DNA of 50,130 nucleotides. It comes from Vulcanimicrobiota bacterium. Lineage in GTDB: Bacteria; Vulcanimicrobiota; Vulcanimicrobiia; Vulcanimicrobiales; Vulcanimicrobiaceae. How positions within the stretch are numbered: the stretch's first letter is position 1; every line of letters starts with the position of its first letter. Positions 1 to 50,130 of the stretch are shown in pieces. Under the pieces are notes generated by a model that was not told the DNA's origin, did no database searches, and saw only the letters and a list, made by a program, of their open reading frames with translations. The position numbers and the translations under genes were made by a program. The DNA lies in contig JAQBPK010000102.1 of assembly GCA_028287565.1 (NCBI GenBank), positions 1-50,130 on the forward strand, in the 5' to 3' direction.

Positions 1-92
1 TCGGCGGCGCCGACACGCTCACCAGCAAAGTGGCGGTGGTGAGCCCGTCGAGCCGCGACGATGCGGACGTGGACTATTAGTACCTGCAGGTC

Positions 93-1007
93 GTGCCGGA
101 CGAGCCGCGCGTTGATGCGTCGCAGAACTGCGGCAACATGCTGGCCGGAATTGGACCGTTCGCGATCGAGAAGGGGCTCGTCGCGGCGGAAGCCGGCGTG
201 ACGAAGGTGCGGATCCACATGGTCAACACGGCGAGCGTCGCCGTGGCGACGGTGCAAACGCCCGGCGGTCGCGTACGGTACGATGGTGATGCGCGAATCG
301 ACGGTGTGCCCGGAACCGCCGCGCCCATCGTGATCGACTTTCTGGACATCGCGGGCTCGAGCACCGGCGGCGCGCTGCTGCCGACCGGCAACGCGCGCGA
401 CACGGTGGAAGGCGTCGAGGCGACGCTGATCGACAACGGCATGCCGGTCGTCGTGATGCGCGCGTCGGACTTCGGCAAGACGGGGCATGAGACGCCGGCC
501 GAGCTGGAAGCGGACGCGGAGCTCAAGGCGCGTGTCGAACGCGTTCGGCTCGCCGCCGGAAAGCTCATGAACCTTGGAGACGTCACGAAGAAAACCGTGC
601 CGAAGATGTGCCTCGTGGCGCCGGCGGTCAACGGCGGTACGGTCTCGACGCGCAACTTTATTCCGCACAAAGTGCACAAGGCGATCGGCGTATTTGGCGC
701 GGTGAGCGTGGCAACGGCGTGCGCGTATCCGGGTACGGTTGCGGCCGAAGTCGCCGGCGGCGGCACGCGAGCGAGCGAGGTTGCCGCGACCGGCGCGCAA
801 CTCGGTGTGCGCAGGCTCGATATCGAGCATCCGACCGGGTTCTTCACCGTCGACATGCTGCTCGTCACCGACGGCGACGCCGTGCACGTGGAGCGCTCTG
901 CGCTGCTGCGCACGGTGCGCGTATTGATGGCCGGCGATGTCTACGTCCCGGCTGCCGTATGGGATGGCGCCGCGCGCGAGCTCGCCGCTGCCGGAACGAC
1001 CGCATGA
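93..1007 (+). CDS. PrpF/GalD-like protein (4-oxalomesaconate tautomerase-like); the reading frame continues upstream to the window edge but is interrupted by an in-frame TAG at 78-80
   Basis: PrpF-like motifs (QNCGNMLAGIGPFAIEKG, GTAAPIVIDFLDIAGSSTGGALLPTG, PVVVMRASDFGKTG); located at the head of a lig-type operon. Confidence 0.75.
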   Translation: MPDEPRVDASQNCGNMLAGIGPFAIEKGLVAAEAGVTKVRIHMVNTASVAVATVQTPGGRVRYDGDARIDGVPGTAAPIVIDFLDIAGSSTGGALLPTGNARDTVEGVEATLIDNGMPVVVMRASDFGKTGHETPAELEADAELKARVERVRLAAGKLMNLGDVTKKTVPKMCLVAPAVNGGTVSTRNFIPHKVHKAIGVFGAVSVATACAYPGTVAAEVAGGGTRASEVAATGAQLGVRRLDIEHPTGFFTVDMLLVTDGDAVHVERSALLRTVRVLMAGDVYVPAAVWDGAARELAAAGTTA

Positions 1008-2035
1008 TCATCGACTGCCACGGGCACTACACCACCGCGCCAAAGGAGCTCGGCGCGTTTCGCGACGCGCAGATCGCGGCGCTCAACGATCCCGAAGCGA
1101 CGCCGCCGGCTCTTGAGGATTTGCGGATCAGCGACGACGCTATCCGCGAGAGCCTCGAGAACGCGCAGCTCAAGCTGCAGCGCGAGCGCGGCAGCGACCT
1201 CACCATCTTCTCGCCGCGCGCATCGGCGATGGCGCACCACATCGGCACCGAGCTCACGAGCATCAAGTGGTCGCGCGCATGCAACGACTTGATCGCGCGC
1301 GTGTGCTCGCTGTATCCCGAGAACTTCGTGGGCGTCTGCCAACTGCCGCAGTCACCGGGCGCGCCGCTGGGCAACAGCGTGCGCGAGCTGGAGCGCTGCG
1401 TGAACGAACTGGGCTTCATCGGCTGCAACCTCAATCCCGACCCGTCGGGCGGGCACTGGGACAGTCCACCGCTGACCGACCGCCACTGGTACCCGATCTA
1501 CGAGAAGATGGTCGAGCTCGACGTGCCGGCGATGGTGCACGTCAGCTCGTCGTGCAACCCGAACTTCCACGCAACCGGCGCGCACTACATCAATGCCGAC
1601 ACGACGGCGTTCATGCAGTTTCTGACGTCCGACCTGTTCAAGGACTTCCCGACGCTGCGGTTCATCATCCCGCACGGCGGCGGCGCGGTCCCGTACCATT
1701 GGGGACGCTACCGCGGACTGGCGCAGGACATGAAGAAACCGCCGCTGACCGAGCTGCTGCTGAACAACGTGTTCTTCGACTCGTGCGTGTACCATCTGCC
1801 GGGAATCGAGCTGCTGCTGAAAGTGATCCCGCCGGAGAACATCCTATTCGGCTCCGAGATGGTCGGCGCGGTGCGCGGCATCGACCCCGAGACCGGCAAC
1901 TACTACGACGACACCAAGAAGTATTTCGACGCGCTTCCGCTGAGCGACGACGTGCGCACGAAGATATTCGAGACGAACGCGTACCGCGTGTTCCCGCGCC
2001 TCGCCGCGAAGCTCGGAAAGGTCGCGCCCGCATGA
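1004..2035 (+). CDS. ligJ: Amidohydrolase family, 4-oxalomesaconate hydratase-like (LigJ-type)
   Basis: MIIDCHGHYTTAPKELGAFRD N-terminus, metal-binding HGHY and HGGGAVPYHWGR motifs; ATGA overlap with upstream gene; pathway context. Confidence 0.8.
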   Translation: MIIDCHGHYTTAPKELGAFRDAQIAALNDPEATPPALEDLRISDDAIRESLENAQLKLQRERGSDLTIFSPRASAMAHHIGTELTSIKWSRACNDLIARVCSLYPENFVGVCQLPQSPGAPLGNSVRELERCVNELGFIGCNLNPDPSGGHWDSPPLTDRHWYPIYEKMVELDVPAMVHVSSSCNPNFHATGAHYINADTTAFMQFLTSDLFKDFPTLRFIIPHGGGAVPYHWGRYRGLAQDMKKPPLTELLLNNVFFDSCVYHLPGIELLLKVIPPENILFGSEMVGAVRGIDPETGNYYDDTKKYFDALPLSDDVRTKIFETNAYRVFPRLAAKLGKVAPA

Positions 2036-2924
2036 CGACGTTCACGATGGACGCGAACTACCGGCCGTTCCATCCCAGCCCGCGCAAGCCGAGCTACAAG
2101 CCGCCGGCGGGCGCGGTGGACGCGCACTGCCACGTCTTCGGGCCAGGCAACGTGTTCCCGTACGCGCCCGAGCGCAAGTACACGCCGGGCGATGCGCCCA
2201 AGGAAAAGCTCTTCGAGCTGCGTGACTTCCTCGGCTTCGAGAAGAATGTCATCGTGCAGGCGAGCTGCCACGGCCGGGACAATACGGCGCTGGTCGATGC
2301 ACTGCAAGACTCGGACGGCAAGGCGAAGGGCGTCGCGGTCGTGCGCTACGACATCACCACCGACGAACTCGAAGCGCTCGACGCGGCCGGCGTGTGCGCG
2401 GTGCGGTTCAACTTCGTGAAGCGGCTCGTCGACGCGACGCCGCGCGAGAACTACCTGCGGGTCGCGGAGAAGATCGCGCCGCTGGGCTGGCACATCGTCG
2501 TATACTTCGAAGCGCCCGATCTCGAAGGGCTCACACCGTTCCTCACGTCGCTGCCCGGCACGATCGTCGTTGACCACATGGGCCGCCCGGACGTCGCGAA
2601 GGGCATCAACGACCCCGGCTTCCAACGCTTCGTGAAACTGCTCGACGAGCACAAGAACATCTGGGTGAAAGTTACCTGCCCCGAGCGGCTTACGGTCCAA
2701 GGCCCGCCGTACGATGACGTCATGCCGTTCCAGCGCACTCTTGTCGAACGCTTCCCCGACCGCGTGCTGTGGGGCACCGACTGGCCGCACCCAAACATGA
2801 CGTGGATCGTCCCGGACGACGGCGAGCTGGTCGACCTGATCCCGCGGATCGCACCGACGCCGCAGCTGCAGCAAGCGCTGCTGGTGGACAACCCCAACCG
2901 CCTCTACTGGCCCGACGGAGACCG

Positions 2925-2928
<4 letters not shown>
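2032..2928 (+). CDS. ligI: Amidohydrolase, 2-pyrone-4,6-dicarboxylate hydrolase-like (LigI-type)
   Basis: VDAHCHVFGP, VVDHMGRPD, LWGTDWPHPN motifs; ATGA overlap with ligJ-like gene. Confidence 0.85.
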
Positions 2929-4245
<1,317 letters not shown>

Positions 4246-4252
4246 GCACAAA

Positions 4253-4277
4253 TGTCATCCTGAGCTTGTCGAAGGAT
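4253..4277. repeat. Short imperfect-palindromic dispersed-repeat-like sequence TGTCATCCTGAGCTTGTCGAAGGAT in the ligB-ligC gap
   Basis: ATCCT...AGGAT arms; matches from memory a short element (CTTCGACAAGCTCAGGATGACA-like) common in many bacterial genomes. Confidence 0.6.
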
Positions 4278-4288
4278 ACGCCACAGCC

Positions 4289-5236
4289 ATGAAGCTCGCC
4301 CTAGCCGGCCAAGGCGCATTCGGCATAAAGCACCTCGAAGCACTGGCAAACATCGACGACGTCGAGGTGGTTTCGCTAGCCGGCGGCAGCCCCGCATCAA
4401 CTGAAGAAGTCGCGCGCAAATGGAACATCCCGCACTGGACGACGGACCTCGCTGAAAGCCTAGCAAAGCCGGAAGTCGAAGCAGTCATCCTAGCAACGCC
4501 AACGCAAATGCACGCCGCGCAGGCGGAGCAGTGCATGCGCGCGGGCAAGCACGTAGAGATCGAGATCCCGATAGCAGACAACCTCTCGGACGCCGAGCGC
4601 CTAGCGCAGGTCCAGCGCGAAACAGGCGTGATCGCCATGGGCGGCCACACCCGCCGCTTCAATCCGAGCCACCAATGGATGCACAACCGCATCAAAGCGG
4701 GCGAACTGACGATCCAGCAGATGGACGTGCAGACGTACTTCTTCCGCCGCACCAACACGAACGCGCTCGGCAAACCACGTAGCTGGACGGATCACCTTCT
4801 GTGGCACCACGCATGCCACACGGTAGACCTGTTCCAGTACCAAACGGGCGAGACGGCATCGAAAGCGGTGGGCGTGCAAGGCCCGATCCACCCGGATCTC
4901 GGCATCGCAATGGACATGGGCATCCTGATGAAGGTCCCGGCGGGCGCAATCTGCACGCTGTCCCTCTCATTCAACAACGACGGCCCGTTCGGAACGTTCT
5001 TCCGCTACATCTGCGACAACGGCACGTACTTAGCGCGCTACGACGACCTATTCGACGGCAACAACAACAAGATCGACCTGAGCGGTGTGGCGGTCTCAAT
5101 GAACGGCATCGAGCTGCAAGACCGCGAGTTCATCGCAGCGATCCGCGAAGGCCGTGAGCCGAATGCCAGCGTGGGGCAATGCTTGACGGCGATGCAGACG
5201 CTGGAGCGCATTGAGCGAACGTTGGACGGCGCATAA
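4289..5236 (+). CDS. ligC: Gfo/Idh/MocA oxidoreductase, 4-carboxy-2-hydroxymuconate-6-semialdehyde dehydrogenase-like (LigC-type)
   Basis: N-terminal Rossmann fold, EIPIADNLSDAERL, GHTRRFNPSHQWMH; operon context. Confidence 0.8.
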   Translation: MKLALAGQGAFGIKHLEALANIDDVEVVSLAGGSPASTEEVARKWNIPHWTTDLAESLAKPEVEAVILATPTQMHAAQAEQCMRAGKHVEIEIPIADNLSDAERLAQVQRETGVIAMGGHTRRFNPSHQWMHNRIKAGELTIQQMDVQTYFFRRTNTNALGKPRSWTDHLLWHHACHTVDLFQYQTGETASKAVGVQGPIHPDLGIAMDMGILMKVPAGAICTLSLSFNNDGPFGTFFRYICDNGTYLARYDDLFDGNNNKIDLSGVAVSMNGIELQDREFIAAIREGREPNASVGQCLTAMQTLERIERTLDGA

Positions 5237-5243
5237 CGCTCCT

Positions 5244-7799
5244 TCACTCCACACGTTTAGCCGAAACCGCGCGCGCTAGGGCCGCAGTGTATCCCTCGAG
5301 CATCCCGCGGACTTCGGTGAAGAGCTCCTCTCTTGTGGCATCACCCGGCAACAGCTCGTTGACGACCGCGTCGAAGCGCACTCCATCGACGGCTTCGACG
5401 GACCTGTGAACCGTCTCATAGGCGTCAGGAATGATATTCTGCGCTTTCGCCCCGAGTTGCGCAAAGCGCCACGCGACGCGTTGGAGCGCGATCGTAAAGT
5501 CGTCACCGGTCAAGAAGGCGAGCATTGCTCCGGCAAAGCCGTGGCAGGCCGCGCCGCGCTCGTCACCCTCATCGCCCATGTAGATAGCAAGGTTGGTATG
5601 CCCGATGCGGGCGCCTGCGTGATCGTGCGTTTCATACGCATATCGGAGAGAGGTTTTCTGCTGTGCGACGGCAGCTCCGACCTGGTGCGCGGCGGAATAG
5701 CAACCGGCGAACGCCGTAAACACGGCCCCCAGCAGTTCCCGGTCCTGCTCTTTTTCCGCAGCCTTGCGGCATTGCCGCAGTTTCCGTAACGCCTGTTCGA
5801 ATCTGCGATGCTTGCCCAACCTGCCGAGTTCAATCAACGGACCGCAGGAATTTACCATCACGCGTGCGACCTCAAGATCCTTCGCGCCGCGCGACCGCAT
5901 GCTCTTGACCAAGCGCTCATTGAACGTTAAGGCATGAGCCCAGTCCCTTTGCGCGATCGCGGCTGCGTACCCCGTGCTCAGCACCACTTCGCGGACGCTC
6001 CATGGGGTGACCAAATCGTCGTTCTCCAACGGAGGGTCGGGAAGGGTTTTCATGCGTGCGACCAATGACTTGGCATCTCGCACAACCTCGTCAAAGCGAT
6101 TGAGCTGTAATAGTGTCTGAATTTGACCGGCTTCGTCGTTGACGCGCGTCCATGGGCCGACCGGCAAAGCGTCCATGAACTCCTTCGTCTGATTGTAATA
6201 TTCCATCGCCATTTCCGGTCGGCCCGTGTCGCGCAGAAGGCGCAAGAGCTCGCTCATAACGATTTTCGTCTGATGAGGGTCTTCTGATTTCACCGCGTCT
6301 TTGAGAGCGCCGCGAATCACGTCCTCTGCTTCGATGAAAGACCGCAATCGAAGCAACACCTTACCGAGCAGGACACGCGCGGCCAACCCATGGGATGTTC
6401 CTGCCAGCGCGGCCGCGGTCGTTCGGACGAGCGGTAAGGTTACCGACAGCGTATACGGTGACGAGTCTCGGTGGACGATCTCCGCAAGCATCGACAGCGC
6501 GACGTTCCACCTTTGAGCGCGCGCTACGTACGGGAACGCCGACAAACCCGCTCGGACGATGACGGCATCCTCACGAAACTCTTTTGGCAATGCGTCGCGG
6601 TGTGCCACCATCTGCGTGAACCAAAACCGGATCATCTCGTGGTCTACGGCATCCCGAAGGTCTGGGCCGGCGCATCCATACCCCGCCTCTGCGAGGCCGG
6701 GATGCAGACGAACCGTGAGGACATCCTCACCCTCCGGGAGTACACACTGGATTAGACCGGCCGTGACGAGTTCCGGGTACATCGCTCTGGGAACCGGTGC
6801 GGACCGAGGCATTTGAAGAAGCGACCAGACGGCGTCCCAGTTTGATTCCAGAATCCACGCTCGACGATCCCGCTCCTGCAGGCAGCACAGAAAAAGGAAG
6901 AACAAACGAGTAGCCGGTTCCAGGTCGTCCGCAATTTGAAGCGCCCACGTAATAAGCTCAGAAAGGAAATGGGCCGATGCCGCGTCCGGCCCATCCACTG
7001 CGAGGAATGCGCCGAGTGCATTGGTGTCGTCTGTCGTACCCTGCGATAACTGTCGTTCCAAGAGCTGCGAGTCCCGTGCTAGGGAGTCGGCGAATTGCAA
7101 CACCCACGGATGTCCCTGTGCGATTCGCGTCACCTGGTACACGAGGGAGCCGTCGTTGTCGTGCCACTCGTCGGAAGTATTCCGCGCCAACCGGTCGAGA
7201 TTCGGCAGCTCATCGACGAGGACCAACTCCTCCTCGACCGTGAGGGCGTTCACTTGAACGACGCGTAAGGGTACGCCGAAATCGCGCGGTCGCGCACGGC
7301 TCGTGAGTACGAGCCGGGACAAACCGCCACTTGCACAGATGGCACTAATTACGATGCTCCATCGGTGGTCCCGCCACTCTCGCGCCGGCGTGAGCAGCCG
7401 TTCAACGCCATCGACAAAAACCAGCGCCGCCATCTGTCTGAAGCACTCGGTTATCCGTTGAACTTGGCCGGGATCGGTATCCATGCGCTCGATGATCTCC
7501 GCCAGCTTGAGGTCGGAAGGGAACGCCGCGCAGCGCGCGTCCAGGCAGTCCGCGAAGTTGCGCAAAGCGACCGTCGGCTCGTCGTCGTCCTCGGGCGCGT
7601 ACCACACGTAGGTATCGAAGCGTCCCGTCTGTTCGAAGTGGTAGGCAAGCTCCAGCGCGCATGCAGTTTTGCCACCGCCCGGCAGTCCGTAGAAGAGCAC
7701 CCCCGCCCAGGGACTCTGCGCAGCGAGTGCGCCGCTGGCGTCGGTCATCACCACGGTACGCCCCCACAAAACACCCCGGTTCCTCAGGGAAACCGGCAA
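5244..7799 (-). CDS. STAND/NB-ARC-type NTPase with C-terminal TPR-like repeats; probable C-terminal part of a CHAT-NTPase-TPR protein
   Basis: Walker A GLPGGGKT, Walker B MAALVFVDGVE, sensor-like LVLTSR, long helical repeat C-terminus; overlaps the CHAT ORF in another frame. Confidence 0.8.
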   Translation of the reverse strand: MPVSLRNRGVLWGRTVVMTDASGALAAQSPWAGVLFYGLPGGGKTACALELAYHFEQTGRFDTYVWYAPEDDDEPTVALRNFADCLDARCAAFPSDLKLAEIIERMDTDPGQVQRITECFRQMAALVFVDGVERLLTPAREWRDHRWSIVISAICASGGLSRLVLTSRARPRDFGVPLRVVQVNALTVEEELVLVDELPNLDRLARNTSDEWHDNDGSLVYQVTRIAQGHPWVLQFADSLARDSQLLERQLSQGTTDDTNALGAFLAVDGPDAASAHFLSELITWALQIADDLEPATRLFFLFLCCLQERDRRAWILESNWDAVWSLLQMPRSAPVPRAMYPELVTAGLIQCVLPEGEDVLTVRLHPGLAEAGYGCAGPDLRDAVDHEMIRFWFTQMVAHRDALPKEFREDAVIVRAGLSAFPYVARAQRWNVALSMLAEIVHRDSSPYTLSVTLPLVRTTAAALAGTSHGLAARVLLGKVLLRLRSFIEAEDVIRGALKDAVKSEDPHQTKIVMSELLRLLRDTGRPEMAMEYYNQTKEFMDALPVGPWTRVNDEAGQIQTLLQLNRFDEVVRDAKSLVARMKTLPDPPLENDDLVTPWSVREVVLSTGYAAAIAQRDWAHALTFNERLVKSMRSRGAKDLEVARVMVNSCGPLIELGRLGKHRRFEQALRKLRQCRKAAEKEQDRELLGAVFTAFAGCYSAAHQVGAAVAQQKTSLRYAYETHDHAGARIGHTNLAIYMGDEGDERGAACHGFAGAMLAFLTGDDFTIALQRVAWRFAQLGAKAQNIIPDAYETVHRSVEAVDGVRFDAVVNELLPGDATREELFTEVRGMLEGYTAALARAVSAKRVE

Positions 7800-8997
7800 T
7801 GCGGACAGGATCGCCTGGTAGCGGGGCCCGTGTCGGCGGTGCGAGCCGCAGCGTCGCCGCGAGACTGCCCACGAGTACCGGCGCAGCTATCGATGCGGTG
7901 TCCGCCACCGCCGGATCTTCGTGTATGAGCGAGCTCAGAACGCTCGGCAAAGCAACAGCCGGCGATTGACCGCCGTTGAGAAGCCGGTCGTACATCGCTC
8001 CCATAAGCGACACCGCGAAGCGGTCATCGACCGCGAATCGCATTGCCAAAACGGCACAGCCCGTTTCTCGAACGAGCGTGCGGGCGATAGACATTTCGGC
8101 CTGTGCAGCGGCCCGCTGCGCAGGCGCATCTCTGCGCTCGTCGTGCAATGCAGCCTCAAGCCCGAGCCGCACGCGCGTTTCTTTGACGACGGCCGCAGCC
8201 GAAAGACATGCGGAGACCGTCACGAGCTTCAAACGCGCCGGCATCGCGAGCAGCTTGACGATCTGGTCGGAACGTATGGAGTCCGCACTTCCGTCAAGAC
8301 GTTCTAGCTCTAACCGACCGGGTTCCCCATGTCCCGAGAAGTGAACGACATCCCAGCCGTCGCCGTCCCCTAGTGCCTCGCCTAAGGTTTGGCGGGTGGT
8401 ACCGTATTGTAGGACACGCAACTCGATGTCCTTACCGCGGCCGCGCATGTCGTGCACAAGGCGGCGCAACGCTTGGCGTTCTCTGCGCAAGTTCAGCGCA
8501 TCCGGCGCAGCTACGCTATAGATCGCCAGAATGCGCAGGCGCCCCGTGACGTCGCGGATATGCGGCGCGTCCAAGCCGTCGCCCAGGATCTGGAAAACGA
8601 AGCCGACGTCCAGCAAGGACAACGGCTCGTCAAAGGCATACGCGATTTCGAGCGGCATGGTCACGAGTCGTTCCGCATTCGGCGGCAGGCAAACGCGAAC
8701 GACGACGGGAGCGCGCTCTGCAATGGCCTCGGCCACCGGTCCAAGCACGTTCGCTCCGAGCCAGCGGCCGACGTCCCGAAGGAGCCGGCGCTCGTCTTTC
8801 CGTTGACGATCCGGCGCTGCAAAGCGGTAGAGATAGTCGGGGAGGCTAAAAATCGCCTCATACTCGGGGATACGTTGATCGAGGGCGACGTGGTGCTCTG
8901 CGATAGACGTACCGGCTTCATCTTGAAGAACCCAGCGCCAAGCTTTGAATTCCTTGAGATTATGCAGGCGCAGGATAAGCGTCCTAGCGTCCGTCAT
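7402..8997 (-). CDS. CHAT-domain (caspase-like) protein; probable N-terminal part of the CHAT-NTPase-TPR protein, with the reading frame lost after about position 7766
   Basis: CHAT His motif VVHFSGHG and Cys motif VTVSACLSA; ends in PEEPGCFVG linker before loss of frame. Confidence 0.8.
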   Translation of the reverse strand: MTDARTLILRLHNLKEFKAWRWVLQDEAGTSIAEHHVALDQRIPEYEAIFSLPDYLYRFAAPDRQRKDERRLLRDVGRWLGANVLGPVAEAIAERAPVVVRVCLPPNAERLVTMPLEIAYAFDEPLSLLDVGFVFQILGDGLDAPHIRDVTGRLRILAIYSVAAPDALNLRRERQALRRLVHDMRGRGKDIELRVLQYGTTRQTLGEALGDGDGWDVVHFSGHGEPGRLELERLDGSADSIRSDQIVKLLAMPARLKLVTVSACLSAAAVVKETRVRLGLEAALHDERRDAPAQRAAAQAEMSIARTLVRETGCAVLAMRFAVDDRFAVSLMGAMYDRLLNGGQSPAVALPSVLSSLIHEDPAVADTASIAAPVLVGSLAATLRLAPPTRAPLPGDPVRIAGFPEEPGCFVGAYRGDDRRQRRTRCAESLGGGALLRTAGRWQNCMRAGACLPLRTDGTLRYLRVVRARGRRRADGRFAQLRGLPGRALRGVPFRPQAGGDHRAHGYRSRPSSTDNRVLQTDGGAGFCRWR

Positions 8998-9040
8998 AGA
9001 AGACCCCTCGACGTACTGCAGCTCAACGCACGTTCACTTT

Positions 9041-9733
9041 TCAGGGCGCTGTCGCCTTAGTTGGTTCCGCGCGGTCAATCACAAGATCGCATTCCTCGAG
9101 AAGGAATCGATTCAGCGTCACGTCGTCGAGCACCGCATCTACCTCGGCCTTCCGCTGCTTTGGCATTCGTCGCTTCTCAACAACTGAGGTCTCGTAGTAT
9201 AGCAGCGCGACGTGATCCCATCGGGGCGGCTCCCTCTTCTGGTGTGCTTCAACGAACGGTCGGCCCGCAAACCACCACAGCCGTATCCAGTGGTAAAGGT
9301 GATTGTGCGCGACTTCAGCGCTGATCTGTTCCGCCTCGATATAGAAGCCGACGTCTTCAAGAATGTCCAGAACGTCCTCGAGGGCGGAGAGCTCGTCCCT
9401 ATACTTATCGATCTCGGCGCGCTCCGTCCAGAGTCTGAGAAGTGCCTCCGCGGCGACTCGTCGCACTGGGGCTGCCTCGTTCCATGTATCTTGATACCGG
9501 AGTATCAATGTTGGGTCGTTGGTGCGCCGGATGTATTCGGTTCGGGTGTGGGCTCCCAAGAGCGCTGCAGCAACTGGCAGCAACGCTAATGCGTAAGAGC
9601 TCGCGTGCGGAATTTCATTGTGGAACACGGCAAGGACCGTGACCCCGAGCGCGAGCACCGGAAGCCCAACCGGGCTTGCGACCGCAAGTGCTTTCCGAAT
9701 ACCACGTGAGTTCAACGCGGATACCTCCAACAC
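9041..9733 (-). CDS. DUF4760-like membrane protein
   Basis: Two N-terminal hydrophobic segments followed by RRTNDPTLILRYQDTWNEAAPVRRVAAEALL; co-oriented with the CHAT/NTPase genes. Confidence 0.65.
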   Translation of the reverse strand: MLEVSALNSRGIRKALAVASPVGLPVLALGVTVLAVFHNEIPHASSYALALLPVAAALLGAHTRTEYIRRTNDPTLILRYQDTWNEAAPVRRVAAEALLRLWTERAEIDKYRDELSALEDVLDILEDVGFYIEAEQISAEVAHNHLYHWIRLWWFAGRPFVEAHQKREPPRWDHVALLYYETSVVEKRRMPKQRKAEVDAVLDDVTLNRFLLEECDLVIDRAEPTKATAP

Positions 9734-10241
9734 CGAAACGCCGATGCTTCGAAAGGTCCGCCGTTCCGGACGAAACGTCCTGCGGGTGCGGGCTTCGAAG
9801 GCCCGCGCTGCGGCGCGTGTTCACACCAGACACGTGCTCCGCATCTATGAACTTCTGCGCGGAACCAACGCGTCGAGCCGGAGTGACACGAAGGACGCTG
9901 GAATAGCGCCGAATATGAGCCGCCTTCGGATGAGTCTATAGCAACATAGAGGCAGACGAAGCCGCTGTGCTTGAAAGTGTCTGCTGAATCGAATCCGATC
10001 GACCCACCAATGCTCGGACCGGACGGAGCTATTCTTCGGGTCGCTTTAACGGCACAAGCATTCGAAGCACCGCGCCAGCCTACCGCGCGCGTGCCACGAT
10101 CGCTAGTGCATTGACCGTCAAGAGTAAATAGCGGTCTCGGACATTCGGAACAATGGTGCCCCTTGAACTGCGACTATCTGAGTTTGCGGTCTGGATGCTT
10201 AGGAACGTAAGAATGATGGCATCCCGCAAATCCCCGGGGCG

Positions 10242-11405
10242 CTATAGCCAATCGCCGAAAGCAGCACGAGCTGCGTATTCTCGCCAAACGTTTAGTAACG
10301 CTGGCCGCATCTCGTCGTCGTTCTCCGCCGCACCTCCCCAGCGCATGAGGTACAGGACCGGATCGATAAATGTCTCTTCGAATGACATTCGCGTAAAGTC
10401 GATGTGAGAAATGGGTAGCGTTCCACCAGTTGGAAGAGGAAATCGACCATGGTGGATGCTCCGATCATTGTAACGAAAAGCCAATGTTGCGCTCACGACG
10501 GGCCCTAGTCCAAGCGCTCGCAGAGTCCACGACGACAAGGCATATCCGCTCGCCATGACGCGAAGGACTTGATATAGCAAATTGTTCCGCTCATCAATAG
10601 GCAAGCGCAGCTCAACATCTCCGCTGGACCCAACGTAGCAGCGGCGGGTCCTTGTCTCGCGATCCGGGTCAAGCCCCTCGATGGGAACATCATGGCGGAA
10701 GAGTACGCCATCCGGTAGCGTCTCGGCGGTCACGTCGCCCTTGTTCAGACCTGGAAGAGTTCGCACCATCTCCTCGATCTCCAATTGCTGTGCGCGGCGC
10801 AGCACGCGAGAGCGCGGTCGTTCGGGCGACAGGCGGATCGCAATAAAGTCTGGCTGCGGAGACGCAGCATCAAAGCGGATTTGGCCCATGGTCTCCGCTG
10901 GGCCGCCCGGCTCCGTGTCTTGCCGGCGGTAAAGCAACGCTTCAAGTTCGCGCAGCGCCAAACCATCGATCTGCGTGCCGCGCCGCACTGGAAAGCGACC
11001 TCGCTCTTCCGTGTACTCATGAGGTGCAATGTCGCTTTCGCCAACGCGCACGATAAGCATAGATTCTTGTCCGCCCGCGCTTTGATAACCAAAGACATCA
11101 ATCGGCACCGTCGGGTAAGCTCGCGCCAGCAATTGACTCCGCAGTCGCCGTCGCGCCGGCTCGTCTACAGCGAGCATAGCATGCGAGGCGCTTAAGGGCA
11201 CCCCATCGGCCGGATCGTTGATTCCAACGACGATTAGTCCGCCCGTGGCATTCGCCATTGCGACAGCTTCCTTTGAAACTTGCTTGTTGTCGAGCTGGGC
11301 CTTGAACTCCAGGCGCTGCGTCTCTTGATTTATCCCGGCAAAGTAGGCAAACAGCTCTTCGTATGTCGACGATTCAAGATTATCAATATCGGTACCGATA
11401 TGCAT
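10242..11405 (-). CDS. AlbA_2/Schlafen-type putative ATP-binding or DNA-binding protein
   Basis: N-terminal ETQRLEFKAQL...EAVAMANATGGLIVVGINDPADGV signature. Confidence 0.8.
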   Translation of the reverse strand: MHIGTDIDNLESSTYEELFAYFAGINQETQRLEFKAQLDNKQVSKEAVAMANATGGLIVVGINDPADGVPLSASHAMLAVDEPARRRLRSQLLARAYPTVPIDVFGYQSAGGQESMLIVRVGESDIAPHEYTEERGRFPVRRGTQIDGLALRELEALLYRRQDTEPGGPAETMGQIRFDAASPQPDFIAIRLSPERPRSRVLRRAQQLEIEEMVRTLPGLNKGDVTAETLPDGVLFRHDVPIEGLDPDRETRTRRCYVGSSGDVELRLPIDERNNLLYQVLRVMASGYALSSWTLRALGLGPVVSATLAFRYNDRSIHHGRFPLPTGGTLPISHIDFTRMSFEETFIDPVLYLMRWGGAAENDDEMRPALLNVWREYAARAAFGDWL

Positions 11406-11513
11406 CAGAATTTCCCCGCTTGCGCATCTCCTTTAAGTAAGCACGCGTTTCCGCCGCCTCGCAAATGGCCGACACATGGCGGCGGGGCCGCGCGCCGTCA
11501 ATTTGCATTGATT

Positions 11514-11527
11514 CGAACGCATGTTCG
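11514..11527. promoter_or_regulatory. LexA/Cheo-box-like palindrome CGAACGCATGTTCG just upstream of a TATACT -10-like element (11531-11536)
   Basis: Perfect CGAAC-N4-GTTCG inverted repeat; position relative to TATACT fits repressor-promoter overlap. Confidence 0.6.
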
Positions 11528-11631
11528 TGCTATACTTTCACAGCGAGATTCTTCGCGCTTTAAAAGCACTAGCGGCCCGACCGGTGTTGGAAGCACCGGC
11601 CGAGCCCGTCACCCGATGGGATTAACATCGA

Positions 11632-11733
11632 ATGACCGACTCAGAATTCGACGAATTGACGTCGCGCCCTCGGCGCGGGCTTTGCGTCGACCAAGCCCGT
11701 CCGTTTTATCCGCGCCGCTGGGTGATCGCATGA
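11632..11733 (+). CDS. Short 33-aa ORF (MTDSEFDELTSRPRRGLCVDQARPFYPRRWVIA), first ORF of putative micro-operon
   Basis: ATGA overlap with next ORF; downstream of LexA-like box; no homology claimed. Confidence 0.35.
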   Translation: MTDSEFDELTSRPRRGLCVDQARPFYPRRWVIA

Positions 11734-12020
11734 TCGCGACGCCCACCGAGTTCCACGCCACTATTGCAGACGTGACGGACGAACACCACCAAAACATGGC
11801 CGGCCTCGTGCAAGCCGACGACTTCAACGCCGAAGTCATCGTCCGCTTCCTCCGCGACAACGGCATCAACGCCCAGGTGGACGAGCCGACCGGCGGCTTC
11901 CGATACGCGCTCGCTGATCCAGCGCGCGAGCGGCATGTGCGCTTCGCGTGTGTCTGTCTGCGTGCATCTTTCAGCTATGCGCTTGAAGCCGCCTTCTGGT
12001 GCATTAAGGCGAAGCGATGA
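11730..12020 (+). CDS. Small hypothetical protein (96 aa)
   Basis: ATGA overlaps with both neighbours; start MIATPTEFHATIADVTDEHH. Confidence 0.55.
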   Translation: MIATPTEFHATIADVTDEHHQNMAGLVQADDFNAEVIVRFLRDNGINAQVDEPTGGFRYALADPARERHVRFACVCLRASFSYALEAAFWCIKAKR

Positions 12021-12346
12021 TCATCAAGCATTCGCCCCCGCGCCGTCGTATCCGATGGAACGGTCACCGGAGAATCCGGCCGGTAGAGCTGTTGTCGGCG
12101 CGCGTCTTCCGGCTTCGCATTCATCTCGGCTACAGCGTTTACGAACTGGCAGAGGACTCCGGCGTCTTCGTGGGCACGATCACGCGTCTCGAGGCCGGCA
12201 AGCCCGTCGATAAGCGAGAACTGCCGCCGCTCGCAGCAGCGCTCCACGTGCCGCTCTGCGAACTACTCGTCGGAGACCACAGTTGCGCCGAACGAGCTTG
12301 CGTTCCAGCGCCGTCACTCGCGGTACCGCCAAAACGGCCATGTTGA
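12017..12346 (+). CDS. XRE-like HTH regulator
   Basis: HTH pattern RLRIHLGYSVYELAEDSGVFVGTITRLEAGKPVDKRELPPLAAALHVPLCELL. Confidence 0.75.
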   Translation: MIIKHSPPRRRIRWNGHRRIRPVELLSARVFRLRIHLGYSVYELAEDSGVFVGTITRLEAGKPVDKRELPPLAAALHVPLCELLVGDHSCAERACVPAPSLAVPPKRPC

Positions 12347-12360
12347 TCGTTGTCTCAGCC

Positions 12361-12382
12361 GCCGCGCGTCACGACGCGCGGC
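12361..12382. terminator. Perfect GC-rich inverted repeat downstream of the XRE gene (terminator-like, no T tract)
   Basis: GCCGCGCGTC-AC-GACGCGCGGC; a second stem GGCGCC-GGCGAA-GGCGCC follows closely. Confidence 0.4.
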
Positions 12383-12666
12383 ATTGCCGCTCGCGAGAAA
12401 GGCGCCGGCGAAGGCGCCCTCCACGTCTCCGATGATTAAGGCAGCTGAAGTATTGCGCCCGGTGACCGACGCGCGAGACGATGCGCCGCGACGTGGAAAC
12501 AAACGGACTCGAATGCTGCGGACACCCGCGCCGCCAACACCACCCCGACGGGTGCAATACATGGATGCCGGGCACGCGCGACGTCCCGCCGCATCCGTGC
12601 GGCTGCCAGGTGCCGACACCTGCGCGCGACGGCCTCACGCGCAGGCCGTCCGCCTAGCTCGGGAGG

Positions 12667-12927
12667 ATGCCCGGGCACGGACCGAAGCTGCCGACGTTCG
12701 GCGGCGATTCACCGACGAGACTCACCGCAACGGAGCGCACCATCCTGCGCGCGCTTCGTGATGGCCTGACACTGACGGAGATCGCGGCGGGATTGAAGCG
12801 TTCCGAGTTGACAGTGCGCACGCACATCCGCAACGCGCGCGCGAAGCTGGACATCCGCGAAACCGCTGAGCTACGCCGGCTGCTCGCTGCGGGCAACCTC
12901 GACGGTCAGATATCCGAGCCGGGCTAG
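12667..12927 (+). CDS. Stand-alone LuxR-type HTH protein
   Basis: LTATERTILRALRDGLTLTEIAAGLKRSELTVRTHIRNARAKLDIRETAEL. Confidence 0.7.
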   Translation: MPGHGPKLPTFGGDSPTRLTATERTILRALRDGLTLTEIAAGLKRSELTVRTHIRNARAKLDIRETAELRRLLAAGNLDGQISEPG

Positions 12928-14603
12928 CCGCGCTGTACCCGGCGAGCGGGCCCGAGTTCCGAGGCACCGTCGAATGCCCACGATCGGGCTCCGATTCCAC
13001 GGCGCGCGCACGCGACGAGGATCTGCACGTTGCTCGTGGTCCCCAGCTTGCGATGGAGCGATTGCACCTGCGTCCGCACGGTGTTGTACGCGCGCCCGGT
13101 TGCGTCAGCGATCTCCCGCTGCGTGCGGCCTTCCAAGAGGTAGCGCAGGACGTCGCGCTCCGCCGGCGTTAGCATGGCGATCAGCGGATCGACCGCCGCG
13201 CGCGCCCACGGCCCGAGCCGGCGTCCGACGAACGAGCGCGGGAAGTGTTCGCATATGACGGCGACGGCGCGATCGAGGTGCGCGCCGGTCGCCGTCGGCC
13301 CCGGCAGCGCGTCCAGTTCGATCAGCGAGACCACCTCGCGCCAAAGGTAGCCGCACGAGCGAAATGATTCCACGGCGGCCGTGAACGACGCCGCGGCACT
13401 CGGGACGTCACCCTCCCCGAGCCGCACCAGGCCCAGCACATGTGCGTACCACCCGGCGAAGCGCGGATCGCGCTCGCGGCGGTACAGGATGCGCGTCGCG
13501 TCCATTGGTCGTACAATTTCGTGGAACCGTGCGAATGCCGCCGACGCGGCGCGCACGTCACCGAGGTACGCGTACGTTTCGGCGAGATGCATGAACGCAA
13601 CGCGTTCGTCGTCCCTCGTCGCATTCCAGTCGATGCGTTGCGCGAGAGCCGTCGCACGATCTGCGGATGTTCGTGCGGCGGCAGTTTCGCCGAAGAACGA
13701 CGAGATCGCGGCGCACGCCGCTCGTGTCCAAACCCGCCACGCTGGCGTCTGCGCGGCGTCCTCAGCTTCGCGCATCTTCGCAAGCGAAGCCGCGCCGTCG
13801 CCGTCGAGCGCGAACAGCCAAGCATCGTCGTAGCAGAGTCGTAGAAATGCTGCTGACGGTCCGGTCGCCGGGAGGCCACTGCCCGGCAACGCGCGCGAAC
13901 CGCGCGCGGAGCGGTGCGTACCGGGCACGGTCGCCGAGCGCAGCGTCTGCTCGAGCGCGGACGTCTGCTGCACAATGGTCGTCGCGAGATCGACGTCGCG
14001 CTCACGGCACCGCGCATAGGCACGCGCAGCGCTGCGGAACAGCAGGAGCGCGTCGGCGAAGCGCGTTGGCGTTGGGGACGCCGCGGCGATGAACGCGCGC
14101 AACTGGATCGCCCGCACGGCTAGCACGTCGCGATCGTTCCGCTCGGCGTCGCGCGCGAGCTGTTCGGCGACGCCGAGTTCGTCGGCGCTCCAATGTGCGA
14201 CGGCGCGGAAGTACGAAATTTCGGCACGAACCATCGCGTGCGCGTTCTCACGCTGCGCTGTATCTGCGATGGCCGCGAGTACGGCAATGCCGCGCGCGGG
14301 CGCCACTCGTGCCAGCGCGGCGCCGTGCAGCATCGCGGCGGTCATGCGTTCGTCAACGTCGAGAATCGTCGGAATGAGGGGCGCGAGTTCCGCCGCCGCG
14401 TCGTCCGGACGCAGCAACCTTAGCATGGCTCGGGCACGCAAGAGCCAAGCTTCGACCGGCGCTGGCTCTCCGATCCGTACGGCCCCCAGGAGGTCGAGTA
14501 CCGCGCCATAATCTCCACGGACGTACGCGTCGTGGGCGGCGGCGATCGGGAGCGGGGAGGCCGCGGTGGCAGACCGCCGGCCGTAGCGTGTTGGAGTCAG
14601 CAC
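12924..14603 (-). CDS. LuxR-family transcriptional regulator with TPR-like N-terminal region
   Basis: C-terminal LTPAERDVLRYLLEGRTQREIADATGRAYNTVRTQVQSLHRKLGTTSNVQIL; alpha-helical repeat N-terminus. Confidence 0.8.
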   Translation of the reverse strand: MLTPTRYGRRSATAASPLPIAAAHDAYVRGDYGAVLDLLGAVRIGEPAPVEAWLLRARAMLRLLRPDDAAAELAPLIPTILDVDERMTAAMLHGAALARVAPARGIAVLAAIADTAQRENAHAMVRAEISYFRAVAHWSADELGVAEQLARDAERNDRDVLAVRAIQLRAFIAAASPTPTRFADALLLFRSAARAYARCRERDVDLATTIVQQTSALEQTLRSATVPGTHRSARGSRALPGSGLPATGPSAAFLRLCYDDAWLFALDGDGAASLAKMREAEDAAQTPAWRVWTRAACAAISSFFGETAAARTSADRATALAQRIDWNATRDDERVAFMHLAETYAYLGDVRAASAAFARFHEIVRPMDATRILYRRERDPRFAGWYAHVLGLVRLGEGDVPSAAASFTAAVESFRSCGYLWREVVSLIELDALPGPTATGAHLDRAVAVICEHFPRSFVGRRLGPWARAAVDPLIAMLTPAERDVLRYLLEGRTQREIADATGRAYNTVRTQVQSLHRKLGTTSNVQILVACARRGIGARSWAFDGASELGPARRVQRG

Positions 14604-14708
14604 CCTGCCTGCGAAATAGCGCAGCGTGCTGTGAACGTCCTCCCGCGCGGACGCGATCTCCGCCGCTATGTGCGTGTACGCGAATTCATCCGAAGCCCCA
14701 GCTGCCTG

Positions 14709-14958
14709 CAGCGCGAATGGTCACCGGGCAATGCCGGTGTCAAAGATACGTCGTCACGCCGACCCTCTCCGGGGTGTAGGCGAGTTTCCGCTAGGTGTGG
14801 TAGCGGACTCGCAGAGAGGATCGGCGGAACAACGGCGCCCCGCACGAGCACGGCCCCGAACACCCCTCGATTGCTACCGTGAGGATGTCCGTCCGGTTCA
14901 CCGGACGCGACTCTATCTTCTCGCGCTGCCGCTGTATCTTCCATACTGCGCTCGCATT
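14709..14958 (+). ncRNA. Structured intergenic element, copy 1 (candidate RNA; strand inferred from position only)
   Basis: Shares blocks with copy 2 (CAGCGCGA, GTCACGCCGACC, CCGGGGTGTAGGCGAG, TACCGTGAG, TCCATACTGCGCTCGCATT); hairpins with compensatory differences. Confidence 0.55.
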
Positions 14959-15126
14959 AGTCCGGCACGCTCGGCTCGAGTCGTGCGCCGCGACGAGTCG
15001 GCTTTGTACCGAGCAACTAAACGCACCGCTGAAACAGCGACGGCTTCGTTGACAATTAGCGATTAATGTGCGACCACATGAGAGTTACCTCCGTGGTGTG
15101 GGCGGTTCTTGAAAAAGGGCATTCCC

Positions 15127-15966
15127 ATGAGGCAAATATCAGAGCCGCTCGCAAGGCTCGCTTCTTCGCTGTTGTGTATCTCGGTCGGACTGGGCCTGGC
15201 CGCGTGCGGTGGACGACCGACTACGAACGGCTCATTCACGCCTGCGTTGGCGTTCAAAGACCACGCTCGCCACACGAAGGCTTGCGCGCAAAGCAACGAC
15301 CCGAACACCGAAGACCCGTATACGGCACTGACGCCGATACCGGGCGAGACCGATTGCGGCGGCGGTGGTGGCGCAGGCGGTGGTGGCGCAGGCGGCGGTG
15401 ATGCTGGCGCTCCAGCCGATGGTGGTTCCGGGCTGGACTTCACGACAGCTGGGGTGCCCGGTTCCACGATGCCTGCTCCACTACTCGCCACGCTGCCTGC
15501 TACAGCCGGCGCAATCTGCGGCTCGCCAATTCAGTCCCTTCCGCTGGGCAGCAACCTCCCACTCGGATCTACGGGCAAGAGCACGGACGTCGTTCAGGTG
15601 TATTATCTGTACGAGCCTTCGACGCTCAATCCGAACCCTGCCGCCAATCCCGCAGCAACGCTGCAGAGTGGACAAACGATCGTCGGTTTCGTATACGTGA
15701 CTGCAGGTGTTCCGCCGAACACGCCTGGGAAATATTTCGTTCAATCGACGGGTGCCGACGCAGACTTCGTCAGGAACTTAGTGTCTGCGATTCCGGCAAT
15801 CGGGGCTCTGCTCAATGCGATCAACGTCAGCACGACCGGCGCGTTCAGCCAGGCGCTGACTGCGGCCCAGGCGAACGCGATCTTCGTGGAATATCCCCTA
15901 AAGGGCAGAGGTACAGGGAGCGGTCCGTGCTTCACGACGCCATTGCCTCAGTCGCAATGGGCGTAG
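15127..15966 (+). CDS. Secreted/lipoprotein-like protein with Gly-rich linker (LPLGxNLPLG family)
   Basis: Signal sequence with LAAC lipobox-like motif, CGGGGGAGGGGAGGG linker, SLPLGSNLPLGSTGKSTDVVQVYY motif. Confidence 0.65.
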   Translation: MRQISEPLARLASSLLCISVGLGLAACGGRPTTNGSFTPALAFKDHARHTKACAQSNDPNTEDPYTALTPIPGETDCGGGGGAGGGGAGGGDAGAPADGGSGLDFTTAGVPGSTMPAPLLATLPATAGAICGSPIQSLPLGSNLPLGSTGKSTDVVQVYYLYEPSTLNPNPAANPAATLQSGQTIVGFVYVTAGVPPNTPGKYFVQSTGADADFVRNLVSAIPAIGALLNAINVSTTGAFSQALTAAQANAIFVEYPLKGRGTGSGPCFTTPLPQSQWA

Positions 15967-16421
15967 TTCGCGCTCTGCCGCTACTGATCGTCGCGGTAGT
16001 GTTGATCCCACATAGCGCTATCGCCGTACAGCCGCCGGCACCAGGCGCGCGTTGTTCCGGCGCAAGCCTGCCGTTGGGTGCAAATCTGCCGCTCGGAACG
16101 TCGTCTCCGGAAACAGACGTGGTCGACGTACATGTGATTCGAAGCGCAATCGGTTCTCAGCTTGCCGGCTGGTACTACAGCAATCGAAATACTGACGCGT
16201 TCGTCCAAGTTGTAGGCGGCCAGGAGCAATACGTTGCCGGACTATTCACGGCCGCCGGGGCGACGAGCGCGGCGGCGTCTGTGATCGGGAACAAGCCGCT
16301 TAGCTTCATCCCAATCAGTCGAACTGAGTCACTCGCGTTCGGACGTTATGCAGCTTCACGGAGTTTCATGCAAGGCTGCTTCGTGCGGCCGCTGGACGCG
16401 GCCGCCGGTTCATCGCGCTAA
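15957..16421 (+). CDS. Secreted protein paralogous to the upstream gene
   Basis: Signal peptide MGVVRALPLLIVAVVLIPHSAIA; SLPLGANLPLGTSSPETDVVDVHVIR matches upstream protein; shared C-terminal CF..PL. Confidence 0.65.
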   Translation: MGVVRALPLLIVAVVLIPHSAIAVQPPAPGARCSGASLPLGANLPLGTSSPETDVVDVHVIRSAIGSQLAGWYYSNRNTDAFVQVVGGQEQYVAGLFTAAGATSAAASVIGNKPLSFIPISRTESLAFGRYAASRSFMQGCFVRPLDAAAGSSR

Positions 16422-16450
16422 CATACGTCTCGGCTGCGTTCGGCCCGGAT

Positions 16451-16719
16451 CAGCGCGACGCTCTGGGGAGTACCGGGGCGAACCGCGGTGCATGGGGAAA
16501 GAGCACCGTCACGCCGACCGCCCCCGGGGTGTAGGCGAGCGCCGCTCTAGGTATGGCAGAGCGCGACTCGCCGAGGCGATTGACGTGACGATGGGGGACC
16601 CCGACGAGCCAGCGCACCGAACATCCCGGTTGGTACCGTGAGTGAAGGTCGCGCCGGCTCGCCGGGACGCGTCCCGATCTTCCCGCGCCCCGGCGGAGCG
16701 TCCATACTGCGCTCGCATT
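16451..16719 (+). ncRNA. Structured intergenic element, copy 2 (candidate RNA; strand inferred from position only)
   Basis: Same conserved blocks and stem architecture as copy 1 in direct orientation. Confidence 0.55.
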
Positions 16720-16766
16720 GCTCGTAGGCGATAGAGAGCTTATGAGGGGCGCATGTCATGGAGTCA

Positions 16767-16799
16767 CTTTGTGTTATGATGCGAATCCATGACACAAAG
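16767..16799. promoter_or_regulatory. Near-perfect 12-bp inverted repeat spanning a TATGAT -10-like element and the ATG at 16789; putative AbiEi-like operator
   Basis: CTTTGTGTTATG / CATGACACAAAG (11 of 12 pairs), 9-nt spacer. Confidence 0.6.
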
Positions 16800-16903
16800 C
16801 ATTCCGGACACTTCCCGGCTCGGTCGCCGACCGAAGACAGCTTGCACAGTTTGCAAGCGACCGGAATGGTATTTTTACCGCGTCAGCGGCTCGCGCCGTA
16901 GGG

Positions 16904-17407
16904 ATGACGTCCAGTGCGCTCGCCTATCACTCACGAACCGGGACCATAGAGCGCCTCGGCCATGGCGTTTATCGCCTGGCCGACTTTCCGTCCAGCCCCC
17001 GCGAACCGCTTATCGCCGCTACCGCGGCGCTCGGCAAGGACGCCGTCGTCTCGCATGAATCCGCCCTTCAGCTGTACGGCGTATCGGACGTCGCGCCTTC
17101 ACGGCTGCATGTCACCGTTCCGCGCGATCGCCGCTACGTGACTGCGCCGGCCGACAACGTCGAACTGCATACGACGACGCGGCCATTCGCGCCGGGGGAT
17201 GTCGTTCAGCACGAAGGATTCCGTGCAACGTCGCTGGCTCGCTCCATCGTCGACGCCGCTCGCACACACACTGCGCCCGAGCAGATCGTCATGGCCGTGC
17301 GAGAGGGCCTGCGCCGCGGTCTCGTGGCGCCACGACAGCTGGAACGTGCAATGAAAAAAGCACCGAAACGCGTTCGTGACCTCATCGAAGAAGGTCAGTC
17401 CGCGTGA
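16904..17407 (+). CDS. AbiEi-type antitoxin/regulator; N-terminal wHTH coding sequence extends upstream in this frame but lacks a start codon
   Basis: Frame upstream of 16904 encodes LAQFASDRNGIFTASAARAVG, then MTSSALAYHSRTGTIERLGHGVYRLADFP...VSHESALQLYGVSDVAPSRLHVTVP. Confidence 0.75.
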   Translation: MTSSALAYHSRTGTIERLGHGVYRLADFPSSPREPLIAATAALGKDAVVSHESALQLYGVSDVAPSRLHVTVPRDRRYVTAPADNVELHTTTRPFAPGDVVQHEGFRATSLARSIVDAARTHTAPEQIVMAVREGLRRGLVAPRQLERAMKKAPKRVRDLIEEGQSA

Positions 17408-17763
17408 TGCGGAGCGGGCGGCCCGGCACAGCCGCAGACACCGACTCGCCGGTTCGCCGGTACGCCACGATTGCGGCGTTTGAAGCGGCTCTGAAAACCA
17501 AGCTAAGCGCTCGCGTCACCGAGCACCGGGACATTGAAGATCTTCGCAAGCACCTCGCATTCGATCGTGTCCTCGCACGACTCAGCCACATCGCGCCTGA
17601 TGCATGGCTGCTGAAGGGAGGCGTCGCACTCGAGTACCAGCTCGAACGCGCACGATCGACGACGGATATTGGCGCCGACGCCCTGTCCGCGGCGCTTGAA
17701 GCTGCGGCATCATTGGCGGAGGCCCAACCCGGCGCAGAAGGATCGGGCCGCCGCACGCTCTGA
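17404..17763 (+). pseudogene. Truncated AbiEii-like nucleotidyltransferase toxin
   Basis: KTKLSARVTEHRDIEDLRKHLAFDRVLARLSHIAPDAWLLKGGVALEYQLERARSTTDIG then unrelated tail and stop at about 119 aa. Confidence 0.6.
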
Positions 17764-17816
17764 CCTGCGTCGCACATCGCAGATGTCGAGAATGCGGCGG
17801 TTCAGCGGGGGGCTCG

Positions 17817-18689
17817 TTACGCCGCGTGTGCTGGGACCTTCGGCAGCAGCTCGCTCAGGGCGAAATCCACCAGCGACTGGCGCTGGATCGGTGCAACTGC
17901 GTCGTTGAACGCGGCGATGTCCGGGGCGTTCGGGACCGGGGTGCGTAACGGGCGCATTCCAGCCGGCTGTTCGGCCAGCGCGAAGATCGCTTCGGCTACC
18001 TCATGCGAGTCGCGCTCAGCTGCTGCTGCCGAAAGCGCGCCGAAGACGTTGGCCGCTAGCGGCGTTACCTCGCCGTAGCCTTCGAGTCGTGCTGTATCGT
18101 CCGGGCCGACGCGCGAATTCGAGATGTTCGTCCCGTACGCGCCCGGCTGCACGATCGCGACGTCCACTCCGAGCGGTGAAAGCTCGTACGATGACGTTTC
18201 GGCGAGCGCTTCGAGCGCCCATTTCGAGGACGCGTACACGCCGCCGAACGGTAGCGCAAAGCGGCCGACCACCGAGCTCACGTAGACGACGAGGCCGCTG
18301 CGGCGATCGCGCATGCCCGGTAGGAACGCGCGGCTGACGCGCATCGGTCCGAATACGTTGACGTCGAACTGCTGCTGGATGAGCTCGGGCGTGAACGCTT
18401 CCACGACACCGAAGTATGCCGCTCCGGCGTTGTTGACGAGCACGTCGACGGGCCCATCGGCGAGAATCGCGGCGGCTGCGCGATCGACGGAGCTCTGATC
18501 CGTCACCTCGAGATCGACGACCTGGATGCCCTGCCGCTCCAGCTCGGCGGCGGCTTGCGCGTGGCGGCGGTGCGGGTCGCGAATGGTGGCGAACACGCGC
18601 CAGCCGGCGGCGGCGAAGCGTTCCGCCGTGTCGCGCCCGAAGCCGGAGCTGGCCCCGGTGACGACGACGGTCTGTTGTGGATTTGACAT
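17817..18689 (-). CDS. Short-chain dehydrogenase/reductase (SDR)
   Basis: VVVTGASSGFGRDTAERFAAAG, NNAGAAYFG, YASSKWALEAL. Confidence 0.9.
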   Translation of the reverse strand: MSNPQQTVVVTGASSGFGRDTAERFAAAGWRVFATIRDPHRRHAQAAAELERQGIQVVDLEVTDQSSVDRAAAAILADGPVDVLVNNAGAAYFGVVEAFTPELIQQQFDVNVFGPMRVSRAFLPGMRDRRSGLVVYVSSVVGRFALPFGGVYASSKWALEALAETSSYELSPLGVDVAIVQPGAYGTNISNSRVGPDDTARLEGYGEVTPLAANVFGALSAAAAERDSHEVAEAIFALAEQPAGMRPLRTPVPNAPDIAAFNDAVAPIQRQSLVDFALSELLPKVPAHAA

Positions 18690-18755
18690 GCCGCCAGTCT
18701 AGGCGCTAAACTTCCGAAAGGGAAGTACTTACTAAAAAGTTAGCCCGGAGGTTCC

Positions 18756-19139
18756 ATGGCTCGACGCCAGCCCATCATTGGAGATTGTTTTCGCGACGAC
18801 TGTCCCGCCCGCGAGGTGCTCAACCACGTGAGCAACCGTTGGGGCGGGCTGGTGCTCGGCGCGCTCCTCGATCGCGACCTTCGGTACTCTGAAATCCGCG
18901 CCCGCGTGGGCGGCATCTCGGAGAAAATGCTGGCGCAAACGCTCGACGTGCTGGAGCGCGACGGTCTGATCGCACGAACGAGCCATCCGGTCGTGCCGCC
19001 GCGCGTCGAGTACGCCCTCACGGCGAGCGGACGCGGGTTGGCCGAGCGTCTCATGGACCTTTTCCGCTGGATCGGAGTAAACGTCGAGACGTTCACGCGC
19101 GCGCAGAAGCAATACGACTCGCGCCAACGGTCCGCGTGA
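18756..19139 (+). CDS. HxlR-family transcriptional regulator
   Basis: CPAREVLNHVSNRWGGLVLGALLDRDLRYSEIRARVGGISEKMLAQTLDVLERDGLI; GGAGG upstream of ATG. Confidence 0.9.
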   Translation: MARRQPIIGDCFRDDCPAREVLNHVSNRWGGLVLGALLDRDLRYSEIRARVGGISEKMLAQTLDVLERDGLIARTSHPVVPPRVEYALTASGRGLAERLMDLFRWIGVNVETFTRAQKQYDSRQRSA

Positions 19140-19163
19140 GGTGCGGCTGCAACACTGCGGTCG

Positions 19164-19496
19164 TCATCCTATCTCCAGGCGGGTAATCTTTGAACCCGCC
19201 AGCGTGAACGCGAAGTCCAGAACCACTGGGCTGCCGGGGAAATCGCCCGTTAGCTCGGCCGACACGACGGTGCGTGCACCGGTTGTCGTTGCGTCGCGAA
19301 GCTCCACGGTGTAGCGGTAGCGTCGCGCCGTGTCTTCGATCCACGAACGGATCGCGGCACGACCGGCATAGTCTTGGCGCTCGTCCGTGACCCGCGCGTT
19401 CTCGTCGAAGGTCGCCAGCTTGGCATCGACATCGCCGCGGCTGGTAGCGTCAAAGTAGGCTGTTATTGGCTGTGGCAGGTCCAATTTGAGCGACAT
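19164..19496 (-). CDS. SnoaL/NTF2-like protein
   Basis: PITAYFDATSRGDVDAKLATFDENARVTDERQDYAGRAAIRSWIED. Confidence 0.8.
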   Translation of the reverse strand: MSLKLDLPQPITAYFDATSRGDVDAKLATFDENARVTDERQDYAGRAAIRSWIEDTARRYRYTVELRDATTTGARTVVSAELTGDFPGSPVVLDFAFTLAGSKITRLEIG

Positions 19497-19531
19497 GATC
19501 TTCTCCAAATCGAGCGATAGGGGTCGCGCTG

Positions 19532-20350
19532 TCAGCGCGGGGCCGTAGTCCGGAAGACCGGCCAACCGATCTCGGTTACCAGTTGACCGTCGTCGGGCGT
19601 GTCATCCGATGCGACGATGTAGCGCTCGCGAATGGGGCCTTCGATTCCGATTGCGCGTTCGGCAACGTGCGCGCCTAAGGATCCGTAGGTCCGATCCGCG
19701 TCACGCAGAGCGCCGTGATGTACCGCTACGGCGAGCTCCACCGCCGGCAGATCCACGACGCGAACCTCTCCCGCGGTTTGCAGTGCTCCACCGATCGGGA
19801 CGAAGACGACGACTTCCCCGATCTCGTCCGCGAACAATTCTGTTGGATACACACCGCCTGCCGGACCGGTCGAACGCACACCTGCGGCACGAAGCACGTC
19901 GTAAATCTCTTCGAAAGCGTTCTCCCACCACGGCGCGAGCTCGTCGCGCTTCACGACCTTCGTGATCGCCGCTGCTCGCATCCGCGGGACCGAACGGTAT
20001 TCCACTGCAATGCTCGGCGTCGCGGGCTCGAGCAGCGTGCGCAACGACGCGACCGTCGACTGCACCTCGGCGACCTGCGACTCCATGCGCTTCAGATGAT
20101 CGACGATCAGCGCATTGCGCTCGGTGAGGTCCGGCGCGGCCAGCACCGCCTTGACCTGATCGACGGGCATTCCGAGGTCGCGGAACCGGCGGATGATCTG
20201 CGCCGGCGCGACCTGAGCGACGTCATACGAACGATATCCGGTCTGCGCGTCCACGCTCGCCGGCTCCAGCAGCCCAACGTCGTGATAGTGGCGCAAGGCC
20301 TTCACGCTGAGGTGCGTCATCCGCGAGAAGTCGCCGATCGAGACCTGCAT
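19532..20350 (-). CDS. MerR-family regulator with GyrI-like effector domain
   Basis: IGDFSRMTHLSVKALRHYHDVGLLEPASVDAQTGYRSYDVAQV; C-terminal GyrI-like region. Confidence 0.88.
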   Translation of the reverse strand: MQVSIGDFSRMTHLSVKALRHYHDVGLLEPASVDAQTGYRSYDVAQVAPAQIIRRFRDLGMPVDQVKAVLAAPDLTERNALIVDHLKRMESQVAEVQSTVASLRTLLEPATPSIAVEYRSVPRMRAAAITKVVKRDELAPWWENAFEEIYDVLRAAGVRSTGPAGGVYPTELFADEIGEVVVFVPIGGALQTAGEVRVVDLPAVELAVAVHHGALRDADRTYGSLGAHVAERAIGIEGPIRERYIVASDDTPDDGQLVTEIGWPVFRTTAPR

Positions 20351-20356
20351 GGCTCT

Positions 20357-20387
20357 AACCTAAAGCCTCCTCCTGGGGGAGAGTCAA
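20357..20387 (-). promoter_or_regulatory. MerR-type autoregulatory promoter with 19-bp spacer
   Basis: On - strand TTGACT-N19-TAGGTT with a dyad CTCCCCCAGGAGGAG in the spacer, directly before the ATG at 20350. Confidence 0.65.
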
Positions 20388-20437
20388 CCCCTCCGGAGGT
20401 GCCACCCACGCGTCCAAAGCCGGGTCGCAATGCCCGT

Positions 20438-20815
20438 ATGCCTCTAGTTCGCATTACCGGCCGCCACGATGTGACGACGCTCCACGCGCTCGGCGACGCC
20501 GTGCACGATGCGCTCGTCGCCGCCGTCGGAATACCGGCCGACGACCGCTTTCAAGTTCTCACCTCCGCGACCGCCGAGATGCTCATCGCGGATCCGGGTT
20601 ATCTCGGACACCACCGCGAGTCGCCGGCGATCGTCGAGATCACGCTCAGCGCCGGGCGCACCAACGATCAGAAGCGCGACCTCTACGCGCGGATCGCGCG
20701 CGGCGCGGAAGCGGCCGGGATACGGGCTGACGATGTCATGGTCGTGCTGCACGAAAACCAACGCGTCGACTGGTCGTTCGGAGGCGGGATCGCCGATTAC
20801 GTCCCGACCGGCTGA
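20438..20815 (+). CDS. Tautomerase-superfamily protein
   Basis: Pro-1 start MPLVRITGRHDVTTLHALGDAVHDALVAAVGIP; ENQRVDWSFGGG. Confidence 0.8.
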   Translation: MPLVRITGRHDVTTLHALGDAVHDALVAAVGIPADDRFQVLTSATAEMLIADPGYLGHHRESPAIVEITLSAGRTNDQKRDLYARIARGAEAAGIRADDVMVVLHENQRVDWSFGGGIADYVPTG

Positions 20816-20840
20816 CCGTGGTGAAGCGCGGAGGCCGTGC

Positions 20841-20883
20841 TTGACAATCGTTTTCCGGCTGCTATAGTGAACCAAGTGGTTCA
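20841..20883 (+). promoter_or_regulatory. Sigma70-like promoter with ArsR-type operator
   Basis: TTGACA (20841-20846)-N16-TATAGT (20863-20868); perfect palindrome TGAACCA-AG-TGGTTCA (20868-20883). Confidence 0.7.
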
Positions 20884-21217
20884 GTCACCGGCGAGCCGGA
20901 AGCTCGACACCGTCATCGCCGCGATCTCGGATCCGACTCGCCGAGCGATCGTCGAACGGCTCGCGCGCGGGCCGGCGAGCATCTCGGACGTTGCCGCACC
21001 CTTTCCTATGTCGCTCACGGGCTTCATCAAGCACGTGCGGGTGCTCGAGCGAGCGGGGCTCGTTCGCCGCACGCGCAGCGGCCGCGAGAACACGCTCGAG
21101 CTTTCCGCCGAGCCGCTCCGCGACGTCGCGACGTGGGTCTTCAGCTACGCATCATTTTGGAACGCGCGCCTCGATCAGTTCGAACGCCACTTCGCACAAC
21201 AGAAAGAACGACGATGA
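20867..21217 (+). CDS. ArsR-family regulator (start GTG at 20867 or 20876)
   Basis: AAISDPTRRAIVERLARGPASISDVAAPFPMSLTGFIKHVRVLERAGLV. Confidence 0.88.
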   Translation: MNQVVQSPASRKLDTVIAAISDPTRRAIVERLARGPASISDVAAPFPMSLTGFIKHVRVLERAGLVRRTRSGRENTLELSAEPLRDVATWVFSYASFWNARLDQFERHFAQQKERR

Positions 21218-21651
21218 ACACGACCGACATTACCGTGACGCGGAAAATAGCGGCGCCCGCCGACGCCATCTTCAGAGCGTTTCTCGATCCGACGACGCCC
21301 GGCGGGCCGTGGTTCGGCGCCGCGCGCGCGATCGTGAACCCGGTCGTCGACGGCCTGTTCTATCACGCGGTCGAGCACGAAGGAAAAATGTGGCCGCACT
21401 ATGGCCGCTTCATCCGGCTCGACCGGCCGAGTCGCATCGAGCACACTTGGGTGTCGGAGGCAACGAAAGGCCTCGAATCCGTCGTGACCGTCACCCTCGA
21501 ACCGCACGGAGCGGAGACGGAAATGACGCTACACCACACCGGAGTCCCCGACGACGAGATGGGCCGCCAGCATAAAGAAGGCTGGACGTGGATGCTCTCC
21601 ACGATCGCGGAGCGCTACGCGTCGCCGCCGTCACCCGTCCCCGGCGGCTAG
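21214..21651 (+). CDS. SRPBCC/AHSA1-family protein
   Basis: ITVTRKIAAPADAIFRAFLDP; overlaps ArsR gene by ATGA. Confidence 0.85.
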   Translation: MNTTDITVTRKIAAPADAIFRAFLDPTTPGGPWFGAARAIVNPVVDGLFYHAVEHEGKMWPHYGRFIRLDRPSRIEHTWVSEATKGLESVVTVTLEPHGAETEMTLHHTGVPDDEMGRQHKEGWTWMLSTIAERYASPPSPVPGG

Positions 21652-21701
21652 CGCAGCCACCTCGCGAGCGCCCGCGATGTGACTGCGCTTTCGAACCGTT
21701 G

Positions 21702-22154
21702 CTAGACCGTGTCCGCGAGCTGATCCAGGATCTTGCCCCAGCCGTCCGCGTGGCGGTCGCGCGATTCCACGCTCGCGAGCTGTTCGTGCGTCAGCACGAG
21801 CTCCGTCCCGCCGGCGACCTCGTTGAAATCGAGCGTCAGCAGCGTGTCGAACTCGTCGGCCGGATCGTCTTCTTCCCACCGCCACGTCATCGCGAGCCGT
21901 TCCGGCGCGCGCACCTCGCGATACGTGCCGCCGACGTTCATGCGCTCGCCGTCGGGCATGAGCATGACGAGACGATACGTGCCGCCGGTCCGAACGTCCA
22001 TCTCGATCTCCGGGACCGTGACGTCGCCCGGGCCGAGAATTTTCGCCGCGAGCTCCGGTTTCGTCCATGCGTCGAAGACGCGCTGGCGCGGCGCCTTGTA
22101 GGTGCGGCGCAAGACGAGTGCCGGGACGGCCACCGGCGTATGGGTTTCACTCAT
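21702..22154 (-). CDS. SRPBCC/AHSA1-family protein
   Basis: LVLRRTYKAPRQRVFDAWTKPELAAKILGPGDVTVPEIEMDVRTGGTYRLVM. Confidence 0.88.
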   Translation of the reverse strand: MSETHTPVAVPALVLRRTYKAPRQRVFDAWTKPELAAKILGPGDVTVPEIEMDVRTGGTYRLVMLMPDGERMNVGGTYREVRAPERLAMTWRWEEDDPADEFDTLLTLDFNEVAGGTELVLTHEQLASVESRDRHADGWGKILDQLADTV

Positions 22155-22492
22155 GTCTTCTTCTTTCGTTGAGGAGATTCTTCGAGGAGATCGCCGAGAC
22201 GGTCGAGCGTGGCGTTCCAGAACGCGCGCTGCTTGTCGATCCACGTCGATGCGGCGTGCATGACCTTCGGCGAGAGCGTGCAGCGGTGGACGCGGCCCGA
22301 CACGTGCCGGTCGAGGAGCCCGGACTCTTCGAGCACGCGGACGTGCCGGGAGATCGCGGGCTGCGATATGGCGAACCCGGAGGCGATCTCGCCGACCGTC
22401 AAAGGTCCGCGCGCGAGCCGCTCGACGATGCGCCGGCGCGTCGGGTCCGCCAACGCGGAGAAGACTCCGTCGAGATTCGTACTGTTAACCAT
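22151..22492 (-). CDS. ArsR-family regulator
   Basis: VFSALADPTRRRIVERLARGPLTVGEIASGFAISQPAISRHVRVLEESGLL. Confidence 0.9.
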   Translation of the reverse strand: MVNSTNLDGVFSALADPTRRRIVERLARGPLTVGEIASGFAISQPAISRHVRVLEESGLLDRHVSGRVHRCTLSPKVMHAASTWIDKQRAFWNATLDRLGDLLEESPQRKKKT

Positions 22493-22536
22493 AGCGTTAT
22501 ATAACCTTACCGTTAAATATCACAGATGTCAAGCGG

Positions 22537-23142
22537 TCAGCGCGCCTCGCGGTCGGCGATCGCCCGTTCGAAGCGGCGGTCCGGAATGAACCAGATGCCG
22601 GCGACCAGCACGAAGATCGCGTCCGAGATGAGCGGCGAGACGAACGCGAGGCCGATCGCGGTGACGTAGAGCACGAGCGAGATTTTGCCCTTGAAGTCCG
22701 AGCTGACGGCCCGTGCGAGTACGCTGTCGGGACCGTTCACCGCGAGGAGCGCGTTCTGCAGCAGCGTGTAAGCGAGCGCGTCCATGAGCAGCCCGAATCC
22801 GTACAGCGCCGTAGGAATAGAAGCTGACGGGTTCTCGCCGAGCCAGTTCGTCACGAACGGCGCGAGCGAGAGCCAGAAGAGCAGGTGCAGGTTGGCCCAC
22901 ATGACGCGGCCGTCGATGCCGCTCGCCGCGCGCAGCATGTGATGGTGGTTGTTCCAATAGATGCCGACGAAGACGAAGCTCAGCGCGTAGGCGGCGAACG
23001 TGGGAAGAATCGAGCGCAGCGACGCGAAGTCGGTCCCGTGCGGCGGCTTCAGCTCGAGCACCATGATGGTGATGATCACGGCGATAACGCCGTCGCTGAA
23101 AGCCTCGAGGCGATCCGGCTCGGTCGAGAAGAGCTTCTTCAT
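22537..23142 (-). CDS. TMEM175-family (DUF1211) membrane protein
   Basis: RLEAFSDGVIAVIITIMVLELKPP; NHHHMLR; multiple TM segments. Confidence 0.88.
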   Translation of the reverse strand: MKKLFSTEPDRLEAFSDGVIAVIITIMVLELKPPHGTDFASLRSILPTFAAYALSFVFVGIYWNNHHHMLRAASGIDGRVMWANLHLLFWLSLAPFVTNWLGENPSASIPTALYGFGLLMDALAYTLLQNALLAVNGPDSVLARAVSSDFKGKISLVLYVTAIGLAFVSPLISDAIFVLVAGIWFIPDRRFERAIADREAR

Positions 23143-23233
23143 CGCGCTGGCGTTTGCGGGCCAGGATAGGCGACCTTCCGCGCTACGGTTTCCGCAGCGC
23201 GGAGGTAGCGGCTTGATGACGGCTTGCGGGAAG

Positions 23234-23539
23234 CTAGCCGCCGCCCGTGACGATCGGGGGATTAATGCGGTCGAGCTCGTCCTGCCATGCGCGGTTCACC
23301 TGGTCGACGGTCAGCGCGCGAGTGAAGTCCGGATGGAAGTTGCGGTCGGCTCGGGGATCGGGCGGCGTCGGCGCCGTGCGGCGCGGCGCGTTGGTAATAC
23401 CGATGAGCTGAATCGGGGTTCGCAGAGGCGCGTCCGTGACGAGCGTTCCGACGACGTGACCTTGTGCGTCGACAACGGTGTACTGCGCCGTGAACGCGAG
23501 AGACGCCGCGAACGCGGCTGCTTGCATGATTGATCTCAC
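23234..23539 (-). CDS. Small secreted hypothetical protein
   Basis: AGGAG SD then GTG; hydrophobic N-terminus; QYTVVDAQGHVVGTLVTDAPLRTP. Confidence 0.5.
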   Translation of the reverse strand: MRSIMQAAAFAASLAFTAQYTVVDAQGHVVGTLVTDAPLRTPIQLIGITNAPRRTAPTPPDPRADRNFHPDFTRALTVDQVNRAWQDELDRINPPIVTGGG

Positions 23540-23626
23540 GAAATTTCTCCTAGATTGGTGATCCACAATCGATACGCCGCCGGCGAGATGATCGGATCGG
23601 ACGCCACGGCCCACATCGCAAACGCT

Positions 23627-25228
23627 CTAGAAGTCGTACTCCATCTGCGCGCGGTTGTACCGGAACTGCGGTAGGCCACCGTACGTGATCACGTTGGTGA
23701 CTTGGCGCGAGCCGTAGCGATACCGCAGCAGCAGCCCTTTGTATGGGCCGGGGCGGATTGGGGCCGCGAAGTACTGCGCGTCGGCGTTGACCTCGGCGAG
23801 CTGCTGCGAGCGAAAGCCGTTACCGTAGTCGAGGTACGACTGCGTCACGTACACGACCAGGCGTTTGTCGTTAGACGTCCACGTCGCTTGGATCTTCGGG
23901 CCGCTGAACGGGGCGTGGCGGTCGATCGGGCTTTGCGTCAGGCTCGTCAGCCACAGCGGGTCGGTGCCGTACGCGTCGGTGTACGGGCTGGCGAAGCCGC
24001 CGTACTGTACGGTCGTCGTGCCGTTGCGGTTCGCGATGCACTGCGGAGCGTTCACCGGCAGCACGTACGGGAACGACGTGCCTTTCTTCACCGTGAGCTG
24101 CTGGTTGGCGTTGCACACGTCACCTGCAGGCAGGCGGATGGTGTCGGCGCGCGGCGGAATCCGCTCGTACGAGAGCGTGATGCCGATGTTGCGCGTCACC
24201 GAGCCGCCGGCCTGAACGCCGAGCGGCGTGCTGAAGATTTTGCCGAGGACGGCGGCGCCCGTTTCGCGCTCGTATCCGCCGTGGAACGCCACGAACGGTT
24301 TCGTCCGCTGTCGGAAGAACGTGTATTTCGTGTCCAGCCACGCCAAGTTTGCGATGTCGTCGAAGCGGTAGAGGTGCAGGCTCGACGTGAGCCCGCGCGT
24401 CCCCGCGTATCCGATTCGCGCGTACTGCAGACCGGCGGTCGGAATGCTGATGCCGCCGGGGACGAACGTGTTCGCCGGCGTCCCCGCCGTGCCGGCGGGA
24501 AACGACGTCATGAGCGTGTTCTTCTCGAACGTCGAGTTCACGCGGCCCTGAAAACGAACCATGTCGGCGAGCTCGACCGACCATACCGGCGAGACAGCGT
24601 AGACGATGTCGGCGCCTTGGTACGCCGTGGGCTTTATACGCGTGTCCGACGAGCTCGTCCACGGCGTGTTGAACACCTGGTCGCCGAGCTTCACCGACAG
24701 CCGCGGATCCTTGTACTGCACGTACGCTTCATAGAGCGCGTTCAGCTCGAAGCCCGGCAGCGAGTCGTCCGGATTGAGCGCGGGCGCCTTGAGCTTTCCG
24801 CACGGCGGGCTCAGGTGCGAGACCGGGCTCGCGCAACCGTTCGCCGGCATTGCAAACAGATACGACGCTCCGACCGAGAACGGCGTGTTGCCAAAACGGT
24901 AGTCCGCGTGCAGGCCGAGACCCAGCTCGATGGACTGCTGGTTCACTTGGCCCGCTCCACCGATGCCGGTGCTCGCGTTCTGGCGCGTGAAGTCGTACGT
25001 CCGGAAAAAGCCGCGCACAGACAGCGGACGCGAGAACGGCGCCGCCGGCGCGGGAGGGGGTTGCGCCGGCGGCGCCGGTGACGGTGATGTCAATGGCGGC
25101 GATTCCGCCCCGGCAGATGCGGGCGGTGATTGCGCGCCGGCCGGTGCCTGTGAGAGCAGCAGCGCTGCAAAGAACGTAGCGGTCAACGTGCTCGCGTGCG
25201 TTCGCGATAACGTCGTTTGGTAAAACAC
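23627..25228 (-). CDS. Outer-membrane beta-barrel/porin-like protein
   Basis: Signal peptide, Pro/Ala linker, alternating beta-strand pattern, C-terminal aromatic (MEYDF). Confidence 0.6.
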   Translation of the reverse strand: MFYQTTLSRTHASTLTATFFAALLLSQAPAGAQSPPASAGAESPPLTSPSPAPPAQPPPAPAAPFSRPLSVRGFFRTYDFTRQNASTGIGGAGQVNQQSIELGLGLHADYRFGNTPFSVGASYLFAMPANGCASPVSHLSPPCGKLKAPALNPDDSLPGFELNALYEAYVQYKDPRLSVKLGDQVFNTPWTSSSDTRIKPTAYQGADIVYAVSPVWSVELADMVRFQGRVNSTFEKNTLMTSFPAGTAGTPANTFVPGGISIPTAGLQYARIGYAGTRGLTSSLHLYRFDDIANLAWLDTKYTFFRQRTKPFVAFHGGYERETGAAVLGKIFSTPLGVQAGGSVTRNIGITLSYERIPPRADTIRLPAGDVCNANQQLTVKKGTSFPYVLPVNAPQCIANRNGTTTVQYGGFASPYTDAYGTDPLWLTSLTQSPIDRHAPFSGPKIQATWTSNDKRLVVYVTQSYLDYGNGFRSQQLAEVNADAQYFAAPIRPGPYKGLLLRYRYGSRQVTNVITYGGLPQFRYNRAQMEYDF

Positions 25229-25255
25229 AGCAACCGGCGTACGCCGCCGGTGCGA

Positions 25256-25663
25256 TCAGCGGTTCGCGGTGGTTTGCGCAGCCGCCGTCCAGCGGTGTCC
25301 GTCGGCGAACGTGATCGACGCGACGGAGCATTCGATCCGGCCGTCGCCGCGCGCGCCGCCACCGTCGAAGATGCGGTCGATCGTCACGCCGCGGGTGAAG
25401 CGTCCGCGGTCGGTGAGCATCGTGTGCGTGCCGTCGCGCACGACGTCGAACGTCACTTGCGTCGCGGCGGACTCGTCGGTGTTGAGGAAGCTAAGCTGCA
25501 GCAAGCGGTACGAGATCGGCGGGCCGAACTCGGCCATGCTGGCGGAGTTGTAGAGATCGCTCACCGAGCAGGTGCTGACGAGCACCGGGGCGTTCGTCGC
25601 GATGCCGGTTTGCGGCATCGCGAGCGCTCCGGCGGCGGCGATGGCTGAGAACAGGTGTTGCAT
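25256..25663 (-). CDS. Secreted hypothetical protein
   Basis: Signal peptide; PVLVSTCSVSDLYNSASMAEFG...VTFDVVRDG. Confidence 0.55.
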   Translation of the reverse strand: MQHLFSAIAAAGALAMPQTGIATNAPVLVSTCSVSDLYNSASMAEFGPPISYRLLQLSFLNTDESAATQVTFDVVRDGTHTMLTDRGRFTRGVTIDRIFDGGGARGDGRIECSVASITFADGHRWTAAAQTTANR

Positions 25664-25736
25664 GACCGCAATACGCCGCCGGTCCGTACGGCGGATCGCG
25701 ATGTCGTATCAGAGCTCGGCGTCCAGCTCGGCGGCC

Positions 25737-26882
25737 TTACAGATTGAACCAGATTTGGTTCTTGTCCACCGCCAGGTGGATATCGGCGGCGGTGAGGCCG
25801 TTGTGGTCCTTCGGCGTGAAGTGGAACGTCCCCGTAATGAGCGACTGCGGCTTCATCGTTTCGAGCGCGTTGACCAGCGAGTCGCCGTCCGTCTTTCCGC
25901 CGCTGTTTCGTAACGCGTACGCGAAGAGCTGCGCAGCGTCGTAGGAGAATGCGGCGAAATTCGCGGGGCGCTGGTGGAACTGGTCGTGGTAGGCGTTGAG
26001 GAAGCGGCGCTGTTGCGGGTTGGGGTGCGTATAGTTGATCTGCGTGTCCGAGTACACGCCCTCGCCGTCGCGGCCGGCGACGCGCAGGAACAAGTCGGAC
26101 AGAATGCCGGTCGGGCCGATGACGTTTGCCTTCACGCCGAGCTGCCGGATGCCGCGCACCACGAGCGGCGGCGCCGTCGCTGCGCCCCACACGAAGATGG
26201 TGTCGGGATTCGCGTTCTTCGTGGCGAGCACTTGCGCAGTGAAGTCGGTGCCGGCGCCTGGATACGACTGGCTCGACACGATCTCGATCCCGTAGCTTTT
26301 CGCGAGCTGGTTGAGGATCTTCTCGCCCTCCTGGCCGTAGGAGTTCTCGTCACGGATGATCGCAACGCGCTTCGCGTGCAGCTTCGTCTGCACGAACTGC
26401 AGCAGCGCTGGCGCCTCCGTCGGATTGCTCGGCGCCGTCTCGAACACGTACTTGGCGACGCCGCGCGGCGTGTCCCAGAGCTCCGAGGCCGGCGTCATGA
26501 AGATTTGCGGGACCTTGGACTCCATCGCGACGCGCGTCACGGCAGCGCTCGCCGCGTTCGACACGCCGGCGATGAGCCCCACGGCACCGCGGCCGACCGC
26601 CTGCGTCGCGAGTTGCGTCGCGACGTCCGGCTTGCCTTCGTCGTCGACGATCTCGATCGCGATCGGGCGGCCGTTGATGCCGCCGGCCGCGTTGATGTCG
26701 CGCTCCGCGAGCTGCAGCGAGTTCTTCATCGGCTCGCCGAGCGCCGCATAGCGTCCCGTCGTCGAGATGATCGCGGCGATGCGGTACGGTGCGCCTTTCG
26801 GAGCGGTGGCGCCGAACGCGCTTGCCGGGCCGAACGCGAGCGCGGCCGTGGCGAGGGCGAAGATTTTTCCGAGCTTTGACAT
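25737..26882 (-). CDS. Branched-chain-amino-acid-type ABC transporter substrate-binding protein
   Basis: Signal peptide; AERDINAAGGINGRPIAIEIVDDEGKPDVA; periplasmic-binding type-1 fold. Confidence 0.9.
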   Translation of the reverse strand: MSKLGKIFALATAALAFGPASAFGATAPKGAPYRIAAIISTTGRYAALGEPMKNSLQLAERDINAAGGINGRPIAIEIVDDEGKPDVATQLATQAVGRGAVGLIAGVSNAASAAVTRVAMESKVPQIFMTPASELWDTPRGVAKYVFETAPSNPTEAPALLQFVQTKLHAKRVAIIRDENSYGQEGEKILNQLAKSYGIEIVSSQSYPGAGTDFTAQVLATKNANPDTIFVWGAATAPPLVVRGIRQLGVKANVIGPTGILSDLFLRVAGRDGEGVYSDTQINYTHPNPQQRRFLNAYHDQFHQRPANFAAFSYDAAQLFAYALRNSGGKTDGDSLVNALETMKPQSLITGTFHFTPKDHNGLTAADIHLAVDKNQIWFNL

Positions 26883-26890
26883 GCTGGCTC

Positions 26891-28597
26891 CTAAGGCTGC
26901 GAAGGAAACACGAGAACATCGGGGTCGAGCGGTTCGGCGAACAGGCGCGCGACGTCCGCCGCGCGGTTGGCGAGAACACGGCGCTGGTTCACCGAACCCT
27001 TGTCGGTGATCTCGCCGGCGGCCGCGTTCGGCGCATCGGGCATGACGAGCGCGCGCGCGATGCGCATGGACGTCGTTGAGTGGTGCTGGTTATAGCGTTC
27101 GATGATCCTGCGAAGCTGTTGCGTGACGGTGCCGCCGGCGCGTGCGCGCGGCGCGACGAAGACGAGCGCACCCAGGTCGTCGCGGTCGAGGCCGGCGAGA
27201 ACGACGTCCTCGATCAGCGGCGCACCCGCTTCCAGCAGCGCCAGACGCACGGCGCCGACGTTCACCCACGTGCCGGACGACAGCTTGAAATTCTCGCTCA
27301 GCCGGCCGTCGAACACGATGCCGCGCGACGGGTCTGCATCATCGAACAGACGCGCCGCGTCGCCCGAGCGGTAGAACCCGTCCTCATCGAACGCCGCCGC
27401 CGTCGCCATCGCATTGCGCCAATACCCGGGCGTCACCGTCACGCCGCGCACGCGCAGCTCGAAACGGTCCTCCACCGGCGCCAGCTTGATCTCCACGCCC
27501 GGTACCGGCGTGCCGATCGTCTCGGGCTCCGCCGGATGCGCGCTCCAGCTCGCCGTTGCCATCGGTGCAGTCTCCGTCGCTCCCCACGACGACACGACCG
27601 GGATATCGCGCCCGCCGTACGTTCGCGCGAGCGATGCGATGCGGCGCCGCAACGCATCCGGCAGGCTTGCGCCCGCGTTCAGCAGCACGCGAACGCGCGA
27701 GAAGAACGTGCGCGCGAGGGTTTCGTCCGACTCGAAGGCGTCGGCCAGCAGCGCCCAGCCGCGCGGCACGTTGAAATAGAACGTCGGCGCTATCTCGCGG
27801 AGGTTGCGCAGCGTCGTGTCGATCGCGCCGGGGAGCGGCTTGCCGCCGTCGACATAGAACGAGCCGCCGTGCCGCAGCGCGATGCCGAAGATCTTGTTGC
27901 CCGCCGCGGTATGGCTCCAGGGCGCCCAGTCCACGAGCACTGGCGATTCGACGGCCGCGGGCCACACTTGCGCGACCATCGTCTGGTTCGCGCACAGCAT
28001 GCGGTGCGTCGTGATCACGCCCTTCGGCGTACCGGTCGATCCGGACGTGAACAATATCTTCGCGATCGTGTCCGGGCCGATTGCAGCGTTCGCGCTATCG
28101 GCCGCCGCCGGATCGGATTCGAGCGCATGCGCGTCTTGCAGGATCGCGAGCGCTGGATCGGCCACAGTAACGCGCTCCGCTGACGCAGCATCCGGCACGA
28201 ACGCGGCGCACGGCCGCAGGACGTCGAGCAGCGCGCGCAGCCGGGCCGGATCCGCATCCTGGCGCGCGTAGTTCGTCGACAGCGGCGACACCGGGATGCC
28301 GGCGTACATGGCGGCGAGCGACACGACGGCGTGCTCGATGCCGTTGTCCGCGACGATCGCGATCGGCGCGGTGCTCGTCCCACCCGCTGCGAGCAGCCCG
28401 GCAGCCGTTCGCCGCACGCGTTCGTGCATCGCCGCGAACGAGATCGTGCGCCATGCCGCGCCGTCGCGCTCGGCGAGATAGATCGCGTGCGGGGTCGACT
28501 GCGCCCACCGCGCGAGATCGTCCGTGACCCGGTCCGGGTACGCTGCGAGCGGCAGGCCGGCGCGCAGGATGCGCACAGACTCCATGACGTCTCTCAT
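26891..28597 (-). CDS. AMP-dependent synthetase/ligase, feruloyl-CoA synthase-like
   Basis: ILFTSGSTGTPKGVITTHRMLCANQ, SWGATETAPMAT, FYRSGDAARLFDDADPSRGIVFDGRLSENFKLSSGTWVNVG. Confidence 0.85.
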   Translation of the reverse strand: MRDVMESVRILRAGLPLAAYPDRVTDDLARWAQSTPHAIYLAERDGAAWRTISFAAMHERVRRTAAGLLAAGGTSTAPIAIVADNGIEHAVVSLAAMYAGIPVSPLSTNYARQDADPARLRALLDVLRPCAAFVPDAASAERVTVADPALAILQDAHALESDPAAADSANAAIGPDTIAKILFTSGSTGTPKGVITTHRMLCANQTMVAQVWPAAVESPVLVDWAPWSHTAAGNKIFGIALRHGGSFYVDGGKPLPGAIDTTLRNLREIAPTFYFNVPRGWALLADAFESDETLARTFFSRVRVLLNAGASLPDALRRRIASLARTYGGRDIPVVSSWGATETAPMATASWSAHPAEPETIGTPVPGVEIKLAPVEDRFELRVRGVTVTPGYWRNAMATAAAFDEDGFYRSGDAARLFDDADPSRGIVFDGRLSENFKLSSGTWVNVGAVRLALLEAGAPLIEDVVLAGLDRDDLGALVFVAPRARAGGTVTQQLRRIIERYNQHHSTTSMRIARALVMPDAPNAAAGEITDKGSVNQRRVLANRAADVARLFAEPLDPDVLVFPSQP

Positions 28598-28682
28598 GTG
28601 GGATCTCGGCGGCGAAGGGAAATTTCCGCGAGCGTAGCATCGGCAGGAAGGTTCTGTCAAATAACCTTTCGGGAGAGAGCCC

Positions 28683-29555
28683 ATGACGCCTCGCGAAGCG
28701 CCGCGGCCGGGGATCGACACGGCCGCCGTGACCGCCATCGACGTCCACGTTCACGCCGAGAGCTCCGGCGCGCAAACCGCCGCCGACCGCGCCGCGCAGA
28801 GCTACTTCGGCGCGGGCGGCGTCCCCACGGCGCTCGACGAGCTCGCCGCGTACTACCGCGAGCGCGCAATGGCGTGCGTCGTGTTCAGCGTGGACGAGCG
28901 CCTCTCGCAGCGCCCGGTGGTCCCGAACGAGGACGTGTTCGCCGCCGCGGCCGCGCACCCGGACGTGATCATCCCGTTCGCGAGCATCGATCCGACGCGC
29001 GGCGCCGAGGCGGTTGAAGAAGCCGCGCGGCTGATCGCGCAGGGCGTCGTGCGCGGCTTCAAGCTGCACCCGCCGCTGCAGCAGTTCATGCCGAACGACC
29101 GCAGCATCTACCCGTTCTACGAAGCCGTCGAGGCATCGCGTCTGCCGGTCGTGTTCCACACGGGGCACAGCGGGATCGGCACCGGCATGCGCGGCGGCGG
29201 CGGCGTGCGCCTCAAATACGGGCATCCGATGCTGCTCGACGACGTGGCCGTCGACTTTCCCGACATGCCGATCGTCATGGCGCACCCATCGTTTCCGTGG
29301 CAAGACGAAGCGATTTCCGTATGCCTGCACAAGCCGCAGGTGTTCATCGACTTGTCGGGCTGGTCGCCGAAGTACTTCTCGCCCACGCTCGTGCAGTACG
29401 CGAACACGCTGCTGCGCGAGAAGGTGCTGTTCGGTTCCGACTATCCGCTCATCACGCCGGACCGCTGGCTGCGCGACTTCGCGGCGCTCCCGATCCGCGA
29501 CGAGGTGCGCCCGCTGATCCTCAAAGAGAACGCGATCCGCCTGCTGGGGCTGTGA
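28683..29555 (+). CDS. Amidohydrolase-2 family protein
   Basis: IDVHVHAE, VVFHTGHSG, VMAHPSFPWQDEA, VLFGSDYPLITPDRWL. Confidence 0.85.
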   Translation: MTPREAPRPGIDTAAVTAIDVHVHAESSGAQTAADRAAQSYFGAGGVPTALDELAAYYRERAMACVVFSVDERLSQRPVVPNEDVFAAAAAHPDVIIPFASIDPTRGAEAVEEAARLIAQGVVRGFKLHPPLQQFMPNDRSIYPFYEAVEASRLPVVFHTGHSGIGTGMRGGGGVRLKYGHPMLLDDVAVDFPDMPIVMAHPSFPWQDEAISVCLHKPQVFIDLSGWSPKYFSPTLVQYANTLLREKVLFGSDYPLITPDRWLRDFAALPIRDEVRPLILKENAIRLLGL

Positions 29556-30032
29556 TCATTCGCCGAGCGTGGCGAGCCGGTCGAGCGTCGCGATGAGACG
29601 GCGCTGCTCCGGTTCGCCGATGAGCTTCGTGATGCGCGCGTGATGGCGGTCGTGCAACGAGCGCGCGCGCTTGAGCAGCGCACGTCCCTTCGCCGTGAGG
29701 AAGACGCCGTTCGAGCGCCCGTCGACCGGGACGCGGCGCGTCAGTCCGCGCTTCTCGAGCTCCTGCAGCATCGGCACGAAGTTCGCCTTTTGGATTCCCA
29801 GCGCGCTGCACGCGCGCGACTGGACGATCCCGGGATTGGCGTCGATCAGCGTGAGCACCGAGAACTGCGCGGGGCGCAGATCGACGCCGGCGAGCGTGCG
29901 GATGAAGTCCTGGAACACGGCGATCTGCGCGCGCCGCAGCACGTAGCCGACGTAGGCGTGCAGCGGGCCCAGCGCGCCGGCATCGGTCGCGCTCTCGAGA
30001 TCGGAAGGGTCGTCACGCCGGGCTGTCGTCAT
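29556..30032 (-). CDS. MarR-family regulator
   Basis: PAQFSVLTLIDANPGIVQSRACSALGIQKANFVPMLQELEKRGLTRRVPVDGRSNGVFLTAKG. Confidence 0.88.
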   Translation of the reverse strand: MTTARRDDPSDLESATDAGALGPLHAYVGYVLRRAQIAVFQDFIRTLAGVDLRPAQFSVLTLIDANPGIVQSRACSALGIQKANFVPMLQELEKRGLTRRVPVDGRSNGVFLTAKGRALLKRARSLHDRHHARITKLIGEPEQRRLIATLDRLATLGE

Positions 30033-30096
30033 CGCTCGCCTCGCCACCAGGGGTGCTTTCGTCCCGGGCGGTCTTGACCCCGGCCGGTCAAAACCA

Positions 30097-30109
30097 TTAT
30101 ACAGTATAA
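30097..30109. promoter_or_regulatory. Perfect palindrome TTATACAGTATAA in the MarR/crotonase divergent intergenic region
   Basis: 6-1-6 inverted repeat between genes at 30032(-) and 30138(+). Confidence 0.6.
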
Positions 30110-30137
30110 CCATAGATCTTTCGAGGTGCGCCGCTCC

Positions 30138-30941
30138 ATGCCGTCCGCCCCCGTGTCCCTGCTCCCCCAGCCGCCCGCGTCGCTGACGCTCCAGACCGAC
30201 GGGCCCGTCGGCATCGTGCGGCTCTCGCGCCCGGAGAAGCGCAACGCGCTCGACGATCGCACGATCTCGGCGCTGCTGGCCTTCTTCAGCGCGCCGCCCG
30301 ACGGGATCCGCGCCGTCGTGCTGGATGGAGCGGGCGACCATTTCTCGGCCGGGCTCGATCTGAGCAGCGTCGCCGAGCGCGACGTCACCGCGGGCATCGC
30401 GCACTCGATGCTTTGGCACCGCGCGTTCGAAGCGATCGAGTTCGGCACGGTTCCGGTCGTCGCGGTGCTGCACGGCGGCGTGATCGGCGGCGGTCTCGAG
30501 CTCGCCGCGGCGACACACGTGCGCGTTGCCGAGCGCTCGGCGTTCTATGCGCTACCTGAAGGCCAGCGCGGGATCTTCATCGGCGGCGGCGGCGCCGTGC
30601 GGCTTCCGCGTCTGATCGGCACGGCGCGCGTGATGGACATGATCCTCACGGGTCGCGTGTACGACGCGCAGCACGGCGAAACGCTCGGGATTTCGCAGTA
30701 TCTCGTGGACGACGGCGCCGGGCTGTCGACGGCGCTCGATCTCGCGCACCGCATCGCGGCCAACGCGCCGCTCTCGAACTTTGCGGTGATGCACGCACTG
30801 CCGCGTATCGCCGATGCGCCGCCGGAGATCGGCTACCTGACCGAAGCGCTCATGTCGGCAGTCGCGGCCGGCGATCCCGAGGCGAAGTCGCGCGTCACCG
30901 CGTTCCTCGAAAAGCGCGCGGCGAAGGTGCGCGCGACGTGA
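30138..30941 (+). CDS. Enoyl-CoA hydratase/isomerase (crotonase) family
   Basis: GIVRLSRPEKRNALDDRTI, AGDHFSAGLDLSS, VIGGGLELAAATHVRVAE. Confidence 0.9.
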   Translation: MPSAPVSLLPQPPASLTLQTDGPVGIVRLSRPEKRNALDDRTISALLAFFSAPPDGIRAVVLDGAGDHFSAGLDLSSVAERDVTAGIAHSMLWHRAFEAIEFGTVPVVAVLHGGVIGGGLELAAATHVRVAERSAFYALPEGQRGIFIGGGGAVRLPRLIGTARVMDMILTGRVYDAQHGETLGISQYLVDDGAGLSTALDLAHRIAANAPLSNFAVMHALPRIADAPPEIGYLTEALMSAVAAGDPEAKSRVTAFLEKRAAKVRAT

Positions 30942-32767
30942 CCGGCGCGCCGCCGCCGATGCGCGCGCTGCGCCTGGGCACGCCGGCGGTCGACGTCACG
31001 ACGGACGGCGAGAGCACGATCGTGCGCAATCGCGAGCCGCTCGGCGCCTATCCCGAAAAGCTCACCGCGCGGCTCGAGCACTGGGCGCGCAACGCCGCCG
31101 GGCGCACGTTCCTCGCCGAGCGCGTGCGCGGCGGAGACGGCTGGCGCAGCGTGACGTACGGCGAAGCGCTCGCCACGGTGCGCGCGATCGCGCAAGCGCT
31201 CCTCGACCGCAAGCTCTCGCGCGAGCGCGGCGTCGCGATCCTCTCGGAGAACGCGATCGACCACGCGCTGCTCGGTCTTGCGGCCCAGATCGCGGGCGTG
31301 CCGTACGCGCCGGTGTCGCCGGCATACTCCCTGATGTCGACCGATTTCGAGAAGCTGCGGTACGTGATGCGCGCGCTGACGCCGGGGCTCGTGTACGCGT
31401 CCGACGGCACGCGCTACGCGGCTGCGATTCGCGCGGCGGTCCCCGGCGATACGGAGGTCGTTGTCTCCGCCGCGCCGCCCGGCGACCGCGCGACGACACC
31501 GTTTGCGGCGCTCGCCGAGACCGAGGTGACGCCGGCGGTCGATGCGGCGCACGCCGCGGTCGGGCCCGACACGATCGCGAAGATCCTGTTCACGTCGGGA
31601 TCGACCGGCGCGCCGAAAGGCGTCATCAACACGCAGCGCATGCTGTGCAGCAACCAGCAGATGCTCGCGCAGATCTTTCCGTTCGTTCGCGACGAACCGC
31701 CGGTGCTGCTCGACTGGCTGCCGTGGAATCACACGTTCGGCGGTAACCACAACTTCAACATGGTGCTCAACAACGGCGGGACGCTCTACGTCGACGGCGG
31801 GAAGCCGACGCCGGCCGGGATCGCGGAGACGGTACGCAACTTGCGCGAGATAGCGCCCACCGCGTATTTCAACGTGCCCAAGGGCTTCGAGATGCTGCTG
31901 CCGTTTTTGCGCGACGAGCCGGCGCTGCGCGCGCGCTTCTTCGAGCGGCTCGCCATGATCTTCTACTCCGGTGCCGGCCTTGCGCCGCACGTGTGGGATG
32001 CGCTCCAGCAACTCGCCGTGCGCGAAACCGGCTACCGCATTCTCATCACCACGAGTCTGGGCTCCACGGAAACGGCGCCGATGGCGCTCGCCGCGCCGTG
32101 GCTGGCGGACGGCCCTGGCTACGTGGGCGTTCCGGTGCCCGGCGTCGAGGTGAAGCTGGTTCCCAGCGGCCACAAACGCGAGCTGCGCCTGCGCGGGCCG
32201 AACATCATGCCCGGGTATTGGCGTGACGACGAGCGCACCCGGGACGCGTTCGACAGCGACGGCTTCTACCGAATCGGCGACGCGCTGCAATTCGCGGATG
32301 AGAACGATCCCGAGCGCGGATTCGTGTTCGACGGCCGCATCTCCGAAGATTTCAAGCTCGCGACCGGGACGTGGGTCAGCGTCGGGACGCTGCGGCTGCA
32401 GATCATCAGCCACTTCGCGCCGTTCGTCATCGACGCCGTGGTGTCGGGTGAGAACCGCAACGAGATCGCGGTCCTCGTGTTCGCGGACGTCGAACGGTGC
32501 CGCGCACTCGGTGATGGCGTGCGCGCATGGTTTCGCGAACGGCTGGTGGCACTCGCCCGCCGCAGCACGGGAAGCGCGACGCGCGTCGAGCGCCTGGTCT
32601 TCCTCGATCAGCCCGCGTCGCTGGACGCCGGCGAGATCACCGACAAAGGATCGCTGAACCAACGCGCGATCCTCGCGCGCAGAACGGACGCGGTGCAGGC
32701 AGCGCACGCCGCAGAGCCGCCGAGCGAGGTTATCGCGATCGCTCCGGACCACTTGACCGCGCGATGA
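30938..32767 (+). CDS. AMP-dependent ligase, feruloyl-CoA synthase-like (second paralog)
   Basis: ILFTSGSTGAPKGVINTQRMLCSNQQM, SLGSTETAPMAL, FVFDGRISEDFKLATGTWVSVG. Confidence 0.87.
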   Translation: MTGAPPPMRALRLGTPAVDVTTDGESTIVRNREPLGAYPEKLTARLEHWARNAAGRTFLAERVRGGDGWRSVTYGEALATVRAIAQALLDRKLSRERGVAILSENAIDHALLGLAAQIAGVPYAPVSPAYSLMSTDFEKLRYVMRALTPGLVYASDGTRYAAAIRAAVPGDTEVVVSAAPPGDRATTPFAALAETEVTPAVDAAHAAVGPDTIAKILFTSGSTGAPKGVINTQRMLCSNQQMLAQIFPFVRDEPPVLLDWLPWNHTFGGNHNFNMVLNNGGTLYVDGGKPTPAGIAETVRNLREIAPTAYFNVPKGFEMLLPFLRDEPALRARFFERLAMIFYSGAGLAPHVWDALQQLAVRETGYRILITTSLGSTETAPMALAAPWLADGPGYVGVPVPGVEVKLVPSGHKRELRLRGPNIMPGYWRDDERTRDAFDSDGFYRIGDALQFADENDPERGFVFDGRISEDFKLATGTWVSVGTLRLQIISHFAPFVIDAVVSGENRNEIAVLVFADVERCRALGDGVRAWFRERLVALARRSTGSATRVERLVFLDQPASLDAGEITDKGSLNQRAILARRTDAVQAAHAAEPPSEVIAIAPDHLTAR

Positions 32768-33642
32768 TCCAGCTCATCGTCGCCGGGCTCACGGTCGGCA
32801 GCGCGTATGCGCTGATCGCGCTCGGGCTCCACATCATCCTCCGCTCGACGCGCATCGTGAACTTCGCGCAAGGCGAGTTCAGCGTCGTCGGGGGACTGCT
32901 CGCGCTCACGTTCGCGCAAACGCTGCACGTGAACACATGGCTCGCGCTCGCGGGCGCGACACTGTGCGGCTTCATGCTCGGGCTCGGCTTCGAGCGGTTC
33001 GTGCTGCGGCCCGCCGCGCGCTCCGGCGAGGCGGGGTTGACCATTGCGACCGTCGGCATGGTGTTCGTGCTGCTGTACGGGCACGCGCTGGTACCGGGAT
33101 GGGGCTCGCTGCCGCAGCCGCTCCCGGCGTTCAGCGGCGAAGCGTCCGACGTCTTCCACGTCGCGGGCGTCGCGATCCAAGTGCAATCGCTGTGGGTCGG
33201 CGCGCTGCTGCTGCTCGCGCTCGCCGCGATGTACGTCTTCTTCGAGCGGACGTATTTCGGCAAAGCGATTCACGCGGCGGCGAACGATCCGCTCGGCGCG
33301 CGGCTCGTCGGAATCGACGTCGCGTCCGCGCGTGCGGTCAGCGTCGCGCTCGCGATCGCGCTCGCGGCGTACGGCGGCACGATCATCGGTCCCATCGCGC
33401 TCGTCGGCGGCGCGGGCGGCACGGCGCTCACGATCAAAGGCTTCGTCGCTGCGGTCGTGGGCGGGCTCGACTCGCCCGCCGGCTGCGTGGCCGGCGGACT
33501 GTTCGTCGGCGTTGCGGAGAAGCTGCTCGGCGGCGTCTTCTCGTACGGCGTGGTCGATCCGCTCGTCTATTCGCTGCTCCTGGTGACGCTGCTCGTGCGC
33601 CCACAAGGGCTGTTCGGCAAGCGCGTCGCGGTGCGCGATTGA
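32764..33642 (+). CDS. livH: Liv-type ABC permease (LivH-like)
   Basis: AGLTVGSAYALIALGLHIILRSTRIVNFAQGEF. Confidence 0.9.
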   Translation: MIQLIVAGLTVGSAYALIALGLHIILRSTRIVNFAQGEFSVVGGLLALTFAQTLHVNTWLALAGATLCGFMLGLGFERFVLRPAARSGEAGLTIATVGMVFVLLYGHALVPGWGSLPQPLPAFSGEASDVFHVAGVAIQVQSLWVGALLLLALAAMYVFFERTYFGKAIHAAANDPLGARLVGIDVASARAVSVALAIALAAYGGTIIGPIALVGGAGGTALTIKGFVAAVVGGLDSPAGCVAGGLFVGVAEKLLGGVFSYGVVDPLVYSLLLVTLLVRPQGLFGKRVAVRD

Positions 33643-35390
33643 TCGCGCGGCTGCGCGCGGAAGCGCGGCTGCTTCCGGTGCTCGCGGCGATCGTCATCGT
33701 GTTCGGCATCGCCGCCGCGACGAACGCGACGTTCGCGCAAGCGGGAACGTACGCCGCAATCTACGCGACCGCGGCGATCGGGCTGTCGATCCTGCTCGGG
33801 AACGTCAACCAGATATCCGTCGGTCAGGCCGGGTTCTTCGGCATCGGCGCGTACAGCGTCGCGTACTGCACGGCGATTCTCGGCTGGCCGTTCTGGCCCG
33901 CCGCGCTGCTCGGCGTTGCGCTCGCCGCGCTGTGCGGCGTCGCCGTCGGCTTCATCGCGCTGCGCTTTCGCGGCCACTATCTCGCGATGGCGACGCTCGC
34001 GTTCGGGTTGATCGCGGTCGGCGTCTTCCACGAATGGAGCGCGCTCGGCGGCGCGGCCGGGATCGCGAACATCCCGTACGCCCGGCTCGGTTCGATCTCA
34101 CTCTCAGGGTACGCCGGTTATTGGTTCGCATGGATTGCTGCGCTCGGGATCGCCGTCGTTTCGCTGAACCTGCTGCGCGGGCGAACGGGACGAGCGTTCG
34201 AGACGATCCGCAATGACGAGCTCGCCGCCGAGATGGTCGGCGTGCCGACGCGCCGGTACAAAGTCATCGCGTTCGCGTATGCCGGCGCGCTCGCCGGGCT
34301 CGCCGGAGCGCTGTACGCGTCGGTGCTCGGCATCGTCGTGCCGGACGCGGTCGGCATCGCGCTATCGGTCGACTTCTTGCTGATGGTCGTGCTCGGCGGT
34401 AGCGGCGGCGTGTGCGGCGCGCTGCTCGGCGCCGCGCTGATCGGCTTCCTCGACATCGCGGGACACCAGTACGCGAACTGGCGTGAGGTCGCGTACGGAG
34501 CGCTCGTGATCGGCGTTGTGATCGCCGCACCGGGCGGCATCATGGGCCTCGTACGCCGCACGGGACCGTTCAAACCGTCCGCACCAGACGGCGCAGCGGA
34601 GCTTCCGCGCGACACGCCTCAGGCTGCGACGCGCGCGGTGTCTCACGTTGCGCCGGTCAGCGCGCCTCATGCGGTGCCGCTGGACGTCCGCGGCGTGACG
34701 AAGCGCTTCGGCGGGCTGGTTGCCGTGGACGACGTCTCCTTCGCGCTGCAGCCCGGGACGTTGACGTCGCTGATCGGGCCGAACGGTGCGGGCAAGACGA
34801 CGCTCTTCAACCTGATCTGCGGCGTCGGTGCGGTCACGAACGGCAGCGTTTTCATCGGCGGCCGCGACGTCTCGGGCCGCCGGCCGCACCGGATCGCCGC
34901 GCTCGGCGTCGGGCGCACGTTTCAGAACGCGCGCCTGTTCGGCGAGATGACCGTGCTCGAGAACGTGATGGCCGGCGCGTTTCGCGCGGAACGTGCGGAG
35001 CGCGCCGTGCGCGAGCGCGCGCGCGCGACGCTCGACCGCCTCGGGTTGTCCCGCGTCGCCGCGACGTACGCGAAGGACTTGGCGTTCGGCGACCGCCGCC
35101 GCGTCGAGCTCGCGCGCGCGGTCGCGGCGGATCCGTGGCTGCTGCTGGTCGACGAGCCCGCGGCCGGGCTCAACGCGAGCGAACGCGCCACGCTCAACGA
35201 CGATCTTCTGCGCCTGCGCGACGCGGGAACGACGCTGCTGCTGATCGAGCACGACATGCGCCTGGTCATGGCGATCTCGGAGCGCGTGATCGTGCTCGAG
35301 TTCGGGCGCGTCATCGCGGACGGCGACGCGGCCGCGGTCCGCAACGACCCTGCGGTCATCGCCGCATATCTCGGGACGTCAACCTCGTGA
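33639..35390 (+). CDS. LivM-LivG-like fusion: permease plus ATP-binding protein in one ORF
   Basis: Permease GNVNQISVGQAGFFGIGAYS followed in the same frame by ABC ATPase GPNGAGKTTLFNLICG ... LLVDEPAAGLN; TTG start overlapping livH stop. Confidence 0.85.
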   Translation: MIARLRAEARLLPVLAAIVIVFGIAAATNATFAQAGTYAAIYATAAIGLSILLGNVNQISVGQAGFFGIGAYSVAYCTAILGWPFWPAALLGVALAALCGVAVGFIALRFRGHYLAMATLAFGLIAVGVFHEWSALGGAAGIANIPYARLGSISLSGYAGYWFAWIAALGIAVVSLNLLRGRTGRAFETIRNDELAAEMVGVPTRRYKVIAFAYAGALAGLAGALYASVLGIVVPDAVGIALSVDFLLMVVLGGSGGVCGALLGAALIGFLDIAGHQYANWREVAYGALVIGVVIAAPGGIMGLVRRTGPFKPSAPDGAAELPRDTPQAATRAVSHVAPVSAPHAVPLDVRGVTKRFGGLVAVDDVSFALQPGTLTSLIGPNGAGKTTLFNLICGVGAVTNGSVFIGGRDVSGRRPHRIAALGVGRTFQNARLFGEMTVLENVMAGAFRAERAERAVRERARATLDRLGLSRVAATYAKDLAFGDRRRVELARAVAADPWLLLVDEPAAGLNASERATLNDDLLRLRDAGTTLLLIEHDMRLVMAISERVIVLEFGRVIADGDAAAVRNDPAVIAAYLGTSTS

Positions 35391-36124
35391 CGACACCTGC
35401 GCCGCTTCTCGACGTTCGCGGCCTGCACGCCGGTTACGGCGCGCTCGACGTTCTGCGCGGTATCGATCTCACCGTCGGAGCGGGCGAAGTCGTCGCGGTA
35501 CTCGGGCCCAACGGCGCTGGGAAGTCGACGCTGCTGCGCGCGATCTCGCGCTTCGACGCGTCGGTCCGCAGCGGAACGATCCGCTTCGACGGCAACGATC
35601 TTCTGCGGTGCACGACCGAGCGCACCGTGCGCCTGGGCTGTCTGCACGTCCCGGAAGGACGCCGGCTGTTCACCGAGCTCAGCGTGGACGACAACCTGCG
35701 CCTGGGAGCGTTCACGACGTCGCGCGCGCGCTCGGGCCTCGAAGCCGATCTCGCGGCAGCCTACGACCGCTTTCCCTCGCTCGCCGCGCGCAAGCGTCAA
35801 ACCGCGTTCGCACTCTCCGGAGGCGAACAGCAGATGCTGGCGATCGGGCGCGCGCTGATGGCCAAACCGAAGCTGCTGATGCTCGACGAGCCGTCGACCG
35901 GACTCGCGCCGCAGGTCGTCGAGCGGATCTTCTCCATCATCGCGGACCTCGGCCGCACCGGGACGGCCGTCCTGCTGGTGGAGCAGAACGCGTACCTTAC
36001 GCTGCAGCACGCCCACCGCGCATACGTGCTCGAAGGCGGCGCGATCGCCCTGTCCGGCACGGCACACGACCTGCGCGACAACGAGCGCGTGCGCGATATC
36101 TACCTCGGCAGCAGCAGCGCCTAG
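35387..36124 (+). CDS. livF: Liv-type ABC ATP-binding protein (LivF-like)
   Basis: GPNGAGKSTLLRAIS, FALSGGEQQMLAIGRALM, LLMLDEPSTGLAP. Confidence 0.92.
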   Translation: MTTPAPLLDVRGLHAGYGALDVLRGIDLTVGAGEVVAVLGPNGAGKSTLLRAISRFDASVRSGTIRFDGNDLLRCTTERTVRLGCLHVPEGRRLFTELSVDDNLRLGAFTTSRARSGLEADLAAAYDRFPSLAARKRQTAFALSGGEQQMLAIGRALMAKPKLLMLDEPSTGLAPQVVERIFSIIADLGRTGTAVLLVEQNAYLTLQHAHRAYVLEGGAIALSGTAHDLRDNERVRDIYLGSSSA

Positions 36125-36254
36125 CGCCGGAGAACGTTCGCAGTGCTATCGAAGCAGGGCACCGCAGCGGCCTCGCCGGAGGCTACGTCCGCGACCCGCA
36201 GGCTGCTAGCCGCGACGCCGGAAGCTGCGAACGGTTCCACGAACCGCCGCAGCC

Positions 36255-37070
36255 ATGCAGCCAGACAACGGTCCGATCTCGATCGCCGTGCTCGGCCTCG
36301 GCGAGGCCGGCTCGCTCATCGCGCGCGATCTCGCGCGCGGCGGCGCGGCGGTGCGCGGCTGGGATCCCGATCTGCACGGCGATCTCGCCGGCATCCCGAT
36401 CGCATCAAGCTTCGCCGAGGCGGTGCGCGGCGCCGACGTCGTGCTGTCCGTCAACTGGGCGATCGCCGCGCTCGACGTTGCCCGCGAAGCGTTTCCGCTG
36501 TTGCGCCCCGGCTGCATCTACGCCGATCTCAACACCGCCGGTCCGTCGCTCAAGCAAGAGCTCGCGGCGATCGTCGCGCCGAGCGGCGCGGCGTTCGTTG
36601 ACGTCGCCATGATGACGCCAGTTCCGCCGCTCGGTGTTCGCGTTCCGATGTTTCTCGCGGGCGACGGCGCGGTCGCGCTCGCCGGCATTCTTCGACTGTT
36701 CGGCACGCCGCTCGAGATCGTCGGCTCGCAGCCCGGCGAGGCGGCGGCGCGCAAGCTCACGCGCTCGGTGTTCTACAAGGGCATGTCCGCGGCGATCTGC
36801 GAGGCGCTCGAAGCGGCGCGCGCCGCCGGGGTCGAGGACTGGCTGCGCGGCGACATCACGCGGACGCTCGCGACCGCGGACGCTTCCACGCTAACCCGCG
36901 TCGTCGACGGCACCCACAAGCACGCGAAGCGGCGCGCGCACGAGATGCGCGACGCCGTGGAATTGCTCGACGAGCTGGGAGTGCCGGCGACGATCACGCG
37001 CGCGACGGTCGAGTCGCTCGAGCGAATCGCCGCCGGTCAGGCCTCGGCTTCTTCGTCCATCTCCCGGTAG
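36255..37070 (+). CDS. NAD(P)-binding 6PGDH-like oxidoreductase
   Basis: ISIAVLGLGEAGSLIARDLARGGAAVRGWDPD; C-terminal DUF1932-like region. Confidence 0.85.
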   Translation: MQPDNGPISIAVLGLGEAGSLIARDLARGGAAVRGWDPDLHGDLAGIPIASSFAEAVRGADVVLSVNWAIAALDVAREAFPLLRPGCIYADLNTAGPSLKQELAAIVAPSGAAFVDVAMMTPVPPLGVRVPMFLAGDGAVALAGILRLFGTPLEIVGSQPGEAAARKLTRSVFYKGMSAAICEALEAARAAGVEDWLRGDITRTLATADASTLTRVVDGTHKHAKRRAHEMRDAVELLDELGVPATITRATVESLERIAAGQASASSSISR

Positions 37071-37426
37071 ACGGCGACCGCCTGTGCGAACGCGGAGTTC
37101 GCCGCCGGCACGCCCGCGTAGATCGCGACTTGCAGCAGCACCTCGCGGACCTCGTCGCGCGTCACGCCCGTGTTGCGCGCGCCGCGTATGTGCAGGCGCA
37201 ACTCTTCCATGCGCCCCAGCGCCGCCGTCATCGCGATCACGAGCATGCTGCGCGTCTTGCGCTCGAGGCCCGGGCGCGTCCACACTTCGCCCCAGCAGTA
37301 GCGCGTGATCAGCTCCTGAAAATCGCGCGTGAGCTCGGTCGCGTTCGCCTGCGCGCGGTCGACGTGCTCCTCGCCCAGCACCGCGCGGCGCACCAGCATC
37401 CCGCGCTCGTAACGTTCGTCCGGCAT
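37037..37426 (-). CDS. Carboxymuconolactone decarboxylase-family protein (PcaC-like)
   Basis: YCWGEVWTRPGLERKTRSMLVIAMTAALGRMEELRLHIRGARNTGVTRDEVREVLLQVAIYAGVPAAN. Confidence 0.92.
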   Translation of the reverse strand: MPDERYERGMLVRRAVLGEEHVDRAQANATELTRDFQELITRYCWGEVWTRPGLERKTRSMLVIAMTAALGRMEELRLHIRGARNTGVTRDEVREVLLQVAIYAGVPAANSAFAQAVAVYREMDEEAEA

Positions 37427-37520
37427 CGGTCAGGCCTCCAGAAAGCGCTCTCCCAGCAAGCGGGTTTCGCGCGGTTCGCGCGGACGAGGCAAGCTCCTCC
37501 GGTGTGGGTAACCTCGCAGT

Positions 37521-38504
37521 ATGAGACGCTTGCTGAGCGTCGCGACGGCATGCGTCGCGCTGCTCTCGGCCGGTGCGGCGGGCGCGCAGAGCCCGGCCGG
37601 AACATGGACGACCGCAGCACCGCTGCCGGCCGCGCGCAGCGAAGACTCGGTCGCGGTCGCCGGCAACACGATCTACGTGATCGGCGGCTACGCGCCGGCG
37701 GGCCCGAACCCGAACGCGCTCGATGTCAGCGGCCGGGTCGACGTCAGCCGCCCGCTCGTGCAAGCATTCGATGTTCAAACCGGGCGCTGGTCGGAACGCG
37801 CGCCGCTGCCGCGCGGTCTCAACCACGTGGGCGTCGCGTCGCTCGGCGGAAAGATCTACGCCTTCGGCGGGTTCGCGCAGCAGAACCGCGGCCCGGTCGC
37901 GGATGCGAACGTCTACGACCCTGCGACGAACGCGTGGACGGCGCTCCCGCCGCTGCCGGCACCCCTCGGCTCGATAAGCATCGCCGCGCTGGACGGAAAG
38001 CTGCATCTTGTCGGCGGCCGCGACGCGCACAGCGTCGCGACGCACACGGTGTTCGACCCCGCGACGCAAAAGTACACGAGCGCCGCGCCGCTTCCCGTCG
38101 GCCGCGATCACATGGGCCTGGTCGCATACGGCGGCAAGCTCTATGCGATCGCGGGACGCATCGACGACTTCAACCACAACACGTCGTACGTCGACGTCTA
38201 CGATCCGGCGGCGGCCCGCTGGACAGCAGGCAAACCGATGCCGTCGCAACGCAGCGGCTCGGCGGTCGCGGTGTACCGCGATCGCATCCTCGTCATCGGC
38301 GGCGAGTTCGGCGGCGGCGCGTACGCCAACAACGAAGCGTACGATCCGCGCGCCGACGCGTGGGCGACGCTCGCGCCGCTGCCGGAAGGCCGCCACGGCA
38401 CGGGCGCGGCGGTCGTCGGCGATGCGCTCTACGTCCCGGCCGGCGCGCCGGTCAACGGCGGCAGCCGCCAGTCGGACACGCTCTTCGTGTACCGCCAGTC
38501 CTGA
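37521..38504 (+). CDS. Secreted Kelch-repeat protein
   Basis: Signal peptide and repeated G-G-x-(Y/F) kelch blades (IYVIGGYAP, IYAFGGFAQ, LHLVGGRDA, LYAIAGRID, ILVIGGEFG). Confidence 0.88.
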   Translation: MRRLLSVATACVALLSAGAAGAQSPAGTWTTAAPLPAARSEDSVAVAGNTIYVIGGYAPAGPNPNALDVSGRVDVSRPLVQAFDVQTGRWSERAPLPRGLNHVGVASLGGKIYAFGGFAQQNRGPVADANVYDPATNAWTALPPLPAPLGSISIAALDGKLHLVGGRDAHSVATHTVFDPATQKYTSAAPLPVGRDHMGLVAYGGKLYAIAGRIDDFNHNTSYVDVYDPAAARWTAGKPMPSQRSGSAVAVYRDRILVIGGEFGGGAYANNEAYDPRADAWATLAPLPEGRHGTGAAVVGDALYVPAGAPVNGGSRQSDTLFVYRQS

Positions 38505-38953
38505 GACGTGCCGCTTGGGCCGCGCTCGCGGTCATCGTCATCGCCGTCCTGTTCTGGGCCGCGCTGAGCCATCGCATCTACAACCACACGCTGCCGCGCG
38601 GTTTCATCGAGCACGTCTTCGGCGAGGACGACAGCGAAGGCGGCGCGCTGGCGGTGCGCGTGCTGCTGCGCAAGCTCTACAGCATTGTCGCGTTCGCGCT
38701 GATCGGCTTCGTCATCGACAAAGCGCTGCCGGGCACGCGCCGCCCGGCGCTGCGCGCGGCGCTGATCGTCGCGGCGTTCTCCGCGGCGATCGAGATCGCG
38801 CAGAAGCTGCACGGCGCGCGCGAAGGGCCGCTGTCCAACGCGATCGACATCGCATGCGGCGCGCTGGGCGGCTGGCTCGCAGTCACCGCGGCGCACGCAC
38901 TGGCACGGCGCCGCGATGCATCGCCTGACCGCGGAGCGCGCCTCGACCTCTGA
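38501..38953 (+). CDS. VanZ-like membrane protein; no ATG/GTG/TTG start seen, so start uncertain
   Basis: Hydrophobic segments, SIVAFALIGFVIDKAL, AAFSAAIEIAQKL...SNAIDIACGALGGWLA. Confidence 0.65.
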   Translation: MRRAAWAALAVIVIAVLFWAALSHRIYNHTLPRGFIEHVFGEDDSEGGALAVRVLLRKLYSIVAFALIGFVIDKALPGTRRPALRAALIVAAFSAAIEIAQKLHGAREGPLSNAIDIACGALGGWLAVTAAHALARRRDASPDRGARLDL

Positions 38954-39034
38954 GCGCCCACGCCGCGGCTGACCGGCAGGACGTCCGAGCCGGAAGTACA
39001 AGCAAGCAGACCGCCGATTCCGAGGTGAACGACC

Positions 39035-40639
39035 ATGGCCGATCGTGCGCGTCTGATGAAAAGCACTCGCGGTCCCGTACCGGGCGCGCGGCGTCTCGGC
39101 GCGACGGACCCGAATCACGTCATCGAGATCACGCTCGTTCTCGAACGAGCCCGCCCGGTCGATCGCGGTGCGGTCGCCGCGATGGCGACGCGGGCGCCCG
39201 TCGAGCGGCGTCACCTCACCTACGACGAGCTCGCCGAACGGCATCATGCACCGGCTGAGGCCGTCGCGGCGGTCGAAGCGTTCGCCCGCGATTTCGGGCT
39301 GCATGCGGAGCAGCTCAACCCGCTGCGCAACACCGTGGACTTGCGCGGACGCGTCGCCGACATGGAGCGTGCGTTCGAGACGCGGCTCGAAGACTACGAG
39401 CACGAGGGCGTTCGGTTTCGCCAGCGCAAAGGCGATCTCACCGTTCCGGACATCATCGCGCCGTACGTTGCGGCGGTCCTTGGTCTGGACGACCGGCCGC
39501 AGGCGCGATCGCATGCACGGCGCGCGGTCGCGCTCGGGCGCGGGTTCACACCGCAGCAGGTCGCGGACCTGTACGACTTTCCGGAATCGGATGGCGCCGA
39601 TGAAACGATCGCCATCATCGAGCTCGGCGGAGCGTTCGATCAGGACGATTTGAACGCGTACTTCACGGCGGTCGGACTGCCCCGGCGCGAGCCCGTGATC
39701 CCGGTGTACGTCGCGGGCGCGCAACCGCATCGGTACGGAGCCAACGCCGACGACGACGCCGAGGTGATGCTCGACATCGAAGTCGCCGGCGCGATCGCAC
39801 CCGAAGCGCGGCTCGTCGTCTACTTCGCGCACAACACCGATCGCGGCTTCTACGAAGCGTTCTCGCACGCGGTGTACGACCGCGAGCACCAGCCGTCGGT
39901 GGTCTCGATCAGCTGGGGCTCGTACGAGGAGTCGTATACCGAGCAGACGCGGCACGCGTTCGACGAGCTCGCTGCGACCGCCGCACTGCTCGGCATCACC
40001 GTCCTGGCGGCATCGGGTGACGACGGCGCATCCGATCAAACGCCGGGTGCGGGCTTCGAGCGCAAGCGACACGTCGATTTTCCCGCCGCCGTGCCGCACA
40101 TCGTCGCGTGCGGCGGAACGAGCGTTCACGCGCGCGAGGGACGGATCGTGAGCGAGACGGTCTGGAGCAACGGCGCGGACGGCGCGAGCGGCGGCGGCGT
40201 CAGCACGACGTTCGGCGTCCCGGCGTGGCAGAACGGGTGCAGCGCCGGCGCGCATCCGCTGACCGGTCGCGGCGTGCCCGACGTCGCGGGAGACGGCGAT
40301 CCCAACACCGGTTACAAGACGTTTCACAACGGCGCGCACGAGGAGCTCGGCGGCACGAGCGCCGTCGCGCCGCTGTGGGCCGGGCTGATCCTGCGCATCA
40401 ACGCGCGGCTGCGCACGCGATGCGGCTTCATCACGCCGCTGCTGTACGGCGCCGCGCGGCAAGCGGAGTTCCGCGACGTCGTCCACGGCGACAACCACTG
40501 CCACGGCGTCGACGGCTACCTCGCCAAACCCGGCTGGGACGCATGCACGGGGCTCGGCAGCCCGAACGGCCCGGCGCTGCTGCGGCTGTTCGCGGGCGAC
40601 GCGGCGCCGCACGACCGCACGCCGGCAGTGGCCCCGTAG
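39035..40639 (+). CDS. S53-family (sedolisin/kumamolisin-like) serine-carboxyl peptidase
   Basis: Pro-kumamolisin N-domain; EVMLDIEVAGAIAPEA, VSISWGSYEES, GGTSAVAPLWAGL. Confidence 0.92.
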   Translation: MADRARLMKSTRGPVPGARRLGATDPNHVIEITLVLERARPVDRGAVAAMATRAPVERRHLTYDELAERHHAPAEAVAAVEAFARDFGLHAEQLNPLRNTVDLRGRVADMERAFETRLEDYEHEGVRFRQRKGDLTVPDIIAPYVAAVLGLDDRPQARSHARRAVALGRGFTPQQVADLYDFPESDGADETIAIIELGGAFDQDDLNAYFTAVGLPRREPVIPVYVAGAQPHRYGANADDDAEVMLDIEVAGAIAPEARLVVYFAHNTDRGFYEAFSHAVYDREHQPSVVSISWGSYEESYTEQTRHAFDELAATAALLGITVLAASGDDGASDQTPGAGFERKRHVDFPAAVPHIVACGGTSVHAREGRIVSETVWSNGADGASGGGVSTTFGVPAWQNGCSAGAHPLTGRGVPDVAGDGDPNTGYKTFHNGAHEELGGTSAVAPLWAGLILRINARLRTRCGFITPLLYGAARQAEFRDVVHGDNHCHGVDGYLAKPGWDACTGLGSPNGPALLRLFAGDAAPHDRTPAVAP

Positions 40640-40725
40640 TCATCAAACCACCGCGGGGAACCGCGCTATGGGCTCGAACCGCCGTGGAGGACCTCCAAAT
40701 CACGTCCCGGAATGCGCCAGACCAA

Positions 40726-40749
40726 CCAACCAAGACCTATGATGGTTGG
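40726..40749. promoter_or_regulatory. 7-bp inverted repeat CCAACCA-N10-TGGTTGG upstream of terD1, enclosing TATGAT
   Basis: Perfect arms plus an extra direct half site (CCAACCA at 40722-40728). Confidence 0.4.
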
Positions 40750-40799
40750 GGCAGCTTTGTATGACAAGTCCGGGCTTGTCGGTGCGCGGAGGAGTGAAG

Positions 40800-41360
40800 A
40801 TGTCGATCGACCTGCAGAAGGGTCAGCGTCTGGATGTCGGCCTGAGCAAGATTCACGTCGGCTTAGGTTGGGATCCGGCGGAAGGCAAGAGCAATTTCGA
40901 CTACGACCTCGATGCATCGGCCTTTATGCTGGGCGCGAACAAGAAACTGGTAACCGATCAATTCTTCGTCTTTTACAACAACAAAGTATCGCCTGACGGT
41001 GCGGTAGCAGCCGGCGAGGACGATCAGAGCGGAACGTCGACCGCGGGCGGCGACGACGAGACGATCGACATCGACCTCGACCGCGTCGACCAGCGCGTGC
41101 AAGAGATCCTCATCTGCGTCTCGATCCACGAGGCGCAAGAGCGCCGGCAGAACTTCGGCCAGGTCGGAAACGCCTTCATCCGAATCGTGAACGGGCAAGA
41201 CAACGTGGAGCTCGCGAAATACGAGCTGGCGGAAGATTTCAGCGTCGAGACGGCCGTCGAGTTCGGGCGGCTGTACCGGCGGGAAAGCAAATGGCGTTTC
41301 GAGGCTGTCGGGATCGGTTACCGCGGCGGCCTCAACGAGCTCGTAAACAGGTACCAATAG
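40800..41360 (+). CDS. terD: TerD-family protein 1
   Basis: LQKGQRLDVGLSKIHVGLGWD...FDYDLDASAFMLGANKKL, DDETIDIDLDRV. Confidence 0.9.
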   Translation: MSIDLQKGQRLDVGLSKIHVGLGWDPAEGKSNFDYDLDASAFMLGANKKLVTDQFFVFYNNKVSPDGAVAAGEDDQSGTSTAGGDDETIDIDLDRVDQRVQEILICVSIHEAQERRQNFGQVGNAFIRIVNGQDNVELAKYELAEDFSVETAVEFGRLYRRESKWRFEAVGIGYRGGLNELVNRYQ

Positions 41361-41389
41361 GCTCTGGTCTTCGAAGGGGACGAATCACA

Positions 41390-42025
41390 ATGCGACGGTT
41401 GCCAGTCTATCTCGTGCTCGACACGTCGGGTTCCATGTCGGGTGAACCGATCGAAGCGGTGAAGGTCGGCGTTCAAGCTCTCGTGTCGGCTCTGCGCGCC
41501 GACCCCTATGCGCTCGAGACGGTGTTCCTCAGCGTGATCTCGTTCGGCAGCCAGGCGAATCAGACGGTTCCGCTCACCGAGCTGATGGCGTTTCAAATGC
41601 CGGAGCTCAAAGCCAGCGGATCGACGTCGCTCGGTGAGGCGCTCGCGCTCGCCGCGGACCGGATCGGGACCGAGGTGCAGAAAACGACGACGGACTCCAA
41701 GGGCGATTGGAAACCCCTCGTCTTTCTGATGACGGACGGCGGCCCCACCGACGACTGGCGCAAAGGGCTGGCAAAATTCAAAGGGGCGAAGACCGGGATG
41801 GTCGTTGCGTGTGCCGCCGGCAGCGCAGCGGACACCACGGTGTTGCGCGAGATCACGGAATCGGTGGTTCAGCTCGACACCACGGATTCGTCCGCCATTC
41901 GAGCGTTTTTCAAATGGGTTTCGGCGAGCGTGGCCGTCGGAAGCCAGAAAGTGGATGGAGGCGGCGAGGTGAAGACCATTCAAGAGCTGCCTCCGCCGCC
42001 GGCCGAAATCAACGTCGTCGCTTAG
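41390..42025 (+). CDS. TerY-like von Willebrand factor A protein 1
   Basis: MRRLPVYLVLDTSGSMSGEPIEAVKVGVQALVSALRADPYALETVFLSVISF; MIDAS DxSxS. Confidence 0.9.
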   Translation: MRRLPVYLVLDTSGSMSGEPIEAVKVGVQALVSALRADPYALETVFLSVISFGSQANQTVPLTELMAFQMPELKASGSTSLGEALALAADRIGTEVQKTTTDSKGDWKPLVFLMTDGGPTDDWRKGLAKFKGAKTGMVVACAAGSAADTTVLREITESVVQLDTTDSSAIRAFFKWVSASVAVGSQKVDGGGEVKTIQELPPPPAEINVVA

Positions 42026-42034
42026 GAGGCAGCC

Positions 42035-42673
42035 GTGCCGATCACCCTCTCCAAAGGTCAAAGCATCAACCTCGCAAAGTCCACGTACGACCTCTCTCAC
42101 GTAACGGTTGGGCTCGGATGGGACGTGGCGGAGCCCAGCAGCGGCGGCGGCTTCATCGGCAAGCTCTTCGGCGCGAAACCGCCCGAAGAGTACGATCTGG
42201 ACGTCATCGCCTTTCTTCTCGGCGCGAACGGGAAGGTCGTGAACCGCGGCGATACCAAGCTGCAGGGCGGCGACGTCATCTTCTTCAACAATCTCAAGCA
42301 CCGCTCGGGCCGGATCTGGCTGACCGGCGACAACCGCACGGGCGCCGGCGACGGCGACGACGAGCAGATCATCGTCGACCTGAACGGACTCGATCAGCAG
42401 TACCAGCAGATCGTGTTCGTCGTCCAGATTTATCAGGGCCAGCAGCGCGGGCAGCACTTCGGTGCGGTCAAGAACGCCTACATTCGCGCGGAGGATGCGC
42501 GCGGGCAGGAGATGGTTCGCTTTTCGGTCTCGAACGACCCGGAGTTCTCCGGAAAGCGCTCCATGATCTTCGCCGAGGTCGAACGCAGCGGTGCGAACTG
42601 GAAGTTCCGGGCCATCGGAACTCCGTACGAGTCGGACTCGTTCGTCGACATTCTGCGAAATACGTATCTCTGA
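42035..42673 (+). CDS. terD: TerD-family protein 2
   Basis: LSKGQSINLAKSTYDLSHVTVGLGWDV...YDLDVIAFLLGANGKV. Confidence 0.9.
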   Translation: MPITLSKGQSINLAKSTYDLSHVTVGLGWDVAEPSSGGGFIGKLFGAKPPEEYDLDVIAFLLGANGKVVNRGDTKLQGGDVIFFNNLKHRSGRIWLTGDNRTGAGDGDDEQIIVDLNGLDQQYQQIVFVVQIYQGQQRGQHFGAVKNAYIRAEDARGQEMVRFSVSNDPEFSGKRSMIFAEVERSGANWKFRAIGTPYESDSFVDILRNTYL

Positions 42674-42703
42674 GCGATCACCGAAGATACGTGCGATGAT
42701 CTG

Positions 42704-43339
42704 ATGCGTCGGTTGCCCGTCTATCTCCTGATCGACACGTCAGGCTCGATGCGTGGCGAACCGATCCAATCCGTCAACGTCGGAATGGAGAGCCTGATCG
42801 CCTCGTTGCGCCAGGACCCGAACGCGCTCGAAAGCGTGTACGTCAGCATCATCACGTTCGATCGCGAGGTGAAGGTGCTGGTCCCGCTCACCGCGTTGGA
42901 CGAATTTCAATTGCCGGCGATCCAAACTCCGGAGTCCGGACCGACCCACCTCGGCCGGGCTTTGGAAGTGCTCTGCACCCAGCTCGACTCCGAGCTCATC
43001 CAATCGACCCCCGACCGCAAGGGTGATTGGCTGCCGCTGATGTTCGTGATGACGGACGGTAGCCCGTCCGATCTCGCGCTGTTCAACGCGCAGGTCGCCG
43101 AGATCCGCCGCCGGCCGTTCGGTCAGATCATCGGCTGCGCGGCCGGCCCCAAGGCGAGGCATCAATATCTCAGCGAGTTCTGCTCGTCCGTCGTCAGTCT
43201 GGACACGACCGACAGCTCCACCTTCATCTCGTTCTTCAAGTGGGTTTCTCAAGCGGTTACGATCGGCAACCGAAGCCTCGGCGCCGCGGCGGGGATGACC
43301 CTGCCGCCCCCGCCGGCTGAAGTTCAGATGGTCGTCTAA
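42704..43339 (+). CDS. TerY-like vWA protein 2
   Basis: MRRLPVYLLIDTSGSMRGEPIQSVNVGMESLIASL. Confidence 0.9.
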   Translation: MRRLPVYLLIDTSGSMRGEPIQSVNVGMESLIASLRQDPNALESVYVSIITFDREVKVLVPLTALDEFQLPAIQTPESGPTHLGRALEVLCTQLDSELIQSTPDRKGDWLPLMFVMTDGSPSDLALFNAQVAEIRRRPFGQIIGCAAGPKARHQYLSEFCSSVVSLDTTDSSTFISFFKWVSQAVTIGNRSLGAAAGMTLPPPPAEVQMVV

Positions 43340-43349
43340 AGGACTGCAG

Positions 43350-44381
43350 ATGGTCATACGGCGTCTCCCCATCTTTTTCGTGCTCGACGTTTCCGAGTCC
43401 ATGGTCGGTGACAGCCATGCACGGCTCGAGGAAGGACTCGGACGCGTGGTCATGCATCTTCGCACGGACCCGTACGCGCTCGAGACCGCGTTCCTGTCGG
43501 TCATCGTGTTTGCCGGCAAAGCAAAGACGCTGCAGCCGCTCACGGAGCTGGTCGATTTCAATGCGCCGGCGCTGCCCGTCGGAGGCGGAACCGCGTTGGG
43601 AGCCGCGCTCGATCACCTGATGAACGAGCTCGATGCGAGCGTCGTGCGAAGCAGCGCCGACCGCAAAGGCGATTGGCGCCCGATCGTGTTTCTCATGACG
43701 GACGGGCACCCAACCGATGATGCCGCGCCTGCGATACGGCGCTGGCAGGAACGGTGGCGCGGCCGCGCCCATCTGGTTGCAATCTCGGTGGGCGACGCCG
43801 CCGATGCACGCCTGCTCGCCGGTTTCGCGGACGACGTGCTGATTCTCGAAGACGTGGGTGAGGCCGGCTTTGCGGGATGCATCAAATGGATCACGCAATC
43901 GATATCGGCGAACAGCCGGCCCATGGAAGGCGGCTCGGGCGAGTTCCGGCCGACGGAGCTCGGAGCCGCGCTCACGAAGTTCGACGTCGGCAAAGGTCCG
44001 CCGCCGGGCTCTCGGATCGACGACCGGTTTGCCGTCTTCACGGGCCGCTGCCAGCGCAGCCGCGCGCCGTATCTGCTGAAGTTCGAGCAGATCGCGAGCG
44101 GCCCAACCGCGGGGAGATTCGAGCCCGCCGGCGGCTATACGCTCGCGGAGTCGTTCTTCGAGCTTTCCGACGCAAGTGCGCCGGCCGCTACGCTATCCGA
44201 CCGCGACCTGACCGATTACCCGCCGTGCCCGAACTGCGGCAGTCTGTACAGCCTCTCGAAATGCAGCTGCGGACAGGTCCACTGCACCGACGGTCCCGGC
44301 GTCTATACGTGCCCGTGGTGTGCGGTCACGTCAACGTATGAAACGACTGAATCTTTGAGCTTCGACCGAGGTCGCGGATGA
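43350..44381 (+). CDS. vWA protein 3 with C-terminal zinc-ribbon (TerY-C-like)
   Basis: RRLPIFFVLDVSESMVGDSHA; C-terminal CPNCGSLYSLSKCSCGQVHC...CPWC. Confidence 0.88.
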   Translation: MVIRRLPIFFVLDVSESMVGDSHARLEEGLGRVVMHLRTDPYALETAFLSVIVFAGKAKTLQPLTELVDFNAPALPVGGGTALGAALDHLMNELDASVVRSSADRKGDWRPIVFLMTDGHPTDDAAPAIRRWQERWRGRAHLVAISVGDAADARLLAGFADDVLILEDVGEAGFAGCIKWITQSISANSRPMEGGSGEFRPTELGAALTKFDVGKGPPPGSRIDDRFAVFTGRCQRSRAPYLLKFEQIASGPTAGRFEPAGGYTLAESFFELSDASAPAATLSDRDLTDYPPCPNCGSLYSLSKCSCGQVHCTDGPGVYTCPWCAVTSTYETTESLSFDRGRG

Positions 44382-45676
44382 TGGACTCAAGGCCCGCGGA
44401 CCAGCCGGTGAACGACAGTCCCAAAGAGCCTGCCAGCGAACCGGCAGCAATACCGCCGGCCGGCGAAAGCAGGAAGATCAGCCTGCCGAACGCGGCCGTC
44501 GGGCGCGACTACAAAGCACAGATCGATTTTACCGCCGCGCCGGGCACGGTGGTCGCGGACGCGACGGCGACCGGCCTGGACGAGCTGGGACTCCGTTTCG
44601 ACCCGGTGACGTTCGCCGTCGACGGATCGCCCGGGAAGGCCGGCGATTTTCCGTTCTCATTTCGAGCGGCGCTGCAAGAATCGGCGGGCCCCAAACGGGT
44701 GCTCGAGCTGGTGGGGGTGCTCACGGTCAATCCGGATCCGAAGTCGCTTTGGCGCGATATCGCAAGCGATCCGGCGGGCCGCTTCGCCAAGCCCGACGAC
44801 GAGTGCCGCTCCGCCACCGCGGACGGAACGCTTGTCGTCGGCGCGAGCCGCCGCGGGCGCTCGCACGCGCACGAGGGCAAGTATCGCGACGACGAGTTCG
44901 GATTTCGCCTCGTTGCCGACGGCTGGTGGCTCATCGCCGTTGCGGACGGCGCGGGCAGCGCCGCGTTTTCGCGCCGCGGCTCGCAAGTCGCGATCGAAGT
45001 AGCCCTCGACAAGCTCGAAGCGCTCTTGCCGCTGCACGGCAATGCGGCGCTTTTCGATGCCGCACTGAAGGTGAAGGGCGGCGACGAAGCGGCTCAACAC
45101 GCCGTCAAGAGGCGGCTCTACCAGGTGCTCGTTCGCGCCGCTCACGCGGGCGCCGTTGCCATCGAGTCCGAGGCTGCGCGCGAAAACGAGCCCGCGCGGG
45201 CGTTTGCCAGCACGCTCATGCTCGCGATATACCGGAAGATCGAGGGCTCCCACTTCTTCGCCGCGTTCGGAATCGGGGACGGAGGCATCGCGCTCTTGCG
45301 CCTCGACGACAACGAAGTGATACCGCTGAACGAGGCGGACGCGGGCGAGTACGCCGGGCAAACCCGATTTCTGACGACGACGGAGTTCGCCTCGGCCGAG
45401 CGCGCGTTCGCCCGGCTGCGCGTCGCATGCGTCGACCGGTTCACGGCGCTGGTTCTCATGACCGACGGGGTGTCCGATGCAAAGCTGGAGACCGATGAGG
45501 CGTTCGGAGATGTCGGGCGCTGGCGCGAGCTTTGGGAGCGCGACGTGGCTCCGGCCCTGCACGCGCAAGGTGAGGATACGACCGCCGAGCAGCGGCTACT
45601 AAGCTGGCTGGACTTCTACACGCCGAACAATCACGACGACAGGACGCTCGCGATTCTGCTGCCCGCCACGTCATGA
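44378..45676 (+). CDS. PP2C-type phosphatase with N-terminal Ig-like domain
   Basis: N-terminal LPNAAVGRDYKAQIDFTAAPG...GLRFDPVTFAVDGSPGKAGDFPFSF; PP2C motifs VADGAGSAAFS, GIGDGG, MTDGVSD, HDDRT. Confidence 0.85.
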   Translation: MMDSRPADQPVNDSPKEPASEPAAIPPAGESRKISLPNAAVGRDYKAQIDFTAAPGTVVADATATGLDELGLRFDPVTFAVDGSPGKAGDFPFSFRAALQESAGPKRVLELVGVLTVNPDPKSLWRDIASDPAGRFAKPDDECRSATADGTLVVGASRRGRSHAHEGKYRDDEFGFRLVADGWWLIAVADGAGSAAFSRRGSQVAIEVALDKLEALLPLHGNAALFDAALKVKGGDEAAQHAVKRRLYQVLVRAAHAGAVAIESEAARENEPARAFASTLMLAIYRKIEGSHFFAAFGIGDGGIALLRLDDNEVIPLNEADAGEYAGQTRFLTTTEFASAERAFARLRVACVDRFTALVLMTDGVSDAKLETDEAFGDVGRWRELWERDVAPALHAQGEDTTAEQRLLSWLDFYTPNNHDDRTLAILLPATS

Positions 45677-47175
45677 ACACGGTTCGCATCAAATCTCACG
45701 ACGGCGTCCCCGTCGAGTTCCTCGAGGGTGAGCCCAAGCAAGGAGGGATGAAGGACGTCTTCTTCAGCCCCGACGGCAAGCAAGTCGTCGCGTTCTTTCG
45801 CGATCGTCTGGATCCCGCCGGCCGCGATCGCATCGCGGCGATCGTAGGCCCGTATCGGGAGCGCATCTTCAACCAGCAGGGTGGCGACTACTGGAAAGAT
45901 ATCTTTTGCTGGCCTTCGGGGATCGTCGAGTTTCAAAACCGAACCGGCATCGTCGTTCCCGCCTATGCACGGCACTTTTTCTTCGAGTACGGTTCGAAGA
46001 ACGGTGACTTTCTGCATATCAAGGGCAAGGAAAAGCTCGGCAAGTGGTTTACGTCGGCCTCGAACCGCAACAAGTACCTGGACCCGCGCGAGAAGGGAAC
46101 GTGGCTGAGCTATCTGCGGCTCTGCATTCTCATGAGCCGCGGCGTCAAGCGTTTGCACGCGGCCGGTCTCGCGCACTCCGATCTCTCCTACAATAACGTC
46201 CTCGTCGACCCCGCGGGCGGACACGTCTCGATCATCGACATCGACGGTCTGGTCGTGCCGGGCAAATATCCGCCCGACGTCGTGGGAACGCCCGATTTTA
46301 TCGCGCCCGAGGTCATGGCGACGCTGCACCTGTCGAAAAACGATCCGGCCCGGAAGCTGCCGTCGATAGCGACGGACCGGCACGCGCTCGCGGTGCTGCT
46401 GTACATGTATCTCTTGTGCCGTCATCCGCTGCGCGGCAGCAAGGTGAACGATCTCGATGCGATGCGGGACGAATCCTTGACCATGGGGGAGCGGGCACTT
46501 TTCATCGAGCACCCTACGGACCGCTCGAACAGGCTGCGGTTGGATCAAGTACGGCCGTCCGATTTGCCGTGGGCCGACACGGCGAAGCTTCCGTACACGA
46601 TCACCGGCCCGCTGCTCGCACCGTTGTTCTTGGAAGCCTTCACGAGCGGCCTCACCGATCCCAGTAAGCGCCCGAGCGCCGACACCTGGGAGAGAGAGCT
46701 AGTGAAAACGATCGATCTCGTGCAGCCGTGCGCGAATCCGACGTGCGAGCTCAAATGGTACGTGTTCGACAATACGACGAAGCCGGTCTGTCCGTTTTGC
46801 GGCACCGCGTACGCCGGTAAGCTCCCGGTCCTCAATCTCTATTGGTCCCGCAAGGCCGGTACGTGGCAGCCGGAGGGCCACCGCGTCATGGTCTATAGCG
46901 GACAGTCGCTGTTCGCTTGGCATAGCAGCCGCAACGTCTTTCCGAGCGAGCGGCTCACGCCCGAGCAGCGCAAACGCGTCGGCTACTTTCAATTCCATCA
47001 GGGCAGTTGGTATCTCGTGAACGAGGCGCTTCCGGGGCTCAAGGAGTTGGACAGCGGTGGATCGCAGCGCCCCATCCCGATCGGAACGCACGTCGAGCTC
47101 AAAGACAACCAACGACTTCTCTTGTCGCCGGAGGAAGGAGGCCGGTTGGTCTCCGTGCAGATGGCCGGCGGCTGA
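45673..47175 (+). CDS. Protein-kinase-like protein with zinc ribbon and C-terminal FHA-like region
   Basis: HSDLSYNNVLVD catalytic loop, IDIDGL, GTPDFIAPEV, TDRHALAVLLYMYL; CANPTCELKWYVFDNTTKPVCPFCGTAY. Confidence 0.85.
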   Translation: MNTVRIKSHDGVPVEFLEGEPKQGGMKDVFFSPDGKQVVAFFRDRLDPAGRDRIAAIVGPYRERIFNQQGGDYWKDIFCWPSGIVEFQNRTGIVVPAYARHFFFEYGSKNGDFLHIKGKEKLGKWFTSASNRNKYLDPREKGTWLSYLRLCILMSRGVKRLHAAGLAHSDLSYNNVLVDPAGGHVSIIDIDGLVVPGKYPPDVVGTPDFIAPEVMATLHLSKNDPARKLPSIATDRHALAVLLYMYLLCRHPLRGSKVNDLDAMRDESLTMGERALFIEHPTDRSNRLRLDQVRPSDLPWADTAKLPYTITGPLLAPLFLEAFTSGLTDPSKRPSADTWERELVKTIDLVQPCANPTCELKWYVFDNTTKPVCPFCGTAYAGKLPVLNLYWSRKAGTWQPEGHRVMVYSGQSLFAWHSSRNVFPSERLTPEQRKRVGYFQFHQGSWYLVNEALPGLKELDSGGSQRPIPIGTHVELKDNQRLLLSPEEGGRLVSVQMAGG

Positions 47176-47182
47176 CCGTCGT

Positions 47183-48241
47183 CTATGCGGCGGCGTCGCG
47201 CCTGTTCGCGGCGGTGGCGGAGTGGAACGCGGCACCGATCAGCAGCGCACCGATGAAACCCGTCACGATGTCCGGGATCTCATAGCGCACCGACGCCAAC
47301 ATGATACCGGCCAGCACCGCGATCGCCCAGTAGGCTCCGTGCGAGAGGTACCGGTACTCGGCCAACTTCTCGTTGTCGACGAGCCAGATCGTCAGCGACC
47401 GCACGAAATAGGCTCCCGTACCCAGGCCGAACATGATGAGCGGCAAGCTCGTCGTGATGGCGAACGCGCCGATCACGCCGTCGAAGCTGAACGAAGCGTC
47501 GAGCAGCTCGAGGTACAGAAAGCCGGCCACCGAGGCGCGGACGATCTTCTGCCCGGCCTCCGCCTCCTCGCCGCCGAGCAGCGTGCCGAGTCCCTTTGAA
47601 GCGATGAACGCCATGACGCCGAGTACGCCCGCGAGCTCGAACCCCGCGCGCTGCGGTTCGGGTGCGACGAAATGGGCGACGACGAGAACGGTGCCGAGCG
47701 TGATCAAGCCTTGGATCGCTTCGATTTGCCCGAGCGCCGTCAGCCGCGCTTCGACCGGGCCGATCCAGTGGTCGTCTTTCTCGCGGTCGAGAAAGAAGCC
47801 GAGCGCGATCATCAGCAAGAACGCCCCGCCGAAGGCCTCGACGAGATATTTCGAGCTCGTCAGCTGCGCGGCGTATTCCGCCGGATGCCGGAATGCGAGG
47901 TCCACGACGGCGCCGAGGCTCTGCGCCGACGCCAGCGCGACGATGAGGATCGGGAACAACAGCCGCATGCCGACGACGGCAACGAGGATACCAAAGACGA
48001 GAAAGACGCGGCGCCACTTCGCGTCCCAGTGCTGCAGGATCGTCGCGTTGACGACCGCGTTATCGAACGAGAGGCTCACCTCTAGCACCGAGAGGATCGC
48101 GACGAGCGCGAGCGCGGCGAACCCTGCCTTGAGGCCTCCGGTGACGTAGCCGTACGCGAAACCCGCGAGCAGCATGATCGCGGTAACGACGAATGAGCCG
48201 GTAAAATAGCTCAAAGTCGTACGACGTGCGGAGAGCGCCAT
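47183..48241 (-). CDS. DUF475/TerC-family integral membrane protein
   Basis: LSVLEVSLSFDNAVVNATILQHW ... LELLDASFSFDGVIGAFAITTSLPLIMFGLGTGAYFVRSLTIWLV. Confidence 0.9.
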   Translation of the reverse strand: MALSARRTTLSYFTGSFVVTAIMLLAGFAYGYVTGGLKAGFAALALVAILSVLEVSLSFDNAVVNATILQHWDAKWRRVFLVFGILVAVVGMRLLFPILIVALASAQSLGAVVDLAFRHPAEYAAQLTSSKYLVEAFGGAFLLMIALGFFLDREKDDHWIGPVEARLTALGQIEAIQGLITLGTVLVVAHFVAPEPQRAGFELAGVLGVMAFIASKGLGTLLGGEEAEAGQKIVRASVAGFLYLELLDASFSFDGVIGAFAITTSLPLIMFGLGTGAYFVRSLTIWLVDNEKLAEYRYLSHGAYWAIAVLAGIMLASVRYEIPDIVTGFIGALLIGAAFHSATAANRRDAAA

Positions 48242-48305
48242 AGAGGTTCGGCTTCTCGGGTATCGCGCCGTCCCCCTTCGCTTACATACTGGTGTTGGGC
48301 TAGCG

Positions 48306-49265
48306 CTAATCGCGGCCTGCGAGGACCGGCGTCGGGACCGTGCGCCCCTCGACGAACGCGATGAGGTTCTCCGCGGCCAGCATCGCCATGCGGGCGCGCG
48401 TCTCGACGGTTGCGCTCCCGACATGCGGGACGATGACGACGTTCTCGTGCAGCGCGAGCGGGTGGTCCGGCGGGAACGGCTCGGGATCGGTGACGTCGAG
48501 CGCCGCGCCGGCGATCTTCTTCTGTTCGAGCGCGCGCAGCAGCGCATCGGTATCGACGACCGCGCCGCGCGCGACGTTCACCAGCGTCGCCGCCGGCTTC
48601 ATGCGCGCGAAGGTGTCGTCGCCGAACATTCCGCGCGTCTCGTCGGTGAGCGGCACCAGCAGGACGATGCAGTCCGCTTCCGCGAGCAACGCGTCGAACG
48701 GGCGGTACGACGCGCCGGTCGCCGCGTCGTCGGCGCGCGGGTTGCGGTTCGTGTAGACGACGCGCATCCCGCTGACCTGCGCGCGCTTCGCGACCGCGAG
48801 GCCGATCTGCCCGAAGCCGACGATCCCGAGCGTCGAGCCTTCGAGGTCGTGGCCGAACGGCATCTGCTCGTGCATCCAGCGGCCGGAGCGCACGTAGCTC
48901 AAACCGGCCGCGAGATTGCGCACGGCGAAGATGACCAGCGCGTACGTCAGGTCGGCGACCGCCTCCACCAGCGAGCCGCTCGTGTTGGTAAGGATGATCC
49001 CGCGCGCCGCAAGCGCGGCGACATCGACGTTATCGTAGCCGACCGACCACGTCGCGACGATGCGGAGCTGCGGCGCCGCGTCGAGGAACGCAGCGTCGAT
49101 CGGGATGTTCGAGCTCACCAGAACGCCGAGGGCGGTCGCTAGCGGACCTGGCCACTCGTCGCGCGGGCGGTCGGAAACGTCGGTGACGTCCGCATGCGCG
49201 CGCAGGCGCTCGACGACAGCGTCGGGGATGCGCGTCGCGACGACGAGGTGCCCCCGTTCCATCAA
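48306..49265 (-). CDS. D-2-hydroxyacid dehydrogenase (glyoxylate reductase-like)
   Basis: STLGIVGFGQIGLAVAKRA, VNVARGAVVDTDALLRAL, VIVPHVGSATVETRARM. Confidence 0.92.
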   Translation of the reverse strand: MMERGHLVVATRIPDAVVERLRAHADVTDVSDRPRDEWPGPLATALGVLVSSNIPIDAAFLDAAPQLRIVATWSVGYDNVDVAALAARGIILTNTSGSLVEAVADLTYALVIFAVRNLAAGLSYVRSGRWMHEQMPFGHDLEGSTLGIVGFGQIGLAVAKRAQVSGMRVVYTNRNPRADDAATGASYRPFDALLAEADCIVLLVPLTDETRGMFGDDTFARMKPAATLVNVARGAVVDTDALLRALEQKKIAGAALDVTDPEPFPPDHPLALHENVVIVPHVGSATVETRARMAMLAAENLIAFVEGRTVPTPVLAGRD

Positions 49266-50130
49266 ACCGCCTCGGCGATCGCCTTGCCGACCTCTTCGGT
49301 CCCGGCGGTGCCGCCGATCTCGCGCGTGCGTGGTCCGCTGCGCAGCACCGTTTCGATCGCGCGGATCACTGCCTGCGCGGCGTCCGGATGGCCGAGGTGG
49401 TCGAGCATCATCGCGCCCGACCAGATCTGCCCGATCGGGTTCGCGATATGCTTGCCCGCGATGTCGGGCGCTGAGCCGTGCACGGGCTCGAACAGCGACG
49501 GAAACTCACGCTCCGGATTGATGTTTCCCGACGGCGCGATGCCGATGGTGCCGGTCGTCGCAGGGCCGAGATCGGAGAGGATGTCGCCGAACAGATTCGA
49601 GCCGACGACCACGTCGAACCAGTCGGGGTGCTGCACGAAGTGCGCCACGAGGATGTCGATGTGGAATTGGTCCATCTTCACGTCGGCGTAGTCCGCGGCG
49701 ACCGCTTTGACGCGCTCGTCCCAGTAGGGCATCGTGATCGCGATTCCGTTCGACTTCGTCGCGGACGTCAGGTGCTTCTTCGGCCGGCTGCGCGCGAGCT
49801 CGAACGCGTACCGCAAGATGCGGTCGGTGCCGCGCCGCGTGAACACCGACTCCTGCATCACGAACTCGTTCTCGGTGCCTTCGAACATGCGCCCGCCGAC
49901 CGACGAGTACTCGCCTTCGGTGTTCTCGCGCACGATCCAGTAGTCGATGTCGCCTTCGTTGCGCCCCGCCAGCGGCGACGTGATCCCCGGCATCAACCGA
50001 ACCGGGCGCAGGTTGACGTACTGCTGGAACCCGCGCCGCATCGGGATCAGCAGCCCCCACAGCGACACGTGGTCGGGCACGTTCGGAAAACCGACCGCGC
50101 CGAAGAAGATCGCGTCGTGGCCTTTGATCT
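49262..50130 (-). CDS. Isopropylmalate/tartrate dehydrogenase-family protein, 5' end beyond window
   Basis: DYWIVRENTEGEYSSVGG, SATKSNGIAITMPYWDERV, GSNLFGDILSDL, EPVHGSAPDIAGK; ATGA overlap with downstream gene; frame open to edge. Confidence 0.88.
   Translation of the reverse strand, partial: IKGHDAIFFGAVGFPNVPDHVSLWGLLIPMRRGFQQYVNLRPVRLMPGITSPLAGRNEGDIDYWIVRENTEGEYSSVGGRMFEGTENEFVMQESVFTRRGTDRILRYAFELARSRPKKHLTSATKSNGIAITMPYWDERVKAVAADYADVKMDQFHIDILVAHFVQHPDWFDVVVGSNLFGDILSDLGPATTGTIGIAPSGNINPEREFPSLFEPVHGSAPDIAGKHIANPIGQIWSGAMMLDHLGHPDAAQAVIRAIETVLRSGPRTREIGGTAGTEEVGKAIAEAV

Follow-up and report, generated by a model that had tools for sequence, protein, structure and literature searches.

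What is the block of about 250 nt that occurs twice, at 14709-14958 and at 16451-16719, in the window (the whole 50,130-nt stretch of DNA analysed here), and does it act as RNA, as DNA or as a mobile repeat? The preliminary description took it for a structured, covarying functional RNA and placed it on the plus strand. All of the shared, ordered blocks that it quoted were found at their positions, as were the apical stems CCGCTA/TAGCGG (14788-14793/14801-14806) and CGCTCT/AGAGCG (16543-16548/16558-16563) and the sequences given for the 3' stem, CGTCCGGTTCACCGGACG (14890-14907) and CCGGCTCGCCGG (16654-16665). The two copies, w1 and w2, share 74% identity over ~207 nt (E 8.6e-24), with their direct-repeat blocks in register at a spacing of 1755-1761, and the resemblance is therefore not due to chance. 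What recurs elsewhere, including on other contigs of the same genome, is the central 75-80 nt alone, out of the ~250-nt block. The conserved unit is thus this central part plus an extension of its stem, and the originally proposed extent was too long.

Two covariance models describe the central part, R1 built from 15 copies and the minus-strand model R2 built from 27. Both recover the two window copies, with E-values that are to be read as rough.

14754-14828, minus strand: hairpin core of copy 1 (R1 77.6 bits, E 1.8e-12; R2 67.8 bits on the minus strand)
16509-16587, minus strand: hairpin core of copy 2 (R1 76.2 bits, E 3.6e-12; R2 70 bits on the minus strand)
14770-14779, minus strand: one-sided bulge CUACACCCCG of copy 1, invariant and open in the fold
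16525-16534, minus strand: the same one-sided bulge in copy 2, placed on the same basis

Read on the minus strand, the hairpin consists of a 15-bp outer stem (consensus GCCGCCGAUCGUCUC / GAGACGAUCGGCGGC) and, beyond a bulge of one base, the inner stem GCGAG/CUCGC and a tip that varies: some tips are short, and others are long and contain a second CCACACC. The outer stem of the window copies is extended in the fold by several further pairs into the flanks. The 9-10 nt bulge is near-invariant in alignments A5 and A6, and in almost every one of the 30 copies the minimum-energy fold leaves it open. Minus-strand folding energy is well below expectation for both copy 1 (z = -6.66 over 136 nt) and copy 2 (z = -3.92).

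The stems are maintained by compensatory change. Both sides have changed in 13 of the 22 pairs of alignment A5, which was fitted to the covariance model; its covariation score of 0.211 compares with 0.099 in shuffles, none of 500 of which scored as high. An unfitted MAFFT alignment of the minus strand gave 0.316 against 0.211 when shuffled (again 0/500), with 92.3% of cells paired, a cell count that is inflated by relatedness among the sequences. Compensatory changes above chance thus coexist with conserved loops, as is characteristic of structured RNA. Rfam 15 returned no match at the gathering cut-off in the window and 20 homologous loci, and a permissive Rfam scan gave chance-level matches only. 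The covariance statistics and the Rfam scans together bear out the proposal of a functional RNA outside the known families.

The strand is a different matter. Outer-stem mismatches read on the plus strand comprise 48 C.A and 6 G.U; the 48 C.A mismatches become G.U wobble pairs on the minus strand, which places the RNA there. All 16 of the 16 informative base pairs lean to the minus strand (sign test 3e-5), and folding is more stable on that strand in 29 of the 30 copies. For comparison, the 250-nt plus-strand interval of the preliminary description folds with z = -2.09, although that interval differs from the 136 nt over which the minus-strand fold of copy 1 was scored. The T-rich tract is likewise one-sided, lying 3' of the hairpin on the minus strand with no matching A-rich stretch at the other side. 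Because the wobble bias, the folding energy and this tract agree, we place the RNA on the minus strand and not on the plus strand assumed earlier. Mutation of C to T linked to transcription could contribute to the C.A/G.U bias, yet it would also indicate minus-strand transcription. The asymmetry of wobble pairs can in this way correct the strand of an RNA called on sequence alone.

Two other readings of the block were rejected. The strand evidence contradicts a plus-strand riboswitch. A minus-strand peptide (AREDR...HGSNR), which had been raised as a coding alternative, finds no support: relative to w1, w2 has a shifted ATG frame, and no conserved reading frame runs through the element, whose lengths of 64-97 nt are multiples of 3 in 4 of 27 cases.

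The remainder of the 250-nt block has a different character. Its proposed outer 5' stem (CACCGG/CCGGTG versus ACCG/CGGT) is not maintained in the whole-block homologues L069 and L155, nor is its outer 3' stem. The conserved 3' end of the block, TACTGCGCTCGCATTA, has the look of a DNA operator with dyad symmetry and not of RNA; it is kept in w1, w2 and, in altered form, in L069 and L155.

14944-14959, no strand assigned: dyad TACTGCGCTCGCATTA (TAnTGCGnnCGCAnTA), a putative DNA operator at the right end of the block, outside the RNA
16705-16720, no strand assigned: second copy of the putative dyad operator, read in the sequence and conserved

With a hairpin and a separate operator, the 250-nt block is best described as a duplicated regulatory region, and w2 appears to be a local duplicate of that of w1. 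The genes around the two copies are as follows.

12924-14603, minus strand: TPR protein with a C-terminal LuxR (GerE) DNA-binding domain (Pfam GerE 5.6e-9, TPR_19 0.009)
15109-15966, plus strand: secreted or lipoprotein-like ORF A, no Pfam match
15927-16421, plus strand: secreted ORF B, with a motif like that of ORF A, no Pfam match
16904-17407, plus strand: AbiEi-like antitoxin/regulator downstream of copy 2 (Pfam AbiEi_4 9.9e-8, AbiEi_1 4e-6)

The TPR-LuxR gene lies downstream of RNA copy 1 and shares its strand. ORFs A and B (15109-16421) have the common motif LPLGxNLPLGxxxxxTDVV and are divergent from the TPR-LuxR gene. Just upstream of the AbiEi-like gene, at 16754-16794, an inverted repeat TGTCATGGAGTC/GAATCCATGACA surrounds a TATGAT -10 element and is likely the autoregulatory operator of an AbiE-type toxin-antitoxin locus. 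A Schlafen AlbA_2-domain protein (Pfam 1.4e-13) is encoded at 10242-11405. The pair of secreted proteins that the repeats were said to bracket is a setting peculiar to the window locus; elsewhere, the neighbours are TPR-LuxR or XRE regulators and zinc-ribbon ORFs.

The hairpin copies are intergenic. With w1 and w2 counted as one locus, 6 of 7 loci in the genome of the window lie within ~1.5 kb of a TPR-LuxR gene, a linkage expected by chance at ~1.6% per locus (binomial 1.3e-10); the same holds for 5/8 loci in genome G007 and 2/3 in G008. The TPR-LuxR paralogue family has 18 members in the genome of the window, just 6 of which have a hairpin copy, and no convincing divergent copy was seen at the remaining TPR-LuxR genes. 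Orientation relative to the LuxR gene varies (same-direction, downstream-convergent or upstream). Other copies adjoin an XRE regulator.

At many loci, an ORF of about 60 amino acids encoding a zinc ribbon (ZnR; motif CxxCGHxxSxHDxxGCxHxxPGTRxxRPLxCxC) ends shortly 5' of the hairpin. About ten hairpins lie 15-150 nt downstream of such an ORF on the same strand, and 10 of the 15 ZnR hits in the genus are just 5' of a hairpin in this manner. Model R2 added an eleventh, divergent, ZnR-paired hairpin (G003:C433) beside a ZnR ORF earlier thought to be unpaired. The ORF has no Pfam match and looks protein-coding from the substitutions between two paralogues (pS 0.31, pN 0.12). As separate observations, the ZnR ORF or its remnant is divergent from the XRE gene in L124 (1501-1605, genome G005) and in the right flanks of L070, L051, L056 and L065; the XRE gene has a GTG start directly after TATACTTCCGGC, a spacing that suggests a leaderless mRNA. 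Genome G005 has kept the ZnR ORF, and its hairpin is absent.

The family is narrowly distributed. A search of 60 genomes with R1 found copies in 7, all belonging to the genus of the window; the 49 genomes from elsewhere in the phylum gave no hit. R2 gave a total of 30 sites in 8 of the 11 genus genomes searched, with 1-8 per carrier genome, the genomes being mostly draft assemblies of environmental samples; a ninth R2 match in the genome of the window is a known copy read antisense. The carriers are uncultured soil bacteria of Candidatus Eremiobacterota / WPS-2, several of their genomes coming from palsa samples. Candidates for a wider distribution were set aside: pattern matches outside Eremiobacterota do not exceed 34-37 bits, the top two (Mycobacterium, L094, and Quadrisphaera, L108) lie inside long ORFs (...AYTPDG... 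and ...AYTPEG...), and two pattern matches on viral contigs score just 20-24 bits.

Within the genus, the hairpin is vertically retained. At one orthologous locus, it can be aligned among five species although neither flank can. A second locus, beside an XRE regulator, retains it in seven species, in one of which (L050) the left neighbour differs. L070 and L056 have lost the ZnR ORF and kept the hairpin, an argument that selection acts to maintain the RNA. L070 also has a promoter-like AAGTATGCTACC on the minus strand just upstream of the hairpin, and its placement is compatible with a stand-alone RNA of ~80 nt.

These observations lead us to consider it fairly probable that the copies form a new, genus-restricted family of structured regulatory RNA made from the minus strand, either a small RNA or a 3'-UTR/terminator element. 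The hairpin would most likely be the 3' end of a short transcript. It may belong to a small RNA that stands alone, or it may form the 3' UTR of the small zinc-ribbon mRNA; in either case transcription would diverge from a TPR-LuxR or XRE regulator gene or take place downstream of one. The long GC stem, with the short T-rich tract after it, would end and protect this transcript. A protein or a target RNA would likely make contact at the single-stranded CUACACCCCG bulge, which has an echo in the second CCACACC of the long tips, and the function of the RNA is probably regulatory. Trans targets of the bulge were rejected as candidates: the genome of the window has 9 occurrences of its complement, GGGGTGTAGG, of which 8 are the elements themselves and one lies outside them.

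The 3' end is the part on which the closest alternative turns.

14741-14753, minus strand: 3' stem extension (CGACG) and T-rich tract TATCTTTG of copy 1, terminator-like (T enrichment and fold)
16496-16508, minus strand: 3' stem extension (CGGTG) and T-rich tract CTCTTTCC of copy 2 (T enrichment and fold)

Over the 30 copies, positions +4 to +13 hold 102 T where 48 were expected, a count reached by none of 5000 random draws, and the enrichment is unchanged when one member per orthologous group is used. The tract is short; it is weak or absent in several copies and missing in those of the XRE class. A generic terminator scan did not flag the hairpin. A plain intrinsic terminator, or an mRNA-stabilising 3' hairpin of zinc-ribbon or LuxR transcripts that makes no regulatory contact via its bulge, would fit the same-strand position 3' of the ZnR ORFs, the long stem, the T-rich tract and the intergenic placement. 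Such an element would, however, need neither an invariant 10-nt bulge nor an internal stem common to 30 copies, and the unevenness of the tract and the restriction to loci with a few regulator families also speak against it, so that we regard it as unlikely.

The hairpin might instead be a cis-acting leader, attenuator- or riboswitch-like, for the downstream minus-strand gene, here TPR-LuxR (12924-14603). That gene does follow on the same strand in the window and at the similar locus L069, but several loci have a distant or a different gene next on the minus strand, or none at all, hairpins of the XRE class are followed by a convergent gene, and there is no constant position upstream of one same-strand gene class; a leader is accordingly improbable.

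Beyond a family of structured regulatory RNA, a more specific role can be proposed, which we hold as a tentative and rather doubtful idea: the hairpin may be a dedicated RNA partner of the lineage-specific TPR-LuxR (and XRE) regulators, in places a dual-function one that combines the ZnR ORF with the hairpin, whose CUACACCCC bulge would bind a protein or target RNA and so couple the paralogues into one network. The tight tie to a paralogous regulator family yields testable predictions on RNA control of these regulators. The work also adds a covariation-supported RNA family to the phylum Eremiobacterota/WPS-2, for which a full-text literature search returned no paper that also mentions structured RNA.

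Among known systems, the family resembles REP/BIME elements and their RAYT transposases in being an intergenic, dispersed palindrome with a plus-strand GTAG beside the hairpin; published REPs carry GTAG and usually number more than 100 copies per genome (PMC2817692; PMC3733652). An origin as a REP-like repeat mobilised by a RAYT/Y1 transposase, or as another MITE, can draw on CGGGGTGTAG-GCGAG...CTCGC on the plus strand of most copies, with GTAG at the stem foot, where REPs have GTAG or CGTC, and on the one Y1 transposase in the genome of the window. Yet it is very improbable, given 1-8 copies per carrier genome and not hundreds, no Y1 transposase (PF01797) in the other genus genomes, among them G007, which is 95% complete and has 8 copies, the lack of any confident copy next to the RAYT-like gene, where the best score is 18.8 bits, retention at orthologous loci despite diverged flanks, and strand-asymmetric wobble pairs; the same retention disfavours the structured mobile repeat offered earlier as an option. 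The single RAYT-like gene of the genome, at L036 1468-2055, is the sole one among the genus genomes searched. In contrast to REP/BIME elements, the hairpin family has few copies, a larger bipartite stem, vertical retention and an RNA-type wobble bias on the other strand, and most of its carriers are without a RAYT.

Divergent pairs of a regulator and a small RNA, such as SgrR/SgrS, are another comparison, and include dual-function small RNAs with a small ORF. As in those pairs, the proposed small RNA would end in a GC hairpin, in some cases carry a small ORF, and adjoin a regulator gene; the regulator class differs, and the likeness is one of arrangement. Small RNAs with C-rich unpaired motifs pair with Shine-Dalgarno sequences, and the invariant, C-rich, single-stranded CUACACCCC recalls such motifs, although here it forms a one-sided internal bulge within a long stem.

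Follow-up and report, generated by a model that had tools for sequence, protein, structure and literature searches.

Judged by gene order and sequence similarity, the eight genes at positions 40800 to 48241 of the window (the whole 50,130-nt stretch of DNA analysed here, from a Vulcanimicrobiota bacterium) are a compact and unremarkable example of a tellurite-resistance-type stress operon common on bacterial plasmids, and the interest of the locus lies mainly in the active site of its kinase. Our preferred reading, with a probability of roughly 0.7, is that this compact Ter locus was acquired horizontally and acts as a phospho-switch on the assembly of TerD and von Willebrand factor A (vWA) proteins at a TerC-family membrane protein. 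Based on sequence comparison, the identity as a Ter locus and its horizontal transfer are almost certain.

Gene content and genomic setting of the locus

Seven co-directional genes on the + strand encode a TerD protein, a vWA protein, a second TerD protein, a second vWA protein, a vWA protein with a TerY_C domain, a PP2C phosphatase and a kinase with a zinc ribbon, and a DUF475/TerC gene runs convergently towards the kinase gene, with 7 nt between the two stops (47183 and 47175). Intergenic gaps of 26, 9, 30 and 10 nt are followed by two 4-nt overlaps (TerY3/PP2C and PP2C/kinase), a spacing of 9-30 nt or less that makes a single operon likely, and all eight reading frames of the Ter set (operon plus DUF475) are intact. 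The features are as follows.

38880..48323 (approximate edges), no strand: acquired island with the kumamolisin-type peptidase, the Ter operon and DUF475 (empty sites in relatives; GC)
39035..40639, + strand: kumamolisin-type serine peptidase, pro-kumamolisin plus S8 (Pfam; island borders)
40800..41360, + strand: TerD1, TerD-family protein (Pfam PF02342, 3e-67; PDB TerD 2kxt, 3.9e-48)
41387..42025, + strand: TerY1, vWA protein with intact MIDAS (PF00092; slot tree and motif check)
42035..42673, + strand: TerX, TerD-family protein with GTG start (PF02342, 4.9e-56; best-hit order; PDB TerD 2kxt, 9.4e-36)
42704..43339, + strand: TerY2, vWA protein with intact MIDAS (PF00092; slot tree)
43350..44381, + strand: TerY3, vWA protein with C-terminal TerY_C metal-binding domain (PF15616, 3e-26; conserved Cys pairs; slot tree)
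44378..45676, + strand: PP2C phosphatase with N-terminal Ig/cadherin-like domain (PP2C_2 PF13672, 4.6e-37; motifs; family profile)
45673..47175, + strand: Ser/Thr-kinase-like protein (Pfam Pkinase, 9.5e-10; AF2 model; motif counts)
48241..47183, - strand: DUF475/TerC-superfamily membrane protein (PF04332, 1.2e-91; PF03741, 6.9e-18)

Pfam domains and coordinates thus bear out the gene order given by an earlier sequence-only reading, including the convergent DUF475 gene; no further TerC-family gene was found in the assembly. The intact MIDAS motifs that it reported were likewise recovered, with DxSxS, T and D kept in all three vWA proteins by motif check, as were the invariant catalytic motifs of the PP2C protein (DGAGS, GDG, TDG.SD and DDRT). 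Its statement that TerA and TerB are absent also holds, as the best-hit gene-order comparison placed no TerA in the window and the TerB family had no match anywhere in the assembly (84% complete), so that the locus is not a complete tellurite-resistance terZABCDE operon. The phosphatase additionally carries, at about residues 38-118, an Ig/cadherin-like domain whose family profile matches the SraP adhesin domains 4m03/4m00; such an N-terminus is unusual for a cytosolic phosphatase and was absent from the earlier reading.

A tree of 42 vWA proteins separated the slots into one group each, with support of 98/93 for TerY2, 100/100 for TerY3 and a modest 95/64 for TerY1, and by this comparison the three vWA slots are orthologous one-to-one with those of other Ter loci. 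TerY1 of the window is 70% identical to that of an IncHI2A plasmid, and the branches of TerY2 and TerY3 are long. Gene order, vWA slot orthology and the TerD and TerC-superfamily partners all place the set in the TerY/X/PP2C/kinase block of Ter loci. Searches with tblastn found TerY3 in 2,290 plasmid records and the kinase in 2,320, the latter mostly at 60-80% identity, while a genome scan yielded 80 loci. Among 87 loci (flanks of up to 10 kb), which were chosen by kinase similarity so that the counts describe this sample and not all Ter loci, a best-hit gene-order script found the six-gene block TerY1-TerX-TerY2-TerY3-PP2C-kinase contiguous in 43 and PP2C and kinase adjacent in 85. The identical order occurs on Aromatoleum, Polaromonas, Enterobacter IncHI2A, Moraxella and Caballeronia plasmids, and in Azospirillum TerX is missing at the corresponding place in the block. 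DUF475/TerC and TerD accompany the six genes in six loci (L010, L016, L064, L075, L078 and L079), and inside longer loci in two more (L006 and L024), with genera including Nitrosomonas, Caballeronia and Andreprevotia. The 'expanded' architecture proposed from the letters alone was therefore rejected, as the order is that of the standard Ter-locus block.

The operon is part of an island of ~9.4 kb, flanked on one side by a VanZ-like gene and on the other by one for a 2-hydroxyacid dehydrogenase. Two relatives of the same genus have the empty site: in L111 the flanks at window positions 38879 and 48323 are only 92 bp apart, and in L106 those at 38886 and 48346 only 240 bp. GC content is 61-68% within the island and 61-65% over most of the operon, whereas the left flank has about 71% and the right flank 68%. 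In the host phylum, DUF475 was detected in 1 of 148 genomes and the kinase in only 2 of 149; the present locus extends the range of compact Ter islands to this phylum. The nearest kinase found is alphaproteobacterial (69% identity) and the other kinase within the phylum is only 52% identical; the latter (L094 in G057, of another family) is an independent Ter kinase, the second in the phylum and a divergent one. In the kinase tree the window copy falls, on a long branch of its own, inside a 12-row and mostly alphaproteobacterial group (support 99/94). Instead of being invariably chromosomal housekeeping genes, an outcome the sequence-only reading had named as counting against it, the homologues are plasmid-borne or sporadic. 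Carriage by a phage was rejected, since phage records gave one weak partial match and viral contigs one weak fragment. No direct or inverted repeats were found inside either island-edge stretch, each scanned singly and not edge against edge, and the window contains no tRNA and no Rfam family.

Other features of this region deserve mention. In L107 and L110, again of the same genus, the two genes that flank the island enclose different sequence, about 1.2-1.4 kb long, and this may therefore be a hot spot of insertion. The best same-genus homologues of the kumamolisin-type peptidase that shares the island (39035-40639) are about 47-49% identical and located elsewhere. Further away on the - strand, a CHAT-domain protein (7402-8997) overlaps a long TPR-like frame (5244-7799), a possible CHAT protease/TPR pair at window positions 5244-8997, and a Schlafen AlbA_2-domain protein is encoded at 10242-11405.

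The kinase active site

The sequence-only reading had described the catalytic motifs of the kinase as present, and two corrections apply: the canonical VAIK lysine is missing, and the catalytic loop HSDLSYNN has Asn at a position that is otherwise Lys or Arg. Across 56 aligned family members the beta3 lysine is absent (VVAFF; F/L41, F/Y42) and K27, at the start of beta2 (G[GAS][ML]KDV), is invariant, as are D170, N175 and D189 in these sequences, which span several phyla. DFG is replaced by D[IVL]D in 56/56, and the catalytic loop reads HSDLSY[KR]N. An AlphaFold2 model of the kinase (pLDDT 88.9) places beta2 at residues 27-31 and beta3 at 37-42. The alignment and the model together thus show the lysine-migrated, WNK/POMK-like pattern of a missing beta3 lysine and an invariant lysine at the start of beta2. 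In the alignment with E. coli YegI (22% identity), YegI has Gly in place of K27 and Lys in place of F41, which is consistent with a lysine that has moved in the Ter kinase family. Sequence matches to solved WNK structures cover the C-lobe only and leave the N-lobe unaligned, so the lysine was placed using the alignment of the family, the strand limits predicted by the model and the comparison with YegI; a full-length fold search returned generic kinases only.

WNK and POMK are active with the lysine shifted from beta3 to the start of beta2 or the Gly-rich loop, and POMK, which has DLD for DFG, depends on its lysine at the beginning of beta2 (PMC5142810). A POMK-like loss of the alphaC acid was rejected, as E/D52 is retained in 54/56 sequences. 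From these residue patterns it is fairly probable that the Ter kinase family is active by means of its beta2 lysine.

The copy in the window is less regular than its family. Position 174 is Lys or Arg in 55/56 aligned kinases and Asn in the window copy alone (K174N), which might be a genuine change or an assembly error at this codon. Overall the window kinase departs at nine otherwise near-invariant positions, K174N included, compared to a median of three, and K22 stands where the Gly-rich loop normally has its first Gly. K174N and the eight other departures make the activity of this very copy uncertain; going by its sequence, activity could be low or absent, or the assembly could contain an error here.

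C-terminal to the kinase domain follow a zinc ribbon (about residues 353-376) and an FHA-like domain (about residues 378-500). When residues 378-500 were modelled separately (pLDDT 91.4), almost all top Foldseek matches were FHA domains (best E 8e-4, probability 1.00, TM about 0.5). The FHA-like character suggested earlier is hence supported at the level of the fold; Pfam FHA remained silent even at E 5, and the canonical phosphothreonine-binding motif is not recognised. That Ter-locus kinases are an active family which moved its ATP lysine from beta3 to beta2 and uses DxD, convergently with WNK and POMK, with the FHA-like domain reading its own or a partner's phosphorylation, has in our view slightly better than even odds.

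Proposed mechanism and alternative readings

The phospho-switch on TerD/vWA assembly is our best reading in view of the YegI/PphC precedent and of a membrane complex centred on TerC that has been proposed in the literature (PMC8115787). E. coli YegI is reported to autophosphorylate and to be dephosphorylated by PphC (PMC13232886), and by analogy the Ter kinase and PP2C probably act as an opposing pair that would form a reversible switch. The kinase would bind ATP through the lysine shifted to beta2, the solution used by WNK and POMK, and the FHA-like domain might dock a phosphorylated or otherwise modified partner, either the kinase itself or a vWA or TerD protein. The switch would then determine how TerD and the metal-binding vWA proteins assemble on the DUF475/TerC protein in the membrane; this control, again proposed by analogy, is more tentative, and we put it somewhat short of an even chance. 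Such an assembly could adjust divalent-metal or envelope homeostasis under stress. In Klebsiella, TerC is reported to contribute to tellurite and zinc resistance (PMC12054061). Points that speak against this mechanism are the departures of the window kinase at conserved sites, the unrecognised phosphothreonine-binding motif of the FHA-like domain, and the distance of YegI, which is 22% identical and has its lysine at another place.

Alternatively, the protein could be a genuine pseudokinase that serves as a scaffold, its FHA-like and zinc domains organising the vWA and TerD proteins, with other kinases supplying the phosphates on which PP2C acts. The absent beta3 lysine and the Asn at catalytic-loop position 174 of the window copy fit this view, and Table 1 of a 2025 review (PMC12599244) places the Y. 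pestis member Yegi1 (VVA-, HSDLSYKN, DVD) among the pseudokinases. However, the invariance of K27, D170, N175 and D189 would be unusual for a non-catalytic fold, the kinase nearly always adjoins a PP2C gene, and WNK and POMK are active with the same lysine shift, so we regard a pure scaffold as rather unlikely. The locus might also be a decaying acquired copy with little function in its host, as could be read from the long branches of its kinase, TerY2 and TerY3, the departures of the kinase at conserved sites and the missing TerA, TerB and biosynthetic genes; yet the frames, PP2C motifs and MIDAS motifs are kept, and compact sets without TerA and TerB recur elsewhere, which renders decay improbable.

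Phage defence, in the manner of the TerY-P triad of Gao et al., is a possible function that sequence-based family membership does not support. The locus is mobile and sporadic and has the same three protein classes as TerY-P, which is reported to be active against T7-like phages (PMC7699616), but the PADLOC TerY models gave no match even at lax thresholds, although the library includes the TerY model PDLC02224. Tested TerY-P systems carry an OB-fold C-terminal to the kinase (PMC11090510), where the window kinase has its zinc ribbon and, by Foldseek, an FHA-like fold. Membership in the Gao-type antiphage TerY-P group was rejected on these two grounds. Moreover, no confirmed defence gene adjoins the locus and the accompanying TerD and TerC genes point to the Ter branch, so we consider an antiphage role to have a low probability.

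If the kinase is active, the preferred phospho-switch could be probed by changing one residue at a time (K27, D170 or D189) in a homologue from a plasmid, and the sequence-based pseudokinase label would need correction for a family found on thousands of enterobacterial plasmids. An ordinary locus thereby sharpens the old question of what Ter systems do.

Comparison with known systems

The Ter block of IncHI2A and of Klebsiella/Enterobacter plasmids matches the window in its six genes, their order and their strand, with orthologous vWA slots and a kinase about 62-63% identical to that of the window; the window differs in having one TerD and DUF475 where the plasmids have a separate terZABCDE operon and biosynthetic genes. 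The compact loci of a Caballeronia plasmid (L010), Nitrosomonas (L016), Caballeronia hypogeia (L075) and Andreprevotia (L079) contain the same eight genes, but DUF475 is upstream and co-directional there and downstream and convergent here.

The TerY-P triad named by the sequence-only reading (Anantharaman 2012; Gao 2020; CoCoNuT-associated) shares vWA, PP2C and Ser/Thr kinase with the window, and its CoCoNuT-linked form also the C-terminal zinc ribbon, whereas three vWAs, two TerDs, the FHA-like domain and the lack of a restriction or antiphage partner and of a PADLOC match set the window apart. The sequence-only reading is partly supported: the window carries the Ter vWA, PP2C and kinase set with TerD and a TerC-family membrane protein, this set is not the antiphage triad of Gao et al., and the phospho-controlled assembly and the response to phage or chemical stress that were put forward are conjectural. 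E. coli YegI-PphC-YegL is likewise a kinase, PP2C and vWA gene set, but without TerD and TerC, and the distantly related YegI has its Lys in the beta3 region (VAKI) and none in the Gly-rich loop. As in WNK and POMK, the Lys of the Ter kinase family lies outside beta3 (where beta2 begins or within the Gly-rich loop), and POMK has the DxD motif too, although those kinases are eukaryotic and of unrelated context, and the Ter family, unlike POMK, keeps E/D52 in alphaC.
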